Positions 1 to 62,794 of a stretch of 62,794 nt of DNA are shown one piece after another; position 1 is the stretch's first letter, and each line of letters starts with the position of its first letter. The stretch covers positions 1-62,794 of the forward strand of contig JASMDC010000022.1 in the NCBI GenBank assembly GCA_030753015.1, in the 5' to 3' direction. The notes beneath the pieces were generated by a model. It had not been told where the DNA came from and did no database searches. It saw only the letters and a list, made by a program, of their open reading frames with translations. The position numbers were made by a program, and so were the translations under genes. The stretch comes from Candidatus Undinarchaeales archaeon. GTDB taxonomy: Archaea; SpSt-1190; JASMDC01.

Positions 1-43
1 CGCCCTTCACTCTGGGGCGATCGGGAGCGATGAACTGGGATCC

Positions 44-1183
44 GTGGGAGCCGCCTCCCCTGAGAATATCATCACGGAGCTCGCACGGCGCCGCTCGGGC
101 GACGCCGTGTACGGGGCAGGCCGTGTCTTGAACGCCATGTGCTCCTCACCGCCGGACCTCGCCCTGGAGGCCAGTTCCCCGTACATCCTCTCCAACGCCG
201 GGGACGCGTACTTGTTCCCGTCGCTCGGGCACTTGGAGGAGGACGTGCTCAGGTTCGTCGGAAGGCTCGTCGGGGATCCGGATGCCCCGGGATTCCTGGT
301 ATCGGGGGGGAGCGAGGCCAACCTCATGGCGCTCCACGCCGCAAGGAAGGCTGCCGGTGATGGTCGCTGTGAGCTGGTCGCCGCCCGGTCCGCACACTTC
401 TCCATCCGAAAGGCCGCCGACCTGCTCGGTATGCAGCTGGTGACCATCCCTCTCGATGTGGATTTCCGCTTGGACCTCTCCGCCCTTAAGGCCTCTATCG
501 GTCCCGACACCGCCGCGGTGGTTGCCACTGCAGGAACGGCCGAGCTGGGGTGCATCGACGATGTCGAGGGGATCGCTGAGCTCTGCCGGGAGGAGGGCGT
601 CCACCTCCACGTGGACGCGGCGTTCGGGGGATTCGTCATCCCCTTCTTGCGGGAGCTGGGTGTGAGCACGACCCGGTTCGGGTTCGATGTGCCCGGAGTA
701 TCATCCGTCACTATAGATCCCCACAAGATGGGGCTTGCGCCGGTCCCCTGCGGCTGCGTGCTGTTCGCGAACGAGGGGCTGGCGGAGTCCCTGCGGGTCG
801 CAACGCCCTACGTGGACGGGGGGGCGAGCTCCACGGTACTGGGAACCAGGCCCGGCTGGTCGATGGCGGGCGCCTGGGCCACCATCAGGCTCCACGGTCG
901 TTCGGGATACCGTGAGATTGTCCGGCAGTGCATTTCGAAGACCTCACGCATAGCAAAGGGCGTACACAGGATGGAGGGCGCCCGGCTCGTCGTGGAGCCG
1001 TCCATGAACGTCATGGGGATCGAATGCCTGGAGCCTGATGCAGTTCTCGGGAGGCTGAGGGAGCTGGGTTGGAGGGTTACCCTGGCAGAGAGCCCGAGAT
1101 GCCTCAGGGTGGTCGTCATGCCACACATTGCGGACGAGGACGTGGATATGTTCCTGGGCGACCTCAGGACAGCGCTCGATTGA
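44..1183 (+). CDS. mfnA: L-tyrosine/L-aspartate decarboxylase (MfnA family)
   Basis: This is a PLP-dependent group II amino-acid decarboxylase. In methanogens MfnA makes tyramine for methanofuran. In other archaea it decarboxylates aspartate to beta-alanine for coenzyme A, which is the likelier role here because no methanofuran genes are nearby. The sequence shows the SGGSEANLMAL motif near residue 87, HVDAAFGG with the pyridine-binding Asp at about 191, and DPHKMG with the Schiff-base Lys at about 228. The C-terminal LRVVVMPHI motif is typical of the archaeal family, and 379 residues is close to the usual 380-400. The start used is GTG at 44. The frame stays open to the left edge, so the true start could lie outside the window. 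No other paralogue is visible. Confidence 0.85.
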   Translation: MGAASPENIITELARRRSGDAVYGAGRVLNAMCSSPPDLALEASSPYILSNAGDAYLFPSLGHLEEDVLRFVGRLVGDPDAPGFLVSGGSEANLMALHAARKAAGDGRCELVAARSAHFSIRKAADLLGMQLVTIPLDVDFRLDLSALKASIGPDTAAVVATAGTAELGCIDDVEGIAELCREEGVHLHVDAAFGGFVIPFLRELGVSTTRFGFDVPGVSSVTIDPHKMGLAPVPCGCVLFANEGLAESLRVATPYVDGGASSTVLGTRPGWSMAGAWATIRLHGRSGYREIVRQCISKTSRIAKGVHRMEGARLVVEPSMNVMGIECLEPDAVLGRLRELGWRVTLAESPRCLRVVVMPHIADEDVDMFLGDLRTALD

Positions 1184-1227
1184 CACGGGCCAAAGCACTT
1201 TTATTCCTGAGCGGTTGAACACCCGCC

Positions 1228-1962
1228 ATGACATCGGTCCCGCTCACCAGGTTCCTGTCGTTCGCTAGCGACGTGCTCGAGATCCCCCTCTGCCCGGAGA
1301 AGGTCAGCTATCTCTACGTTGAGGGCTCAAAGAACGTCGAGCGTGTGTGCTTCGCCCTGGACGTCACAGAGGGTGCGGTCGATTTCGCAGCGAAGGAAGG
1401 GGTCGACCTCATTGTCACGCACCACCCCATTACATACGGCCCCATCCCACGTATCACCGGTGCCGTCGCACGCAAGGTCCGCAAGCTGCTCGCGAACGAC
1501 ATCTCCCTGTACTCCGCGCACCTCCCCCTGGACGCGGTCTTCAACGGTCCGGTGCTGGCCGAACGCCTCGGGGTGAAGGTCGAGGGCCGATTCGCGTACT
1601 TCGATGGATTCGAGGCCGGAGTGTACGGCACCACCGACCCGGACACCTTCCACGAGGCACTCGCGGGCATGGGCACGGCCTCGCTCCATATGGCGGACCG
1701 CAGCGTGTGTCGTGTAGGAGTGGTCACCGGTAGCGGTGCCAAAGGCCATGTCGTCGCCGAAGCGCAGTCCCTGGGGCTAGACACGCTTGTCACGGGCGAG
1801 CGCTCGTACCACGGACTGCTCAGCTGCGAGGAGGCCGGCCTCAACGTCGTGTTCCTCGGCCATTACGACTCGGAGCTACCGGGACTGCTCGAGTTCATGC
1901 GCAAGGCCGAAAAGGAGCTCAGTATCACAGGTATCCCCTACACAGAGGAGAGGGAGTACTAG
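1228..1962 (+). CDS. NIF3-like dinuclear metal-centre protein (YbgI family)
   Basis: This belongs to the NIF3/YbgI family (also annotated GTP cyclohydrolase I type 2-like), which forms hexameric toroids with a two-metal site. The cellular function is not settled. Expected metal-ligand motifs are visible: VTHHPI with His65 and His66, YSAHLPLD with His98 and Asp102, and GHYDSE with a His and Glu near residue 216. Length is 244 residues, normal for the short archaeal form without the inserted PII-like domain. A TATA-like TTTTATT lies about 27 bases before the ATG at 1228, so the mRNA is probably leaderless. The gene runs convergently into the metal permease at 1969-2946. Confidence 0.88.
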   Translation: MTSVPLTRFLSFASDVLEIPLCPEKVSYLYVEGSKNVERVCFALDVTEGAVDFAAKEGVDLIVTHHPITYGPIPRITGAVARKVRKLLANDISLYSAHLPLDAVFNGPVLAERLGVKVEGRFAYFDGFEAGVYGTTDPDTFHEALAGMGTASLHMADRSVCRVGVVTGSGAKGHVVAEAQSLGLDTLVTGERSYHGLLSCEEAGLNVVFLGHYDSELPGLLEFMRKAEKELSITGIPYTEEREY

Positions 1963-1968
1963 TTCACT

Positions 1969-2946
1969 TCACCCGATGATCACGACCTGTAGCACATTGA
2001 ACATGTAACCGGTGATAACTATCCCAATTGCGACGGTCCCGAAGAACACCAGTATCAGAGGTAGCTTCATCGCCCTTCGGAGTATGACCGCCTCGGGGAC
2101 GGAGAGGGCCGCCGTTGCCATCATGAAGGCTAGGGCCGTGCCCAGGGGTACGCCCTTCTGGAAGAGCACCACGGCGATTGGGACCACAGCGCTGCAGTTG
2201 GCGTAGAGAGGGACGCCAAGGGCCGTGGCGATTGGGACCATGAGCACGCCACCTCTCGAGATTATGTCCTGGATCGCATCCGCCGGTACATAGCCATGGA
2301 GGAACGCGCCGATAGCAACGCCTGCAACGACCCAGCGCCACACCTTTCCCACGATGTCGCGGGCCTCTTCGATGCCGAAGTCCACGCGCTCCCTCATTGA
2401 CCCGTACTCCTCGTCTTCCAAATCCTCGTCAGGCGACACGAGGTCCTCAACAAGGTGCACTTCCAGCCCCATACGGCCCAGCGCCATGCCCGCGACGATG
2501 CCGATCGTCATACCGCTCGCGATGTACGCCGCAGTGATACGCCAGCCGAACTCGCTGAGCATGATGATGGCGATGTACTCGTTGATGAGCGGTGATGTGA
2601 TGAGGAAGGAGAACGCGATCCCGAGCGGGATGCCCGCTTCCATGAACCCTATGAATATGGGGACCGAAGAGCATGAGCAGAAAGGAGAGACCGCACCGAA
2701 CACCGCGGCGAACACGTTCCCTTGCCCGGGAGGTCCCCGCATCAGCCATTCCTTCACCCGCTTGCGGGACAGATAGGTCCGCAGCACACCGATGGCGGCG
2801 ATCATCACAAAGAGGAGCAGGATGATCTTCACGGTGTCATAGATGAAGAAGTTGAGCGCTGCGGCCGCGGGCCCTTCCTCACTCCCTAGAAGGGCGAGGA
2901 CGGTCCGGTCGGCCAGGACCTGGACAGGATAGAACGGATCTAACAT
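1969..2946 (-). CDS. ArsP/YraQ-type membrane permease (DUF318 family)
   Basis: This is a multi-spanning permease of the ArsP_1/DUF318 group. Characterised members export organoarsenicals, and relatives are linked to Cu/Zn efflux. The hallmark is PFCSCSSVPIFIGF in the first half, with two Cys facing a membrane helix, followed by the second conserved helix LGIAFSFLITSPLINE. A charged cytosolic loop (EDLEDEEYG) separates the two halves. About eight hydrophobic helices are seen in 325 residues. I start at ATG 2946, just after the stop of the small Cys-rich ORF and preceded by AGGT, instead of a longer frame that would overlap that ORF. It is the last gene of the arsR-acr3 run, which favours an arsenic or soft-metal substrate. 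Confidence 0.8.
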   Translation of the reverse strand: MLDPFYPVQVLADRTVLALLGSEEGPAAAALNFFIYDTVKIILLLFVMIAAIGVLRTYLSRKRVKEWLMRGPPGQGNVFAAVFGAVSPFCSCSSVPIFIGFMEAGIPLGIAFSFLITSPLINEYIAIIMLSEFGWRITAAYIASGMTIGIVAGMALGRMGLEVHLVEDLVSPDEDLEDEEYGSMRERVDFGIEEARDIVGKVWRWVVAGVAIGAFLHGYVPADAIQDIISRGGVLMVPIATALGVPLYANCSAVVPIAVVLFQKGVPLGTALAFMMATAALSVPEAVILRRAMKLPLILVFFGTVAIGIVITGYMFNVLQVVIIG

Positions 2947-2948
2947 AC

Positions 2949-3092
2949 CTACTTCTCTTCTTTCTTCTTCTTGGGCGGCGGACAGCACGAGCTGTCGGAG
3001 CAACCGCATCCGCTCTTCTTCGACCTGTCCTCTAGGTCATTGTCCATCTTCTCCAATAATCCCTTGAGCCAGCCCTTCTTTTCTTCAACCAT
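2949..3092 (-). CDS. 47-residue Cys-rich small protein between acr3 and permease
   Basis: This short frame starts at ATG 3092 and stops at TAG 2951-2949, immediately before the permease start. It encodes 47 residues: a charged helical first half (MVEEKKGWLKGLLEKM), then a Cys cluster CGCSDSSCCPPP, and a Lys/Glu tail. The CxC and CC arrangement suits soft-metal or arsenite binding, so a metallochaperone or regulator feeding the permease is a reasonable guess. This is inferred from composition and position only. The order acr3, this gene, permease, all on the minus strand with tight spacing, indicates one operon. I recognise no named family. Confidence 0.65.
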   Translation of the reverse strand: MVEEKKGWLKGLLEKMDNDLEDRSKKSGCGCSDSSCCPPPKKKKEEK

Positions 3093-3136
3093 TTTCGTTC
3101 ACCTTTGTACGATCAATCCTAAATGTTGCGGCCCCG

Positions 3137-4249
3137 TCATCCCTCTGCGGGGAACCAGTCGCGCGTCCGCAGGCACACGACAACGAGCATTAGCATCACG
3201 GGTACCTCTATGAGCACGCCGACCACCGTGGCCAGCGCAGCACCGGACCTCAATCCGAACAGCATGGTCGCTGTGGCTATGGCAACCTCGAAGTGGTTGG
3301 ACGCGCCGATGAGGGCGCTTGGAGCGGCGTTCTCGTACGAGAGCCCGATGAGCTTTGCTATCCCGTATCCGAGCACGAATATGAGGATGGTCTGTATGAA
3401 CAGGGGCACTGCGATGTAGAATATGGTGCTGGGATGCTTCAAGATGACATCACCCTTGAACGAGAAGAGGAGCACCAAGGTCACCAGCAGAGCCATGATG
3501 GAGACGGTGCCCAAGTGCGGCAGGAAGTTCTCCTCGAAGTACTCCATACCCTTGTTCTCGATGATCCACTTTCTCGTGAAGTAGCCCGCGACCAGAGGAA
3601 GCCCAACATACACTACGACCGAGAGCACGATGGTCTGCCAGGGGATGGGCAGGGCGTTCACACCCAGGAGGTAGCCTCCCAGCGGTGCATACAGAAAGAG
3701 CATGGTCAGCGAGTTGATGGCGACCATCACCAGGGTGTGGCCCATATTGGCCTTGGCAAGATGGCTCCACACGAGCACCATGGCCGTGCATGGAGCGATG
3801 CCCAGCAGGATGGCGCCTGCGATATAGGAGCGGAAAAGCTCAACCTGTCTTCCGTCCTTGATTATCTCGGTCCCCGCCAGGTCCGGGGCGAACAGAGAGC
3901 CTAGGAAGAAGGAGGCGATGAGGTACATGGTGAAGGGCTTCACGCACCAGTTGACGAACAGGGTGAGCGCGACCGGTTTGGGGGTCTTGCCTGCCTTGAC
4001 CACCTCGGCAAAGTCGATCTTCACCATGATGGGGTACATCATGAAGAACAGGCAGATCGCTATGGGGACGGACACCTGGTATACGGCCATCTGGTCCAAG
4101 GCCGTGGCGACGCCAGGGGCCACTCTCCCGAGGATGATCCCTGCCACGATGCATAGGATGACCCATAAAGAGAGGTATCGCTCGAAGAAGCTAAGACCGC
4201 GTCCCGCGGTCTTCTCCTCGGGATTTGCATCTTTGGATCCCTTGTCCAT
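3137..4249 (-). CDS. acr3: Arsenite efflux transporter ACR3
   Basis: This is an ACR3-family arsenite permease, a secondary transporter that extrudes As(III) from the cytoplasm. It has 370 residues and about ten hydrophobic helices. The family signature [19 protein letters not shown], including the functionally essential Cys of helix 4, is present, as is the FNHFEVAIA-type motif, here [16 protein letters not shown]. The N-terminal section [19 protein letters not shown] matches the family's first helix. It lies 72 bases downstream of arsR on the same strand and is followed by the small Cys-rich ORF and the ArsP-like permease, so it should be induced when ArsR leaves its operator. I see no arsenate reductase or arsenite-activated ATPase nearby. 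Confidence 0.95.
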
Positions 4250-4321
4250 TTTCTAGTCATCGTCTCCTATGGTGATCCACCGTTCTCGTTGATCCTCTAG
4301 CTCCTACGGTCATCATGCCAT

Positions 4322-4636
4322 CTATTCCTCGTCGCACTCCACGCACCTGCAGATACCCTCGACCGTCCCAGCAACGCGTTCGGCATCACGAAGGAGTACG
4401 ATGAGGGAGGGATCGGTCAGACGGTACATGATGCGCTTCCCGTCCCGTCGGCTCTGCACAAGCCCGCATTCCCTCAGGCGCTTGAGGTGGTGGGAGGTGA
4501 GCGACTGGTCCCGATCCAGATGCTCGACTATCTCGCGCACGCACCGCTCGTCCTTCCCAAGGAATAGGAGGATGCGACGGCGTGTATTATCGTCCAGACA
4601 ACGGAACAGACGTTCGACATCCATATGAATTCTCAT
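4322..4636 (-). CDS. arsR: ArsR/SmtB-family metal-responsive repressor
   Basis: This is a 104-residue winged-helix repressor of the ArsR/SmtB family. Helix-turn-helix residues lie around 30-75 (VREIVEHLDRDQSLTSHHLKRLRECGLV). Cys32 lies at the start of helix 3 (DERCVREIV), and a C-terminal CRCVEC cluster offers further thiol ligands, consistent with As(III) or another soft metal. It heads the run of acr3, the small Cys-rich ORF and the permease. A TATA-like TTTATATT at 4661-4654 sits about 26-30 bases from two possible ATG starts (4636 and 4624), so the transcript is probably leaderless. A perfect inverted repeat overlaps both starts and suggests autoregulation. Confidence 0.9.
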   Translation of the reverse strand: MRIHMDVERLFRCLDDNTRRRILLFLGKDERCVREIVEHLDRDQSLTSHHLKRLRECGLVQSRRDGKRIMYRLTDPSLIVLLRDAERVAGTVEGICRCVECDEE

Positions 4637-4643
4637 TCATATG
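4622..4643. promoter_or_regulatory. Probable ArsR operator overlapping the arsR start
   Basis: A perfect inverted repeat, CATATGAAT-tctc-ATTCATATG, occupies 4622-4643 and covers both candidate arsR start codons and the predicted transcription start. It lies directly downstream of the TATA-like box at 4654-4661 (minus strand). Repressor binding here would block initiation. The palindrome is seen directly. Its role as the ArsR operator is inferred from position. Confidence 0.65.
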
Positions 4644-4767
4644 AACCGCGGTCAATATAAACCTTGCCCCGGGTGACCGCCACCAGCGGCTCAGATCGCC
4701 CGTCACGCATCATCGGGCCAAAGGCCCTGCGAGACAAAAGCTCTCATCATCGCCGCGGGCGGGGTCA

Positions 4768-5835
4768 TTACCCCGCGGGGGGACCCACTACCGGCGTCGC
4801 ACCGGCCTTCTCCAAAAGGTCCGACTCCTCCAGCAACCGGGCCGTCTCCTCCCTGAGGGCGCGCATGAGCTCCTCTTCGATATGCTGGAAATGCTCTCTG
4901 TGCCCTCCCCAGGCCTCAAGGAGAGCATCGAGCGTGGGACCCCCCTCAAGTGCTAGAGCACTTAGGGATTCGTCCAATCCAGGAGGGCCCACAGGAGATC
5001 CGGGCTCGAACGCTACAGGGCCCGAGGTCGTGAGCTCGAAGGCGAGCATTATCCGTCCCTTTGAATCCACCACTAGATGCACGATCCCCTCGTCCTCGCG
5101 CAGGACCATGTGGGACCGCCCAGCAAGTATAACGGTGGCGACACGGGTGAGGGTGAGCACGACTGGTCCCCGGAACCTGAGCAGCGAGCGAGTACCGAGA
5201 CATCGTCCGCATTGCGGGCAGAGGTGGAGGTTCACAACCGGTCGGTCCTGAGCACAAGCCAGGGGCTCCATTGCAGCTCCGCATCTCGGGCAGCCCTTTC
5301 CAACGTCCAGTACGGCCAGCTCGTCCCGTCGCTGCAGGAACCGCTCCCAGGCGGCCTCTACGATGGCGTGATGCTCGTCGTCAGATCCCACGCCTCTGCA
5401 GAGATGGGAATGGACCGTGACAACAGCATCATGGAGGCGAGCAAGGCCTTCCCGGTCCAGCTCATCGCTTTCATGGGCCGGACGGAGCTCTGCGATGATA
5501 CCCTGGGCTTCTTCTAGAGCCTTAGCGTCCTGCTTGGCCTCACGCTTGCGGAGGACTATGGCCCGGCGGGAAAGGGTCTCGCAGCCCCCTCCATCGCCGA
5601 CCAGCTGCCGTAGAGCGGACGCTGCTTCCAGCTCCTCTGCGGCCAGACCGTAGTGCTCCCAGCGTTTCCATGAGTTTGCGGCATCACCGAGGGCCTCAGT
5701 GAGGGCATCGGCGCTCCGCCGGGCCGCATCTGACGCTCCGTGATGGAGGAATAGCCTGATGATGCGTGTCCCCAGCTCAAGCTCGTAGGGCCCCAGGTGT
5801 CCCTTGCGGGAAGCCCGGCGCGCCCATGTCTCCAT
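4768..5835 (-). CDS. Unknown protein with a central zinc ribbon
   Basis: I recognise no family for this 355-residue protein. The first half is predicted helical (ARRSADALTEALGDAANSWK and EEAQGIIAELRPAHESDEL). A four-Cys zinc ribbon lies near residues 180-210, with CPRCG and CPQCGRC knuckles about 24 residues apart. After it comes a beta-rich stretch with VVLTLTRVATVILAG and VDSKGRIMLAFELTT, then a helical C-terminus. I start at ATG 5835, 25 bases after a TATA-like TTAATAAATC, because the longer frame would begin inside the promoter. It is divergent from the redox/activase pair at 5930. A cytosolic nucleic-acid or protein-binding adaptor is possible but unproven. Confidence 0.7.
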   Translation of the reverse strand: METWARRASRKGHLGPYELELGTRIIRLFLHHGASDAARRSADALTEALGDAANSWKRWEHYGLAAEELEAASALRQLVGDGGGCETLSRRAIVLRKREAKQDAKALEEAQGIIAELRPAHESDELDREGLARLHDAVVTVHSHLCRGVGSDDEHHAIVEAAWERFLQRRDELAVLDVGKGCPRCGAAMEPLACAQDRPVVNLHLCPQCGRCLGTRSLLRFRGPVVLTLTRVATVILAGRSHMVLREDEGIVHLVVDSKGRIMLAFELTTSGPVAFEPGSPVGPPGLDESLSALALEGGPTLDALLEAWGGHREHFQHIEEELMRALREETARLLEESDLLEKAGATPVVGPPAG

Positions 5836-5929
5836 AGGGCCGCGGACCCCGACAAGATTTATTAAGGGATTGGGGGGGGCCAAGGTCTTGCCGATAGGGT
5901 CTTAAAGCTTGGCCCTTCCGCCGGAGACC

Positions 5930-6208
5930 ATGGACCTTGAGCTCAAGAAGTCCGTAACCGTGACCGTGTTCACCATGCCGAAGTGCGCCAACTGTCCCGC
6001 CGCCAAGGAGGTCGTGGACAGGGTGGCAAGTCGCTCGGACAAGATCGAGGTCAAGCACGTCGACCTCTCCACGGACATGGTCACAGGCCTTCTCTACCAG
6101 ATCATGTCCACCCCCTCCATCGCCATCGGTGAGGAAGCGGTGTTCCGTGGCGAGGTCCCCTCCGAGGAACAGCTCGTCGCCGAGATCGTCAAGCGCGCAG
6201 GTCAGTGA
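5930..6208 (+). CDS. Glutaredoxin/thioredoxin-like small redox protein
   Basis: This is a 92-residue thioredoxin-fold protein. The strand VTVFTMPKCANCPAAKEVV carries the CxxC redox pair CANC. The cis-Pro motif STPSIAIG follows at the expected place, and the C-terminal helix completes a minimal fold. It probably supplies electrons to, or maintains thiols of, an anaerobic ribonucleotide reductase, because the next gene (one base downstream) encodes the radical SAM activase of such an enzyme. The start is ATG 5930, 27 bases after a TATA-like TCTTAAAG. No class III reductase gene lies in the window. Confidence 0.82.
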   Translation: MDLELKKSVTVTVFTMPKCANCPAAKEVVDRVASRSDKIEVKHVDLSTDMVTGLLYQIMSTPSIAIGEEAVFRGEVPSEEQLVAEIVKRAGQ

Positions 6209-6209
6209 C

Positions 6210-6944
6210 GTGCTCCTCGCCCCGATCACCCATATGAGCACCGTGGACTATCCCGGCAAGCTCTCCGCCGTGGTCTTCCTTGGAGGATGCAACCTCCGCT
6301 GCCCCTACTGCCAGAACCGCAGCCTGATCAGTGGGGATGACTGCACCGAGCGCAGTGAAGAGGACGTGCTGGCCGAGCTCCGCGGATCAGCTGACTTCCT
6401 CGACGCCGTGACGATCACAGGTGGCGAGCCACTGCTCCAGGACATGCTGCCCCTCGTTATGGGCATCAAGGAGATGGGCCTCCTGGTGAAGATCGATACG
6501 AACGGCACGCATCCCGACAAGTTGAAGGCGCTCATCGACCTCGTCGATTACGTGGCCATAGATGTGAAGGCACCTCTGGTCCAGGATCGGTACGAGCGGA
6601 TCATTGGGCGGGAGTATCTGGACATCGTTGAGCTCGTGCGCCGCTCAAAGGACATCGCTCGCGGTAAGTACCTCGAGGCTCGGACCACGGTATTACCACG
6701 GCTCCACACCCGGGAGGACCTCCTGGACATCGCCCGCACCATCCGTGCCGACCGCCTCACCATCCAGCAGTTCCGGGGATCTGAGGGTACACTGGACCCC
6801 AAGTATACAAATGAACCTAGCTATAGCCGCGACGAGCTCGTGGATATAGCACGTGATGTGGCAGGAGTGTTCGAGAACTATGTGTACATCAGGACTGCGG
6901 AGAACGGCCTGGAACGCGTGACGCCCACTGGCGTCGTGCGCTGA
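6210..6944 (+). CDS. Radical SAM activating protein (anaerobic RNR activase-like)
   Basis: This 244-residue radical SAM protein resembles the archaeal anaerobic ribonucleoside-triphosphate reductase activases. Such enzymes use S-adenosylmethionine and a [4Fe-4S] cluster to place a glycyl radical on the reductase. The N-terminal STVDYPGKLSAVVFLGGCN and the cluster motif GCNLRCPYCQN (CxxxCxxC) are canonical, followed by TITGGEPLLQ for SAM binding and DTNGTHPDKL. The GTG at 6210, one base after the stop of the redox gene, is chosen as start because it gives the usual short N-terminus. The tight spacing implies one transcript. It could instead activate another glycyl radical enzyme. Confidence 0.82.
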   Translation: MLLAPITHMSTVDYPGKLSAVVFLGGCNLRCPYCQNRSLISGDDCTERSEEDVLAELRGSADFLDAVTITGGEPLLQDMLPLVMGIKEMGLLVKIDTNGTHPDKLKALIDLVDYVAIDVKAPLVQDRYERIIGREYLDIVELVRRSKDIARGKYLEARTTVLPRLHTREDLLDIARTIRADRLTIQQFRGSEGTLDPKYTNEPSYSRDELVDIARDVAGVFENYVYIRTAENGLERVTPTGVVR

Positions 6945-7024
6945 CGAGTGTACGCCGCGCTTGGCAGTTTTATATACGATGATGACACATCCATACTTTG
7001 GCCCCCCGCCAGGATTGAGATGAT

Positions 7025-7348
7025 ATGTTCTTTGGCCGAGAGGAATCACCCATAGAAGCAATGCCCGTGCTCGACGCGGACGAGATGTACCCCGATCCCC
7101 AGATGCGACACTCCATCGTAGTGTGCGACCTGAGCGAGTACCCACACGTGCATAATGTCCTGCGTGCGTTCAACGAGGATAAGATCTGCATGATCCGCCT
7201 TGGAGAGCCCATCACATCCGACTCGATGAACCTGGGCAATGCGCTCAAGGGGTTGCGGCAGGCCTGCCTCGACCGTGGTGGTAGGATGCTCGGTCTCGAC
7301 GGGGCATGGCTCCTCATGCTCCCGGAGAACGTGGACCTCCAAGCGTGA
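7025..7348 (+). CDS. sepF: SepF-like cell division protein
   Basis: This 107-residue protein fits archaeal SepF (DUF552), the membrane anchor that recruits FtsZ to the division plane. Features are a short N-terminal membrane-targeting segment beginning MFFGRE, then a core with SIVVCDLSEYPHVHNVLRAF, a central NLGNALKGLRQACLDRGG helix, and the closing strands RMLGLDGAWLLMLPENVDL, which match the family's C-terminal LLxxPxNV pattern. A TATA-like TTTTATATAC at about 6968-6977 gives a leader of roughly 25-30 bases ending in a weak ribosome-binding site. FtsZ is not in the window. Confidence 0.75.
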   Translation: MFFGREESPIEAMPVLDADEMYPDPQMRHSIVVCDLSEYPHVHNVLRAFNEDKICMIRLGEPITSDSMNLGNALKGLRQACLDRGGRMLGLDGAWLLMLPENVDLQA

Positions 7349-7397
7349 GAAGGCCCCCGCCAAACAACATATAAGCTTTCACGGCTGAGCTTTCAGC

Positions 7398-10300
7398 ATG
7401 AGCTTGAGCTCGGTCGGTCGCGCGCTACCGCTCATCCTGCTGGTCATCTTACTTACCAGCAGGGCGGTCACCGCTGCTACCGTGTCGGGCACGACCAACC
7501 TCTTGGAGATGCGCCGGGCCGATGTTTCCTTCACCATCGAGCTCGAGCCGGACGAGGTCTCCTCCCTGTTCTCAACTGAGGAGGAGAAGCTCCGGGAGTA
7601 CGTCTGTCGGTCGCTCTTCAACGACTATGCATTGAGCTTCTGCTTCGTCTCCTTCGAGAATGAAAAGCTCTATGTACACGTGTTCATCGACGACATCTCG
7701 CATTTCGTGGTGCTCAAGGACCTTTCCCCGACAGGTGAGGTCTCGTTCCAGATCTCGTACACACCGCTCTACCTCGAGCTCTTTGATAACATCGGGATCT
7801 CTTGGGAGGAGAATGTGCTCGTCCCCCCTGCCCAGCGGTTCCGGAAGAGCGGCGTGTCGGGCCAGAGGATCAACTTGAACATCGGTGTGTTCGCGGACAT
7901 CCAGGGGATCAGCTTCGATCCGGCGCTCTCGGCACCCGCAGCCACCCAACGTTCCGCGGTAGGACTGGAATTCAACATCGACGAGGCCACGGAGATCAGA
8001 CCGACCCTGTGCCTTACCTACGTCCGACGCGGACGTTCCGTGTACTTCACCCAGGTCTCGCCTGGCTGTGCCCCCACCTACGTTCACGTTGGATCGTGGC
8101 CAGTCGCCTCCGATTACACAATTGAGACCTTCGCTGTGAGCGTGGGGGATACCCTCCATGTAGCCCACAAGGGTTTCATCTTTGCCGTCACCACACCGCC
8201 CCAGCAGTTCATGTCCTTCCAGACAACGGTGAGCAGGTCCTCGCGTATCGTGTACCGCGGTGAGACCGCGACGGCCCGCCTGCAGAGCCATAAGCTGGAC
8301 GCGAGCTGCACGGTGAAACTGGTAGACGCCCGGGGTGATGCCGTGTTCGACAGCGCGGTGGGGTGCGACGCCGAGGTGCCCGTCGACACCACCCAGCTCG
8401 ATGACGGGGCATATGTCTTCCAGGCCGAAGGAGTGAGTGGCCCAGAGCGCAACTCCCTCTCCCGTGTGTTCCAGGTGATGACCTCCAAGACACGGGAGCT
8501 GGAGGGAAACTTCACCGCCAAGCGGGACTTCATGGCCGGTGAAACAATCACCATCACCCTCTCTCATCTGTCGAACGCCATGTGCTACGCCACTCTACTG
8601 GATGCGGTGGGATCGGTGGTGGCAGCCCACAACGAGCCTCAGCAATGTGCAGGGTTCTTCCTCGAGGTGCCCGCAGGGGCCCGCAGGGGCGAGTACACGC
8701 TCCGTATCCGAGTGGTCCAAGGGGGCCGCACGGTCGCGACCCGGAGCCAGTCGATCATCATCCACGACATCGAGCCCGATAACCGTCTCTTCGGCATCTG
8801 CCACAATGGACAGTTCTTCGTGGGCCCTGAGCTCGCTATGCCATGCCTGAACGAGGGCATGCGGTGCCGCCCAGGGCCTGATGAGCTCCCTTCCTGCCTG
8901 TGCGCCAACCGACGCGATGTGTTCGTGTGCAAGATGGAGGCTCTCTGCACCGAGAACGGCTGCCAGGGAGGCAGGGATGTGGGCTTCGACCTCACCGAGG
9001 GTGGCTGCTCCATCCGCGCTGGCCTTGTATCATATGCCTGTGCGTTCGATGGGGAGACGTGTGCAAAAAGGACGTGCTCATGTCTTGACGACACGTCCAA
9101 CACCTTGGATACTTGCGTTTTTGGCCAGATGTGCACCCTGAACGGGTGCAAGGAGCCGACGCTGACGGCCAAGGTCGAGGAACTAACCCCGCTCACGGTC
9201 CACCGGGAGGATATCGCCGCCGGTGTCACCTTCGACCTAGTGGTGAAGCTGGGCTACCGTCAGGTTGACCTCTCCGACGAGCTCACACGGGACCTCCATG
9301 CCCAGTTCACCGTTGGGCGGGAGCGCCTTCCCCGGGTACGACCTGCGGAGTACCTGGGTAGTGGTAGGTGGCGCTTCAGGTTCCCTGTCCAGGCCAATCC
9401 AGAACCTGGCTTCTATCGCGTGCACATCAAGGTGTTCTATCACGAGGAGACCTGGTCAATAGCGCGCACCATCGAAGTGTGGCACCCCCGGCACGCCGGG
9501 GACCTGGATGGACGAGTAGTGGCCGCGCCCACGACCTTCGAGCACACGGACATCCACTTCGGTATACGTAAGCATATCCTCTTGCGTCTCTCGGACCGGG
9601 GGAACCTGGTCACGTCATTCCCATCGAACGCATTCCGTGTGTACCTCGGTGGCGAGGAGATGATGGTCAACTCCGCCGAGTACGACGATATCAGAGGCCT
9701 ATGGGATCTGCTCGTCATCTTCCGGTCTCCACATCCCGAGGAGATGGGCCCGTACGCGGCCCTTGAGGTGAACGTATCCCATCTCGGCCAGGGCATCAAC
9801 CTCACGGCGCCACCCGTAGAGCTGCACGAAGTGGCGCCCACGACCATTGATATCGTATCAGTGGAGCCCACCGACTACGTGTTCCAGGCAGAGAGCGTTC
9901 TAGGGTTCGACTTCACCCTCACCCTGGCCCTCCGCGGGTTCACCAACGAGGACTTCCGCAACCTCTACATCACGATCACGAACGACTACGGTGAAGGCGT
10001 CAAGACGACCACCATCCCCTACGATGAGATGAATCTCGTGAACACACCTCAGGGCATCCAGGTGTTCGTGCGCAGCGTGCGGTTCTGCGACCCTGTCATC
10101 TTCCTCCCCAAGCTCCTAAAGGTGCGCATCGGCGTAGTTGGTAAGGAGTTCTCATCCGCCAAGACCCACCTTTTCGTCCGCCAGAATCCCGGCGGGTACC
10201 TCTTCGACACCTGCGACATTGCGCGTGACGAGGGCTCCTATGGGAATATCATCATCGAGGAGAGGACGCTCGACCACATGCGTGTATCGGTGCGCAACAC

Positions 10301-10553
10301 GGGCGATTCCATGTGGCCCCCTCAAGCGCAGTTGGTACTGAAAATCGCCAAGGGATTCGCTGAACGACCTATCCTTGTCCAGAGGTACGATGTGGCATCA
10401 ATCGCTCCCGATGAGGTGCGGCATTTGACCTGCACCCTTGATAACGCCCTCGCGCCCGGTTCCTACGCCGTCGCTGTGTACATCGAGGCACCCGTAGAAG
10501 GGCGGTCGCTGGTGTTATCATCCAAGAGCGTGGTGATGAACATTGAGGAGTAG
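7398..10553 (+). CDS. Large secreted multidomain protein with Cys-rich module
   Basis: This 1051-residue exoprotein begins with a Sec-type signal peptide (residues about 1-26, ALPLILLVILLTSRAVTA). The first ~460 residues look like successive beta-sandwich domains. A dense Cys module spans residues 468-584 with about 16 Cys and two similar halves ending CTENGCQG and CTLNGCKE. Further beta domains follow, and the last ~100 residues resemble a CARDB-like adhesive domain (VRNTGDSMWPPQAQLVL). There is no C-terminal membrane anchor, so it is probably released or held by partners. It is followed after one base by the next envelope gene. No enzymatic motif is seen, so a structural or adhesive surface role is the best guess. 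A TATA-like box lies near 7370 (ATATAAGC). Confidence 0.75.
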   Translation: MSLSSVGRALPLILLVILLTSRAVTAATVSGTTNLLEMRRADVSFTIELEPDEVSSLFSTEEEKLREYVCRSLFNDYALSFCFVSFENEKLYVHVFIDDISHFVVLKDLSPTGEVSFQISYTPLYLELFDNIGISWEENVLVPPAQRFRKSGVSGQRINLNIGVFADIQGISFDPALSAPAATQRSAVGLEFNIDEATEIRPTLCLTYVRRGRSVYFTQVSPGCAPTYVHVGSWPVASDYTIETFAVSVGDTLHVAHKGFIFAVTTPPQQFMSFQTTVSRSSRIVYRGETATARLQSHKLDASCTVKLVDARGDAVFDSAVGCDAEVPVDTTQLDDGAYVFQAEGVSGPERNSLSRVFQVMTSKTRELEGNFTAKRDFMAGETITITLSHLSNAMCYATLLDAVGSVVAAHNEPQQCAGFFLEVPAGARRGEYTLRIRVVQGGRTVATRSQSIIIHDIEPDNRLFGICHNGQFFVGPELAMPCLNEGMRCRPGPDELPSCLCANRRDVFVCKMEALCTENGCQGGRDVGFDLTEGGCSIRAGLVSYACAFDGETCAKRTCSCLDDTSNTLDTCVFGQMCTLNGCKEPTLTAKVEELTPLTVHREDIAAGVTFDLVVKLGYRQVDLSDELTRDLHAQFTVGRERLPRVRPAEYLGSGRWRFRFPVQANPEPGFYRVHIKVFYHEETWSIARTIEVWHPRHAGDLDGRVVAAPTTFEHTDIHFGIRKHILLRLSDRGNLVTSFPSNAFRVYLGGEEMMVNSAEYDDIRGLWDLLVIFRSPHPEEMGPYAALEVNVSHLGQGINLTAPPVELHEVAPTTIDIVSVEPTDYVFQAESVLGFDFTLTLALRGFTNEDFRNLYITITNDYGEGVKTTTIPYDEMNLVNTPQGIQVFVRSVRFCDPVIFLPKLLKVRIGVVGKEFSSAKTHLFVRQNPGGYLFDTCDIARDEGSYGNIIIEERTLDHMRVSVRNTGDSMWPPQAQLVLKIAKGFAERPILVQRYDVASIAPDEVRHLTCTLDNALAPGSYAVAVYIEAPVEGRSLVLSSKSVVMNIEE

Positions 10554-10554
10554 G

Positions 10555-12390
10555 ATGCCCATGATGCGACATCGTGGGACCGGTGCGTTCGTCATGCTGG
10601 CGCTAATGGCGTTCTCCCTCATAGTCGTGGTAGTCATCGCAAGTTCGTACGCACGACAGAGCGCTGATGACCGGCGGCGGTCCGATGTGCGACAGGGGGA
10701 GGAGCAGCGGTTCGTCGCGGTCAAGCTCAACGAAATCGTGACCAACGCCCTGAAAGAGGCAGCGTACGAGGCGACCGAAGAGGTGGCTGCGCACGGTGGA
10801 TACCGTCGGGAACTGGTACCGCCCATATCGTTCGAGCAGATCCCATACTGGTTCCATGGAGGACGTGTGGTCCAGGTCCCCTCGACCGAGCTCATGAGAT
10901 CTATGCTCGAGGACGAGGTCGACAGTCGGCTCCGCGAGCGGCTCGATGAGCTGGAAAAGCGTCCAGAATATGCAACGGTCCACCTCCGTACTAAGGACAT
11001 CAAGGTAAAGATCGAGCTTGGCGACTCATACGTCGGTGCCTCGGCCACGATCGTTCTCACCCATGACGGGACTACTGGGCCTCAGAGACAGACCTATACA
11101 CCGTCGGTGGTGCTCGAACTGCGCCTGAAGTTCCTTCGGGACATCACAGAGCAGGCGATAGGTCTCATGGCACGGAACGAGAGCGTCGAGCGCCATTTCA
11201 TCTACTTCATGCGTCAGGACCCCCGGTTCCCGATACCCGAGGGTCTCCCGGAGATCACCTGTCGGGAGGAGTTCGTGCACAAGCGCAATCTCATCGCCCC
11301 CATGGAGGAGGATCTCAAGCTGGCCATCTCCCAGACCCTCGTCCGTCTCCGTACGAACGAGAGCCTTACCGGACGCGAGGCGGAGGTGTTGTGGCGCATG
11401 TCACCTGTCCGCCCACAGATAGGCCTCACCTTCGTAGACTATTTCGGTAACCGCGACCTCATCCATAAATGGGTCGCTCGGCGTACCTATCCGTGCATCC
11501 GTACTTGGCAGGCGTGGTACAACTTCACCATGCCCACTCTGGTATCGGTGGTCGATCTTCGCAAGACCGCCAAGGTCCTCCTGGGCCAGGAGGTGTCGGC
11601 GGCCGCGGGTCTCACCTTCAACGTTTTGTACCTGGGAGAGGTAAGAGAGAACCAGATCTACCGCTCGACAGCGGCAGATCATACGACAGAATGCCTGGGC
11701 GCCTGCACGATGAAGCTCACGGCCCTGGGCGCAGGCGATGACACCCCCATTATCGACGGTGCGTACATGGACGTATGCGACATGTCCACAATCCATTCGT
11801 TCCCGAGCTCATTCAAAGAGACAGTGGTCGAGAACGTCCCCTGCGGCCAAGTACTGCTCTCGGCCACACCGGCCGACACGGAAACCTATTTCCTATCCAC
11901 CCGTCTCATCGAACTGCGCGAGTACGTGGTCAACAACGTCACTGTGCGCCTCACGGCAGCGGCAAGCCTCACGGGCCAGGTGCTCAAGCGGTCTGCTGTG
12001 ATGTGCAACGCACACTCTGCGACCGGATGCAAGAACATCATCCTTGACCGGGGGAGCACTCGACTATCGTTCGTTAGAGGCTCACCCGAACGGTACATAT
12101 CCCTCCACATGGCATCCCTCGACGAACCGGGTTTGCGCTACACGGCCGTCGTCGACGAGAACGGCGAATACTCTTTCCCCCACATCCGATCTGGATGGTA
12201 CATCCTCGCCGCTGTACCCTCGATGGATGATGTCGGGAACGTCGGGTACCGCGTGGTCCCCTCCACCGAGCGCCTGCTCGTCCGGCCTGGCGAGAACGAA
12301 CATCAGGTCGTGATGAGACCTGTGACACCTGTCGTGAAGGACGGGGCCACAGTGCTCGTGGACAACGTGGAACGCTGCGAACGCTGCTGA
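10555..12390 (+). CDS. Membrane-anchored surface protein with pilin-like N-terminus
   Basis: This 611-residue protein starts at ATG 10555, one base after the stop of the large exoprotein. Residues about 5-35 (RHRGTGAFVMLALMAFSLIVVVVI) form a short basic segment and one hydrophobic helix, as in type IV pilin-like or signal-anchor proteins. An extended charged, helical region follows. The central part is beta-rich with scattered Cys. Residues about 520-605 look like a carboxypeptidase-regulatory/SdrD-type beta-sandwich (VVDENGEYSFPHIRSGWYIL). It is probably tethered to the membrane with the bulk outside. It forms an operon with the exoprotein. I recognise no family for the middle. Confidence 0.7.
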   Translation: MPMMRHRGTGAFVMLALMAFSLIVVVVIASSYARQSADDRRRSDVRQGEEQRFVAVKLNEIVTNALKEAAYEATEEVAAHGGYRRELVPPISFEQIPYWFHGGRVVQVPSTELMRSMLEDEVDSRLRERLDELEKRPEYATVHLRTKDIKVKIELGDSYVGASATIVLTHDGTTGPQRQTYTPSVVLELRLKFLRDITEQAIGLMARNESVERHFIYFMRQDPRFPIPEGLPEITCREEFVHKRNLIAPMEEDLKLAISQTLVRLRTNESLTGREAEVLWRMSPVRPQIGLTFVDYFGNRDLIHKWVARRTYPCIRTWQAWYNFTMPTLVSVVDLRKTAKVLLGQEVSAAAGLTFNVLYLGEVRENQIYRSTAADHTTECLGACTMKLTALGAGDDTPIIDGAYMDVCDMSTIHSFPSSFKETVVENVPCGQVLLSATPADTETYFLSTRLIELREYVVNNVTVRLTAAASLTGQVLKRSAVMCNAHSATGCKNIILDRGSTRLSFVRGSPERYISLHMASLDEPGLRYTAVVDENGEYSFPHIRSGWYILAAVPSMDDVGNVGYRVVPSTERLLVRPGENEHQVVMRPVTPVVKDGATVLVDNVERCERC

Positions 12391-12428
12391 CGCCAGCTTT
12401 TTATAGGATGCCGTGTGTAAAAGGAGCA

Positions 12429-13421
12429 ATGAGAAGAGGTAGGACGGTCATTCTCCTGTTATGCGCCCTCATCGCGCTCATAGGACCGGGAGCGGCCGAC
12501 GACTTCAAGTTCAAGACGTACGCCATGGAACTCTACGTGGAGCCCAATGGGAACGTGCACGAGGTCATAACCGCCACAATATGGAACTGGGGTACAGATC
12601 CCATCCACATGGTACCGTTCCCTCTCGGATTCGAGGCTCGCAACTTCGAGGTACGGGACGCGATGCAACCGCTTGATTGGAAGCTCGTGCGCGAAGCAGG
12701 CGTGTGGGTCGCGGCCATCAATCTCACGACGCCCATCGAGCCGACCGAGCGGCGCACTCTGAGCCTTGAGTTCGACATGGAGGCGAACAAGGGTGGGCCG
12801 GTGAAGCGCGTTAACTCCACCTATACATACTCCATGCGCCTCAAGCCCCACCGCCCCATCGAGGACTTCCGTCTCCGTGTGCGATTGCCCCCGGGCTATG
12901 TCCTCCCTGCCTCACTCGACCGGGCCGGTCAGGGGACATCGCTCATGTACCCCGAGGGATCGGTCGAGACCGACGGACGCACGCTCATCATGGCCTGGAC
13001 CCGCCGCAACCTCGACCCGCAGACCACTCTCGAGTTCTCGGTGGCCTTCGAGAAGCCCGTGATCAGGGGTAGCTGCCCGCCCGCGGTCGACACGGGGTAC
13101 ACGATTCAGACCCTGTTGGTCATCTTCATGTTCGGTTTCACCATCGGGTACGTGGTCAAGCGCTTCTTCATGGCCCCGCGCACCGAGACCATGGAAGGCA
13201 ATATCTTCGAACTGTTCCCCTCTCTCAGCGAGGAGGAAGGTGACGTGGTCCGGGCGGTCGCACGAGCAGGCAGTACCATGATGCAGTCCGACCTCACCCG
13301 TGAGCTCGACTACTCGAAATCCAAGATATCCCGCACCATCACCGCCCTCGAATCGAGGAACATCATCCGCAAGGAGCACATCGGTAAGGTGAACCGCATC
13401 ATCCTGAACATGGAAAAGTGA
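12429..13421 (+). CDS. Membrane-bound winged-helix regulator with extracellular domain
   Basis: This 330-residue protein has a signal-like N-terminus (about 1-23), an ectodomain of about 200 residues rich in beta strands (TYAMELYVEPNGNVHEVITA), one transmembrane helix at 224-245 (TLLVIFMFGFTIGYVV), and a cytosolic winged helix at about 265-330 (GSTMMQSDLTRELDYSKSKI, then RNIIRKEHIGKVNRI). The arrangement fits the archaeal DUF7343/DUF7345-type one-component regulators that sense something outside and bind DNA inside. The start is ATG 12429, 27 bases after TTTTTATAGG and preceded by GGAG. It lies between genes for secreted proteins, which suggests it controls them. The ligand is unknown. Confidence 0.78.
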   Translation: MRRGRTVILLLCALIALIGPGAADDFKFKTYAMELYVEPNGNVHEVITATIWNWGTDPIHMVPFPLGFEARNFEVRDAMQPLDWKLVREAGVWVAAINLTTPIEPTERRTLSLEFDMEANKGGPVKRVNSTYTYSMRLKPHRPIEDFRLRVRLPPGYVLPASLDRAGQGTSLMYPEGSVETDGRTLIMAWTRRNLDPQTTLEFSVAFEKPVIRGSCPPAVDTGYTIQTLLVIFMFGFTIGYVVKRFFMAPRTETMEGNIFELFPSLSEEEGDVVRAVARAGSTMMQSDLTRELDYSKSKISRTITALESRNIIRKEHIGKVNRIILNMEK

Positions 13422-13426
13422 CCTCT

Positions 13427-14110
13427 ATGCGATGCGCTGTTGCCCTCATCCTCATTCTGCTCACGTCCGCGGTCGCCATTGATGTGCTCGAGCTGACCAT
13501 CACCGAGCCACCGCCCGGGTGCCCGATGGACATCGTGGAGGCGGAGGCGACCTTCCGCAACCTCATCGATGACAACGTCATGTTCACCGTGAAGGTCTCG
13601 GGCGATGCTGGTAAGTACGCCACGGACGAGACGTTCCCCATCAACCTGGGGGCGTTCAAGCAGGCCAAGAACGCGGTCTCATTCCGCATTGCCGACGGAA
13701 CCCCGGCTGGCTCATACGAGTTCACGCTCACGGGTTCCATGGGCGTCGAGGGACGGGAGAGCAGTGAGTCGAGCATGCTCACGGTGAAGGACTGCGGCCA
13801 GGGTACGACAGGCCCCACAGGGGACGGTGGCGACGAGGGCGGCTCGAACGCGATGATGGTCGCGGGCGGGCTCGCGGTCCTGTTCGTGCTGGCGGCCGCG
13901 GTCCTCACGCTACGGGCCTCTCGAGCGCATGCGGCCGTAGCTGCCCAGCCGCCCGCATACGCGGCGTATGGCCAGACCCAGGGGATGTACGGCCAAGGAC
14001 AGCAACAGCAGCAGTACCAGACGCAACCGCACTATGGCCCAGAGGCCTCACGCTGCTATTACTACGACCGTGTCAACTTCGGTTCATACAACCAGGCTAT
14101 GAACAGATAG
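13427..14110 (+). CDS. Cell-surface protein with Gln/Tyr-rich cytosolic tail
   Basis: This 227-residue protein has a signal peptide (MRCAVALILILLTSAVA), one beta-sandwich-like ectodomain to about residue 120, a Gly/Asp-rich linker, a transmembrane helix at about 140-162, and a low-complexity tail with GMYGQGQQQQQYQTQ. A GTG at 13418 overlapping the previous stop is an alternative start, giving 230 residues. It follows the membrane winged-helix regulator with effectively no gap, so both are probably co-transcribed. The tail could mediate clustering in the cytosol. No known family is recognised. Confidence 0.72.
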   Translation: MRCAVALILILLTSAVAIDVLELTITEPPPGCPMDIVEAEATFRNLIDDNVMFTVKVSGDAGKYATDETFPINLGAFKQAKNAVSFRIADGTPAGSYEFTLTGSMGVEGRESSESSMLTVKDCGQGTTGPTGDGGDEGGSNAMMVAGGLAVLFVLAAAVLTLRASRAHAAVAAQPPAYAAYGQTQGMYGQGQQQQQYQTQPHYGPEASRCYYYDRVNFGSYNQAMNR

Positions 14111-14114
14111 CTTC

Positions 14115-15590
14115 TCAGGACTGTATCTCGTCCTTCGTGAAGGCGTGGAACACCTCGTCGTACGACTCCAGGGTGTCCTTGACGTCCTCGAGAGTCTTCC
14201 CCTGAAGAGCCAGGGCGTCCTCGTCCACATAGAGGTTCATGATACCTCCCGCAGGCTCATTGAACCGCACGGCGCCGTTGAAGTCGGCGTTAATGCGTTC
14301 CACGAACTGGTCGGGGTGGACGCGTCGGCCGCCGGTGCGCTCCGGGTTCGGTGCAGCACCATGGTCCGCGGTGATGACGAGCATGTAGTCGTCACCGTAG
14401 AGCTCGTCCAGTTTCTCCTTGACACGTCCGATGGAACGGTCCACTGCCAGCAGAGTGAGGAAGAGTTCAGGCCCCTGGCCGTACTCGTGGCCCACGTAGT
14501 CTGGTGACTTGAAGTTCGCGAACAATAGATCGGTGACGTCGGAAGAACCGAGGTCCTCGTTATCGAGCACATTCACAAGGGCGTCCCCCATCATCAGGGG
14601 GAGGGCCGGTGAGGCCATGGCCACTTCGGGATCGTCTACGATATGGCCCTTGAAGGTGGGAGTGGCGTAGTCCATGATGTCCATGCCGAGCAGGTAGTCG
14701 GGCATGGAGTAAAACGCATCGTTGGTCTCGAACCGGCCCGTGTCAGGATCGAACCAGAACACGTCGTCACTGTCCCCACCCGGGGACATGGTGCCGTGAC
14801 CCGCCATACCTATCGCCGTACGGTCAGCACCGCCAACGCTCACGATGCGGGCACGGTTGCCCACGGAGCGGTCGTACACATCCGCAAAGGTCTCGGCCTC
14901 CAGGTACTGAGGGCTCCCACCCTCCATGGCGTATACCATGGCATCGAGGTCGGGATCGTAGATGTTATGACCGACGATGCCGGTGGTCTCCGGGTATGCG
15001 CCCGTTCCCAGAGCGCTGTGGCCAACGGTGGTGACAGTGGGGAGGTGGGGCACGCGCATGTTCGTGTACGATACCCCGTCCCGAGCTATCTTCCGCACGT
15101 TGCGAAGCGCCCACTTGTACTCGTCGAGATAGCGGAACGCCACCTGATCGAGCACCATCATCACGGCCACCTTCGGCCGCTCGCCATCACGGGTCTCGAA
15201 GGCCTCATGCAGCACCCGTCCCTCGGCGGTGACCGGGGCATCCGTCCCGATGCGGTATGCGAGGGTGGGGACGATGTCCTGCTGTACGGCGTCGTCATCG
15301 ATCTCCACGCCCTTCCGCACATCCTTGCCGTACATGATGAGAGGGATATGCCGGTCGTAGTCCCACGGGGAGCCGTGGCTGGTTCCGCGGTCATTCTCGG
15401 TGAAGATGTCGTACTTGTTCAGGACGAGTACTATGTTGCCGTTGCGCACCGGGTCGTACGACTTAGCAAGCGACTCCCGCATACCGTCGACGGTCTCGTA
15501 CTCGTCGCCTGTGTCGAAGGCCTCGACGAAGGCATCGTAGGCTCCTACGACCGGTGATGCAAATGGCTCCTCAGCCTCACTGCACAACAT
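14115..15590 (-). CDS. Alkaline-phosphatase-superfamily protein, apparently circularly permuted
   Basis: This 491-residue protein has the motifs of nucleotide pyrophosphatase/PafA-type phosphatases but in an unusual order. The segment GTSHGSPWDYDRHIPLIMYG (His72) and DIVPTLAYRIG, which close the fold in normal members, stand at residues 69-114. The usual N-terminal strand VAVMMVLDQV with metal ligand Asp148 follows, then nucleophile PTVTTVGH (Thr187 likely), SPDYVGHEYG (Asp364, His368) and TADHG (Asp409, His410). All seven metal and nucleophile positions are therefore present, so the enzyme may be active on phosphate esters. No signal peptide is seen. The start ATG 15590 lies about 37 bases after a TATA-like TTTTTATACA. 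Confidence 0.8.
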   Translation of the reverse strand: MLCSEAEEPFASPVVGAYDAFVEAFDTGDEYETVDGMRESLAKSYDPVRNGNIVLVLNKYDIFTENDRGTSHGSPWDYDRHIPLIMYGKDVRKGVEIDDDAVQQDIVPTLAYRIGTDAPVTAEGRVLHEAFETRDGERPKVAVMMVLDQVAFRYLDEYKWALRNVRKIARDGVSYTNMRVPHLPTVTTVGHSALGTGAYPETTGIVGHNIYDPDLDAMVYAMEGGSPQYLEAETFADVYDRSVGNRARIVSVGGADRTAIGMAGHGTMSPGGDSDDVFWFDPDTGRFETNDAFYSMPDYLLGMDIMDYATPTFKGHIVDDPEVAMASPALPLMMGDALVNVLDNEDLGSSDVTDLLFANFKSPDYVGHEYGQGPELFLTLLAVDRSIGRVKEKLDELYGDDYMLVITADHGAAPNPERTGGRRVHPDQFVERINADFNGAVRFNEPAGGIMNLYVDEDALALQGKTLEDVKDTLESYDEVFHAFTKDEIQS

Positions 15591-15660
15591 ATTATACCGT
15601 ACCCAGTTATCTTGGGCGGGTCAGGATGTATAAAAACCTTTTGGGGAGCGGGATCTGACC

Positions 15661-16236
15661 TCATTTCTTCTTCTTGGCCTTCTCCTTCTTCTCTTCCTTT
15701 TCCCCCTCTTCTTCGTCCTCGATGGGAACGGAAGTGGCCAAAGCGGACTCCTCCATCAGACTGAGAAGGTTCCAGACGTACGGGATGATCGATGCAAAGG
15801 CGAAAATGCCCAGATAGAGCACGAATGCGATCTGGAAGTTCGAGACGATGTTCTCCTCAGTGGTCCCCATACCGAGGGTGTTCAGCGTCACCAGACCATA
15901 TCCCATTGCCACCAGGTAGATACCCAGGAGGATCCATAGGTCGGGGGATTCACGGAAGCGCCTCACCTCGCTGGCCACTATGGACCGGGGGGAGAGTCGC
16001 AGGACGATCAGGCTGCTGGCTACGATGATGGAGATCATGGCCGCCTCGCTCTGAATGAGCGAGCTGATCATGTAGCGAGCATTATTGACGTTGTAGTTCT
16101 CGAAGAACCCGTTGTATCGTAGTATCGACAGGTACGGGACCACAAGGATCAGGAATATGAGCGTGTACCGGCCCAATCGATAAAGCCAAGCGTTGATAAG
16201 CTCATTGTAATCGTCAGTCGCATCAGATGTTGCCAT
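15661..16236 (-). CDS. Four-helix membrane protein, unknown
   Basis: This 191-residue integral membrane protein has four predicted helices (YTLIFLILVVPYLSIL, AAMISIIVASSLIVL, LWILLGIYLVAMGYGLV and IAFVLYLGIFAFASIIPYVW) and a highly charged Lys/Glu C-terminal tail. The start ATG 16236 is chosen because a TATA-like CCTTTTAAAAAC lies about 26 bases before it. The longer frame would begin upstream of the promoter. I cannot assign a function. Confidence 0.7.
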   Translation of the reverse strand: MATSDATDDYNELINAWLYRLGRYTLIFLILVVPYLSILRYNGFFENYNVNNARYMISSLIQSEAAMISIIVASSLIVLRLSPRSIVASEVRRFRESPDLWILLGIYLVAMGYGLVTLNTLGMGTTEENIVSNFQIAFVLYLGIFAFASIIPYVWNLLSLMEESALATSVPIEDEEEGEKEEKKEKAKKKK

Positions 16237-16292
16237 TGGCGCTGAGAACGTGCTGTTGTTTTTAAAAGGTATTCCCTGCGGACCGAGCGCAT

Positions 16293-16559
16293 TCAATGAT
16301 AGCGAACGGGGTAATGCGAGGGTATCTGTCGGACGCCGAACAGCAGGTGCTCCACAGGCTCAAGGTCCTGCGTGAATGCGATCACGATACAGGATAAAGT
16401 AACAGCGTAGGAGATGAGCGATACGTGCACGATCCCACACGTGACGACGAAGAGCGCGGCCAGGAGAACGGAGCGCCGGAGGGAATTGTCGACCGGGCGC
16501 CGATAGGGGTGGTAGTTGTAGGAAGGCGCATACGAGGCATACCTGTAGTACGGTTGCAT
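16293..16559 (-). CDS. Small Tyr-rich two-helix membrane protein
   Basis: This 88-residue protein has a Tyr/Pro-rich N-terminus (MQPYYRYASYAPSYNYHPY) and two hydrophobic stretches at about 30-65. The ATG at 16559 is preferred because AGGAGG sits nine bases before it, one of the clearest Shine-Dalgarno sequences in the window. An ATG at 16568 directly abuts that motif. A TATA-like TTTTATATAG near 16622 implies a leader of about 35 bases. Function unknown. Confidence 0.6.
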   Translation of the reverse strand: MQPYYRYASYAPSYNYHPYRRPVDNSLRRSVLLAALFVVTCGIVHVSLISYAVTLSCIVIAFTQDLEPVEHLLFGVRQIPSHYPVRYH

Positions 16560-16679
16560 CGCTCTCATCCTCCTGATCGTTCCGACGATTATCCTATAGA
16601 TAATTAGACGCTTTTTCTATATAAAACTTGTCATTGTGACATAGTGACACGCATTACTACGGGTGAGAGTTACAGGGCG

Positions 16680-17324
16680 TCACTTGAGGTCCATTTCATT
16701 GGCGAACTTGTCCGTGAACGCAAAGATCCCCAGGTCCGAGACCTCACGTACGAGCTCGCGCTCCACCAGATGACGGATGAGGAGCTGGGAGTCCATCTCG
16801 TCGATCGAGCATGCCTCTGCGATGTCCTCGGCTGTGAACCGGGATGGGTACACTGCTGCAAGCTTTGATTTGATCTCCTTGGTGACGGCAAGGCCATGCG
16901 GAGTGATCTCATCGATGCGATAGTTGTCCTCCAGTTCCGTGAGGGCTGCTTTTCCTGCATCTGTGATGTTTAGCGCGCTGTTCTTGCCCTCGACGATAAG
17001 CTCGAATCCCACGAGCTTCGTGAGGTTCTCACGTGCGTCATCGAGGTGACGGTTAGCGAGGCTAAGGCCATCAAGCACCTTCCCCCGTGTAGCCGGACCG
17101 TTTGCCACCTGCTGGAGGAGCATCACATCGATAAGCGTGAAGTCGTAGTCCTCGGTGGCGAACACGGGATCCTTGAGGAACGTGTCAGCATCCGTAGGTT
17201 CCACAGTGATGACCACGGGCCCTATGTAGTCACAGTTCTCGCACTTGTAAAGGAATCCACATTCAAAGGCGACGTAGGGTTTCACGTCCGCAACGCCGCA
17301 TGTGGGACACAGCATCGCCCGCAT
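16680..17324 (-). CDS. Zinc-ribbon protein with winged-helix domains
   Basis: This 214-residue protein has an N-terminal zinc ribbon with CPTCG and CENC knuckles (residues about 6-31). Two winged-helix-like segments follow: about 60-125 (IDVMLLQQVANGPATRGKVLDG) and about 140-210 (FTAEDIAEACSIDEMDSQLL). It is probably a transcriptional regulator or DNA/RNA-binding protein. The start ATG at 17324 is 26-30 bases from a TATA-like ACATTAAAAAG. The promoter is shared with the divergent coiled-coil gene at 17388. I recognise no named family. Confidence 0.72.
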   Translation of the reverse strand: MRAMLCPTCGVADVKPYVAFECGFLYKCENCDYIGPVVITVEPTDADTFLKDPVFATEDYDFTLIDVMLLQQVANGPATRGKVLDGLSLANRHLDDARENLTKLVGFELIVEGKNSALNITDAGKAALTELEDNYRIDEITPHGLAVTKEIKSKLAAVYPSRFTAEDIAEACSIDEMDSQLLIRHLVERELVREVSDLGIFAFTDKFANEMDLK

Positions 17325-17347
17325 AGGCCCTCCCTCGTGCGGTTGTC

Positions 17348-17360
17348 TTTTTAATGTTTT
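17348..17360. promoter_or_regulatory. Shared divergent TATA element
   Basis: TTTTTAATGTTTT reads as a TATA-like box on both strands. It lies about 30 bases from the ATG at 17324 (minus) and about 34 bases from the GTG at 17388 (plus). The two divergent genes are only 63 bases apart, and I see no other AT-rich element between them. Confidence 0.5.
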
Positions 17361-17387
17361 CCACCCAAGTGGGAGCCGGGTGCTTAC

Positions 17388-18050
17388 GTGCCGGACACTG
17401 CTATCGAGAACAAGGTCAAGGAACTGGACAGGAAGTGCACGGAGTTCGCTCGACTCTTCCGGGCCTTGGGCAAGTTCAGCGAAAAGGAGCGCGACATCCT
17501 TCTAAAGGCCATCGCCGAGGAGGAACGGCTCCGTGACTCAGTGGAGTCACTCAAGGTGCTAGAGGTACGCGTGGCGAAGCTGGAGAAGATCATCAACCGG
17601 CTCCCGACACCCAAGGTGAACCGCGACATTCTCGACAAGATGGACTCCCTGCACAAGCGCCTGCGCTCGTTCGAGACAGAGTTGTCGGCCCTGGCTGGGG
17701 CCAGCGATGTGAAGGGGGCGACCGCTGTGAACCTCGACGAGCTCGACGCTTCACTGGAGAAGAAGATGGATACACGGGTCATGGACATCGCTGGTCGGAT
17801 CAGCGCCCTTGAGAACGCCGTCGTCGAGAAGGGTAGCCCTCTCGAAGCGCGGATGGGCAAGCTCGAGACCCTCGTGGACACGCTCGTCGACATCGTCCAG
17901 GCCAAGGGGCCTGTAACGATGGAAGGGATCCCTGAGGTCGAGTCGCCTCGGAAAGAGGCGCCTATTGGAGAGCCCGCTGATTGGAAGGACACGCTCCTCT
18001 CAGCGCATAACCAGCTCGCGCTTGCCCTGAAGACCATTAAGAACGAGTGA
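17388..18050 (+). CDS. Coiled-coil protein, unknown
   Basis: This 220-residue soluble protein is almost wholly predicted alpha-helical, with heptad-like patterns (IENKVKELDRKCTEFARLFR, SVESLKVLEVRVAKLEKII). The C-terminus ends in a helical ALALKTIKNE. It starts with GTG 17388 under the shared promoter. The stop at 18050 lies eight bases from the convergent PRPP synthetase stop. A scaffold or partner of the neighbouring zinc-ribbon regulator is conceivable, but nothing in the sequence proves it. Confidence 0.68.
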   Translation: MPDTAIENKVKELDRKCTEFARLFRALGKFSEKERDILLKAIAEEERLRDSVESLKVLEVRVAKLEKIINRLPTPKVNRDILDKMDSLHKRLRSFETELSALAGASDVKGATAVNLDELDASLEKKMDTRVMDIAGRISALENAVVEKGSPLEARMGKLETLVDTLVDIVQAKGPVTMEGIPEVESPRKEAPIGEPADWKDTLLSAHNQLALALKTIKNE

Positions 18051-18057
18051 GCACAGC

Positions 18058-18915
18058 TCACTCCTGCAGTGCCTGCGCTATCAGTGACGCTACTGACACT
18101 GTCGCATAGGGGCCAGGGATCGTGTCGCTGCATACAAGTTCGTCGGCACCTGCAGCAAGGATGCGGGCATCGGCACCCTCCACGAATACACCATGCGTGC
18201 ATGCAGCCACGATACGCTGTGCCCCCTGCTCGCGCATGATCCGGACTGCTTCTATCATCGTACCGCCCGTGCTCACCATGTCGTCGAACACGATTACGTC
18301 CCGCCCCTCGACCGCGAGCTTCTCATCATCGATGGAAATATCCCGGTCCCCTGTACGCGTCTTTGACAGGGCTATCGCGTCTCCGGAGGCTTTCCGGACA
18401 AGATTGGCCGACCCCTGGTCCGGGCAGATGATAAGTGGTTTCTTGAGCGTGGACGAGATCCGCTCCACCATGAGCGGTGCAGCGCATAATGACGTACAGG
18501 ACAGTCCTTGGGAGGAGAAGTCCCCGGGAGTGCGGTGGAAATGCGGGTCCACGAGCACGAGACGGTCGATGGGATAGGTGGCGAGGATGCGGAGCACGGC
18601 CAGGGCGCTGGCCGCCTCACCGGTCTTGAACGCCTTGTCCTGCCGGCCGTACCCGAAGTACGGGATGACGAGGGTCGCGGACCGTCCCTGCTCACGGAGC
18701 ACGTCCAAAGTGAAGAAGAGCTCCATGAGCCTTACTTCCTGGGGCGCCGCGGTTGACTGGACCAGTGCCAAGGATCCCTCAGGTACGCGGGGTACCCAGA
18801 GCAGGCGCTCGCCGTCCGGGAACGTGCGTGCCATGACCTCCTGGACAGGTACTCCAAGCCCCAGCCCGACCTTTCTAGCGACCTCGATACCGCTGGGACC
18901 GGCTAGGATGTGCAT
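18058..18915 (-). CDS. prs: Ribose-phosphate pyrophosphokinase (PRPP synthetase)
   Basis: This enzyme transfers pyrophosphate from ATP to ribose 5-phosphate to make PRPP for nucleotide and histidine synthesis. The 285-residue length matches the short archaeal class. Motifs seen are the FPDGE loop, VIPYFGYGRQDK (ATP site), VDPHFHRTPGDF (metal/ATP), PDQGSANL, and the PRPP-binding loop VIVFDDMVSTGGTM. The flexible catalytic loop region with KTRTGDRDI is also present. The start is ATG 18915, 27 bases after the TATA-like GGTTTAAAAACG, instead of a longer frame reading through the promoter. It is cytosolic and a single gene. Confidence 0.94.
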   Translation of the reverse strand: MHILAGPSGIEVARKVGLGLGVPVQEVMARTFPDGERLLWVPRVPEGSLALVQSTAAPQEVRLMELFFTLDVLREQGRSATLVIPYFGYGRQDKAFKTGEAASALAVLRILATYPIDRLVLVDPHFHRTPGDFSSQGLSCTSLCAAPLMVERISSTLKKPLIICPDQGSANLVRKASGDAIALSKTRTGDRDISIDDEKLAVEGRDVIVFDDMVSTGGTMIEAVRIMREQGAQRIVAACTHGVFVEGADARILAAGADELVCSDTIPGPYATVSVASLIAQALQE

Positions 18916-19171
18916 GCTATCCGGAAGGAAGGCCACGTTTTTAAACCATGCGAAGGTTGATTGATGGATCAGGTATCGTGTCACTACTAAACACGGATGA
19001 GGGCCGCGGCACGGCTTTTTTACTATTCTTTCAATATTATTTTTTTAAGTCTAAAATAACTTGATTAGGTATTCATAAAAGTGCCGTCGTCTACCGGAAT
19101 AATGCTTATTAAAAGGGAGCGCCGCGTTGACGAAAAGTATAAATAATCTTTTGCCCACTGTACGCGACTGG

Positions 19172-19645
19172 ATGATTGACGCATCCATGGAACCCGAAGG
19201 GGACAGGGAACGGAACGAGTTGTTCGACCCTCCCGAGGAGCACTTCTTCTCCGCGAGGTATGATAATCTCCCGTTGGACGACGTGCACGACACCCGGGAA
19301 TCGAAGTACGCCAAGGGCGCCGGTAATTCCGGGCAGTCCTACCGCCCGGGAGGATCTGGTCTCCCCGGGGAGGACATCTCCATTCTATTCAGTGCTTACA
19401 ACGGCTCAAGGAACGTGGAGAGTCGGGGCCGTATGTTCAGGGTGGATGATGGCCAGGGCGGCAAGTACCACTCCATGCAGGTCGTGTGTGCTTTCCTCCG
19501 GTACAAGCTCGATCCCGAGATGCAGCGGAAGATGCCCGGGCTCGACATCCACTTCAGGCCGGACGGAGGGGGCACAGCTTACGACATCAAGTCCCAGTAC
19601 CACCGGAAGAACGAAGAAGAAGAGGACTTCGGCTACGCGTGGTAG
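19172..19645 (+). CDS. Hypothetical acidic soluble protein
   Basis: This 157-residue hydrophilic protein has no hydrophobic helix. It holds a Gly/Ser-rich stretch (KGAGNSGQSYRPGGSGLPG), then a more structured part (YHSMQVVCAFLRYKLDPEMQ), and ends with an acidic EEEEDFGYAW tail. I start at ATG 19172, about 30 bases after TATAAATA at 19138-19145. ATG 19187 is also possible. The upstream 150 bases are notably AT-rich. No family recognised. Confidence 0.6.
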   Translation: MIDASMEPEGDRERNELFDPPEEHFFSARYDNLPLDDVHDTRESKYAKGAGNSGQSYRPGGSGLPGEDISILFSAYNGSRNVESRGRMFRVDDGQGGKYHSMQVVCAFLRYKLDPEMQRKMPGLDIHFRPDGGGTAYDIKSQYHRKNEEEEDFGYAW

Positions 19646-19724
19646 TCCTGGCCGCGACGCGGCCGACCGTTCAAGATTTAAAGGCTAGTCCCCTGACCGT
19701 TTCAACGGACGGGAGGTCCATACA

Positions 19725-20576
19725 ATGCTCCCAAATCTTCAGCACTACACCGTTGCGCAGAGCGTTCGCGAGGCCGTGCTCCTCCTCACAAGAAACGAGG
19801 GGGCGCGCATCATCGCCGGAGGGACCGTCATTGCACGGTCCTCAAGTCCGAGGATCACCCAGCTCGTCGACATCACCAAGGCGGGCATGGACTATATCGC
19901 GGAGGACGATACAGGAGTGCGCATCGGTGCAACCGTCACCTTCTCCGCGGCCCGGGAGAGCCCCATCCTGCGGAAGGTAGGATCGGGCATCATTGCACAG
20001 GCGGCCGATCATTTCTCTTCGGCGATCGTACGTAACATGGCTACCATCGGCGGTGACATGCTCTCACCGTACAACTGGGCCGACATACCGCCCATCCTCC
20101 TCGTCCTCGACGCCAAACTGCGTTTCATGGGTGCGCGAGAGCTCATCGTGCCTGTCGAACGGTACACTGAGATGCGCAAGGAGCTGGGGCTCGACTTCAT
20201 GCTCCTCACAGACATTATCATCGAGCGAGAACCGGCCGACCGGTGTGGCGTGTTCCTCAAGTTCGGGCGCACGAAGTCGGACATAGGTATCGTCACCATC
20301 GCGGCCACAGCGAACGTCGAGGGCAAGAAGCTCTCCACTGTCCGCCTAGCCGTTGCGGGGGTGACGAGCCAGGCCATTCGGCTTCCGTCAGCGGAAGCTG
20401 CAGCCGAGGGAAAGGCGGTATCGGATGATGTGCTAGTGGCGGCCGCGACGGCTGCCCTCCAGGACGTCACTCCGGCCTCCGACGTCCGCGCCACCAGCGA
20501 GTACCGCGCAGAACTGCTCCAAGTAGCGGTGAAGCGAGCGCTCGCGCAGCTCGCGTCTCAGGAGGGTTCGTCATGA
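19725..20576 (+). CDS. Molybdenum hydroxylase FAD-binding subunit (CoxM/XdhB type)
   Basis: This is the medium FAD subunit of a xanthine dehydrogenase/CO dehydrogenase-family enzyme. It passes electrons from the 2Fe-2S subunit to FAD and an external acceptor. Motifs are IIAGGTVIARSSSP (FAD PP loop), NMATIGGDML (AxxGG-type second loop), and the C-terminal CO_deh_flav_C domain (VFLKFGRTKSDIGIVTIAA). Length is 283, as usual. A good ribosome-binding site GGGAGGT lies nine bases before ATG 19725, and a TATA-like GATTTAAAG is near 19680, so this operon has a leader. The stop overlaps the next start (ATGA). Confidence 0.9.
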   Translation: MLPNLQHYTVAQSVREAVLLLTRNEGARIIAGGTVIARSSSPRITQLVDITKAGMDYIAEDDTGVRIGATVTFSAARESPILRKVGSGIIAQAADHFSSAIVRNMATIGGDMLSPYNWADIPPILLVLDAKLRFMGARELIVPVERYTEMRKELGLDFMLLTDIIIEREPADRCGVFLKFGRTKSDIGIVTIAATANVEGKKLSTVRLAVAGVTSQAIRLPSAEAAAEGKAVSDDVLVAAATAALQDVTPASDVRATSEYRAELLQVAVKRALAQLASQEGSS

Positions 20577-21034
20577 GGATGATAGCGACCATCAACGGGG
20601 AAAAGATCGCCTTCGAAGCGGAGGCGCACGAGATGCTCCTCGACGTGCTCCGCAGGGAGGGCTACAAAGGCGTCAAGCGCGGATGCAACACCGGTGACTG
20701 TGGTGCCTGTGCCATCATCATCGACGGCGTCGTCGTCAACTCGTGCATCGTGTTCGCTGCCAGCGTCCAAGGCAAGGAGATCATCACTATCGAGGGCATC
20801 GGGACACCGGACGATCCTCACCCCCTCCAGACGGCCTTCGACGAAGAGGGTGCCATCCAGTGCGGTTTCTGCACCCCGGCCTCCATCATCACGGCGTACG
20901 CGCTCCTCAAGCGCAATCCTAATCCAACCGAGGAGGAGATCCGGGACGCCCTGTCCGGGAACCTCTGCCGCTGCGGCACCTATACCAAGCAGATCAATGC
21001 GATCCAACGGGTCGCCAAGCAGGGAGGTGACTAG
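20573..21034 (+). CDS. Molybdenum hydroxylase 2Fe-2S subunit (CoxS/XdhC type)
   Basis: This 153-residue iron-sulfur subunit has two 2Fe-2S clusters. The N-terminal plant-ferredoxin-type motif is CNTGDCGACAIIIDG with a fourth Cys at NSC. The C-terminal helical domain has QCGFCTPASII and NLCRCGTY. It relays electrons from the molybdenum centre to the FAD subunit. It overlaps the FAD-subunit gene by four bases, and the large-subunit gene follows one base after its stop, so the three are co-transcribed. Confidence 0.94.
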   Translation: MRMIATINGEKIAFEAEAHEMLLDVLRREGYKGVKRGCNTGDCGACAIIIDGVVVNSCIVFAASVQGKEIITIEGIGTPDDPHPLQTAFDEEGAIQCGFCTPASIITAYALLKRNPNPTEEEIRDALSGNLCRCGTYTKQINAIQRVAKQGGD

Positions 21035-21035
21035 C

Positions 21036-23408
21036 ATGGCAGGCATCTTCCCCGGGGCCACCTCAAACGAGACCGCTATCACAGCGGACGCGAACGACCA
21101 CGGTTTCAAGGTCGTCGGTAAGCGCACGCGCAAGGTGGACGGGCTCGGCCTGGCAACGGGCAAGGCACTGTTCGTGGACGACTGGCCCGTGGAGCGGCCT
21201 CTGGTGGGCCGCATCCTCACAAGCCCCCTCGCCCATGCGAGGATCAAGAGCATCGACACGTCCGCTGCCGAGAAGTTACCCGGCGTGGCGTGCGTGCTGA
21301 CGCACAAGGACGTACCGCGCACACCGCACACCACCGCTGGCCAGGGCTATCCCGAGCCGTCGCCCTACGACACCTACGTGCTCGACACCAAGGTGCGGTT
21401 CGTGGGCGACCGGGTGGCATTCGTTGCTGCCGAGACGGCCGAGATCGCCCAGAAGGCGCTAAAGCTCATCAAGGTCGTTTACGAGGAGCTCCCGGCTATC
21501 CTGGACCACGAGACGGCCATGGACGAGGGACAGCCCGTCATCCATGATGAGGAGGACGCCTCGGGCATCCCCGACGCATCCCGCAACATGGCTGCCGAGG
21601 TGGGTATCGAGGTTGGCGATGTGGAGAATGGCCTCAAGGCGGCCGACAAGGTGTTTGAGGGGACCTGGCGCACCCATTACGCCCAGCACACACCCATCGA
21701 GCCCCACATCTCGATGGCGTACATCGACGAGAACAACCGCATCATCATCGTCACCGCCACCCAGGTGCCGTTCCACGTGCGCCGAATCGTCGGGATGATC
21801 TTTGATATCCCCCTCAAGCGCATCAGGGTCATCAAGCCCCGCATCGGCGGCGGATTCGGTACCAAGCAGGAGATGCTCTTGGAGGACGTCGTTGTCGCCC
21901 TGACGCTCAAGACCGGGCGCCCGGTGAAGGTGGAGTACTCGCGCAAGGAGGAGTTCATATCGTCGCGCACCCGCCACCCCATGACCGTGAAGTTGAGGGC
22001 CGGTGTGAAGAAGGACGGGACGATCACTGCGATCGACATGTACGCGTTGTCCAACACCGGCGCCTACGGCTCCCACGCGCTCACCGTGCTCTCGAACACG
22101 GGCTCCAAGACCCTCCCGCTGTACAAGTGCGAGAACGTGCGGTTCAAGGGACACGCGGTCTACACCAACATGCCCGTGGGCGGTGCGTACCGCGGGTACG
22201 GGGCCACGCAGGGGTATTTCGCCCTTGAGTCGCTCATCGACGAGATGGCCGAGTGGTGCGGCAAGGATCCGCTCGAGTTCCGTCAGATGAACCACATCGA
22301 GGAGGGGGGAACGTCCCCGATCTTCAAGAAGCTCGGCGAGGGCCGCGAGGGCATGGAGCAGAACGTCGAGTCCTCGTCGCTGCCCGAGTGCATCGAGCAG
22401 GGCGCTGCTGCCATCGGCTGGGCTGCCAAGCGGGCCGCTGGCAAGCAGGGCGTCAAGAAGCGCGGCGTGGGGATGTGCATCCTCATGCAGGGCTCGGGTA
22501 TCGCCGGTATCGATATGGGAGCGGCCGCCCTGAAGATGAACGAGGACGGATCGTTCAACCTCTTCATCGGCGCTACGGACATAGGTACAGGCTCGGACAC
22601 CATCCTAGCACAGCTCGCGGCCGAGCGGCTGGGCGTGGAGCTGGAGGACATCCAGGTGCTCAGCTCAGACACGGACCTCACGCCCTTCGACGTGGGGGCG
22701 TACGCCTCGTCGACGACATACATCTCCGGAGGTGCGGTCGTAAAGTGTGCCGACAAGATGAGGGGTAAGATCCTTGAGGTCGCGGGCGACATGCTCGGGG
22801 AGGATCCTCAGACGCTCGACATCGTGGACAAAAAGGTCGTATCGCCGTCGGGCAAGTCCCTCACCCTGGGGGAGGTCGGCCTGCACGCGTGGTTCTATGC
22901 CGAGGACAAGAAGCAGCTGGTCGCAGGAGCCTCGCACGTCTCCATGACCTCGCCGCCACCGTTCACGGCACACTTCGCCGAGGTGGAGGTGGACACCGAG
23001 ACCGGGAAGGTGGAGGTGGTCGATTACGCGGCCGCCACCGACTGCGGTACACCGCTGAATCCCAACCTCGCCGAGGGCCAGGTGGAAGGGTGCATCATGA
23101 ACGGGCTGTCGTTCGCGCTGACCGAAGAGTACGTCTTCAGCAGCAAGGGCGCCATGCTCAATCCGAACTTCTTCGACTACAAGATCTGGACGACGGTGGA
23201 CCAGCCGCCGCTCAAGATCATCCTGTGCCCAACGTACGAGCCGACAGGCCCGTGTGGGGCGAAGTCGGTAGGGGAGATCGGTATCAACGGGCCCATGCCA
23301 GCGATCGCCAACGCCATCTACAACGCGTGCGGGATCAGGCTGTACGAGACGCCGTTCACTCCCGACCGGGTGCTCGCGGCACTGAAGGCGAAAGCGGAAG
23401 AGGAGTAG
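21036..23408 (+). CDS. Molybdenum hydroxylase large subunit (xanthine dehydrogenase-like)
   Basis: This 790-residue molybdopterin-binding subunit catalyses hydroxylation of an aromatic or aldehyde substrate with water-derived oxygen. Visible signatures are GFGTKQEML, the loop GGAYRGYGATQ, and the C-terminal KSVGEIGINGPMPAIANAI, whose Glu matches the catalytic base of xanthine dehydrogenase. The loop lacks the AYxCSFR motif of form I CO dehydrogenase, so it is more likely a purine, nicotinate or aldehyde hydroxylase. The ATG at 21036 follows the previous stop by one base. No cofactor maturation gene lies beside it. Confidence 0.9.
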   Translation: MAGIFPGATSNETAITADANDHGFKVVGKRTRKVDGLGLATGKALFVDDWPVERPLVGRILTSPLAHARIKSIDTSAAEKLPGVACVLTHKDVPRTPHTTAGQGYPEPSPYDTYVLDTKVRFVGDRVAFVAAETAEIAQKALKLIKVVYEELPAILDHETAMDEGQPVIHDEEDASGIPDASRNMAAEVGIEVGDVENGLKAADKVFEGTWRTHYAQHTPIEPHISMAYIDENNRIIIVTATQVPFHVRRIVGMIFDIPLKRIRVIKPRIGGGFGTKQEMLLEDVVVALTLKTGRPVKVEYSRKEEFISSRTRHPMTVKLRAGVKKDGTITAIDMYALSNTGAYGSHALTVLSNTGSKTLPLYKCENVRFKGHAVYTNMPVGGAYRGYGATQGYFALESLIDEMAEWCGKDPLEFRQMNHIEEGGTSPIFKKLGEGREGMEQNVESSSLPECIEQGAAAIGWAAKRAAGKQGVKKRGVGMCILMQGSGIAGIDMGAAALKMNEDGSFNLFIGATDIGTGSDTILAQLAAERLGVELEDIQVLSSDTDLTPFDVGAYASSTTYISGGAVVKCADKMRGKILEVAGDMLGEDPQTLDIVDKKVVSPSGKSLTLGEVGLHAWFYAEDKKQLVAGASHVSMTSPPPFTAHFAEVEVDTETGKVEVVDYAAATDCGTPLNPNLAEGQVEGCIMNGLSFALTEEYVFSSKGAMLNPNFFDYKIWTTVDQPPLKIILCPTYEPTGPCGAKSVGEIGINGPMPAIANAIYNACGIRLYETPFTPDRVLAALKAKAEEE

Positions 23409-23488
23409 GGAGGACACACCGGGCGTCTCATGAGGGGCGCCCGGGAAAAGCCCATTCATTTTTATGCCAGCCACACCATGGTAAGTAC

Positions 23489-24076
23489 ATGATCGAGCTC
23501 CCGTGGTATCTGGAGAACCATCGCGCGTTCCTCGTCCCGCCCCTGGTGCTCGCGCTCCTAATCGCCACCATCGTCCTTGGTGACCTGCTGGGGCCCGGTA
23601 TCAAGGAACAGGCCGAGACGGCTCTTGCTAACAAGCCCCTCGGCCTCATGCTCGCCATTTCAACAGGTCTCTCGGTCTGGGCACTGGCAGAGTACGGCCA
23701 TTTAGCAGCTGTCGTCAAGGAGCTGGGCCCACGGGTGGTCGATGTCGAGCTCGTCGCCTACCTGCGTAGCGCCACCGTCCGCGTCACCACCCTGGACGGC
23801 CGGTCGTTCACCATGCTCTACGACGCCAGCTACAAGGGCATCGGCTACCATTATGCGGTTTGGGTGGCGACTGAAGCGAAGGTATCTCCCGCAGAAAGGG
23901 AGAAGGCAACAGAGGGCATCCGCCACCTGTACGACCTGAGAGTGCTGACCCCTGAGGACGGCAAGCCGCGCCGGATGTCCGCCAGGATCTCCGATGATGG
24001 TAACTTCACGGTCTCGGACGATGTGACACAGAACGTGGTCAAGGCCATAGATATGCTGTATGAGCTGACGCGGTGA
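23489..24076 (+). CDS. Two-helix membrane protein with cytosolic domain, unknown
   Basis: This 195-residue protein has two N-terminal hydrophobic helices (RAFLVPPLVLALLIATIVLG and KPLGLMLAISTGLSVWALA). A soluble domain follows with a beta-rich part (VTTLDGRSFTMLYDASYKGI) and helices to the end. The ATG at 23489 lies 27 bases after a TATA-like CATTTTTATG, so it is leaderless and separate from the hydroxylase operon. I recognise no family. Confidence 0.68.
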   Translation: MIELPWYLENHRAFLVPPLVLALLIATIVLGDLLGPGIKEQAETALANKPLGLMLAISTGLSVWALAEYGHLAAVVKELGPRVVDVELVAYLRSATVRVTTLDGRSFTMLYDASYKGIGYHYAVWVATEAKVSPAEREKATEGIRHLYDLRVLTPEDGKPRRMSARISDDGNFTVSDDVTQNVVKAIDMLYELTR

Positions 24077-24104
24077 CGTCCAGGATCCACATTGAACGAG
24101 CAAA

Positions 24105-24461
24105 TCACTTTATACAGACGATACCGGGTTCGTCGTTCGAGTCAGAGCCGCGGGTGAGGGCCACGGGTTCGGACCCCCCTGCGGGTGACCAGTGAGCGGA
24201 CATGATCTCGCTATCTTCATTGAAATCGACGCGCAGCCACACCCGAGGGATTGAAGAAGAAACCGGTGGTCTCGCTTCGAAGAGCATGGTCCCGGTAGTG
24301 GACCTTCTCGAAGCCCACGCAGTCGGTCCTCATATAGGTCGATGGATTGAGTATGCCCATGGCGTACAGCGCGGCGCCCCCGATGACATGATGACCAAGA
24401 GCCAGCCATAGCTCATCAGGAACTCAAGTGTCGCTTGTGCGTGCTGCTTGACCACCCACAA
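24105..24461 (-). pseudogene. Frameshifted archaeal pilin-like gene
   Basis: From a TTG at 24461 the frame gives a class III signal peptide, WVVKQHAQATLEFLMSYGW, as in archaeal type IV pilins cleaved before Q-x3-E. After residue about 25 (near 24387) the pilin-like continuation IGGAALYAMGILNPSTYMR lies in another frame. Near 24243 it returns to the first frame (VDFNEDSEIMSAHWS) and stops at 24105. The first break coincides with a direct repeat GTCATC-AT-GTCATC, where an 8-base duplication would explain it. It is either a decayed gene or one with sequence errors. It follows the pilin-like gene at 24501-24695. Confidence 0.55.
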
Positions 24462-24500
24462 CCCACTTACCTTCTTTTCATGGCCCGTACGGACATCGAC

Positions 24501-24695
24501 CTATCCCACAGTGTACAGCGCGACCGCTGCCATGACCACGACCAGGACGAGCCAACCGTAGCACAGGAGGAAGTCGAGAGCGGTCTGGGCCTTCCTCGAC
24601 CGGGCGAAGCGGTGGAGAGGCCCCTTCCACCATGTCCCGGGTGTAACGGGGGACACGGGATCCTGTCGCTGGACCATGGAATAGAAGGAGGTCAT
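24501..24695 (-). CDS. Pilin-like protein with class III signal peptide
   Basis: This is a 64-residue frame. Residues about 33-64 read RSRKAQTALDFLLCYGWLVL, followed by VVVMAAVALYTVG, the class III signal and hydrophobic helix of archaeal pilins, with the cleavage site before QTALD. It stops right after the helix, so it would be a bare pilin stalk or a truncated pilin. GGGAGGTCG lies about eight bases before the ATG, and a TATA-like TTTTATATAG sits near 24803. The broken pilin gene follows 40 bases downstream, so the pair may be a small pilin operon. Confidence 0.55.
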   Translation of the reverse strand: MTSFYSMVQRQDPVSPVTPGTWWKGPLHRFARSRKAQTALDFLLCYGWLVLVVVMAAVALYTVG

Positions 24696-24869
24696 GCCAC
24701 TTCGACCTCCCGCACCCTATCTGTACGTCTACATGCTCGCGACGCCATTGATCTCACGTTCCAGCAGTATCTCTTCCTCTCCTCTAGATCGATGTACGTC
24801 CCTATATAAAACACTTGCTTGTAACCACCATGAAACGGTTGCGCAACTGTCTTCGGAAAGCGTCCGAGT

Positions 24870-25199
24870 CTAGCGTTTTATGTCTGCGGGACCTAGATAC
24901 TTGTACAGATCCCCTGCTGCGGCCCCAATAATACTCAGGGTGAGCACCGGACCTGCTATGAGCTGGACTGGCAACGATAGCTCAACGCCCAGGAGGAATG
25001 AGAGCGCTCCGATGGGGATGAAGAACAGGAACTCGGCGGTGCCGAAGAGCAGCATGGGCATGCCGGTGCACTCATCGAAACCTCCGTCCACAGCCTGAGG
25101 ATGACATGTGGCCAGCAGGCTGGTAAGTGAGAAGGCGAAGCCGAGCAGCACTCCCAAGGCGAGGCCCTTCCTTGTCGGTGACCAGCGTTCCCACGACAT
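24870..25199 (-). CDS. Small three-helix membrane protein, unknown
   Basis: This 109-residue protein has about three hydrophobic helices (GLALGVLLGFAFSLTSLLA, MLLFGTAEFLFFIPIGALSF and LIAGPVLTLSIIGAAAG). A short loop between the first two holds two Cys. A TATA-like TAATTAAAAC lies about 33 bases before ATG 25199. It sits downstream of the DedA gene on the same strand with 35 bases between them. No family recognised. Confidence 0.62.
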   Translation of the reverse strand: MSWERWSPTRKGLALGVLLGFAFSLTSLLATCHPQAVDGGFDECTGMPMLLFGTAEFLFFIPIGALSFLLGVELSLPVQLIAGPVLTLSIIGAAAGDLYKYLGPADIKR

Positions 25200-25234
25200 G
25201 GATACCTTCCCGTTGTATGAAGGACGTCCATGTT

Positions 25235-26212
25235 TTAATTATCTGCGCACGTCGTGCAGGGCCCTTCCCCGTCACTCCTGTGCTGTAACCGCCGGACGAC
25301 CACCCACACGCCCAGCAGGAGCACGGCCACGGCGGTGAGGTTGCCCACCACGTCGTTAACGAGCTCGATGTTCGCACCGAAGATGTAGCCGAGACCCGCC
25401 ATTTCCACGGCCCACACAGCCTCGCCCCCCAGTACGTAAGGGATGAACCGGCTGTACGCGCATCCGTACATGCCCGCGAGGAGGTTGACGGGAATGATGA
25501 GGGGTGTGAAGATGAACCGACTGGTAAAGACGAGCGAGGGCCGGCAGCCGGAGAACGATACACGCTCGGTCTCGATGGCCTTGGCGAGGAAACCGGGTAG
25601 CCGATCGTCGGAGCTCCCCACCTTGGTACCGATGAGATAAAGGATCGTGTCACCGAAGGAGGATCCCAGAGCCGCGATGACCATCACGACATAGAGGTTG
25701 GCGAATCCCCGGGCTGCAAATGCACCGGCCGCGATCACTAGCAGGGAGGAGGGTGCAGGTATGCCTGCTGAAGCGAGCACGACGCCGACAGCGAGGACGG
25801 GGTAGGTGTTGGTGACCAGGCGTGAAAGCAACGCGTCAGATATACCCTTTCCCTCCTCGAGCATAGGTGGCGGAGCGGGAGCGGCCCTGCAGCTGTCGAA
25901 AGCCCTATCGAGGTAGGTGACGAACACACGACGGTCAGTGATGCGGCGGGCTGCTAACACATCCCGGATCTTGGTGGTATCGCATGCGCTCACCGGGACC
26001 TCCAGAGCTATGCACACGCACGCTGTGTCCGTCTCGGTCAGAGATGCGGCATAGGGGACGGACATCCAGCCCCTCAGAGAGGCGACAGTTGCCTCACCGT
26101 ACACAGCCCTCTCCATCAGGGCACGGTAGGCCACCAACGAACGGATACCAAAGAACGCCAGCAGGACCATCATTACGACCAGCCCTGCCCGGAGCGCTTG
26201 TCGCCGTTCCAT
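25235..26212 (-). CDS. DedA-family (VTT domain) membrane protein with extra N-terminal domain
   Basis: The C-terminal two thirds match the DedA/SNARE-associated family, thought to move lipids or act as proton-coupled transporters. Signs are the re-entrant motif PAPSSLLVIAAGAFAARG, GSSFGDTILYLIGTKVG, and FTSRFIFTPLIIPVNLLAG, with family-typical Gly and Arg residues. Before it come a first helix (residues about 10-28) and an ectodomain of roughly 100 residues with four Cys (ACVCIALEVPVSAC and DSCRAAP), not usual for this family. Total length is 325. A TATA-like CTATATATG is near 26247. The Cys-rich domain may be a redox or binding module. Confidence 0.82.
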   Translation of the reverse strand: MERRQALRAGLVVMMVLLAFFGIRSLVAYRALMERAVYGEATVASLRGWMSVPYAASLTETDTACVCIALEVPVSACDTTKIRDVLAARRITDRRVFVTYLDRAFDSCRAAPAPPPMLEEGKGISDALLSRLVTNTYPVLAVGVVLASAGIPAPSSLLVIAAGAFAARGFANLYVVMVIAALGSSFGDTILYLIGTKVGSSDDRLPGFLAKAIETERVSFSGCRPSLVFTSRFIFTPLIIPVNLLAGMYGCAYSRFIPYVLGGEAVWAVEMAGLGYIFGANIELVNDVVGNLTAVAVLLLGVWVVVRRLQHRSDGEGPCTTCADN

Positions 26213-26275
26213 AGCCCTTACCAGCTTAGTGCGAGGAACGTAATCATATATAGCACATTGGGCAGGGCCGACCCA

Positions 26276-26472
26276 AGAGAACGTTTATATACGGAATATC
26301 GCTTGCGAAGTTCTTGTTCCAAACCCCCGTTCCCCTTTTTCTCCTTCTTCCCATGTCAGCGTGAAGAGTGATGGTGAGGTATAACCTACCAGTGGCAGCC
26401 ATGGTCAAGTATAAGAACGGTCCACCCCGCTAGGGGGCCCCAACCAATCTGGAAGAACGGGAAACGGAGGGT
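26276..26472 (+). promoter_or_regulatory. Promoter and possible long leader of the M14 peptidase gene
   Basis: A strong TATA-like ACGTTTATATACGG lies at about 26281-26294, some 180 bases before the ATG at 26473. This is far longer than the leaderless spacing common in this window. A second weaker box (AAGTATAAG) is near 26406. Between them is a pyrimidine-rich run and a 20-codon frame (26371-26433, beginning MVRYNLPVAA). GGAGGG lies just before the ATG. Whether the leader is regulatory is unknown. Confidence 0.4.
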
Positions 26473-27417
26473 ATGGCGATGGATGCGGACGGATACGTCT
26501 TTGATACAGAAGCCGAGAATGTGGATTACCACTCTTACGGCGACCTCACCGATATCCTCGGTTATTATGTCGAGCACTACGGGGACCAGATGAACGTACG
26601 TTCTATCGGCACGACCGAGGAGGGACGCAATATCCCTTCTATCGAGCTCCATACCAAGGGCAAACCGGTGAAAGGTCACATCATCATCGCCGGCGGTCAC
26701 CATGGGACCGAGCCCGCGGGCACCGAGTCGAGCCTGGAGCTCATGGACAAGCTACTCACGTCCGAGACCGAGAAAGGGAAGTACCTGCTGGAAAATTACC
26801 AGATAGACATCATCCCCGCGATGAACGCGGACATGTACGCCCGGCCCTTCCATCCAAAGCTCACCGACCCCATGAGCGCAAAGCACTACCCGGAGTACCG
26901 CCAGTACGACAATGCGACTGGTGACGCTACCAATCATTACTACAAGGGTCAGATGCGGGACCCGTTCTTCGGCTACGTGGTCAACGACGATCCTGCAAAG
27001 GAGACCTATGCGGTCGCTGATTACGTCAAGGAGATCGCCAAGGACAACGACATCCTTCTCACCCTCGACCTCCACGAGACGCCGGGGATGGACGGCTTCC
27101 TTGTCATCCGCGAGAACCAGAAGGAAAAGCTCGGCGGACGTATCGTCCAGCGCATGCACCAAAAAGGCTACCCCCTCCTGAGTGCCTTTGAGCGGACCGA
27201 GCAGGGCGTGCTCCATGACGGGCTCCTGGAGGCGGGCGAACCCTACTCGGACACCTACCACATGGTGTTCTCAGGTTACTGTGCCCGTCATGACGCCAAG
27301 CACAACCTCACCTTTGAGACGCCGAGCCAGATAGCGCTCAAGCACCGGGTCAATATGAACCTCATCGCTGCTGAGCAGGCCATCGACGACGCCGTGTTCA
27401 AGGAAATGCTGCAATAG
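26473..27417 (+). CDS. M14-family zinc carboxypeptidase/desuccinylase-like
   Basis: This 314-residue protein looks like a zinc-dependent M14 peptidase or AstE/ASPA-like deacylase. The first zinc site GGHHGTEPAGTE gives the HxxE pair, and LLTLDLHETPGMDG supplies the third zinc His. The start section FDTEAENVDYHSYGDL and SIGTTEEGRNIPSIEL resemble carboxypeptidase N-termini (strand plus EGR substrate loop). FETPSQIALKHRVNMN at the end holds a plausible catalytic Glu. It has no signal peptide, so it is probably cytosolic. The substrate cannot be told from sequence. It stands alone on the plus strand. Confidence 0.8.
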   Translation: MAMDADGYVFDTEAENVDYHSYGDLTDILGYYVEHYGDQMNVRSIGTTEEGRNIPSIELHTKGKPVKGHIIIAGGHHGTEPAGTESSLELMDKLLTSETEKGKYLLENYQIDIIPAMNADMYARPFHPKLTDPMSAKHYPEYRQYDNATGDATNHYYKGQMRDPFFGYVVNDDPAKETYAVADYVKEIAKDNDILLTLDLHETPGMDGFLVIRENQKEKLGGRIVQRMHQKGYPLLSAFERTEQGVLHDGLLEAGEPYSDTYHMVFSGYCARHDAKHNLTFETPSQIALKHRVNMNLIAAEQAIDDAVFKEMLQ

Positions 27418-27456
27418 CTTGCCTGTGAAACTGGTTTCACTCGCGATGAGGCGACA

Positions 27457-28125
27457 TCAGCCGAGCAGGTAGCCTTGGATGTACTCGGGAACGTCCGTGC
27501 TGTAGTCGGCCTTTACCTGGACATCGCCGAGGTCACGCTCCTTGTCCGAGATGACGCAGATTCCCAGGCCGTCTCCCTCGCTCACCCTGTCGAAGGCGTA
27601 CCTGTCCGTAACACCGTCCCCCAGGTAGATGACGTCCTTCATGTCCACGTGCTCTTCGTCAGCGATGCGGTCGAGGAACTCGGGCTTCAATGTAGGCTCG
27701 AGGGCGTACGCTATCCCCGTGGGTGTGTCGTTGGTGCTGTAGTTCAGCCGTGTACCGTAGATGCCATCCATCTCGTCGGCGAACGAGAGATTGTCCGCGA
27801 CGTCCTTCAGGCCGGTGGAGACCAGGTAAAAAGAGAACTCGATGTCGTGCTCGGCACCCCACTCACGCATACGTGAGAAGAAGCTTTCCACACCGTCATA
27901 GAGGTCGAGCCGACCACCCAACTCCGCGAGGTAGCCTCGATCGAGCTCGATACGCTCGTCCTCGAGAAGGGGATTGACGTAGTTCTGGGTGAAGGTGTCG
28001 GGCGACTCCTTATCGTTCTTCTTGACCTTTGTCCAGTACTCGCTTGAGGGTACACCGAAGTCGTTGAGGATGGGCCCCTCCATGCTCTCCACGGTAAGTG
28101 TCTTGTCCACGTCCGCGACGATCAC
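27457..28125 (-). CDS. HAD-superfamily phosphatase
   Basis: This 222-residue HAD-fold hydrolase has motif I at the very start (IVADVDKTLT, nucleophile Asp5 and acid Asp7), motif II LVSTGL with the Thr/Ser, and motif IV YLGDGVTDRYAF. A long helical cap lies between motifs I and II (WTKVKKNDKESPDTFTQNY). It resembles phosphoserine phosphatase-like members, but the substrate is not clear. The GTG at 28125 is used as start because it leaves the motif I strand only a few residues from the N-terminus. A CTG four codons upstream is also possible. The TATA-like box is near 28212. Confidence 0.82.
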   Translation of the reverse strand: MIVADVDKTLTVESMEGPILNDFGVPSSEYWTKVKKNDKESPDTFTQNYVNPLLEDERIELDRGYLAELGGRLDLYDGVESFFSRMREWGAEHDIEFSFYLVSTGLKDVADNLSFADEMDGIYGTRLNYSTNDTPTGIAYALEPTLKPEFLDRIADEEHVDMKDVIYLGDGVTDRYAFDRVSEGDGLGICVISDKERDLGDVQVKADYSTDVPEYIQGYLLG

Positions 28126-28237
28126 GACCTTCCTCAGTCAGTTCACCCCATCCCCGCGACAGCATTCACTGACGCGGCGGATGTCAAGGATGACGCCCCG
28201 GGCCCGTTATATACGTTTCCTTTCAATGAGCGGAAGG

Positions 28238-28780
28238 TCACACCGGGAGATCCTCGCGTTCATCGCGGAGCTCCCTGATACGATGCCTGAGCTCGTCCAC
28301 AGGGTCCGCCAGGTAACGTCCGACGGCGAGCAGCGTGACGACCGTGGTGTCCTTGTCCAGTTTCAGGGCGGCATGGACCTTATTACGGTCGAAACCCGTC
28401 AGCGGCTCGAGCACGATACCAAGGTCCGTCCCCCTCATGATCATGAAGCCGGTGGCAATACCAACATCAAAGAAGTGCCATGAGGCCTCCTCGGGGACAC
28501 ACCCCTTCCTCTTCGATGCGAGCACGGCCACGAACATGGACGCAGTGCTGGCCCAGACGAGATTCTCTTCCAGCGCGTCCCGCACGAGCTCGAGCGATCG
28601 TTCCCCGTACACGAACTCGAACCGCCAACTCTCTTGGCTGAAGCACGAGGGCGCCATCTGGGCGCTCGCCACGAGGTTCTGCACGAGCTCCTCTCTCACG
28701 ACCAGCGGCTGCAATGGCCGGCAGGCGTGGGTGTCGCAGAACGTGTTCCCTTTCTTCTTCGATGACTTCTTCTTCACCAT
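28238..28780 (-). CDS. Nitroreductase-family protein
   Basis: This 180-residue protein fits the FMN-dependent nitroreductase family. The FMN-binding Arg appears in ACRPLQPLVVREELV, followed by the helix LVQNLVASAQMAPSCFSQESW with the family's APSxxNxQ-like pattern, and later FFDVGIATGFMIMRG. The N-terminus is Lys-rich. The start ATG 28780 is 15 bases past the ferritin-like gene's stop and preceded by GGGGGGA, so the two genes share a transcript. Cys in the FMN strand and the short length suggest a compact member. Redox defence is a plausible role given its partner. Confidence 0.78.
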   Translation of the reverse strand: MVKKKSSKKKGNTFCDTHACRPLQPLVVREELVQNLVASAQMAPSCFSQESWRFEFVYGERSLELVRDALEENLVWASTASMFVAVLASKRKGCVPEEASWHFFDVGIATGFMIMRGTDLGIVLEPLTGFDRNKVHAALKLDKDTTVVTLLAVGRYLADPVDELRHRIRELRDEREDLPV

Positions 28781-28795
28781 TCTAAGTCCCCCCAC

Positions 28796-29299
28796 TCAGC
28801 TCTGCATCCGGAAGTCGTCCACTTGGGCAAAGATGCCATCGAGCAGGTCGTAATGAGTGCGCTCGAAGGCCGCCAGCAAGGCGAAGAATCCGGCGATCTC
28901 GGTGTCGTTGGCGAACCGGTGCGCCAGCTCTCGGTACAGGTCCTCTGCCTGACGTTCCACACGCATGGCGCCTAGGAGCAGCTGTATCTGCTCGGCCGTC
29001 GGCTCGACCTCCCCACTGACCTTCACCATCACTTCCTCAACCTTCCGCTTGAAGGCGGCCTGGGCATCGTCGGGCACTGCGGACGAATCCTGTGTCTTAC
29101 CGAACGACTTGAGGTGGTCGACGTGGGACAGCTCTTCAGATGCGAGGAACTCCAGAAGGTCCACCAGATGCTTGTTCGTCACCCTCTCCTGCAGTGCCTG
29201 ATAGAACGTGCGGGTCCTGTTCTCGAAGTCGATGGCGATGGCCACCGCGTCGCTTACGTGCGAGATGTCCTTTTCTCGGGCAAGGAGGTCGTCGACCAT
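28796..29299 (-). CDS. Ferritin-like/rubrerythrin-family protein
   Basis: This 167-residue four-helix protein has carboxylate/His motifs of a di-iron site: AIAIDFENRTRTFY (helix 1), ASEELSHVDHL (E-x2-H on helix 2), AMRVERQAEDLYRELA (helix 3) and AAFERTHYDLLD (E-x2-H on helix 4). There is no C-terminal rubredoxin domain. It probably scavenges peroxide or stores iron. The start ATG 29299 is 26 bases after CTTTTTATTTAG, and the longer frame would begin within the promoter. It leads a two-gene transcript with the nitroreductase. Confidence 0.86.
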   Translation of the reverse strand: MVDDLLAREKDISHVSDAVAIAIDFENRTRTFYQALQERVTNKHLVDLLEFLASEELSHVDHLKSFGKTQDSSAVPDDAQAAFKRKVEEVMVKVSGEVEPTAEQIQLLLGAMRVERQAEDLYRELAHRFANDTEIAGFFALLAAFERTHYDLLDGIFAQVDDFRMQS

Positions 29300-29390
29300 A
29301 GGTCCTGTTATGACCATCTAAATAAAAAGAGTGCGGCCGGGTCGTGATGGCGAGGAAAGGTTTATCAAAGCCCCGTCGCCTGCCCCTTGA

Positions 29391-30893
29391 GTGAGAGGGG
29401 GGACCGAGGATCTGGGAACGGCGCCTATCACACCGCTACTGTTACGATTGAGCTTGCCGAGCATCGTGGCCATGTTCGTGCAGTCGCTGTACAACGTAGT
29501 GGACACCTTTTGGATCGCCCGCCTGAGCGCTCTTGCTGTAGGGGGCTTGACCATCGTGTTCCCTCTACAAATGATCTTCGTTGCCCTGGGCGTGGGTTCG
29601 GGTGTGGGCCTCAACTCCTACATATCTCGGCGTTTCGGTGCCAAGGATCCTGAGGCAGCCTCCCTTGCGGCGGCGCAGGTGTTCTTCCTGGCCTCTTTCC
29701 TGGGATTCGCGGTCATCCTCGCCGCCCGCCTGCTCACCGATCCCGTGCTCTCGCTCTTTGGTGCCACCTCCGAGCTGCGCCCCATCGCCGCAAGCTACCT
29801 GCGTCTGGTGTGCTTCGGCGCTCCATTCCTCTTCTTCAACATGATGGCGAACAACCTCTTCCGCGCCCAGGGGGACGCGCTCAGGCCCATGCTCGTCATG
29901 CTCACGGGCGCCGTCACGAACATCATCCTCGATCCACTCCTCATCTTCGGATCCGACGGGCTCTCCATCCTCGGCACACACGGCGCGGCGGTGGGAGTGC
30001 GCGTTTCCTGGCTGCTGGGGGCCGTTGGCATGGGGCCGATCCCGGCCATGGGTGTCGAGGGCGCCGCCATCGCCACCACGTTCTCACAGATGCTGGGTTC
30101 GATGGTTTGCCTCTTCTTCCTCCTCAATCGCACGAGCTACACCTTCACGCGCCGTTCCATGTACCCCGACCTGGCGGTGCTTGTCAAGGTGTACGCTGTG
30201 GGAGCGCCGGCTGCGGTCATGCAGCTGATGATGAGCTTGGTCATCACCGTGTTCAACCACGTGCTGGGGGGGTTCGGGAACCTGGCCATCGCCGCCTTCG
30301 GCCTGGACTTCCGCATCATGAGCCTGTTCTTCATGCCCGTGTTCGGCCTGTCCCAGGGGCTGATGCCCATCGTGGGATTCAACTTCGGAGCCAAGCGGTA
30401 CGACAGGCTCTGGGAGGCCGTGCGTACTGCCACCTTCATCGCCATAGGCGTCGGTCTGCTCACCGTGATGGCGATGCAGCTCCTTGCCCGCCCCGTGCTC
30501 GTCCTCATCTCCAACGACGATGCACTCGTAGACATGGCTACCCCCGCCCTAAAGCTCCTGATCCTGTCCGTCCCCCTGGTCGCCATACAGGTAATGTGGC
30601 TCATAACCTACCAGGCCTTAGGTCGGGGCACGACGGCCCTCTTCCTCGGTGCCGTTCGCCAGATCGGCTTGCTCATACCCCTCCTCCTCATCCTCCCGGG
30701 TAGGTTCGGGGTGACGGGCGTATGGATGGCGATGCCCATGGCGGACCTCGGGGGTCTACTCGTGATGGTGTATGCTATCTACACGTTGAAGAGAGAGATG
30801 GGGAAAGGGAAGGATCGGGTGGAACCGGACGGCCCGTCCGAGGACAACGTGTCCGACGAATCCCAAGAGACCCTGGCCCCGAGTGAGCTTTAA
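29391..30893 (+). CDS. MATE-family multidrug/metabolite efflux transporter
   Basis: This 500-residue protein has twelve hydrophobic helices in two homologous halves. It opens with the family's PITPLLLRLSLPSIVAMFVQ segment and the conserved LYNVVDTFWIARLS. The second half has AVMQLMMSLVITVFNHVLGG and the P/G-rich GLSQGLMPIVGFNFGAKRYDR motif typical of the NorM/DinF group. It exports drugs or metabolites by Na+ or H+ antiport. The start is GTG 29391, 28 bases after the TATA-like GGTTTATC, so it is leaderless. The C-terminal tail is hydrophilic and acidic. Confidence 0.94.
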   Translation: MRGGTEDLGTAPITPLLLRLSLPSIVAMFVQSLYNVVDTFWIARLSALAVGGLTIVFPLQMIFVALGVGSGVGLNSYISRRFGAKDPEAASLAAAQVFFLASFLGFAVILAARLLTDPVLSLFGATSELRPIAASYLRLVCFGAPFLFFNMMANNLFRAQGDALRPMLVMLTGAVTNIILDPLLIFGSDGLSILGTHGAAVGVRVSWLLGAVGMGPIPAMGVEGAAIATTFSQMLGSMVCLFFLLNRTSYTFTRRSMYPDLAVLVKVYAVGAPAAVMQLMMSLVITVFNHVLGGFGNLAIAAFGLDFRIMSLFFMPVFGLSQGLMPIVGFNFGAKRYDRLWEAVRTATFIAIGVGLLTVMAMQLLARPVLVLISNDDALVDMATPALKLLILSVPLVAIQVMWLITYQALGRGTTALFLGAVRQIGLLIPLLLILPGRFGVTGVWMAMPMADLGGLLVMVYAIYTLKREMGKGKDRVEPDGPSEDNVSDESQETLAPSEL

Positions 30894-30920
30894 TAAAGGA
30901 TGCACTCCCCCCGGAACGCT

Positions 30921-32300
30921 ATGCGACTGAGCTTCCACGGCGCGGCGAAAATCGTCACAGGTTCATGCTACCTGCTGGAGGTCGGTAAGGATAAGGTCCT
31001 CATCGATTGCGGGATGTTCCAAGGCCGGAAGGAGGTCACGCGTAAGAACTACGAGGGATTCGGCTTCGATCCCTCCCGCGTCACCGCTCTCATCCTCACA
31101 CACGCCCACATCGACCACTCAGGTCTCATCCCAAAGCTCGTCAAGGATGGTTTCAAGGGTACCATCTGGAGCACGGAGCCCACACATGACCTGTGTCAGA
31201 TCATGTTCGCGGACTCGGCCCATGTCATCGCCCGGGACACGGAGCACGAGAACCGGCGCCGCCAGCGCCAGAAGCTACCCCCTCGTCGTCCCCTTTATTC
31301 ATCAGAAGACGCGAAGGCCGCAGTGAAGCACTTCAAGCCCGTGGAGTACGACGAGGAGATCAGAGTGACCCGGAACATCCGGGCCCGCTTCAGGAACGCA
31401 GGCCATATCCTCGGCTCGGCCATCATCGAGCTGTGGGCCAATGAGGGGGACCGCGAGGTCAAGCTCGTGTTCTCAGGCGACCTCGGTCAGAGGAACGCAC
31501 CGCTGGTGAGAGATCCGACCATCATCGAGGATACCGACTACCTCATCGTCGAGTCGACGTACGGCGACCGGCTCCACGAGGGCGTCGAGGACCGGCGCCG
31601 CACCATGGCCCGTATCTTCCGTGAGACATACGATAGGGGAGGGCGGGTGATGATCCCGTCGTTCGCAGTGGAACGCACTCAGGAGCTCCTGTACGGGATG
31701 AACGAGCTCTTGCGCGACGGTGAGATGCCCGAAATGCTCGTATTCCTGGACAGCCCTCTTGCCATCAAGGCCACCAAAATCTTCTCGAAGCACACGGACT
31801 GGTTCGACCCGAAGAACATGGACGCGTTCGAGACGCCCTTCCGGTTCAAAGGGCTCGTGTTCACCCAGGCCACCGCCGACTCTGTGAGCCTGAATGAGTA
31901 CGACGAGCCGTGCGTGATCATCGCCGGGAGCGGGATGTGCACTGCTGGCCGGATCCGCCACCACATCCGCCACGGTATCGGCAATCCCCGCAACTCTGTG
32001 ATCTTCGTTGGGTTCCAGGCCGAAGGTACACTGGGCCATCACCTCCTCGACGGTGCCGAGACGATCCGTATGATGGGATACGAGTTCGACGTCAACGCCA
32101 AGATCGAGCAGATCGAGGGTTTTTCCGCCCACGCCGACTACAAGGACCTGGAACACTGGGTGTCCAGCTTTTCAAAGCCCCCACGGAAAGTGTTCATCGT
32201 CCACGGCGAGGAGCGGTCGGCAGTAGCGTTCAAGGAGCGGCTCGAGGAGCGTGACCTTACCTGTGCCATCCCCTCGATGGGCGACAAGGTCGACCTCTAG
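30921..32300 (+). CDS. Beta-CASP metallo-beta-lactamase ribonuclease
   Basis: This 459-residue protein is a zinc-dependent nuclease of the MBL/beta-CASP family, related to eukaryotic CPSF73 and archaeal aCPSF2. The MBL motif HAHIDHSG (residues 61-68) holds the zinc ligands, GHILGSAIIEL and FSGDLGQ follow, and the beta-CASP part has MIPSFAVERTQELL, GSGMCTAGRI, VGFQAEGTLG and the C-terminal FSAHADYKDL. It lacks N-terminal KH domains, so it is of the aCPSF2/aRNase J-like size class. It probably acts in RNA maturation or decay. The start ATG 30921 is 28 bases from TTTAATAAAGG. Confidence 0.93.
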   Translation: MRLSFHGAAKIVTGSCYLLEVGKDKVLIDCGMFQGRKEVTRKNYEGFGFDPSRVTALILTHAHIDHSGLIPKLVKDGFKGTIWSTEPTHDLCQIMFADSAHVIARDTEHENRRRQRQKLPPRRPLYSSEDAKAAVKHFKPVEYDEEIRVTRNIRARFRNAGHILGSAIIELWANEGDREVKLVFSGDLGQRNAPLVRDPTIIEDTDYLIVESTYGDRLHEGVEDRRRTMARIFRETYDRGGRVMIPSFAVERTQELLYGMNELLRDGEMPEMLVFLDSPLAIKATKIFSKHTDWFDPKNMDAFETPFRFKGLVFTQATADSVSLNEYDEPCVIIAGSGMCTAGRIRHHIRHGIGNPRNSVIFVGFQAEGTLGHHLLDGAETIRMMGYEFDVNAKIEQIEGFSAHADYKDLEHWVSSFSKPPRKVFIVHGEERSAVAFKERLEERDLTCAIPSMGDKVDL

Positions 32301-32366
32301 GGACGACCGCCGTTCCGGTCCGGAGAGAAACAAGTTATATATTCAGGTTCCGCTGCTTTCTTCAAC

Positions 32367-33197
32367 ATGTACGGGGTACAGGAGCTCGAGATTCACGTCG
32401 AGGACGGCCCCGAGGAAATGGAGCGGTACGTTGTCGACCATGGTGTTCGCGCCTTCGAGATAGCTACTTTCGACTATGAGGACAAGATCGACGAGCTCAT
32501 ATCGCTCAAGGAGCGGTACGGCATCTATATCTCGGCCCACGCTCCTCACCTCTACTCTAACGGTGTCGATCTCGCTACGAGCGACGAGTCCCTCCGCCAG
32601 TACAGCATCGAGGAGATCAAGAAGGCCGTGCTCATCGCCGAGCAGATCGGCTCCGAGACCCTGGTAACGCATATCGGCGTGTATGAGGACGACCGGGCAG
32701 ATGGCCTTGAGCGCACCATCGACTCGTACAACCAGATCGCCGCGTTCGCCAGCGAACATAACGTTGACGTGCTCGTCGAGAACCTCCCGTACAAGATGAT
32801 CGACAACAATGAGCAGGATACGGGACGTATCTACGTAGGCGCCACCATCGAGGAGCTCCGGGAGATCGCGGACCGTACCGGGCTCGGGCTCACCTACGAC
32901 GTGGGCCATCTTTTCGTCAGCTGCTTCTCACGCGGTACGGACTACTACGAGGAGGACGCGCGCGTGTGGGATGAACTGGGTGATGTCGTGAAACACGTCC
33001 ACCTCTACGACACCTGGCTCGAGGACCACGACAAGCACCAGCCCATCGGGAAGGCCGACATGGATGTGGAGCGCGTGGTCCAGACGATGAGGGATGCAGG
33101 GTACGAGGGCCGTGTCGTGCTTGAGATCGCCGGTAACATGGAAGAGCGGCTCGACTCCTACGAGAAGGCAGCGGAATATCTGGAGCGGGAAGAGTAG
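32367..33197 (+). CDS. TIM-barrel sugar isomerase/AP-endonuclease-like protein
   Basis: This 276-residue protein belongs to the xylose isomerase-like TIM-barrel superfamily (AP_endonuc_2). Barrel strands with metal-ligand motifs are visible: ISAHAPHLYSNG, LVTHIGVYEDD, VLVENLPYKM (Glu), LTYDVGHLFV (Asp, His), VKHVHLYDTWLEDHD and VVLEIAGNME (Glu). It therefore retains a metal site and may isomerise a sugar phosphate or cleave abasic DNA. The sequence does not decide between these. The ATG at 32367 is 29 bases after AGTTATATATTC. Confidence 0.85.
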   Translation: MYGVQELEIHVEDGPEEMERYVVDHGVRAFEIATFDYEDKIDELISLKERYGIYISAHAPHLYSNGVDLATSDESLRQYSIEEIKKAVLIAEQIGSETLVTHIGVYEDDRADGLERTIDSYNQIAAFASEHNVDVLVENLPYKMIDNNEQDTGRIYVGATIEELREIADRTGLGLTYDVGHLFVSCFSRGTDYYEEDARVWDELGDVVKHVHLYDTWLEDHDKHQPIGKADMDVERVVQTMRDAGYEGRVVLEIAGNMEERLDSYEKAAEYLEREE

Positions 33198-33245
33198 CGA
33201 GTCAGGTACGTCCCCTTTACGACAACATCGCGTTCGTCAGAGAGA

Positions 33246-34373
33246 CTAGTACATCTCGCCCAAGAGCGCTGTGAGCTCGGTGCGAGGTGCGCGCACGGTG
33301 ATGAGCCGGGTGTTGCCTCGCTGGCCCTTGCCGCTCAGACGCGAGGAGAGGATGCGCAGCGACTCTAGGTTCGCCAGGTACTTGCGGAAGGTACGTTCGG
33401 CGACTACCCCTCCCTTCTCCTTGTAGGCGCCGAACACAGTCCCCGTCGTGGCGGGCGTCGTGTCCTGCTCGGTGAGAGCGAGCACGGTGCGCAGGATGGC
33501 GCGTTCCTCATCGGTGATCCCTTGGAGGTCCAGCTTGAGACGAGCGCTCCGCACTCTGCCCAGGACGGCCTTGACATGATCGGCACCAACACGGTCGGTA
33601 CCCGCACGCTCTGCCTCACGACCGGCCTTGAGCAGGCAGTCTAGTCCCAGCCGAACGTCACCGCCGCTCTCGGCGGTGAACCTTGCGACCACGCCCACGA
33701 TCGCGGGATCGCAGGCACCGGGGAGGAAGGCCATGCGCGCGCGTTCGCCCAGGATGTCCTTCAGCTCATCGTACCCGTAGGCAGCGAAGGCCACCTCCTC
33801 GTAACTGAGCGAGGACCGGACCCTCGCATCGAAGTTGCGGAAGGCGTAGGGATCGTTCGAGATGAGGATGAGACCAAGGTTCACCTCGGAGCGGAGGAGA
33901 TCGTAGAGCACATCGCCCTCCTTGCCTGCCAACCGGTCCACCTCGTCCAGGGCGATGACGTAACCGTCGGCCTTCCTGTCCAAGCGGTAGAGGAGCCGGT
34001 CGTACACCTCGTCCGTGGAGAGACCCTGACGGGGGACTATCTCCCCGAGAGCCGTGAGGAGCTCGACGAGCACACCGTGCCTGGTATTCTTGCTCCAGCA
34101 ATTGAGGTAGAGCACCTTGACGCTGGAGGTCTGGTCGCCCATGTGGGTGAGCACCGTCCTGGTCACAGCGGTCTTTCCGATCCCAGGAGCCCCGTGAAGG
34201 AACACGTGGACAGGACGCCCCCCGCTGATGAGCGGGCTGACACAGTCCGCCACGACGTGCATCTCGTTCTCTCTATGCGGAAGCTCGTCCGGCAAGAAGT
34301 CGTGGAGGAGCACATGGTCTCCGTCGTCGCCGCGGAACACACCGCGCTCCGGTCCGTCGAACAGGTTCCTCAC
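33246..34373 (-). CDS. cdc6: Orc1/Cdc6 replication initiator
   Basis: This 375-residue AAA+ protein is an archaeal origin-binding initiator and helicase loader. It has Walker A HGAPGIGKTAVTR (residues 60-72), Walker B YVIALDEVDRL, sensor 1 LILISNDPYAF, an arginine-containing RVRSSLSYEEVAF, sensor 2 in GGDVRLGLDCLLKAG, and a C-terminal winged helix (YKEKGGVVAERTFRKYLANL). The start is GTG 34373, overlapping the upstream DUF434-like gene by four bases. A longer frame exists upstream but would read antisense-like sequence across that gene. An AT-rich tract 1 kb upstream is a candidate origin. Confidence 0.93.
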   Translation of the reverse strand: MRNLFDGPERGVFRGDDGDHVLLHDFLPDELPHRENEMHVVADCVSPLISGGRPVHVFLHGAPGIGKTAVTRTVLTHMGDQTSSVKVLYLNCWSKNTRHGVLVELLTALGEIVPRQGLSTDEVYDRLLYRLDRKADGYVIALDEVDRLAGKEGDVLYDLLRSEVNLGLILISNDPYAFRNFDARVRSSLSYEEVAFAAYGYDELKDILGERARMAFLPGACDPAIVGVVARFTAESGGDVRLGLDCLLKAGREAERAGTDRVGADHVKAVLGRVRSARLKLDLQGITDEERAILRTVLALTEQDTTPATTGTVFGAYKEKGGVVAERTFRKYLANLESLRILSSRLSGKGQRGNTRLITVRAPRTELTALLGEMY

Positions 34374-34990
34374 AACTGCATCCCTCCGGGGACGTCGACG
34401 ACGGTGGTCACGTACCGGATGATGCCGGTGTCCGAGGTCGCGACCACCCAGTTCGTGCGTCCTAGGCGACGCATGCTCGCGTCCACATCCTTTAAAACCT
34501 TGACCTTGCCGGCGAGCCCTTTCCCCGTCAGCACGTTCCGTGCCAGGGAAGCGAGGTCGCCGCTCCTGCTCACCTGAGCGTCCAAGAGGAACCGTACCTG
34601 AGCCACGTGGTTCTCGGCCAGGAACCGTACGATGCATGCGAGGGCGGGCCGTGTGTCGTCGCTGACGCGGTACTTACCGTACACACCACGGGCGTCCCGC
34701 CACAATCCGTCATCGCTCAGGAACGCATCGCCAGCGAGTCGGGCCTCGCAGGTGATGAGCACGTTGTAGAGGTCCACCGCGACCCGCCTGCACTCAAGGT
34801 CCTTCGGAAGAAGCATCTTACCCTCGACCGACGTCACCCATCCCCGAGGGAACACGCGGCGTCGGAGAACGTTGGAGGCCTCAGCCGGTAGTAGATGCCG
34901 CTCACCAACGAGCCGCAAGGCTGAAGCTGGATTGTAGCCCCTGTCGAGCATATAGCGGTACTCCTCGACGGCGGCCTCGGGTACCTCCAT
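34370..34990 (-). CDS. DUF434/DUF5616-like, possible PIN-fold protein
   Basis: This 206-residue protein resembles archaeal DUF434/DUF5616 proteins. A helical N-terminal part (EEYRYMLDRGYNPASALRLV) is followed by VAVDLYNVLITCEARLAGDA, SDDGLWRDARGVYGKYR and LVLDAQ-type strands (VRFLLDAQVSRSGDLASLA). The Asp residues near strand ends resemble a PIN-like nuclease fold, though function is unproven. The start ATG 34990 is 27 bases after TTTCTTAAGG. It overlaps cdc6 by four bases (GTGA), so both proteins should be made from one leaderless mRNA. Confidence 0.75.
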   Translation of the reverse strand: MEVPEAAVEEYRYMLDRGYNPASALRLVGERHLLPAEASNVLRRRVFPRGWVTSVEGKMLLPKDLECRRVAVDLYNVLITCEARLAGDAFLSDDGLWRDARGVYGKYRVSDDTRPALACIVRFLAENHVAQVRFLLDAQVSRSGDLASLARNVLTGKGLAGKVKVLKDVDASMRRLGRTNWVVATSDTGIIRYVTTVVDVPGGMQL

Positions 34991-35735
34991 GGGAGGATAT
35001 GAGGGGCGCAAACCTTAAGAAAACGGCGATGGCCGGGCCCACGTCATACCACTCCATGCCTGTGAACTACCCCTCTCCAAGTAGAGGCTTCCCGCTTCGA
35101 CGCTGTTTCCAGCTCCACGGGCGCATCGGGTGGTCCCCACCCTGAGCGATCCTGAATCACGGTCTATCGTCAGCCCGAGGGTGATCCGGCCCAGACCATC
35201 GATGGCAACGTTCAGAACTCCTTCCGTTACCAGACAGGGTCGAGGCATCTGCGCATCCACGTACACGTGAACCTCTCTATGAACGCTCCGTGTTATGAGC
35301 ATCCCTCACCTTGCCCCTGGAAGATCCCTACCCCGACCGATCAGCCAGCATTCTCAGCTTTACTCATCGTGGACCGGATGTGAGTTCTCTAGGACGCGAC
35401 CGCTGTCGACATTATTCAGTGATCGTCCTTGACATCCACACCCAATAAATAGTAGGTCATTCATCATTATATATGCCATGGCGGTGGCGTGCCAGTATTC
35501 AATATTTTACTGAAATATTAATCAGTAATTAATACTATTTTAGTACTAAGTTTGGGATCGCATGTTTATTGTATGCGTGTTCGCCCACCTTCGGCGGTAT
35601 GCGATCCGTCCCATGGTCTAAATATCATGTACAGCCATGTATGTTTACCGTCTAGCTCCATCCTTTCCCTCTCGGAAGGGGACTTCCCGCCAAAATAAAA
35701 AAGAGTTAAATTGGATGAACGACCGATAGACGACT
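34991..35735. other. 745-base gene-poor tract, candidate replication origin
   Basis: No convincing gene lies here. One 95-codon minus-strand frame (35015-35302) contains GVLNVAIDGLGRITLGLTID and may be a decayed protein fragment, but it has no clear promoter or start context. From about 35,440 the DNA turns strongly AT-rich, with nested short inverted repeats (AATATTT-tactg-AAATATT and TTACTG-aaatattaat-CAGTAA near 35,495-35,530). The structured palindrome at 35555-35607 follows. Closeness to cdc6 makes this the best origin candidate in the window. Confidence 0.4.
35555..35607. repeat. Inverted repeat enclosing a small hairpin
   Basis: GGATCGCAT (35555-35563) and its exact complement ATGCGATCC (35599-35607) enclose a second stem (CGCC at 35583-35586 with GGCG at 35593-35596) and a duplicated GTATGCG. 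It may be an initiator-binding element, a structured RNA or a terminator. The sequence alone does not decide. Confidence 0.45.
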
Positions 35736-36083
35736 ATGGCGAAGAAGGCTGCGCCCGTGGTCGACCTGGCTAAGAACCTAGGCATGGAGCTCCTCAAAGC
35801 CAAGGATGAGCTGGAGAGACTAAACATAGGTCAGGGAAAGCAACGGATCATCAAATCCACTGTCCTCGTCAACGAGCTCGAAAAGGAGCTTCTGGACCTC
35901 CTCTACTACATGGACGACGTCCACAAGGATGTCCTCCGCATGGTCGGCCTTCTCAGCAAGATCTACGAGAAGGTGGAGCGTGAACGCTACAAGGACATCA
36001 AGAACTACCGCCACGAGCTCAAGCACGAACTGGAATCGATCGGCAAGCACTTCGAGCAAGTGGAAAAGACCATCACCGGGTAG
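35736..36083 (+). CDS. Small helical protein, unknown
   Basis: This 115-residue protein is almost entirely helical and charged, with a likely coiled coil (LLKAKDELERLNIGQGK, then VNELEKELLDLLYYMDDVHK). It has no membrane helix or Cys. A TATA-like GAGTTAAATTGG is about 27 bases before ATG 35736. It sits next to the AT-rich candidate origin and opposite a PRC-barrel gene. A chromatin or division-associated role is possible but is only a guess from size and charge. Confidence 0.66.
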   Translation: MAKKAAPVVDLAKNLGMELLKAKDELERLNIGQGKQRIIKSTVLVNELEKELLDLLYYMDDVHKDVLRMVGLLSKIYEKVERERYKDIKNYRHELKHELESIGKHFEQVEKTITG

Positions 36084-36148
36084 CTATCTTCAGAGCTCAC
36101 GCTCACTAATATGGTGTTTGGTGTCCTTAGCCAGAACCTGCAGCGTCT

Positions 36149-36415
36149 CTAGACGATATCTTCCTCGGAGACGATAACGAAGTCGCCGATGGAGATTACC
36201 GCCGAGAAGGGTATCTTGATGATGCCCTCCTTACCGCTGACGATGACGGACTTGGAGTAATCGCTGGGATTGGCCACGATGACATCGATGAGCTCCCCGG
36301 TTCGGGGCTCGAACCGGATATCGCCCACGCGCCCGAACTTCCGTCCCGTCTTGCTGACGATTGTCTTCCCTATCAGATCGCGGGACCTCTTCCTGTCTCC
36401 CAGTTCGTCCGCCAT
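36149..36415 (-). CDS. PRC-barrel domain protein
   Basis: This 88-residue protein has a single PRC-barrel: SRDLIGKTIVSKTGRKFGRV, then VGDIRFEPRTGELIDVIVA and the closing strands IIKIPFSAVISIGDFVIV. Archaeal stand-alone PRC-barrel proteins include CdpB-type partners of SepF/FtsZ in cell division as well as RNA-processing relatives. sepF lies in this window, so a link to division is worth noting but unproven. ATG 36415 is chosen as start, about 36 bases from CCTTTTTAAAATATG. Confidence 0.82.
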   Translation of the reverse strand: MADELGDRKRSRDLIGKTIVSKTGRKFGRVGDIRFEPRTGELIDVIVANPSDYSKSVIVSGKEGIIKIPFSAVISIGDFVIVSEEDIV

Positions 36416-36482
36416 TGTGACTATCCTCGGGAGCGGGAAGGGAGGCATATTTTAAAAAGGTATTCCCCGCGGCACCCGGCCG

Positions 36483-37190
36483 TCACACCATGAAGAACGT
36501 GGCGGTGTATGCCCCGGTAAGGGTCGCAAGGAAGTTCACGATCTCGTTTGTGACCAGGCCGCGCTGTTCCAGAGTGGCACCTAGGATACTATCCAGGTTG
36601 CACCCCGCGAAGGCCCCGAGAAGGGCCACGCCCATCACACGTGGAGGATCGGGAAGGCCGAGAAGCACGCCCACAACACCGATAATGAAACCACCCGTAA
36701 GGCACGCTGCCTCCCCCAACAGGGAAATTCCGCCGTCGGTACCTCGCTCCACCCGCTGGAGCGTAGTGATGAGGTAGGGTTCGCTCGTGCTCAGCACGCC
36801 CAGCTCCGAGGCGAGCGTGTCGCCCATGGCCGCCGCGACGGAACCCACGAACACAAGGTGGAGGTCCGCAACACCGTACACCTTGCCCAGAACGGCTATG
36901 ATGGTGGGGGCCAGGCCGTTGGCCATTACGTTGCGACTCTGTCGCGTTCCGCCCTTTTCCTCCGCCACCCAGAGCTTGCGTTTTCGCGCATAGCGGTACT
37001 TGGTGGCGAGCGTCGAGGTGAGGACGAAGGTGATCATCACAACCACCCACTGGAATCCCTGGGTGCTCCACACCAGGAAGCCCATCACCCCGGCGAAGAA
37101 AGAGCCGTTGGTATCCAGCACGCCACTGGAGCGCACCACCAGAGAGAGGAGAGCACAGGCGACGAGCCTCAGGACGGGTTCGATCCACAA
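36483..37190 (-). CDS. DUF92 integral membrane protein
   Basis: This 235-residue protein of about six helices belongs to DUF92 (TIGR00297), relatives of the plant phytyl-phosphate kinase VTE6. Signatures are SGVLDTNGSFFAGVMGFLVW, the AEEKGGTRQSRNVMANG loop, GSVAAAMGDTLASELG, GTDGGISLLG and LDSILGATLEQ. It probably phosphorylates or handles an isoprenoid-phosphate. It starts at TTG 37190, overlapping the UPF0201 gene by 22 bases, and ends the pyrH operon. Confidence 0.85.
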   Translation of the reverse strand: MWIEPVLRLVACALLSLVVRSSGVLDTNGSFFAGVMGFLVWSTQGFQWVVVMITFVLTSTLATKYRYARKRKLWVAEEKGGTRQSRNVMANGLAPTIIAVLGKVYGVADLHLVFVGSVAAAMGDTLASELGVLSTSEPYLITTLQRVERGTDGGISLLGEAACLTGGFIIGVVGVLLGLPDPPRVMGVALLGAFAGCNLDSILGATLEQRGLVTNEIVNFLATLTGAYTATFFMV

Positions 37191-37555
37191 AGCCAGGATA
37201 TCACCTCCTCGACATCGTCACCCTCCATCTCGACCTCCAGTGGGCCCATGACGCTGGAACCCAGGTTCACATGTGAGGCGAATGCTGCGAGCCTGTTGAG
37301 CTCGAACCGCAGGATCTGTCCTTCAAGACGTCGCTCGAGCGCAGCTGCCACTGCGGAGCCGGTGCGCTGTACAAGTACCAGTTCTCTAAAGCGCATGAGA
37401 GCTCCACGGCCCGAGGCGGTGGCGCGTACCTCATCCTCCCCGACATCGATCTCAGCAGAGGGAAAGATCTTGCTCACCGCAAGGGCGACCTTCTTGGGAT
37501 CCTCGGTGGGACCTACTTCAGCCCTGATACTAATCGAAGGGGACGCCGAGTGCAT
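37169..37555 (-). CDS. UPF0201 family RNA-binding-domain protein
   Basis: This 128-residue archaeal protein matches UPF0201 (DUF54), often annotated as an RNA-binding domain protein and usually found after a UPF0200/dephospho-CoA-kinase-like gene, as here. Recognisable parts are SIRAEVGPTEDPKKVALAVS, IFPSAEIDVGEDEVRATASG and ALERRLEGQILRFELNRLAA. It overlaps both neighbours (26 bases with UPF0200, 22 with DUF92), showing tight translational coupling. Its exact molecular job is not known. Confidence 0.87.
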   Translation of the reverse strand: MHSASPSISIRAEVGPTEDPKKVALAVSKIFPSAEIDVGEDEVRATASGRGALMRFRELVLVQRTGSAVAAALERRLEGQILRFELNRLAAFASHVNLGSSVMGPLEVEMEGDDVEEVISWLCGSNPS

Positions 37556-38096
37556 TCAGCACCTCCCGGAAACGGCCATGAAGCTCCTCGTGGGAACCCT
37601 CGTTCACGATCATTCGGTCTGCGGTCGCGATGGCCTCACCCAGCCCCCAGGAGAGCTCGCGGGCGTCCTTGGCATCGAACGCCTCGCGCGAGATTGCATC
37701 GTCCTCCCGCTGACGGGCCTGCACACGGGAATACCGCGTATCAGGGGCACAGTGAACGGCGATGAGTGTGAACAGCGGGAACGTCCGGCGGAACTCGCGC
37801 ACCTCTGCGATGCCCCGGACGCCGTTGATGATGACCACTGGCTCCGAACTTCGTGTGAGCCGCTCACCCAGGAGGAGGGCTATGGCACCCTTCCCGTGCT
37901 TGGCGCGGAGCTGGTTGGCCATGGCACCGACACTCTCGGCGGTGACCTCGGCCCCCTGCTCGTGCAGGTGCTCGATTACCACGTCACCCATGCGAAAGAT
38001 TGGGACCTTCCCTCGAACGAGTTCGAGAGCTGCATCCTTACCGCTAGCAGGCATCCCCGTCAGGGCGATGACTAGTTGATCCTGCTTCCCGGGCAC
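37530..38096 (-). CDS. UPF0200/dephospho-CoA kinase-like NTPase
   Basis: This 188-residue P-loop kinase-like protein matches archaeal UPF0200. It has Walker A LTGMPASGKDAAL, the following motif FRMGDVVIEH, GERLTRSSEPVVIINGVRG and an RQREDDAISREAFDAKDARE lid segment. The family is related to dephospho-CoA and nucleoside-monophosphate kinases, but the substrate is not established. I start at GTG 38096 with AAGGAG just before it. This overlaps the pyrH end by 25 bases. It forms an operon with pyrH, UPF0201 and DUF92. Confidence 0.85.
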   Translation of the reverse strand: MPGKQDQLVIALTGMPASGKDAALELVRGKVPIFRMGDVVIEHLHEQGAEVTAESVGAMANQLRAKHGKGAIALLLGERLTRSSEPVVIINGVRGIAEVREFRRTFPLFTLIAVHCAPDTRYSRVQARQREDDAISREAFDAKDARELSWGLGEAIATADRMIVNEGSHEELHGRFREVLNALGVPFD

Positions 38097-38752
38097 TCCT
38101 TCCCCCTCACGGTGGTTATGATGTTCACGGTGTCGCGTCCGTCCACGACATAGGTGCACAATCCCGAGCGCGATATGACCTGGGCGGCCAGCAGGTCGGT
38201 GACCGCGGACACTCCCGCCACCATGTCCCCCTTCGAGACTATCTCCAGCAGACGTTCGCCGGTAAGACTGGGGATGAAAGCGGCCTCGGGATTCTTCTTA
38301 GGATCTGCGGTGTACACACCGCCCACGTCCTTGCACAGTACTAAAGCGTCGGCACCCACGTACTCCGCAAGGAGAGCGGCCACCGCATCCGTCGTGTGGC
38401 CGGGCACCGTCCCGCCCATTACCACCACACGTCCGTTCATCGCGGCCGCAGCGGCCCCTTCGATGGAGGTCGGGGGCGAACGTTGGGCGACGTCACCGAG
38501 TGCAGCGATGACGAACCGGGCGTTGGCCCTGGTCACATCGATAGCAATTATGTCGCAGTAAGCATCGGGCGCTCCAAGTGAGCGCGCCCCGTCGATGTAT
38601 TGGCGAGCTACATGGCCTCCCCCTACGACGACGTAAACCTCCGCGTCCTTGGCAATCTCCTTGAGAGCATCTGCTAACCGTCGGGCAAGGTCCACGTCGG
38701 GACCGTCAGGGGCAAGCACCGAACCGCCCACCTTGATGACGTACCGGGCCAT
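38072..38752 (-). CDS. pyrH: UMP kinase, archaeal type
   Basis: This 226-residue amino-acid-kinase-fold enzyme converts UMP to UDP with ATP. The archaeal PyrH pattern is present: VIKVGGSVLAPDG, VVVGGGHVARQYIDGARSLG, DIIAIDVTRANARF, VVMGGTVPGHTTDAVAALLAE and CKDVGGVYTADPKKNPEA. The length matches archaeal UMP kinases (about 225). It starts at ATG 38752 with a TATA-like ATTTAAAAAGAC at about 38789, giving a leader of roughly ten bases. It leads the four-gene run toward UPF0200, UPF0201 and DUF92. Confidence 0.92.
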   Translation of the reverse strand: MARYVIKVGGSVLAPDGPDVDLARRLADALKEIAKDAEVYVVVGGGHVARQYIDGARSLGAPDAYCDIIAIDVTRANARFVIAALGDVAQRSPPTSIEGAAAAAMNGRVVVMGGTVPGHTTDAVAALLAEYVGADALVLCKDVGGVYTADPKKNPEAAFIPSLTGERLLEIVSKGDMVAGVSAVTDLLAAQVISRSGLCTYVVDGRDTVNIITTVRGKECPGSRIN

Positions 38753-38767
38753 TATGCGCACCGAAAC

Positions 38768-38796
38768 GGCTATAACACCTTGTCTTTTTAAATGTG
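38768..38796. promoter_or_regulatory. Interleaved divergent promoters of pyrH and thpR
   Basis: Two TATA-like elements sit within 29 bases: CTATAAC (38770-38776), about 27 bases before thpR, and the minus-strand ATTTAAAAAG (about 38784-38793), about 37 bases before pyrH. Each box lies inside the other gene's upstream region, so the two promoters probably compete for the transcription machinery. Confidence 0.45.
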
Positions 38797-38799
38797 TCA

Positions 38800-39366
38800 A
38801 TGGTGCGCGCGTTCATCGGTATCGGTCTGGAGCCCCTTGCCCCGGCCATCGAGGACGTGATTACACGGCTGCAGGGTGTGGGAGCCGACGCCAAGTTCGT
38901 GGAGCCTCGGAACCTCCATGTGAACCTAAAGTTCTTGGGCGACATCCCCGATGAACGGACGGGATCGCTGACCGACGTTCTCAGTGAGGTCGCAGGCCGG
39001 AACGCCCCCTTCACGCTCCATGTCCGCTCCACCGGTGTGTTCCCCAATCCACGACGTGTGCGGGTCGTGTGGCTAGGGCTCGAGCCCTCCCCAGCCCTGA
39101 GTGCTCTGCACGATGACATTGAGCAGGCGACCGAGGGACTGGGTTTCCGACGCGACACGAGGGGCTATCGATCTCACATCACCCTGGCGCGAGTGCGCAG
39201 CGGTAGGAACCGGGCAGAACTGGTCGAGGCCATCGAAAAACTGAATGCCGTGGACGTTGGTGAGCTCCCAGTGAAGGGATTCTCCCTGGTCCAGAGCACA
39301 CTCACACCACAGGGCCCTATCTATTCCCCGCTCTCCACCCACCAGCTTGATGGCCGAGAGGATTGA
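38800..39366 (+). CDS. thpR: RNA 2',3'-cyclic phosphodiesterase
   Basis: This 188-residue member of the 2H phosphoesterase superfamily opens 2',3'-cyclic phosphates on RNA ends. The two HxT/S-like motifs are HVNLKFLG, with Asn in place of the usual Thr, and SHITLARVR. The N-terminal MVRAFIGIGL and the C-terminal SLVQSTLTPQGPIYSPL are typical of archaeal ThpR. ATG 38800 is 27 bases from CTATAAC. Its last 50 bases overlap the 3' end of the convergent small membrane gene. Confidence 0.88.
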   Translation: MVRAFIGIGLEPLAPAIEDVITRLQGVGADAKFVEPRNLHVNLKFLGDIPDERTGSLTDVLSEVAGRNAPFTLHVRSTGVFPNPRRVRVVWLGLEPSPALSALHDDIEQATEGLGFRRDTRGYRSHITLARVRSGRNRAELVEAIEKLNAVDVGELPVKGFSLVQSTLTPQGPIYSPLSTHQLDGRED

Positions 39367-39571
39367 GGTACCGCCGGTCGGCCACCGGGGGCTGTAGCTG
39401 CTCTGAGGCGTAGTACGACTTCATGAGGTCGTAGGAGTCCTTCCAGTACCTGTCCACGGGAGGTTCCTCTGGCTCGGGACCGATGAGATTATCATACCAC
39501 TGCCGTACCGCCAGCCCCAGTAGTACAAGGAACCCAATGTAGAAGATATACGCGGACAGTGCGTCAGGCAT
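39317..39571 (-). CDS. Small single-helix membrane protein, unknown
   Basis: This 84-residue protein has one N-terminal hydrophobic helix (AYIFYIGFLVLLGLAVRQW) and a hydrophilic tail with EPEEPPVDRYWKDSYDLMK. The start ATG 39571 is about 31 bases after the shared TATATATA at 39597-39604. A longer frame would begin upstream of the promoter. The 3' end overlaps thpR by 50 bases. Function unknown. Confidence 0.5.
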   Translation of the reverse strand: MPDALSAYIFYIGFLVLLGLAVRQWYDNLIGPEPEEPPVDRYWKDSYDLMKSYYASEQLQPPVADRRYLNPLGHQAGGWRAGNR

Positions 39572-39596
39572 ACCGTCGTGTCGAACACCGATAAAG

Positions 39597-39604
39597 TATA
39601 TATA
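39597..39604. promoter_or_regulatory. Symmetric TATA box shared by divergent genes
   Basis: The palindromic TATATATA lies about 30 bases from ATG 39571 on the minus strand and about 38 bases from ATG 39639 on the plus strand. One element could therefore direct transcription both ways between the small membrane protein and the membrane thioredoxin. No second AT-rich box is visible in the 67-base gap. Confidence 0.5.
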
Positions 39605-39638
39605 ATGAGGAGGGCTTCGGCCACGCGAGGGACACCCC

Positions 39639-40097
39639 ATGGTCTCCAAGGACGCTGTCATGACCGTTTTCGTGGTCTCAGTGGCCCTTGCACTCGGTGT
39701 CCAGTTCTATCGTGAGATCTATGTGGCCTACCTCGAGCCCGACCATGATAACGTGAGCACGAGCCCGCTAAACGACACGCGCCTCCAAGAACTGATCGCA
39801 CAGGACATGGTCATCCTGACATACTACTACCGCAACGATTGCCCCTCGTGCCGGGACCAGACACCGCTCATGGAGGATCTGGCCGACGGGATGAACGATA
39901 CGGTTCATCTGGTAAAGGTCAACGTAGCGTCCCATCCGAACGCGAACATCTCCTCTGTACCGGCCATCCGTATCGAGAGCCGTGGGGGGGAGATGTCCCT
40001 TGAAGGTGTCGTCAGCACCGGCATCATCGCCGGAGAGATCGTCAACCAGGTGAGGACGATGGAGAGGACGATACCCAATGCTACTCGTACATCATGA
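39639..40097 (+). CDS. Membrane-anchored thioredoxin-like protein
   Basis: This 152-residue protein has an N-terminal signal anchor (VMTVFVVSVALALGVQFY) and a thioredoxin-like domain with NDCPSCRDQTPLMEDLA (CxxC = CPSC), a strand VHLVKVNVASHP and the cis-Pro SSVPAIRIES. It is probably a thiol oxidoreductase facing the outside of the cell. Its last 20 bases overlap the start of the deacetylase gene, so the two are co-translated. A functional link with that deacetylase is not obvious. Confidence 0.8.
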   Translation: MVSKDAVMTVFVVSVALALGVQFYREIYVAYLEPDHDNVSTSPLNDTRLQELIAQDMVILTYYYRNDCPSCRDQTPLMEDLADGMNDTVHLVKVNVASHPNANISSVPAIRIESRGGEMSLEGVVSTGIIAGEIVNQVRTMERTIPNATRTS

Positions 40098-41079
40098 TGA
40101 TTACCTGGCCCATAATCCCGGGGCGTTCCATCCGGAGCGTCGCGCGCGACTTGAGGCAGCCATCACAGCGCTCAAGGAGCGGGGACTATGGGAGTTGTGC
40201 ACGGTCCTCTCTCCCGAGATGTGCACCCGGGACGACCTTCTCACCTGCCACGTGCCCGAGCTCGTGGACCTAATCGAGCGCCTCTCCCTGCAGGGCGGCG
40301 CCATAGACATGGACACACCCGTCCCGACGGGGACCCATGCTATCGCCTGCCGAGCCGTAGGCGGCGGCCTTCTCGCGGCCCGCGAAGCAGTGAAACGCGA
40401 CGAACCTACGTTCGCCCTCCTGCGCCCCCCGGGTCATCACTCCGAGCGTGCACGCGCATGCGGTTTCTGCTACTACAACAACGTGGCCATCGCCGCTCAG
40501 CGACTACTGGACGGGGGCCTGCAGCGGGTGCTCGTCCTTGACATCGACTGCCATCACGGGAACGGGACCCAGGACATCTTCTACAGCTCGCCCGATGTGT
40601 TCTACATATCCCTCCACCAGGACCCACGCACCCTCTTTCCCGGCAGCGGTTTCACCCACGAGACGGGACGGGGCGATGGCGTGGGCTTCACGGCGAACGT
40701 GCCCCTTCCCCCAGGCGCCGGGGACGCCGACTTTAGCTGGGCCTTCGACACGGTCTTCGGTAAGGTGTACGGCTCGTTCCGGCCCGATGCGGTCCTTGTG
40801 TCGGTGGGCCTGGACGCACATATCAACGATCCTCTCACGTCCCTTGAGGTCACCATCCCCACCTATCGACACATTACCAGGGAGCTCGTCCGTCGGACCA
40901 GGAAGCTGGCCTTCTTCCTCGAGGGCGGGTACGACCTGGGCGCCATGGGGAACGGTGTGGCCGCCATTGTAGCGGAGTGTCTCGATAAGCACGAGGACGA
41001 TACTGAAGATCCTGCCCAGGCATCCCCCGGCCCCCGCGTGAAGGAGACGGTCGAGGAGCTCCTGGAACAGCTCGACTGA
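40078..41079 (+). CDS. Histone deacetylase-family zinc amidohydrolase
   Basis: This 333-residue member of the HDAC/acetoin-utilisation/acetylpolyamine amidohydrolase superfamily removes acyl groups from Lys or polyamines. The active-site series is complete: LLRPPGHHSERARACGFC, VLVLDIDCHHGNGTQD (zinc Asp/His and charge relay), HQDPRTLFPGSG, VSVGLDAHINDPL (zinc Asp) and FFLEGGYDLGAMG. It resembles bacterial and archaeal class II-like members. It starts within the thioredoxin gene (20-base overlap). The physiological substrate, for example acetylated chromatin protein or polyamine, is not evident. Confidence 0.93.
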   Translation: MLLVHHDDYLAHNPGAFHPERRARLEAAITALKERGLWELCTVLSPEMCTRDDLLTCHVPELVDLIERLSLQGGAIDMDTPVPTGTHAIACRAVGGGLLAAREAVKRDEPTFALLRPPGHHSERARACGFCYYNNVAIAAQRLLDGGLQRVLVLDIDCHHGNGTQDIFYSSPDVFYISLHQDPRTLFPGSGFTHETGRGDGVGFTANVPLPPGAGDADFSWAFDTVFGKVYGSFRPDAVLVSVGLDAHINDPLTSLEVTIPTYRHITRELVRRTRKLAFFLEGGYDLGAMGNGVAAIVAECLDKHEDDTEDPAQASPGPRVKETVEELLEQLD

Positions 41080-41148
41080 GTCAGCTCCGCCACTCCATAG
41101 CACGCCGTCTCCCCTAGCCTTTTAAGCGTTCTTCAGGCCGTCCCCACA

Positions 41149-42834
41149 ATGGCACGCCCCATGTTCATGGAGGAGAAGCCTCTAGGCGATATTCACGCTT
41201 ACACCGGTACTGAGCTCCATTGCAGGACCTGGGACGCCGAGGCCGCTCTAAGGATGCTCATGAACAACCTGGATCCCCAGGTGGCGCTGGTCCCCGACCA
41301 GCTCATCGTGTACGGTGGCAGCGGTCGGGCCGCACGGAACTGGCGGGAGTTCAATCGCATCGTCCAGGCGCTCAAGGAGCTGGGGCCCGATGAGACCCTG
41401 TGCGTCCAGTCGGGCAAGCCCGTATACATCGCACCCAGCCATCCGGAGGCGCCCCGCGTCATCATCGCCAACTCTAATCTCGTGCCACGGTGGGCCACTC
41501 AGGAGTATTTCGATCGCATGGACCAGCTGGGGCTGACCATGTACGGCCAGATGACCGCCGGCTCCTGGATCTACATCGGCACCCAGGGCATTCTCCAGGG
41601 GACGTACGAGACGTTCGCTGCCATCGGTAAGAAGGACTTCAACAGCGACTCTCTGAAGGGGAAGTTCATCGTCACTGCGGGCATGGGGGCCATGAGCGGC
41701 GCACAACCCTTGGCCGGCACTATGAACGAGGCGGTCATCATTGACGTCGAGGTCCGACGTGAGCGCATCCAGCAGAAAGTGGACGAAGGCTACTGCGACC
41801 GAATCACTGACTCACTGGACGAGGCCCTGTCATGGGTGAACGAGGCCACCACCGCTGGCGAGCCCCTGTCCATCGGCCTTGTGGGGAACGCCGCCGAGGT
41901 ACTCCCCGAGCTCGTGCGCCGGGGCGTCACGCCCGACATCGTTACAGACCAGACGTCAGCGCACGACCTCCTCTCCTACGTTCCGCCCGGCCCCCTCGAC
42001 GAGGTCGACCGGCTGCAGGAGGAGGATCCCGTCGAGTACCGAAAGAGGTCGCTCGCGGCCATCTGTGCCCACACCGAGGCCATCATGGCCATGCAAGAGG
42101 CGGGTGCTGTGGCCGTGGACTATGGCAACAACCTTCGCGGCCAGGCCGAGCTCGGTGGTTCCAAGGTGCGCAAGGAGGACGGCTCTTTCGTGTACCCGGG
42201 ATTCGTGCCCGCCTACATCCGCCCGCTGTTCTGCGAAGGGAAGGGTCCCTTCCGGTGGGCAGCGCTCTCGGGCGATCCCGAGGACCTGGAGGTCATCGAC
42301 GACGCGCTGTTCAAGATGTTCCCAGACGACAAGCCGCTCCACCGCTGGATCACCATGGCACGCGAGCGTGTCCCCGTCCTTGGGCTGCCCACGCGCATCT
42401 GCTGGCTCGGTTACGGTGACCGTGCCCGGTTCGGGCTGGAGATCAACCGTCTGGTCGGTACCGGTGAGGTGAAGGCGCCCATCGTCATCGGGAGGGACCA
42501 CCTGGACTGCGGCTCGGTCGCTTCCCCTAACCGCGAGACTGAGGGGATGAAGGACGGCTCGGACGCCATCGGCGATTGGCCGCTGCTGAACTTCGCCCTC
42601 AACACCCTCAATGGTGCGTCATGGGTGTCGTTCCACCACGGGGGTGGTGTGGGCATCGGTAATTCCCTACATGCTGGCATGGTCATCGTGGCCGACGGGA
42701 CGCCTGAGCGCGCCAAGCGGCTCGAGCGTGTGCTCTCCGTTGATCCGGGGATCGGCGTCGCCCGACACGTGGACGCCGGGTACGACATCGCAATCACAAC
42801 AGCTCGGGAAAAGGGGATAAAGATCCCTAAGTAG
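41149..42834 (+). CDS. hutU: Urocanate hydratase
   Basis: This 561-residue protein is urocanate hydratase, which adds water to urocanate to give imidazolone propionate in histidine degradation, using tightly bound NAD+. Conserved parts are [15 protein letters not shown] near the N-terminus, [35 protein letters not shown], the catalytic Cys region [14 protein letters not shown] and [18 protein letters not shown], and [16 protein letters not shown]. The length is standard. ATG 41149 follows a TATA-like CTTTTAAGC by about 26 bases. No hutH, hutI or hutG gene lies in the window. Confidence 0.97.
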
Positions 42835-42844
42835 AGTGTGCATC

Positions 42845-43471
42845 ATGGCCGGTCGAGGGAAGATCGAACAGCTCATCTCAGTAGCTCTGGCCCTCGACGG
42901 CGCCGTGACCGTGGAGGCGTTGGCCCGGGTCCTCGAAGAGGAGCGGGCGGTCCCCCCAGGCTTGGGGACCGAGCGGGCCCGGGAGGGTCTCCGCCGGTAC
43001 GCCAGCCGCCACGGTTTGAGACATGTGAAGCTGGGAGCGGAGCGTATCTACGCCCGCCGCGATGCTGACGATGATGACCTCAGGGCAGCCTTCCAGGCCT
43101 CGCTCCTCCGTCGAGTGCGCTCTGATCCCGGGGGGCTCGGGTTGGCGATGAAGGCCTGCGCCTGCGTGCTCCCGCATCTCGTCCAGCGCACATTCTCCTA
43201 CGAGGATGGCTATCTCTTCCGACGGACCCGTCCCGAGCGAGCTGCCCTCGGCGTGGAGACACGCAGGGTGTTCTCCCAGGGACTGGAGATGCTCGAGGCC
43301 CTGGGATACCTACGCCTGTTCGAGGTGGGTGGGCAGCGGTTTGCTGCATCCCCTAACCTCGACAAGGGTTCCGTTGTGGAGCGTCACCTCATGGGTGTCG
43401 CTCTGGACGCTGCACGGGAACGCCTGGAGCATGAGATGGACCGGCTGGGGCTCATCGAGCCCCTTGAGTAG
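42845..43471 (+). CDS. Unknown protein, possibly winged-helix
   Basis: This 208-residue protein starts at ATG 42845, ten bases past the hutU stop, so it is probably co-transcribed with it. The N-terminal IEQLISVALALDGAVTVEAL and LARVLEEERAVPPGLG look like a helix-turn-helix type fold. The C-terminal part is helical with SYEDGYLFRRTRPERAALGV and LEMLEALGYLRLFEVGG, a winged-helix-like pattern. It may regulate hutU or act elsewhere. I recognise no family. Confidence 0.66.
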   Translation: MAGRGKIEQLISVALALDGAVTVEALARVLEEERAVPPGLGTERAREGLRRYASRHGLRHVKLGAERIYARRDADDDDLRAAFQASLLRRVRSDPGGLGLAMKACACVLPHLVQRTFSYEDGYLFRRTRPERAALGVETRRVFSQGLEMLEALGYLRLFEVGGQRFAASPNLDKGSVVERHLMGVALDAARERLEHEMDRLGLIEPLE

Positions 43472-43572
43472 GCTGGTTCGGCCTCTGCTCCGGGCGCCCC
43501 GCTACGGGTGTCCTTAGGTATGGAGCGGTCTTATGGTCAAGCTACCACCTCCGTTCGGGATCCACACTCGTT

Positions 43573-43848
43573 TCAGGTGTTTGGCATGCGCCTGAGGCGC
43601 CCCGAGGCGGTCTTTACCCACCGGCTCGCGAGTCGGCGCTCAATCTCGTACAATACGACGGACTCGTCGGTCCCCACCACGTCCTTGATTAGGGTGAGGG
43701 CCGCGTAGAGGCCCGTTACCGGGACGGCGTCAGCCCCTTGGACAGCCGCGGTCACGGAATACGGCACCACTGTGAATCCGCACGCATCGACGCAGTCGAC
43801 GTCCACCACACCGGGCGGCAGGAGCGGTTTCAACAGTCTTATTGCCAT
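43573..43848 (-). CDS. Small hypothetical protein
   Basis: This 91-residue protein starts at ATG 43848 with AAAGGAG nine bases upstream. An ATG at 43857 abuts that motif. It has DVDCVDACGFTVVPYSVTAAV (two Cys) and a helical C-terminal half (GLYAALTLIKDVVGTDESV). A TATA-like TTTATATATG near 43905 gives a leader of about 30 bases. No family recognised. Confidence 0.5.
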   Translation of the reverse strand: MAIRLLKPLLPPGVVDVDCVDACGFTVVPYSVTAAVQGADAVPVTGLYAALTLIKDVVGTDESVVLYEIERRLASRWVKTASGRLRRMPNT

Positions 43849-43911
43849 TTTTTTCATCTCCTTTGCTTTTCTTATGCTTTTTCTGGTCGAACTTTAATCA
43901 TATATAAATGT

Positions 43912-43924
43912 TGTGTTTTACACA
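43912..43924. promoter_or_regulatory. Inverted repeat beside a TATA box
   Basis: TGTGT-ttt-ACACA lies just upstream (minus-strand sense) of the TATA-like box of the gene ending at 43573. Its place next to the BRE side of the promoter fits an operator or activator site. This is a short 5-base arm and may be chance. Confidence 0.25.
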
Positions 43925-44023
43925 CATTAACTCCTCGCAAGACGTCATAACGATGATATGTCCCTTATTAAGGGATATTCCATGTGCGCCAAACGATGTA
44001 AATGGGCCCGAGTGCCCTCTTTC

Positions 44024-45670
44024 TCACGCCCCGACTACGTCCTTTCCCTCAAGGAGCCCCGCAGACAGTCGCAAGCACAATATCGCGGCGGCCATGAACG
44101 TCACGAGCGAGATCCAGAGCAGGAGCGGTATGTCGTCGATGAACAGTCCTGCCACACGTGAGAATGCCAGGAGGGTGATAAGGTACTGGGCGATATACAG
44201 CACGGTCGCCAGGGGATTGGCAAGGAACCGTGAGACATAGGCGGGGGATATCAGGTTCACCAGGATGGCCATCGCTGCTGAGTAGGCGATGTTTGCTACT
44301 CCTACGGCCAGCGCCAGCAGGACATATGCTGGATTGACCGTCCCCAGCACGGTGAGCACTGTGGCCAATGACAGGAGGAAGGCTAGCGAGCCATTGTATG
44401 CAAGGAGCGCCAGGAAACGAGCGTGGACCACGTCGGAGCGACGTATGGGGAGCATGCGTATCAGCCATTCCTGGCGCGCCTCCACGGCGAAGCAGAACTC
44501 GGCGGCCGGCACGAAGATGAACCAGATCGCCAGGAACTGGATGTAGGTCGCGATGAAGAGCGTCACCTCTGGCTCAGAGAACCGGGCGAATAGATGCAAG
44601 TAGAGGGTGTTTACAGCCATGATGCCAGTGAACACCACGAATGGGACGACCAACTGTAGCTGGTACGCATGTGTGCGGGAGAGCACAAGGAGGTCCTTGT
44701 GCACGAGCTCGGCGAAGGGAGTAGTGCGCCAGCTGCGGGGGAGGGCGAGTTCGCCCCACCGGGACGACCTGAGCGCCCTGATCATGTACTGGGTGCGGAG
44801 GTGTACGAACTCGTAGTCGAACATCTTACCTGATAGGACCGCGGCGGCCACAAGGAAGAGCGTGCCCTCCACGACCAAGAGCGCGAAGTAGGAAGTGAAT
44901 CCCATCCACTGTCCTGCGAACAATGCGAGCGTGGCCTCGGCAGCGGCCGTGGACGGCAGGAGCCACACGTCGTTGAGAAGACCCACCAAGTACCCCACTG
45001 CAGGGACCACCAGCATACCCCGGGCCCTGAGTACCACCGGGAGGAAGAGGGATACTACCGCCAGGACGAGGACCAAGCGGCGGATCCCCGTCAAGTGCCG
45101 TCGCCGGGAGGTAAGCAGGCGGTCCATGAGGAGGTCAACGAGGTATCGTACTGCCTCCGCGGTGAAGTAGAACGCCCAGAAGAGGAGCAGGAACGGTAGC
45201 GCGATGTCCAGCCTTCCCGGTGCTGCTGCAAGGGCGAATACAAGCGCGACCGGTGCGAACGTCACCGCTTCCACTCCTACTTCAACCGCGAACCGTGAGA
45301 GGAACCTGTCGCGGTTCGTCAGGGGAAGAGCGTGGAGGATGTCCATATCGGAGCGTACGAAGAGCCGCATACTACCCAGCAATCCCTCCAGCACGCTCAT
45401 GGCCAGTACGAGGTGATAGACTATCCCGGCGACCGTTAACGGGGCCACGCGTCCGGCGAGGCCCTCGGCCAAGTGCTCGAAGGTACCCCGTACCATCCCG
45501 TAGAACATGAGAAGAAACACCATGTACGGGATGATTAGCATCGAACGCCTGCGGGCCTGGTGGGCCAAGTTCCGAAGGTCGGTGACTGTCAGGAGGGTCA
45601 CCGCGTCCCAACCCGGCGACACCCGCTTCGGATCGCCGTCCCGGTCCCCGGTGGAGCGGGAGTCGTTCAT
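44024..45670 (-). CDS. ABC exporter membrane subunit (ABC-2-like)
   Basis: This 548-residue protein has about twelve hydrophobic helices and a hydrophilic N-terminus (TDLRNLAHQARRRSM). It matches the large putative ABC exporter permeases paired with a single ATPase, such as EcsB-like proteins. Loops FVRSDMDILHALPLTNRDRF and VEARQEWLIRMLPIRRSDV resemble the coupling motifs (…LLPxxxxD…) that touch the ATPase, repeated once in each half. Its start overlaps the ATPase gene stop by four bases. The substrate is unknown. Confidence 0.82.
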   Translation of the reverse strand: MNDSRSTGDRDGDPKRVSPGWDAVTLLTVTDLRNLAHQARRRSMLIIPYMVFLLMFYGMVRGTFEHLAEGLAGRVAPLTVAGIVYHLVLAMSVLEGLLGSMRLFVRSDMDILHALPLTNRDRFLSRFAVEVGVEAVTFAPVALVFALAAAPGRLDIALPFLLLFWAFYFTAEAVRYLVDLLMDRLLTSRRRHLTGIRRLVLVLAVVSLFLPVVLRARGMLVVPAVGYLVGLLNDVWLLPSTAAAEATLALFAGQWMGFTSYFALLVVEGTLFLVAAAVLSGKMFDYEFVHLRTQYMIRALRSSRWGELALPRSWRTTPFAELVHKDLLVLSRTHAYQLQLVVPFVVFTGIMAVNTLYLHLFARFSEPEVTLFIATYIQFLAIWFIFVPAAEFCFAVEARQEWLIRMLPIRRSDVVHARFLALLAYNGSLAFLLSLATVLTVLGTVNPAYVLLALAVGVANIAYSAAMAILVNLISPAYVSRFLANPLATVLYIAQYLITLLAFSRVAGLFIDDIPLLLWISLVTFMAAAILCLRLSAGLLEGKDVVGA

Positions 45671-46416
45671 GCAGGCGTCTCCTCCTTCACGAGCTCTACG
45701 AACGCTCGTTCCAGATCGCCTCCGAAGCGCTTGGCTAGGGGGGCGGGCTGGTCCCGGGCTATCACTTTTCCCTTATTGAGCACGATCACATGATCGCACA
45801 CCTCCTCGGCCACGGAGGCGAGGTGAGTGGCGAGAAGCACGGCACGCTCATCGCGGCCGTCCATCAGCAGGTCCTTGACCATACGGGAAGTGGCCGGATC
45901 TAGGTTGATGAATGGCTCGTCCAGGATGAGCACCTCGGGATCGTGGATGAACACCGAGGCCAGGGCGACCCGCTGGCGGAACCCTTTGGACTGGTCGCCG
46001 ATGAGCTCGTCGGCCAGGTCCTCCAGTCCGAAGATCGCCATCCATCGCTCAAGGGCTTCATCGGTGATCCCGTCGTCCATACCGTACGCCCGACAGATGA
46101 AGCGAAGGAACTCCTCGGTGGTGAGGTTGTCGTAGAGGTCGAGCGACTCAGGAAGATAGCCGAGGGCGGCCTTGGCCTTGAGCGGTTCGCGCCATATGTC
46201 ATAGCTGATGATGAGCGTCTCTCCACGTGTGGGGCGCAGGATACCGGCCATCATTCGCATGGCAGTCGTCTTCCCCGCACCATTGGGACCGAGCAGGCCT
46301 GTTACAGAGCCGCGGGGGACTACGATAGCAATTTCGTCCACAACGGTCTTGTCTCCGAACCTCCGGGTGAGGCCTTGTGCATACAAAGAGGGATCGGAGT
46401 CGGCATCCTCGGCCAT
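45667..46416 (-). CDS. ABC transporter ATP-binding protein
   Basis: This 249-residue ATPase has Walker A GPNGAGKTTAM (about residues 39-49), Q-loop region GYLPESLDLYD, the ABC signature here read as SKGFRQRVALA (a variant of LSGGQ), Walker B VLILDEPFINLD and switch His in THLASVAEE. It powers the permease encoded immediately downstream, most likely for export. ATG 46416 lies 29 bases after TTTCTTAAAGC. The pair stands as a two-gene operon. Confidence 0.93.
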   Translation of the reverse strand: MAEDADSDPSLYAQGLTRRFGDKTVVDEIAIVVPRGSVTGLLGPNGAGKTTAMRMMAGILRPTRGETLIISYDIWREPLKAKAALGYLPESLDLYDNLTTEEFLRFICRAYGMDDGITDEALERWMAIFGLEDLADELIGDQSKGFRQRVALASVFIHDPEVLILDEPFINLDPATSRMVKDLLMDGRDERAVLLATHLASVAEEVCDHVIVLNKGKVIARDQPAPLAKRFGGDLERAFVELVKEETPA

Positions 46417-46514
46417 GGGCCCGGGTAGACACGCTTGCTTTAAGAAAGAGGCGGGTCTTGTCGGCCGCCCGGGGGGTTAGGGTAAAAAAGATTGCCCCAC
46501 TCACATCCCATCCC

Positions 46515-47720
46515 ATGCTCCACACCATGCCCGGAGCCGAGGCTGCGGCTGTCCTTTTCGCCTGGGCCTTGGCCATGGTGCTGGCCGTGGGAGGCAGGCA
46601 TGCGTTCTACCGGGCCCTTCGGGAGGTCCCACGATCCACTTGGACGGTACTTGCGTTCCTCACGGCCCTGGCGCTCGTAGTGAGGCTCGGGGCTCCTGAT
46701 GTCTATTCGCTCATGGAGCGGGACCACCTCGGGATGCTCCAGGGACGGACCGTCCTCCTCCGCCACACGAACGCGTACTGCGACTACGACAAGAGCGGTC
46801 AGGAGATCTTCGCCCAATTCCTTCCTTCCTCCAGTGTCGATTGTCCGACCCTACGCACGGACGGGAGAACTGCCGGGTACCCGAGCACCCTGGCCCTGGT
46901 GTTCGCCCTGACAGGCACTTCAGTCACCACGGCACGCGCCGTATCCCTTATTGCGTCATTGCTGACGGTCCCCGGAGCGTTCGTGCTAACTTTCCTGATA
47001 CTCGGTAACCAAGGTGCGGCATTGCTCGCAAGCGCATCCCTGGTCCTTATGCCCCTCCATGTTGCTGTTGCCACGGCCGCAGCCGACCCCTCGCTCTCCC
47101 TGTTCCTCCAGGTCCTCACGCTCGTCTCTCTATCGGCATCGCTGCGCACGTCCTCGCGTATGCTGGCGGGCCTGTCCGTGGCGTCCCTGGCGCTTGCGGC
47201 CAATCTTACAAGTGAGAACCTCCTCCTCATCGTCCCTGTAATCGCCCTGATCGCTAGCAAAGAAGAGAAGAGCAGATCAATCACACCAATATCGCTCGCC
47301 GCATTCCTCCTCGCCCTCACGCTCCCATTGCTAGTCCATATCGCCATCGACAGTACGCGGGAAGGCCCACAATCGTCCGGCGACCTTCAGATGCGGACCG
47401 ACGAGCTGGCGCGACTGATGGGCTCATCAGAGGACAGGTGGGCGTCGGAGGACCGCTACCTCCTCCGCAACATCCATGCCCCGATGACCGCAGTGACCGC
47501 GCTCGTGGGGCTTGCGGTGATTGGTTGGCATGCCTTGGCCCCGGTCCTCCTCTGGTGGGCGCCCTTGGCCGCATATTCGGTGTATTCACTGTATAGTCCT
47601 GAGACGTTCCTCGGTATGTACGCGCCCTTGGTACCCGTATCGGGAGTAGGGCTCGCCTCGATATGCTCGATGCTGTTCCCTGAGTACTTCGGGAGCGAGG
47701 GAGGCGGTGATGGGCTATGA
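46515..47720 (+). CDS. Polytopic glycosyltransferase-like membrane protein
   Basis: This 401-residue protein has roughly ten hydrophobic helices and the general layout of GT39/ArnT-like lipid-linked sugar transferases. After the first two helices a loop with DVYSLMERDHLGMLQG and YCDYDKSGQEIF could hold the acidic catalytic residues. GYPSTLALVFALTGTSVTTA begins the helical bundle. It overlaps the next gene by four bases. ATG 46515 is about 30 bases from GGTAAAAAAG. A role in glycosylating surface proteins fits the envelope genes here. The acceptor is unknown. Confidence 0.65.
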   Translation: MLHTMPGAEAAAVLFAWALAMVLAVGGRHAFYRALREVPRSTWTVLAFLTALALVVRLGAPDVYSLMERDHLGMLQGRTVLLRHTNAYCDYDKSGQEIFAQFLPSSSVDCPTLRTDGRTAGYPSTLALVFALTGTSVTTARAVSLIASLLTVPGAFVLTFLILGNQGAALLASASLVLMPLHVAVATAAADPSLSLFLQVLTLVSLSASLRTSSRMLAGLSVASLALAANLTSENLLLIVPVIALIASKEEKSRSITPISLAAFLLALTLPLLVHIAIDSTREGPQSSGDLQMRTDELARLMGSSEDRWASEDRYLLRNIHAPMTAVTALVGLAVIGWHALAPVLLWWAPLAAYSVYSLYSPETFLGMYAPLVPVSGVGLASICSMLFPEYFGSEGGGDGL

Positions 47721-49111
47721 GCGCGCGTCGCGCACTCCTCATAAACCCTCCCGTTCCTTCCCGCAGATTTGCAGGTAGGGAGGGACGTTGTACCGGGGAA
47801 GGGCAGGTGGAGCTGCTGACCTTGGTCCCCCTGAGCCTTATCTATCCTGCGGCCGTGCTCGAACGACGAGGTTGGATTGCGGAGGTGCGTGACGGTGTCG
47901 CCAACCCGCTCGGTGAGCTGAACGCAGCTGACCTCGTGCTCATCAACGTATCCCCGACCACCTATGAGGACGACATGGCGCTGGTCAGGAGCATGAAGGA
48001 CGAAGCCCCGGACGCCCATGTAACAGTGACGGGCACACTACCGACAGCGCACCCTGCACGGCTCCTGGCGGACGGTGCCGACTCTGTCCTCCTTGGTGAG
48101 ATCGAGGGCACTGTGGACGAGCTGGCCGCTCGATTGGAGGGCGGGCGTTCCCCCGCTGGCATCCCCGGACTCGTGGTGGGAGGGTCCGATGGGAAGATCA
48201 TTAACGGCCCCAGGCGGTCTTTCCTTGAGCTGGATGCTCTCCCATATCCCGCGCGTCACCTCATCGACCTCGATAAATACCGGTTCGTGTTCACCGGTGA
48301 ACGTTACACCACGGTTCTGGCCGGGCGGGGATGCCCCCACCAGTGCTCGTTCTGCACAGCGCCCCTGCTCTACGGGAGACGCGCCCGGTACCGCGATCCG
48401 GCAGCGATCGTCGAGGAGGTGGCCCACGTTGTCCGCGAGCTGGACATCCCCACCGTTGCATTCTACGCCGACACCTTCACCCAGGACCGGCGGTTCGTGC
48501 TCGACCTGTGCCAACGCCTTGTGGCCGAGGACCTCGACGTCGGCTGGACCTGCAACGCACGGGTCGACACCGTGGACGCCGAGATGCTTACGGCCATGAA
48601 ACGGGCCGGGTGCAGATACATCTTCTACGGTCTGGAGTCAGGCTCACCCGAGGTGCTCAGTGCCTGCAGCAAGGGCATCACACCCGACCAGGTCCGAGAG
48701 GCGGCCAAGCTCACCCGTGAGGCGGGGCTGGAGGTCGTGTTCTCGGCCATGGTGGGGCTGCCTGGGGAGACCCGGGAGACGGTACGCCAGACCCTGGACC
48801 TCATCATCGAGGTGGACGCGGACTACTGCTCCTTCTTCGTTGCCTCACCCTATGAGGGCACCACCTTTCACGAGGACGTGACGCAGAGCGGTAATCTGGC
48901 AGGCGATACCATGGACGAACGCCATGCTGCAGTGCGCACAGATGCCCTCACGCCCGAGGATATCGAGGAACTGGCGGACGAGGCGTTCCGCACGTTCATC
49001 CTCAGACCCAGGGTGTTCGCCCGAGAAGCCATGAAGGTAGTGCGAGAGCGCCGCTTGGACGAGGTCCGTGTGGGACTGGGGATGCTCCGGGATATGGTCC
49101 TGGGACGGTAG
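47717..49111 (+). CDS. B12-binding-type radical SAM protein
   Basis: This 464-residue protein has a Rossmann-like N-terminal domain of the cobalamin-binding class (about residues 1-150, with INPPVPSRRFAG and VLLGEIEGTVDEL) and a radical SAM core. The cluster motif is GRGCPHQCSFCTAPLLYG (CxxxCxxC), and FYADTFTQDRRFV, GLESGSPEVL and GLPGETRETVRQ follow. Such enzymes methylate unactivated carbons or rearrange lipids and cofactors. It overlaps the membrane glycosyltransferase gene by four bases, which suggests modification of a lipid or glycan. The DxHxxG cobalamin motif is not evident. Confidence 0.87.
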   Translation: MSARRALLINPPVPSRRFAGREGRCTGEGQVELLTLVPLSLIYPAAVLERRGWIAEVRDGVANPLGELNAADLVLINVSPTTYEDDMALVRSMKDEAPDAHVTVTGTLPTAHPARLLADGADSVLLGEIEGTVDELAARLEGGRSPAGIPGLVVGGSDGKIINGPRRSFLELDALPYPARHLIDLDKYRFVFTGERYTTVLAGRGCPHQCSFCTAPLLYGRRARYRDPAAIVEEVAHVVRELDIPTVAFYADTFTQDRRFVLDLCQRLVAEDLDVGWTCNARVDTVDAEMLTAMKRAGCRYIFYGLESGSPEVLSACSKGITPDQVREAAKLTREAGLEVVFSAMVGLPGETRETVRQTLDLIIEVDADYCSFFVASPYEGTTFHEDVTQSGNLAGDTMDERHAAVRTDALTPEDIEELADEAFRTFILRPRVFAREAMKVVRERRLDEVRVGLGMLRDMVLGR

Positions 49112-49114
49112 GGA

Positions 49115-50113
49115 TCAGGCGGTCGTCTCGTTATTCTCCACACCAAGTGCCATGAGCGTTTCCCCTTCATCGATCTCATGGTCCCATGGAGGATTGGCAT
49201 TGATGGCGTCCTTGGCCTTGATCCCGACGATGATTATATTGCGCTCCTTCTTCAGTTCGGTCAGGAGCTCGCCGAATGTACCCGCATGGGGCGACGGGAA
49301 CTCGAACACGTCGTTACCGAAGGAAGAGGTGGACAGCTCCTCGAAGAGCCGGGTCACACCGTCCTCGAACACGAAGCTCGCCAGGAGGCGGCCGCCGAAG
49401 GATGAGGAATTGACGACCAGGGCTCCGGCCTGCTTCATGAGCTCGCCGTTACCCTCGTCAAGTGCCTCGGCAACTATCTGGATATCCTTGTTGATGCGGC
49501 GCAATAGAAGGATGGTAATGATGGTCCGTGAGTCGTCACCGGTGGACACGAGCCCGAAGTCGGCTTTGGCGCCAGCGGCCTTGCGTAGCACGTTCTCCTT
49601 CCAGTAATCACCCTTGACGTGTAGCACCTCGTCGGAAGTGTCCTCAACTGAACCGGGATCGACGATCACAACCGGCCGCGGATCGTTGGCCCGCAACTCC
49701 CTGAGGGTTGACTTGGCTGTCTCGTTCCATCCACAGATGACTATATGGTTCTCCCAGTCGCATCGCTCCATTCCTAAAAGCCTCCTTACGTTACGTGTGA
49801 CAATGAACTCGAACAGGGCGCTCGCGGCCACTGCAAAGGCCGATATACCAAGGATGGCGAATACCACCGTGATCATACGCCCCTCGGATGTCACGGGGTA
49901 GATGTCGCCGTACCCGATTGTCGACATGGTGATGACCCCCCAGTAAAGGGCGTCCTCCCGGCTCTTGATCATGTCGTTTTCCCCATGCTCGAAGTAGTAG
50001 ATGCCCACCACACCTAACATGTAGATGAGGACCACTGCGAGCACGAGCCATATGGCGCGGTTGCCACCCTCGAGAAGGCTCTTGTACAAGTGCCTGAACA
50101 TCCTCACGAGCAT
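49115..50113 (-). CDS. Two-helix potassium channel with TrkA-N/TrkA-C domains
   Basis: This 332-residue K+ channel subunit is of the MthK type. Two helices (AIWLVLAVVLIYMLGVVG and TVVFAILGISAFAVAASAL) flank the pore loop ITMSTIGYGDIYPVT, which has the K+ selectivity filter TIGYGD. A RCK domain follows with HIVICGWNETAKSTL and DTSDEVLHVKGDYW, then a TrkA-C-like segment (GTFGELLTELKKERNIIIVG). Gating by Ca2+ or nucleotide is likely. The start ATG 50113 is 27 bases after ATCTTTAAG. Confidence 0.93.
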   Translation of the reverse strand: MLVRMFRHLYKSLLEGGNRAIWLVLAVVLIYMLGVVGIYYFEHGENDMIKSREDALYWGVITMSTIGYGDIYPVTSEGRMITVVFAILGISAFAVAASALFEFIVTRNVRRLLGMERCDWENHIVICGWNETAKSTLRELRANDPRPVVIVDPGSVEDTSDEVLHVKGDYWKENVLRKAAGAKADFGLVSTGDDSRTIITILLLRRINKDIQIVAEALDEGNGELMKQAGALVVNSSSFGGRLLASFVFEDGVTRLFEELSTSSFGNDVFEFPSPHAGTFGELLTELKKERNIIIVGIKAKDAINANPPWDHEIDEGETLMALGVENNETTA

Positions 50114-50216
50114 GCTGCCTCCCCTTCCAGGGGAACGCACTTAAAGATTCCTTCGCGGCCTGGGCGCGGGCGCCATCCGTAGCCAATATAAAGATGGTGC
50201 GCTCCCAAGAAAGAAG

Positions 50217-52025
50217 ATGGCCGGAAGGGGAGAGCTCCGTGGTCCATGGGACACTGCTCCCGTCCTGCTCTTCATCCTTATCCTGCTCCTCCACGGCCTC
50301 CTGGTAAATCCGAGCCTCTCGCTCAGGTTCTCCAATGAGGATGTTAACTGGCTGCTGGCCATTACCGGTCTGGCACGGGAATCCGTCATCGACGATGCGC
50401 AGGGTGTGTGCACTACCATACCCTTCCCGACCATGCCTGATGCCACACCCACGTCCATGGAGCGGGTGGGGGTTCCGGCGATGGCGGCGCCGCTGTTACT
50501 GTTCTTCGGCACCTTTGGCCTGCGTCTGGTCCACGGTCTCGGTGTGGCGACGGCCGCCCTGCTCACGTACGTCCTCGCGCTGCGGGTGGGCCGCAGCCGC
50601 AGTATTGCCCTCGTGTGCATGGCCTTGGTCGCCCTCCACCCTACCATCCTGTTCTGGGAGCACCTCGGTGATCCCTCAACGACTGCGGTAGTGCCCCGAC
50701 CTTTCCATTCCAATCGCCCCGTTCTCCTCCTGGTCACGTCCCTCCTCGCTACGCTGGTGCTCCGGGAAAGGCCCTCGGTGCGTACAGCGCTGGCAATGGG
50801 GATTGTGTATGGTGCCGCGTGCGGGGTGTTGCACATCCTCATGGTGCTCGCAGTTCCCATCCTGTGGTGGCTCGCGCACGCATCACGAAGGGAGCACGCA
50901 CTTCTGGCGTTCGCGTTGGGCACGGTCATTACCGTCATCCCTTGGATGTTGTGGTACCAGTCCATGTGCGGGAGCGTGTTCGTCCATCCTACCCAGGGAT
51001 GCATCCTCTTCTGTGATCCCACATACTACCGCGATGAGGTATTGTGTGACCGTTCACGTATGACATCCGCTGATGGCGAGGAACAGGTGCACCCCCAGCG
51101 GATCGGGAGCACGACATTCCCTTTCCATGGGAGATTGAACTTTCAGAGCGGCATCATCAGGACACCGGGTTACCCCTACCCGGCGTTCGTGCTCGCGTTC
51201 CTGCGCATCCTGGCATGGCTCGGGGTGCCTCTGACCGCGATGGCCCTGACCGGGATCGGTGATAAGGAGCGGCGATGGATGCTCATGGCCGCTTTGTTGT
51301 GGTTCGCGACCTACTTCATCGTTCTCGCGCCCCAGGAGAGCTGGGACTGGGACAAGGAGCGCCTCTTCCTTCCCTTCATCCCACCCGTGGTCGTGTTCCT
51401 CACCATAGGGACCTCACGCGTTCTGCATGAACCACACCGACTGTGGCACGTTATAGGGGTCGCCATCGCCCTGGTCGCAGTACTGACCCTCCTCGCCGGA
51501 GTCGAGGTGGCTCCCGATCCCACGTGGCAGCTCCTCTTCCCCCGTGAGCACCATGCTCCCGTCCTGTACGCTCGCGAGCGGCGTATCGCCGAAGTGCGGG
51601 CAGAGGTCACGACCCCACGGATCCTGCCCGTCGTCGCGCGTACGTCCACGTTCGGTCTCAATGGTCCCGCTCGCCACGAGCTCACACCACTCGCTGCGTT
51701 CGAGGATCCGGCTCTCCGCCCCGGTATCGACAGCATCTCACAGCTTCCAGAGGGAGCGGTCGCCCTTATCCAAGGGGACGTGGACCTGGTCCAGGCCGCG
51801 ACACAACGGTGCGCCATCCCTCTTGCGGCGTCGGTCTCGCCAGCATCACCCCGGTTCGTGCTGGACGTCGGACACGTCCGCGACACACTTTGCACCATGC
51901 AGAAGGTCTACCTCTTCACATCGGAGCCCGTAGGCGACCTCGATGAGTCCGTAATCCTTGGTGAAGAGGTAAATGGCGGACATCTCCTGACGCTCACGCC
52001 AGATGCCCGGGAGCGCTACTGCTGA
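50217..52025 (+). CDS. Polytopic glycosyltransferase-like membrane protein
   Basis: This 602-residue protein has about 10-12 helices in the first ~420 residues and a soluble C-terminal domain. An early loop RFSNEDVNWLLAITGLARES has an acidic pair as in GT39/GT83 enzymes. LILAPQESWDWDKERLFLPF-type loop residues face the same side. The C-terminal domain (about 430-602) is extended with RRIAEVRAEVTTPRILP. It probably transfers sugar from a lipid carrier to a surface acceptor. ATG 50217 is 27 bases from CCAATATAAAG. The 3' end overlaps the next convergent gene by ten bases. Confidence 0.62.
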   Translation: MAGRGELRGPWDTAPVLLFILILLLHGLLVNPSLSLRFSNEDVNWLLAITGLARESVIDDAQGVCTTIPFPTMPDATPTSMERVGVPAMAAPLLLFFGTFGLRLVHGLGVATAALLTYVLALRVGRSRSIALVCMALVALHPTILFWEHLGDPSTTAVVPRPFHSNRPVLLLVTSLLATLVLRERPSVRTALAMGIVYGAACGVLHILMVLAVPILWWLAHASRREHALLAFALGTVITVIPWMLWYQSMCGSVFVHPTQGCILFCDPTYYRDEVLCDRSRMTSADGEEQVHPQRIGSTTFPFHGRLNFQSGIIRTPGYPYPAFVLAFLRILAWLGVPLTAMALTGIGDKERRWMLMAALLWFATYFIVLAPQESWDWDKERLFLPFIPPVVVFLTIGTSRVLHEPHRLWHVIGVAIALVAVLTLLAGVEVAPDPTWQLLFPREHHAPVLYARERRIAEVRAEVTTPRILPVVARTSTFGLNGPARHELTPLAAFEDPALRPGIDSISQLPEGAVALIQGDVDLVQAATQRCAIPLAASVSPASPRFVLDVGHVRDTLCTMQKVYLFTSEPVGDLDESVILGEEVNGGHLLTLTPDARERYC

Positions 52026-53185
52026 TCTCGATCATCCGGTGACGGGGGGGACACGAGTCCCGCTATGAGCCCCATCAACAAGGGTGTACCGAAGATCACG
52101 TGGCGGTAACCGATGTAATGGCCCGCGAGCGGCATGTACAGGACCACGGCCGCAAGTTGGAACGCGAGAAGTGCCAAGGGCCCTGTGAGGAATGCCTGTC
52201 GCAGGCCCTGTCTGACAACTATGATGGCAAGAACGAGCAGGGCTGGGAGGCCGGTGATGTACATCGTCTGAGCTACGGTGGCCGGGAGGAACTGCTCGAC
52301 AGCGCTTGAAGCACCGACCTCGGCCAGGCCCCGGTGGAAATGGCGGGCGAAGCAGGGAAGGTATCCCTCACAACCGCGGTACATGAGGTCGAGGGATTTG
52401 GCATGCTCGATGTTCGTGGTCACTGCAGGGAGCACGGGGAGGAGCACCAGTATCGGCCACAGCAATCGGACGTCGAAGGGACGTGACCGCAGTGTACGGA
52501 ACAAGAAAAGTGACAGGTAGAGGATGACGTTGGTAGGCCGGCCCAGGAGGAAGAGGCTCGCAGCCACGATCAATCCTTGTCGGTGACGTGCACCCTCGGC
52601 CTCGTAAGCGATGAAGCGGTCCAGCACAAGGAAATAGAAGAAGAGGTTGACCGACTCGGACATGAGCGTGAATCCCCGGAGGGGGAGTGGCGAGAGCACC
52701 ATCCATCCCAGCACCGCTGTCCGCGCGGGGCGACCAAGGCCCAACCGACCCAGGATCCGCCATACAAGGAAGAAAGTCCCCGCCATGAGGGCGAGATTGA
52801 TGGCGACCATGGCGTTAAGCGATCGCGTCGGACAGTAGAGCGGCGCTACTGTCAGCGGGAAGAGGATGAATGGGACGCGGTAGTGATGCCAGTCAAACCG
52901 ACCACTGCACACCATCTCGGTGGCCTCCAGGTACGACACGGTATCGGGTGTGTAGACGTACCAGGACCTGATGATCAGATAAATGCGAGTGCTCGGATAT
53001 CGGCGCATGGGCGACTCGATTAAGATCGTACCGTTCTCCCACCGGGGCGGAGCGGACATGAGATCCTCGTCCGCTGGTGTGAGCTCCAGGGCGTTGGCCC
53101 GGAGGTCGGTCAGCGTACCGGCGTGATAGGGGATGGCGAGCAGCACCACTAGAAGGGCCGCTGCGAGGTCACGTCGGACGGCCAC
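52016..53185 (-). CDS. Polytopic membrane protein, glycosyltransferase-like
   Basis: This 389-residue protein has about ten helices. Early in the sequence are MSAPPRWENGTILIES, a YVYTPDTVSYLEATEMVCSG loop with Asp as in PMT-type transferases, and RVPFILFPLTVAPLYCP. It is the last gene on the minus strand after the U32 pair, ten bases after the UbiV-like stop, so it belongs to the same transcript. That ties a membrane sugar transferase to the radical SAM/U32 genes. Confidence 0.6.
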   Translation of the reverse strand: MAVRRDLAAALLVVLLAIPYHAGTLTDLRANALELTPADEDLMSAPPRWENGTILIESPMRRYPSTRIYLIIRSWYVYTPDTVSYLEATEMVCSGRFDWHHYRVPFILFPLTVAPLYCPTRSLNAMVAINLALMAGTFFLVWRILGRLGLGRPARTAVLGWMVLSPLPLRGFTLMSESVNLFFYFLVLDRFIAYEAEGARHRQGLIVAASLFLLGRPTNVILYLSLFLFRTLRSRPFDVRLLWPILVLLPVLPAVTTNIEHAKSLDLMYRGCEGYLPCFARHFHRGLAEVGASSAVEQFLPATVAQTMYITGLPALLVLAIIVVRQGLRQAFLTGPLALLAFQLAAVVLYMPLAGHYIGYRHVIFGTPLLMGLIAGLVSPPSPDDRDQQ

Positions 53186-53194
53186 ATCCCCCGC

Positions 53195-54007
53195 CTATCC
53201 GCCAGGTACCTCGGGCTCAAATACCAGGCGGTCGATACCCATGGCCTCCAACTCCGTCTCCGAGGGGACGTCCTTGTTGTAGTAGAACTGGGTGTTGCCC
53301 TTGAGCCTTAGCTCCACAGGAACGGTCGGATGTGTGAGCCGGAACGTGTAGGTCTCGCACTCGCGTCCGCAAGGGAATATGCCCACGCGGTCCACCTTCT
53401 CCGGCTGATCACAGGCGTTCGTAAGACAAAGGCGCGTGGTCGTGACATAGACCCATGGCTCGTACAGGGTCCCGCTCAGTTTGACATCGGGGAAATCCAG
53501 ATTTACATCGAGCCCCTGGAGCGGCCAGTCGAGCTCGATGCGTCCGATGCGTCTTTCGCTCAGGAACCGGCGAACAATAGGCACAGTAATCCCCAGGCGC
53601 CGGAAGTGGTCCACCATGGCATCGGGCACTTTGCCCTTGAGAAGGGAGAGCCGGGGGCCACGCTTCTGGCGCGTTATGAGCCGACCGAAAACCGGTACGA
53701 GAGCGTCGAACCGGTCGTTGATCATCCGAAGTGTACCCCAATCGTTGATGACCACCTCGCTCCCAGGTCGACGCGCGACCATGAGGGCGAACAGTGGCTC
53801 CAGCATGTCGAGCCCCGCGTCAGTGACATATGGGGTGAGGAGAGTTAGGTCCAACTTTCGTTCCTCGCAAAGGTCGAGCACGCTCCCAAGCTCCTTTGCA
53901 GTGGGAATGAGGTTCTGGCAGAACTCGGCACCGAAGTACACCCGTGTGTACTTGTCCTCCAGGTCGTTTGTATGGTCGGTCCGTGAGAGATAGAGCGCGT
54001 GTTCCAT
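53195..54007 (-). CDS. U32-like protein resembling UbiV
   Basis: This 270-residue protein appears to be a second, divergent U32-family member. RVYFGAEFCQN (Cys30) and EVVINDWGTLRMIND match positions of UbiV-type proteins. A C-terminal cluster CLTNACDQPEKVDRVGIFPC and GREC (Cys194, 199, 213 and 217) could bind a 4Fe-4S cluster. In bacteria UbiU and UbiV form a heterodimer for oxygen-independent hydroxylation. It lies five bases after the larger U32 gene, supporting such a pair. Ubiquinone is not expected in archaea, so another substrate is implied. Confidence 0.66.
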   Translation of the reverse strand: MEHALYLSRTDHTNDLEDKYTRVYFGAEFCQNLIPTAKELGSVLDLCEERKLDLTLLTPYVTDAGLDMLEPLFALMVARRPGSEVVINDWGTLRMINDRFDALVPVFGRLITRQKRGPRLSLLKGKVPDAMVDHFRRLGITVPIVRRFLSERRIGRIELDWPLQGLDVNLDFPDVKLSGTLYEPWVYVTTTRLCLTNACDQPEKVDRVGIFPCGRECETYTFRLTHPTVPVELRLKGNTQFYYNKDVPSETELEAMGIDRLVFEPEVPGG

Positions 54008-54012
54008 GTCAG

Positions 54013-54987
54013 TTACACCGCCGTCGGGTAGTAGCAGCGCCGTCCGCAGGGGAAGCCATACACCTCTGCATATCGCGCCATCACCCGTTCGATATAGTCA
54101 TTCTTGGTAAGTCCCTCTGACAGCAGGTCACGGGCCCACGCGATAAGGGATAGGTCGCGCAGCTTCCGCTCCGTGTCGTGGATGCGCCCGATGATCTTGA
54201 CACTGTCCATACCGATACGGTCCAGTTCCCAGATCGCGCATGCACCGCAGTAGTGGCATGTGCCCTCTGTGAGCAGTGACTTCCAGCCCTGATAGTGCTT
54301 TCTTGCGGTCTCAGCCCCAGGTCCATGCGCTTTCACCTCATAGGTGAGGCGGCATGCGTGGCATCCATCGGCGCCAAGATAGAGATCGGGATAGCCTTCC
54401 ACGTTCAATGCGTGCTGGAACGTGCAGAGTCCGTCGATGAAACTGCACAGGGCGTTGATGATGAACATCTCAAGCTCCAAAGAGGTGGACGCGCGCAGGC
54501 GTTCCAGCTCCGAGAGGGTGAAGTGGCGAGGGAGGACCAGACGCGCGGCACCGAGCTCCTCGTACAAGCGTGCAGTTCGCGAGTTGAAGGTGGTCCCCAC
54601 GGTGCTCACGTGCAACCGGGCGGGGATCCCCTGCTCGCGCAGGGTGAGCATAAGCCCAATGTCCCCAACGATGAGCGCGTCGATCCCCTGATCCAAGGCC
54701 CGCTCCAGCTCATTGAGCACCACTGGATACTGCTCTTGTGTGTAGTACTGGGCGTTCATTGTGAGGTTCACGGGTGCGCCACGCTCGTGTGCCCGCTCGA
54801 TGGCCTTGCCCAGTTCCTCGGCAGTGGCGAAGTTGGACTGCGGCCATTCCCGGCGGTTGATGGGAGAGCAGTGGGAGAACCGCTCCTTCCATGCGGCCGG
54901 AAGGAGCCCCGCATAGAACTCGTTGGCCCCGGCATCGACGAGAGCGTCCACCTCAGAGGCCGTATTGAGGGGCGAGACGATGCGCAT
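54013..54987 (-). CDS. Peptidase U32-family protein (UbiU/TrhP-like)
   Basis: This 324-residue U32 protein has the N-terminal barrel start ANEFYAGLLPAAW, VNLTMNAQYYTQEQYPVV, IVGDIGLMLTLREQ and VSTVGTTFNSRTARLYEELG. The U32 motif follows as ELEMFIINALCSFIDGLCTF with Cys181 and 188, then CHACR (209, 212) and TCHYCGAC (244, 247, 250). Such proteins bind 4Fe-4S and hydroxylate tRNA, rRNA or quinones. The ATG at 54987 is 28 bases after TTTTTTTAAAGG. It precedes the UbiV-like gene. Confidence 0.85.
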   Translation of the reverse strand: MRIVSPLNTASEVDALVDAGANEFYAGLLPAAWKERFSHCSPINRREWPQSNFATAEELGKAIERAHERGAPVNLTMNAQYYTQEQYPVVLNELERALDQGIDALIVGDIGLMLTLREQGIPARLHVSTVGTTFNSRTARLYEELGAARLVLPRHFTLSELERLRASTSLELEMFIINALCSFIDGLCTFQHALNVEGYPDLYLGADGCHACRLTYEVKAHGPGAETARKHYQGWKSLLTEGTCHYCGACAIWELDRIGMDSVKIIGRIHDTERKLRDLSLIAWARDLLSEGLTKNDYIERVMARYAEVYGFPCGRRCYYPTAV

Positions 54988-55026
54988 ACTACCTGCTCCC
55001 TAAGAATGGTCCTTTAAAAAAGGTTC

Positions 55027-56385
55027 TTATTGGACGTCCCCGGCGCCCGTGATCGCGTCACGTTCGCGCTGGAGGTTGTCGTCGGCGGTGGTCGCGATGC
55101 CAGTGAGGGAGACGTTACCACCCTGGCAGAATCCGGTATTGGCCAGGTCATAGGTGAGCATGTCGCATGGGCTCCCGAACCCGACTACTAGCACACCTCC
55201 GCTCCCACCGGACACGGCCACGGTACCGCCGGTGACCAGGGAGAGGAGCTGGCGCCACAGCAGTCGCACGGCCCGTAACCCGCCACGAGTGAGAAACGCC
55301 CGACCGAGAGCGGCCAATAGAAATGGAGTGGCGAACCAGGAGCCACCAACCACACGTTCACGGTAGGTGTCCAAGGACGGTTCGAGGGCAGCGAGGTCCA
55401 CGAGGTGGGGCAAGGGAATGAAACCACGCCCGGGCTCCCGCACCAGGATGATGTGGTGGTTGTAGAAGCAGTTGAGCCGTCCCAGCACATGGTAGAGTGC
55501 GAAGAACAGCCGCTGGAACCGGTAGAGATCGCGAAGAGTGAACTGCCCGTCCGTTTGTTCTTCGAGTAGCAGCGCGAGTTCATCGTTCGTAAGGGCTATC
55601 TCGTTCTCCCGACGGGCCCGGCCGAGACGTGTGAGCGAACGGAATCCCACAGCGCGAATGAAAGGACGGTCCACGGCATACCGGAGTATATCCCCCAGCT
55701 CACCTTCGTTGATCCCGCGCGCTACGGCCACCTCGAGCACGGTAGGGACCTTACGCGCCTCAATTGCGGAGAGCACTTCTTCGTGGAGGGCGGCCAGCCT
55801 TTCTCCACGCAGGCGTTCCAGCGACGCGTCGTCGAACGAATCGAACTGGAGGCGTACCTCAGATAGGCCCGCCACCAGAAGGTCGTCGAGATAGCCAGGT
55901 TCAATGAGCCGCTTCCCGTTTGTAAAGAGCACGGGGAGGTTCCCTGACTTCCGCACACGGCGAACGATATCCACAAGATCATCCCGAAGCGTGGGCTCAC
56001 CACCGAACAGATTGATTTGGACACCCCGAACCTTGGACAGAAAGTCGTCCACATCCTTCCCGGTCATCTCGCTACCTTCATCCCCTCCATTTACCGAACA
56101 GATAGGACAGCGCATGTTGCATCGCATGGTGAGGAAGAGGTTGTACACCGGAAAATCATAGTCGTCCGTTACGGGTGCCTCACCGTTCAGGGTAAAGAAG
56201 TCACGGGACAGTCCTTCCTGGTACCATGGCTCCACTCCGACCTGAGCCCGGATCGTCCCATGATCAGGGCACTCCCGGACCAGCCAGACCCGACCGTCGT
56301 CCTCGCGGACCTCGGCCTCGAGCTCTCGCAGACAGGTGGGACATACGCTCCTTGTCGTGCGGAAGACCTTACCCAAAGAACTCAC
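55027..56385 (-). CDS. Radical SAM protein with N-terminal zinc knuckle (Tes-like)
   Basis: This 452-residue protein begins with SVCPTCLRELEAEV and RECPDHGTI, a zinc-binding Cys/His site (Cys15, 18, 39 and His42), followed by a radical SAM core with MRCNMRCPICSVNGG (Cys89, 93 and 96). FGGEPTLRDDLVDI and LFTNGKRLIEPGYL follow. The N-terminal site is like that of the MJ0619/tetraether-synthase (Tes)-type enzymes. The C-terminal ~120 residues are rich in Gly and hydrophobics. GTG 56385 is 28 bases from GTTTTTATG. It may lead the U32 operon, with 39 bases to the next start. Confidence 0.78.
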   Translation of the reverse strand: MSSLGKVFRTTRSVCPTCLRELEAEVREDDGRVWLVRECPDHGTIRAQVGVEPWYQEGLSRDFFTLNGEAPVTDDYDFPVYNLFLTMRCNMRCPICSVNGGDEGSEMTGKDVDDFLSKVRGVQINLFGGEPTLRDDLVDIVRRVRKSGNLPVLFTNGKRLIEPGYLDDLLVAGLSEVRLQFDSFDDASLERLRGERLAALHEEVLSAIEARKVPTVLEVAVARGINEGELGDILRYAVDRPFIRAVGFRSLTRLGRARRENEIALTNDELALLLEEQTDGQFTLRDLYRFQRLFFALYHVLGRLNCFYNHHIILVREPGRGFIPLPHLVDLAALEPSLDTYRERVVGGSWFATPFLLAALGRAFLTRGGLRAVRLLWRQLLSLVTGGTVAVSGGSGGVLVVGFGSPCDMLTYDLANTGFCQGGNVSLTGIATTADDNLQRERDAITGAGDVQ

Positions 56386-56480
56386 CGTGCCGACGCGGGC
56401 TCGGGCAAAACATAAAAACACGATGGGAGCCGGGCCAAGGCGCTGGCTGGGATGGCGGAACGATGCCTGACCTAGATGGT

Positions 56481-56981
56481 CTAGTAAGCCTGACAGCTGC
56501 CCTCGAGTCGAGTTATATAGGAGTTGATCTCCTCGATCTGGAAGCAATTGTCGTGCTGTCGAAGGGCAGTACCACAATCAGTGCACACGAAATCGTTCTC
56601 GAAAGCGTTCTCGAAGGTTGTTTTGGTACAGCCGCTCTCACATCGGAAAAAGTGGTTGCCGCGCTCGTAGTCGAGCCGACGCCGGAGTAGATCAAGGGTC
56701 ATGTTCCGCCTCGTCTCCACCAGCTGATGCAGCCGGTCCTGTTGCAGGGTCCAATGGTATACGTACCAGCCATTGGCCTCTCGCTCTTTGCGGAAGCTTA
56801 CGACCTTCTGATTGTATAGACGATAGAGGATGCCTCGGATGACTGACTCCGGAATGCCTACCGCCGCAGCAAGGTCAACCTCGGACATCTCGTCCGCGGT
56901 TAGAAGCTTTCTTACCACCTCGATGGCCCGGATTCCACCATATCCCGCAATGGTGTCCACCAGAATTGGTTCTCGCAACAT
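56481..56981 (-). CDS. tfe: Transcription initiation factor TFE (TFIIE-alpha homologue)
   Basis: This 166-residue protein is archaeal TFE, which helps open promoters together with TBP and TFB. The winged-helix part is AIEVVRKLLTADEMSEVDLA and IRGILYRLYNQKVVSFRKE. A short coiled region follows, then a C-terminal zinc ribbon with CESGC and CTDCG. It starts at ATG 56981 with AGGTGAG upstream. GTG 56996 is a possible alternative. A TATA-like AAACTATATAACC near 57033 gives a leader of about 25 bases. The gene is divergent from polB. Confidence 0.9.
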   Translation of the reverse strand: MLREPILVDTIAGYGGIRAIEVVRKLLTADEMSEVDLAAAVGIPESVIRGILYRLYNQKVVSFRKEREANGWYVYHWTLQQDRLHQLVETRRNMTLDLLRRRLDYERGNHFFRCESGCTKTTFENAFENDFVCTDCGTALRQHDNCFQIEEINSYITRLEGSCQAY

Positions 56982-57047
56982 GTCCACATCTCTCACCTGG
57001 ACAGACCTTAGAGGAACTCGTTGGTTATATAGTTTTTGGAAAGAATG

Positions 57048-57094
57048 GGCTTATTAACCTTTAATAAGCCGTGAAACGGACGATTTGGCCGTTT
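57048..57094. repeat. Two tandem inverted repeats between tfe and polB
   Basis: GGCTTATT-aaccttt-AATAAGCC (57048-57070) has perfect 8-base arms. AAACGG-acgatttgg-CCGTTT (57074-57094) has 6-base arms. Both lie between the divergent promoters of tfe and polB and could be operators or replication-related sites. No open reading frame covers them. Confidence 0.45.
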
Positions 57095-57154
57095 TTCTCG
57101 ATTTACAGCACGCTATGGAAATATTTTTAATGACGTAGGTTATCGACAGGTTAA

Positions 57155-59632
57155 ATGCTTCTCCACGTGGAGCGTCTTCGCGGAAGGAACCTACGGGCCT
57201 GGTATCTTGACGGTGAGGTCACACCTACCATCATCGAGGACTTCTTTCCGTACTTCAAGGCACGGCTCACCGAAACGTCAGCATTGGACGCCATCAAGAC
57301 GCTGGAGGGCGTGCGTGCGGTGGAGCCTTTCCTAAAAGATGAGGGGATCTGGCGGGTCGTAGTGGAGGAGCCGTCCAACACGCCAAAAGTATCTCGTGCG
57401 GCCAAGGACATCTCCGGTGTCGAAGAGGTGTACGAGAACGACATCGTGTTCCTCCAGCGCTTCTGCTATGATCGCGTGGACGACCTCTTCGCAGGGAACG
57501 CTTTCGAGGATCTGTGTGTCCTTGCTTTTGACATCGAGACACAGTTCGAACACAACCGCATTCCCGAGGCCACCCACCATGCCGTGACCCATATAGCGCT
57601 ACGCTGGTCCAATCGGGAGGGAAAGGTGGACTCGGTCCTGCTCCATGGTGAGGAGCGTGAGATGCTCGCGCGCTTCTGTGCCACCATACGCAAGGTCGAT
57701 CCGGACATCATCGTCACCTACAACGGCGATCAGTTCGATATGCCGTTCCTCATGGAGCGGTGCGAGCGGTTGGATGTGTCCTTCGACATCGCCCGGGCAG
57801 GTCTGAAGAGCCGCATCGCTCGAGGAAGGATGTGCGGACGACTGCGCGAGGCCCGGAACCTCGTGGTCGTCCCCGGACGTATCCATGTGGACCTGTATGT
57901 TCTGGTCAAGCGCAATCCCCGGCTGGCCCTGCTGCTCGAGAACTTCTCCCTGGACGAGGTCGCACGTGTGCTCAACATCCGAAAGGTTCACTCCGCGTCT
58001 GTTTGGGACGAAGAGGACCTTGATCCGACGGTCGTTGGTGAGAAGTGCATCGAGGACACCGACGTGACGCTCCAGTTGGCCGATCGCCTCGTGCCTCAGG
58101 AGGTGGAGCTGGCCAAGGTCGTCAACCTGCCCCTGGACATCACTTATCGTTCTGGTAACTCCCATCTCATCGAGGGTCTGATGATCCGTGAGTACACTGC
58201 CGAGCACGTGGTACCGAACCGTCGCGGAAAGGTGGGAGTGCTAGAGCTGGCCGACGACCGGGGAAGGGACCGGTTCCTGGTCAACCGGAACCTCAAGAAC
58301 GTCAGTACCGTCCCCATCGACCTTGAGGGATACACTACCGATGTGGATGTACTCTCCAAGCTCCCGAGCGATGTCCTGAAAGACCTTCTGGAAGAGGTGG
58401 AGCCCGTGCTGCGAGAGTTCGCCGAGGTCACGATCATTGACCGCTACAAGGCCAACAAGAGCAAAGGCTGGCTCAAGGGTCGCCGATACGCTCTTGTACT
58501 CTCCTACGAGCAGCTCCCCTTCGACGAGCTGGAGCAGCTGCATCTCATCAACTGGGGACGTCCGGCCAAGTTCGCGGGCGGTTTCGTGGACATCCCCGCT
58601 CCGGGGCTCCATTCCACAGTGGCGAAGTTCGATGTCCAGTCCATGTACCCCTTCATCATGCTCGTGTTCGGGATCCGACCTCGTTCCGATACCCTGGACG
58701 CGTACCTTCCCCTCTTGGAACGCCTCACTCGATGGCGACTTGAGATCAAGGAGGATATGAAGGCCGAGCAGGCCGACCGGGCCGCGCTCGATGCCCGGCA
58801 GATGGCCCTCAAGGGTCTCATCAACAGCTTCTACGGCTACATGGCGTTCGCTTTCTCCCGGTGGCGCGACTATACCAAGGCCGCGGTCATCACCGCCAAG
58901 GGCCGGGAGATCATCCAGGATGCAATGGCCTACCTCGAGGAACGGGAGTGCACGGTCATCGAGGTGGATACGGACGGCATCTATTTCTCCGGAAGGGAGA
59001 CGAGGGAGGAGTACGAGGAGCTCTTGAAAGGTCTGAACACGCGCATGCCCGGAGAGAATGACGTGGCCATCACGCTAGAACTGGAGCAGATCATCCAGCG
59101 CGGGATCTTCTACAAGACAAAGAACTACGCCCTTCTCGTGGACGGTACCCTTGTGATGAAGGGGAGCTCTTTCAAGAGCAAGAAGCTGCCCCCCATCATC
59201 CGAAGCAGCATCGAGGCATACACACTGGCCCTCCTCAGGACCGGTGACCGCGACACTGCTCGCGAGACCGTGGCCGAGGTCAAAGAACGGCTCGCTGCCG
59301 GCAGGGTGGAACCACCGGAGGTCGCCATTAAAGAACGCCTGCTCAAACCACCGGGATCATACCCACCAGGCCAGTACCCCCACGCCGAGGCGGCCAAGCT
59401 CCTGGAGCAGGAGTTCGGGCAGTCAACAGGCCCGGGATTCCACGTACGGTACTTCGTGGCTAAGGGTATAGAGAAAGCTGTTGCGCCCCGTGCTCGCCCC
59501 CTGGAGCTTTTCGATCCCATGCAAGTGGACGCAGGGTACTACCTGGAGAAGCTCAACGACCGCCTCGGGCTCATCGAGGAGATGGCGTTCCCACGCCCCA
59601 AGCAGGTCCAATCGACGCTGTTCGGTTATTAA
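57155..59632 (+). CDS. polB: Family B DNA polymerase
   Basis: This 825-residue replicative-type polymerase has exonuclease motifs AFDIETQ (Asp126, Glu128) and YNGDQFDMPFL, and polymerase motifs A DVQSMYPFIM (Asp493), B KGLINSFYG and C EVDTDGIYF (Asp605, 607). Motif A reads SMYPF where SLYPS is usual. In the third exonuclease motif the usual Tyr is Lys297 (KCIED). Both are noted for follow-up. ATG 57155 lies about 28 bases after ATATTTTTAATG. It is divergent from tfe. No PCNA or RFC gene is nearby. Confidence 0.93.
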   Translation: MLLHVERLRGRNLRAWYLDGEVTPTIIEDFFPYFKARLTETSALDAIKTLEGVRAVEPFLKDEGIWRVVVEEPSNTPKVSRAAKDISGVEEVYENDIVFLQRFCYDRVDDLFAGNAFEDLCVLAFDIETQFEHNRIPEATHHAVTHIALRWSNREGKVDSVLLHGEEREMLARFCATIRKVDPDIIVTYNGDQFDMPFLMERCERLDVSFDIARAGLKSRIARGRMCGRLREARNLVVVPGRIHVDLYVLVKRNPRLALLLENFSLDEVARVLNIRKVHSASVWDEEDLDPTVVGEKCIEDTDVTLQLADRLVPQEVELAKVVNLPLDITYRSGNSHLIEGLMIREYTAEHVVPNRRGKVGVLELADDRGRDRFLVNRNLKNVSTVPIDLEGYTTDVDVLSKLPSDVLKDLLEEVEPVLREFAEVTIIDRYKANKSKGWLKGRRYALVLSYEQLPFDELEQLHLINWGRPAKFAGGFVDIPAPGLHSTVAKFDVQSMYPFIMLVFGIRPRSDTLDAYLPLLERLTRWRLEIKEDMKAEQADRAALDARQMALKGLINSFYGYMAFAFSRWRDYTKAAVITAKGREIIQDAMAYLEERECTVIEVDTDGIYFSGRETREEYEELLKGLNTRMPGENDVAITLELEQIIQRGIFYKTKNYALLVDGTLVMKGSSFKSKKLPPIIRSSIEAYTLALLRTGDRDTARETVAEVKERLAAGRVEPPEVAIKERLLKPPGSYPPGQYPHAEAAKLLEQEFGQSTGPGFHVRYFVAKGIEKAVAPRARPLELFDPMQVDAGYYLEKLNDRLGLIEEMAFPRPKQVQSTLFGY

Positions 59633-59651
59633 GCCCGGAGGCCATTGACGC

Positions 59652-59686
59652 AATGTTTATATCCACGAAGCGCTATAGTATTATAG
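59652..59686 (+). promoter_or_regulatory. Promoter region of the giant Cys-rich gene
   Basis: A TATA-like TGTTTATATCC (59654-59664) is followed by the near-palindrome CTATAGTATTATAG (59673-59686). The start at ATG 59757 lies about 100 bases downstream, implying a leader of roughly 75 bases, unlike the leaderless genes around. The palindrome sits close to the predicted transcription start and could be an operator. Confidence 0.4.
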
Positions 59687-59756
59687 TCCGGATACTAACT
59701 TTGGAGGTGGGATTCGACTAGCATCAAGTTCGTAGACTTCACGTCAACGTAGGGAT

Positions 59757-62700
59757 ATGGCAGGGAGGCAAGTGCAACTCCTTAATAGCAAGACCAGTAT
59801 TAGCCAGCTTTTTCTAGGTCGTCCTCTATCATCTAGCCGCTTGTACCGCCTCCTGCGCGCCCGTGCCGCCAGAGTACGACCAGCCATCTCCCTCGCGTCC
59901 CTCTTCCTCCTCACCGCTTTCCTCGTGGTCCTCGCCGTCCAGCCAGCGCTCTCAGACAAGGTAAAGATCGAGCTCCTCGATTATAAAAACAACGTAGTCA
60001 AGACCATCGCCAACATCGCCTGCTCCTGTTCGTGCCCGTCGGGAACTGGTGTGTATAAGGAGCGATTGTGCGACTGCAGCTACAACCTCGGCAAGTTCTG
60101 CGGATCGCCGGGCCAGGTCAAGGCCCGCGCCACATGGACCAGCCACGGTACGAACTGCGACGGGAAAGCCACCCACGAGGCCTCCCAATCCACCATATTC
60201 AATGTCTACGAATGTGACGACGTTGCCTATGCCAAGATCTACCATGTCACCGCCGGCCAAATCGACACCACGGCAAAGAGCGGGTGCTCATGCTCGTGCC
60301 CCGAGGGGACGGGAGCGAACGCCAAGCGCAAGTGCGAGTGCAGCGTTAGTGTCAGCTCCAGCGGATGCAAGGTCCCCGGACAGTACCAAGCGGAGACATT
60401 CATCGATCACGCCCAGAACGAGTGCGACGGCAAGGCCAGCGCCAAGATTTCGAGCAACCTCGGCAAGAAGAACACCTTCGTCTGTAATATCATCGACAAA
60501 GGCACCTACTACGTGTACCCGCCCGGCGTGTCGAACCCCAAAACGAGCGGGTACGCCCACAAGAAGGACGTGGACTGTCCCGCATCCTGCCCATCGGACA
60601 AGGTGTATACATCGTCCTGCCCCAGCTATACTATTCCCGAGGCGTCAATCTGCACGGACCGTAGCGGATTCTACACCACGAACACCCGCATACAGCACAA
60701 GGGCAACTCGTGCAAGGACGGCAAGCCACTCCACTTCACCACAAGCTGGTCGGAAAATACGAACCTGAAGTCGTTCTCCTGCGCCATGGACACCAGCATG
60801 AAGATCACCTACAAGGGCGGCAGCCATACCTACTTCTCCAACAAGGCGATGAGCTGTCCCACAGACCAGTTCTCGCGCGATGGCGCAGACAACAGCGCAG
60901 TCATTGCGTGCTCCTACACGGGCTGGACCCCCACCACGTACGTCACCGTGGGCGGCGTGAAGCGGCAGTGCGACTATGAGGGGAATCATGTGATGACCGT
61001 CACGCTCTCCTTCTCCGGCAAGGAATGGGACGGGAAGACCCTGGGCGTGACGTCCCATACGATCTCAAACACAATCTACAACGTCAACTATGACGGTGAC
61101 TCGGGCAACTACTGCAAATCGAACACGCCCTGCTTCACCGACAAGACGATCGGGGCCAAGGACAGCGGTATCGGCTGGAGCATCGGCGGGGAAAAGTCCG
61201 CGTCGTCGTGCTGTGGCGACGATGCCAATGAATGGTACCGCACGTGCGAGACCACCGAGAGTGCGAACCCGAAGTCATGCGATGGCGACAACAGTGCATG
61301 CTGCTCCCACAGTACCGACTGTGTCGCCCACAACAAATGCTTTGCCCATGGCTGGAAAGGGGACAGCGACAGCGATAATGACCAGGAGGAATGCAGTAGC
61401 GGAGTGTGGAAGGACATCACGGACCAGGTGACCTACTACGTCTACCACCCTAACGGGGCCGTCGCCAAGACCAGCTCCGCTATGAACTGCGCGATCTCCT
61501 GCGACGGCGGCACGTACATGTCCAACTGCGGAAGCTTCACGATCGACGAGGCCGCCCTCTGCACGCAGAAAGGTGGTTTCTACAGTGTCCGTGCCAAGGT
61601 CACCCACGGCGGTAGCTCGTGCGTGACCGATGGTAACGCACTCAAATTCACGACCAGCTGGATAGATGACAGCAAGAAGAAGATATTCTCCTGCGGCCTG
61701 GACGCCTCGGCCCGCGTATGGTTCTTCGTTGGTGGCCATTACTTCGTCAATAACGTAGCCATGACCTGTCCCGACCTTATTGCGGATTACGTCGCCGGTC
61801 AGGGGGACGTCGGCCTCCATTCGTGCACATATAGTGGTTGGACGCCTCCGGCGGGTTCCTATGTCACCGTGAGCGGTGAGAAGCGTTACTGCCAGAAGGA
61901 AGGTGATTACAAGACCAAGGTGCAGTTCACCTTCTCCGGCAAGAACTGGGATGGCACCAGCCTCCATACAGGCTCCCATCTCAAGGAGACGATCGAGGTC
62001 ACCAAGTACAACGTCGCCTGGGACGGACACTCGGGGACATACTGTTCCACTTCCTGCTTCAGTGACAAGAGCTCGGGTGACAATGGCATCGGCTGGAACC
62101 TGGGTGGCGAAGTAGCCTCCACCACATGCTGCGGTGACGACAGCGGGGAGTGGTACCGCAAATGCTCCACGAACGAGCTGATCAAGAACGCATGTAATGG
62201 CGATACGATCGCTTGTTGCTCCCACAAGACCGATTGTGTCTCGAAGAACAAGTGCTACCATAATGGATGGCAGGGCGATGCGGACGGTGACAAGGCCTCG
62301 GAGAAGTGCAGCAGCGGCACATGGGAGGACGTCAAGGAGTATGCGCAGATCAAGGTGTACCACGCAACGGCGGGTCTCATAAAAACCCAGAACAATGTAG
62401 TGTGCTCCACATCATGCCCGAGCGGGACGAGCGGCCAAGCGCAGAGCTACCAGGAGTGCTCCTGGTCATATCCCAGCTCGACGTGCAAGATCCCCGGCAA
62501 GTATCAGGCCGAGGTCACCCTCGACCACAACCAGCCCACCTGTAGCGGAGGTGCCATGGAAACAGGGGCCCCCTCCAAGATCGGCAAGCACGACCTGTTC
62601 ACCTGCAACATCATCGACAAGGGCACCTACTACGTGTACCCACCCGGCGTAACTAATCCCAAAACGAGCGGTTACTCGCACAAGAAGGACGTGGACTGTC

Positions 62701-62794
62701 CCGCGTCATGTCCCTCTGACAAGGTGTATACATCGTCCTGCCCCAGCTATACTATTCCCGAGGCGTCAATCTGCACGGACCGTAGCGGATTCTA
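59757..62794 (+). CDS. Giant secreted Cys-rich repeat protein, 3' end beyond window
   Basis: One frame stays open for 1012 codons from ATG 59757 to the window end with no stop. A basic stretch and hydrophobic helix (ISLASLFLLTAFLVVLAV) form an N-terminal signal or anchor to about residue 62. Two modules alternate. Type A (about 90-100 residues, CSCSCPSGTG and similar) occurs near 65-157, 158-249 and 866-956. Type B (about 309 residues, starting TYYVYPPG) begins at 250, 559 and 957. Each B has about 20 Cys, a GWTP-YVTV segment, CCGDD with EWYR, CCSH, and an acidic loop GDSDSDND or GDADGD. I recognise no family. The likely place is the cell surface. TTG 59841 is an alternative start. Confidence 0.85.
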   Translation, partial: MAGRQVQLLNSKTSISQLFLGRPLSSSRLYRLLRARAARVRPAISLASLFLLTAFLVVLAVQPALSDKVKIELLDYKNNVVKTIANIACSCSCPSGTGVYKERLCDCSYNLGKFCGSPGQVKARATWTSHGTNCDGKATHEASQSTIFNVYECDDVAYAKIYHVTAGQIDTTAKSGCSCSCPEGTGANAKRKCECSVSVSSSGCKVPGQYQAETFIDHAQNECDGKASAKISSNLGKKNTFVCNIIDKGTYYVYPPGVSNPKTSGYAHKKDVDCPASCPSDKVYTSSCPSYTIPEASICTDRSGFYTTNTRIQHKGNSCKDGKPLHFTTSWSENTNLKSFSCAMDTSMKITYKGGSHTYFSNKAMSCPTDQFSRDGADNSAVIACSYTGWTPTTYVTVGGVKRQCDYEGNHVMTVTLSFSGKEWDGKTLGVTSHTISNTIYNVNYDGDSGNYCKSNTPCFTDKTIGAKDSGIGWSIGGEKSASSCCGDDANEWYRTCETTESANPKSCDGDNSACCSHSTDCVAHNKCFAHGWKGDSDSDNDQEECSSGVWKDITDQVTYYVYHPNGAVAKTSSAMNCAISCDGGTYMSNCGSFTIDEAALCTQKGGFYSVRAKVTHGGSSCVTDGNALKFTTSWIDDSKKKIFSCGLDASARVWFFVGGHYFVNNVAMTCPDLIADYVAGQGDVGLHSCTYSGWTPPAGSYVTVSGEKRYCQKEGDYKTKVQFTFSGKNWDGTSLHTGSHLKETIEVTKYNVAWDGHSGTYCSTSCFSDKSSGDNGIGWNLGGEVASTTCCGDDSGEWYRKCSTNELIKNACNGDTIACCSHKTDCVSKNKCYHNGWQGDADGDKASEKCSSGTWEDVKEYAQIKVYHATAGLIKTQNNVVCSTSCPSGTSGQAQSYQECSWSYPSSTCKIPGKYQAEVTLDHNQPTCSGGAMETGAPSKIGKHDLFTCNIIDKGTYYVYPPGVTNPKTSGYSHKKDVDCPASCPSDKVYTSSCPSYTIPEASICTDRSGF
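60504..62624 (+). repeat. 2121-base super-repeat unit in the giant gene
   Basis: The block from the first type-B module (60504) recurs from 62625, an exact period of 2121 bases or 707 residues. It contains two type-B modules (residues 250 and 559) and one type-A module (866). The start of the second copy is cut by the window end, so the total copy number is unknown. Confidence 0.8.
60597..60673 (+). repeat. Exact DNA repeat, first copy (pairs with 62718-62794)
   Basis: These 77 bases match 62718-62794 base for base, including synonymous positions. The match is cut off by the window edge, so it may be longer. Surrounding sequence, from 60504 on, is highly similar but has mostly silent changes. 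Such identity within a repeat implies recent duplication or gene conversion. Confidence 0.85.
62718..62794 (+). repeat. Exact DNA repeat, second copy (pairs with 60597-60673)
   Basis: This is the second copy of the exact 77-base repeat, 2121 bases downstream of the first and in the same reading frame. It runs to the last base of the window. Long identical segments like this can also cause assembly collapse, so the true copy number in the genome may be higher than shown. Confidence 0.85.

Follow-up and report, generated by a model that had tools for sequence, protein, structure and literature searches.

The window analysed here, a stretch of 62,794 bases that is the entire contig C32, ends inside a long open reading frame, and the question it raises is what kind of protein this frame encodes. 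The frame is uninterrupted, as reported in a preliminary description of the locus: from the ATG at 59757 to the contig end at 62794 the plus strand holds 1012 sense codons and zero stops, and it is the assembly that breaks off here, not the gene. A chance or spurious frame is ruled out by the 1012 open codons, by the existence of a paralogue and by dN being lower than dS in all repeat pairs compared (for example, 0.31 versus 2.95). The repeat pairs are under purifying selection, and GC3 in the frame is 0.78. The following features were assigned.

59656..59662, plus strand: TATA-box-like TTTATAT, read from the sequence; the same element precedes the paralogue on contig C117
59673..59688, plus strand: CTATAGTATTATAGTC element, partly conserved before the C117 paralogue
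59757..62794, plus strand: 5' part (1012 codons) of the giant gene, with no stop before the contig breaks off (frame reading)
59877..59954, plus strand: signal-peptide-like segment, residues 41-66 (hydropathy peak 2.7), which aligns to the paralogue's equivalent segment
59955..60221, plus strand: domain A0 (HMM)
60222..60491, plus strand: domain A1 (HMM)
60492..60791, plus strand: domain B1a, A-type (HMM; hhalign)
60792..61100, plus strand: domain B2a, divergent A-type (HMM; hhalign)
61101..61424, plus strand: module Ca, CCGDD, 11 Cys (HMM, profile)
61362..61394, plus strand: Ca2+-type acidic loop DSDSDNDQEEC in Ca (motif)
61425..61703, plus strand: domain B1b, A-type (HMM; hhalign)
61704..62030, plus strand: domain B2b (HMM; hhalign)
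62031..62339, plus strand: module Cb, CCGDD, 11 Cys (HMM, profile; AF2 model m1a66f05ded1c)
62277..62309, plus strand: Ca2+-type acidic loop DADGDKASEKC in Cb (motif)
62340..62612, plus strand: domain A2 (HMM)
62613..62794, plus strand: domain B1c, truncated where the contig stops (97% protein identity to B1a)

The N-terminal hydrophobic segment noted previously is present at residues about 43-66, with a hydropathy peak of 2.7. The signal segments of the C32 and C117 proteins align and the 5' regions of the two genes are related. Signal cleavage of the C32 protein is predicted, and probable, after A-L-S.

We assigned the domains using HMMs built from the window copies, which delimit A (about 90 residues), B1 (about 95), and B2 and C (about 105 each, the latter with 11 Cys and CCGDD). 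The preliminary description had recognised two module types in the order A-A-B-B-A-B with a period of 707 residues, and both order and period hold exactly, with A1 beginning at residue 155 and A2 at residue 862. The B units measure 311 and 305 residues rather than the 309 then given, with the expected 20 Cys each. However, B is not a single primary module, being made up of B1 and B2, both A-like, and the separate Cys module C. The CCGDD, CCSH and acidic GDxDxD loops ascribed to B units are all confined to the C part. The homology of A with B1 is clear (98.3% by hhalign, E 1e-14), with six Cys and one Gly invariant across sixteen A/B1 copies, and A and B2 are probably homologous at a greater distance (68.9% by hhalign; by HMMER, E of about 1e-3 to 1e-2). 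Profile-profile comparison, suggested earlier as a check, relates B1 to A and probably B2 to A. The modules have no match in Pfam, NCBIfam or the PDB sequence families. The A-type domains are probably Ig-like beta-sandwiches. The model of B1-B2 had a pLDDT of 47, which is too low for a fold search.

The last 182 bases of C32 begin the B1c copy, whose protein is 97% identical to B1a, and the terminal 60 bases recur exactly 2121 bases (707 codons) upstream, which is the likely reason for the contig break at 62794. Searching the genome with the C32 protein identified three further contigs: C86, C26 and C117. C86 is a 7626-base contig consisting of a single open frame of 2542 codons without start or stop, and it starts in a B1 domain less than 20 residues from the C32 end point in domain register. 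C26 opens inside a B2 domain where C86 stops and runs for 1315 codons to a stop codon, its end being without a transmembrane segment (TM). C86 ends '...CRHEGEYSTDVTYDY' and C26 begins 'MFNRNGLTSTQQTIHKFLYNVNWDD', leaving about 3 residues missing relative to an internal C86 B2 domain; neither at the C32-C86 nor at the C86-C26 junction do the contigs overlap in DNA. Judged by domain continuity, C32, C86 and C26 look like one gene of at least about 4,870 residues, and extra repeat copies may be absent from the assembly between C32 and C86. As to extending the gene past the window, which had been proposed, the frame appears to continue on C86 and C26, across junctions that we infer, and there is a paralogue on C117. 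In C86 (L022), three A domains (residues 265-445, 932-1110 and 1416-1595) each hold a further A domain in the same place, following position 33, so the nesting is deeper than previously seen.

The paralogue on C117 is complete, at about 2,820 residues, with a C-terminal TM, by which it is predicted to be membrane-anchored, and an arginine-rich (RR) tail. Between them, the two giants comprise dozens of Cys-rich modules. Residues 449-649 of C32 (window 61101-61703) and 541-738 of C117 have a dS of 0.16-0.34, versus about 0.9-1.2 for the other inter-gene domains compared; the two giants thus seem to have exchanged modules, or undergone conversion, recently.

Not one N-X-S/T sequon is present in the A/B/C repeats, which total 6,458 residues. 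In 1000 shuffles the mean is 70.7 and the lowest count 51, and the real repeats contain 69 reversed motifs. Pairs of N with a later S/T number 52-88 at a distance of 1 or 3-8; depletion is confined to distance 2, where the sole pair is N-P-[ST], a combination that does not count as a sequon. Shared repeat ancestry does not explain the absence, because the 416 Asn of the repeats occupy 404 distinct contexts; the reversed motifs all lie in distinct contexts. The C-terminal tails of the giant proteins have 7 sequons versus 6.3 expected. The genome encodes an STT3/AglB homologue and, in the 43% of the genome analysed, sequons number 550 versus 386 expected in exported low-Cys ORFs and 807 versus 775 expected, near neutral, in cytosolic ORFs. 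Other stretches of this genome with at least 9 Cys per 100 residues show only mild sequon depletion (0.80), so complete absence is special to the giant pair within this genome. In our reading, the giant proteins would move past the oligosaccharyltransferase at the outer face, with glycans on the repeats being selected against; sequon purging is thus indirect but strong evidence of export.

Among 64 C-module proteins of other archaea, the sequon ratio falls as Cys content rises (rho -0.64, p 9e-9, not phylogenetically corrected), and the reversed motif shows no correlation with Cys content. Several such proteins from Nanoarchaeota, Altiarchaeales and Woesearchaeota have 0 or 1 sequons versus 8-38 expected. 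In other archaeal phyla, C-module proteins L071, L088, L100, L119, L121, L132 and L142 are almost sequon-free if Cys-rich, and Cys-poor ones are enriched. Sequon loss is a simple sequence signature that tells Cys-rich from glycosylated surface proteins, and the correlation with Cys content lends itself to testing in archaeal genomes at large.

At least seven Thioredoxin_4 (DsbA-like) domains with CPFC motifs exceed the Pfam cut-off in this genome, some of them in tandem within membrane-anchored proteins; L149 and L150 (contigs C92 and C63) are membrane-anchored with two such domains in tandem. VKOR was sought in the genome as a disulfide partner and not found. One exosortase/archaeosortase-family protein is present (TIGR04178), and an 'APG' motif followed by a TM and a basic C-terminus is common to C117 and three other exported proteins. 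The C117 C-terminus (PG, TM, RR) scores below every NCBIfam sorting-signal cut-off, and comparison with the tails of other C-module proteins did not show homology (best E 0.033). Pfam detects no known ligand-binding or catalytic domain in C32, C86, C26 or C117.

We used a profile of the C module to determine its distribution. In its own genome it finds 17 copies (E down to 7e-41), all within these giant genes, and across archaeal genomes it has matches in 17 of 394. There are 76 loci in named genomes: 5 on MAG contigs labelled bacterial and 71 archaeal. The archaeal loci, assigned to phyla by counting record titles, comprise 30 from Woesearchaeota, 15 from Aenigmatarchaeota, 8 from Nanoarchaeota, 1 from Pacearchaeota, 2 each from Diapherotrites, Altiarchaeales, SpSt-1190 and Euryarchaeota SM23-78, and 9 more. 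In the family alignment, which includes 81 modules from other genomes, six Cys columns are invariant, and our modules have the family signature (CC-GDD...E, CC, DC, C(Y), (Y)C and a near-invariant W). The hosts elsewhere are large proteins, mostly with an N-terminal hydrophobic segment and some with a C-terminal TM, LamG or Ig-like domains. The C module is thus a widespread, uncurated module, mostly of DPANN archaea. No Pfam or NCBIfam model matches A or C, and PDB holds no sequence relative of the modules, in keeping with the earlier failure to recognise a family. None of the papers searched mentions a CCGDD motif in archaea. A lack of homologues outside related archaea, named earlier as a sign of support, is not borne out, as C spans Woesearchaeota, Aenigmatarchaeota, Nanoarchaeota, Diapherotrites, Altiarchaeales and SpSt-1190 as well as the five bacterial-labelled contigs. 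A whole-protein scan of a genome contig collection gave no match. We rejected a viral origin: neither the full query nor a single module found a related viral contig, and the family profile gave one weak 20-residue match.

The A domain is far rarer than the C module. Among the 394 genomes, four others contain it. In three of these it is a single copy that follows directly on the signal segment in proteins of surface type, in most cases ahead of Ig-like repeats, and in the fourth it is a weak, frame-broken match. Ig-like surface proteins with such a single A domain (L153, L154, L155 and L158) belong to two other archaeal families. The C-module loci of other genomes, when checked, had no clear A domain, and in these searches A and C occur in one protein in this genome only. 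C and its rarer partner A are the building blocks of giant surface proteins in archaea of the DPANN and their relatives.

A DxDxDxxxE.C loop is present in 12 of our 15 C modules versus 0.18 in shuffles, and in 38 of 135 C modules elsewhere versus 0.9 expected, so that it is frequent and not universal. We liken it to Ca2+ sites because of its Dx[DN]xDG-type pattern, which diverse families use for Ca2+ (PMC3123361). Ca2+ binding by the acidic loops, raised as a possibility in the preliminary description, is plausible as a motif-based prediction, and it is the enrichment of the loop that stands as observed. Of the module structures, C could be modelled and B1-B2 gave no usable model. AF2 on Cb with 83 sequences yielded a small, beta-rich structure with a mean pLDDT of 75, rising to about 90 at residues 61-100. 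In the Foldseek search with module C, the top ranks are nearly all proteins that contain vWC/FN1 modules, none of them significant (best E 0.22), and a VIA comparison with vWC/FN1 gave Z 2.1-3.0 across 37-56 residues. The PDB fold search of the C module as a whole thus had no significant match, and a viral structure library had none. The vWC and FN1 modules are likewise small, disulfide-rich beta modules, although they have no sequence similarity to C, and a vWC/FN1-like fold is only a lead from these non-significant matches.

The genome encodes many other giant Cys-rich exported proteins: in the 43% surveyed, a length of at least 500 residues and a Cys content of at least 4% are combined in 26 ORFs, giants included, and nearly all have an N-terminal hydrophobic segment. 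The gene had been put forward as the best candidate at this locus for an undescribed system; amid so many giant Cys-rich exported proteins, it is not a lone one but belongs to a large Cys-rich surface repertoire, within which its freedom from sequons is distinctive. Three sibling ORFs, C20:1136-7594 (L186), C21:806-7129 (L220) and C29:199461-207482 (L192), carry M23 and NlpC/P60, M23 and SLT, or three C-type lectin domains, and have in common a C-terminal motif like C.L.V.C..CLP.CELHVD..TC. They are possible, putative antibacterial surface enzymes of an archaeon.

The explanation that we favour is that a Sec-type signal would translocate the giant protein of at least about 4,870 residues (C32-C86-C26), and that oxidation outside the membrane would turn it into a string of small domains with disulfide cores. 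The A-type domains, probably Ig-like beta-sandwiches, would alternate with CCGDD modules whose acidic loops would bind Ca2+, and the protein would be displayed on the surface as a stiff, protease-resistant, unglycosylated fibre. Its most likely role would be that of an adhesin or stalk contacting particles or other cells, beside the membrane-anchored C117 paralogue. Export and architecture are well supported, and it is very likely that this is an exported, disulfide-rich, repeat-built surface protein. Of the disulfide-hardened surface fibre or adhesin first proposed, the giant, repeat-built, Cys-rich and probably surface-located protein stands (on sequon purging, signal segments and DsbA-like genes). 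Fibre shape, adhesion, disulfide formation, signal cleavage and the Ig-like fold are what we infer beyond this. Taken whole, the reading of an exported, disulfide-hardened, unglycosylated, Ca2+-binding surface fibre serving as adhesin or stalk is somewhat favoured. A bolder proposal, that giant disulfide-hardened chains purged of sequons form an undescribed class of archaeal envelope proteins, here in a genome that otherwise enriches its exported proteins in sequons, is tentative and rather doubtful. If true, disulfide-rich, glycan-free fibres would be an alternative archaeal envelope strategy recurring across DPANN phyla, combined in this genome with giant peptidoglycan hydrolases that would serve in contacting bacteria.

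The two paralogues could instead be structural envelope proteins, forming an S-layer or sheath in which they make up a cross-linked, Ca2+-stiffened coat and not an adhesin. Their related 5' regions, uniform repeats and Ca2+-type loops would suit such a coat, as would the lack of glycan sites where tight packing is needed. However, S-layer proteins of archaea typically carry N-glycans and are much smaller, and the presence of many other giant Cys-rich exported proteins means that this pair is not singled out as a coat. The S-layer-like hamus protein is also reported to have glycosylation sites (PMC4460559). We regard a coat as unlikely. Still less probable is a contact-dependent antibacterial or predatory surface apparatus working with the giant Cys-rich peptidoglycan hydrolases and C-type-lectin proteins. 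The sibling giant exported ORFs with M23, NlpC/P60, SLT or three C-type lectin domains speak for it, and peptidoglycan hydrolases that kill bacteria are known in archaea (PMC12352652), but the A/B/C proteins are without a catalytic domain, share no tested homology with the hydrolases and do not neighbour them in the contigs read.

The Cys clusters might also bind metal (Zn or Fe-S), making the protein a metal store or redox conduit instead of a disulfide fibre. CC pairs, CxxxC spacing and one zinc-finger-like Pfam match (zf-FCS, in C86) are compatible with this, whereas the even and conserved number of Cys per domain, the small beta-rich C model, the DsbA-like machinery and the export implied by sequon purging all argue against it, and we consider it very improbable.

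Besides the vWC and FN1 modules, three known kinds of protein come closest. The CCGDD-module proteins of DPANN archaea, a family defined here, are large exported proteins with the same acidic loop and a C module with invariant CC, CC, C, C, C and a near-invariant W. Unlike ours, they combine LamG or Ig-like domains with one to seven C modules, and those that are Cys-poor have many sequons; A-type domains alternating with C are found in this genome only. Giant SPEARE-type proteins of Nanohaloarchaeota (PMC10266531) are also giant, exported, repeat-built DPANN proteins with Ig-like domains, but they have a VirB4/TraG-like ATPase domain, whereas the giants here are Cys-rich and Pfam finds no such domain in the assembled parts of C32, C86, C26 and C117, the residues between contigs being unseen. 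Hami of Ca. Altiarchaeum (PMC4460559) are built from an archaeal surface fibre protein with a predicted beta-sandwich; that protein is a 97-kDa assembling subunit with glycosylation sites, described without mention of cysteine, and ours is a single giant sequon-free chain.

The giant gene comes after a family B DNA polymerase gene, and its other neighbours encode a TFIIE-alpha-like protein, radical SAM and U32 proteins and an ion channel; none has a functional link to it. A tRNA-Sec called by ARAGORN on the minus strand (window 28602-28676) is only 75 bases long, matches no Rfam tRNA and is probably a false call. No archaeal SSU rRNA was found in the genome (G000), so its placement in the SpSt-1190 phylum rests on the nearest genome with a C module among those searched, that of archaeon SpSt-1190 (G001). 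SpSt-1190 MAGs from a marine oxygen-deficient-zone study are reported to be about 4 Mb, to branch apart from the rest and possibly to be free-living (PMC10936187); the genome studied here fits that description. It comprises 3.85 Mb in 117 contigs, versus 0.6-1.1 Mb for the other members examined of its phylum, which is represented here by ten genomes.
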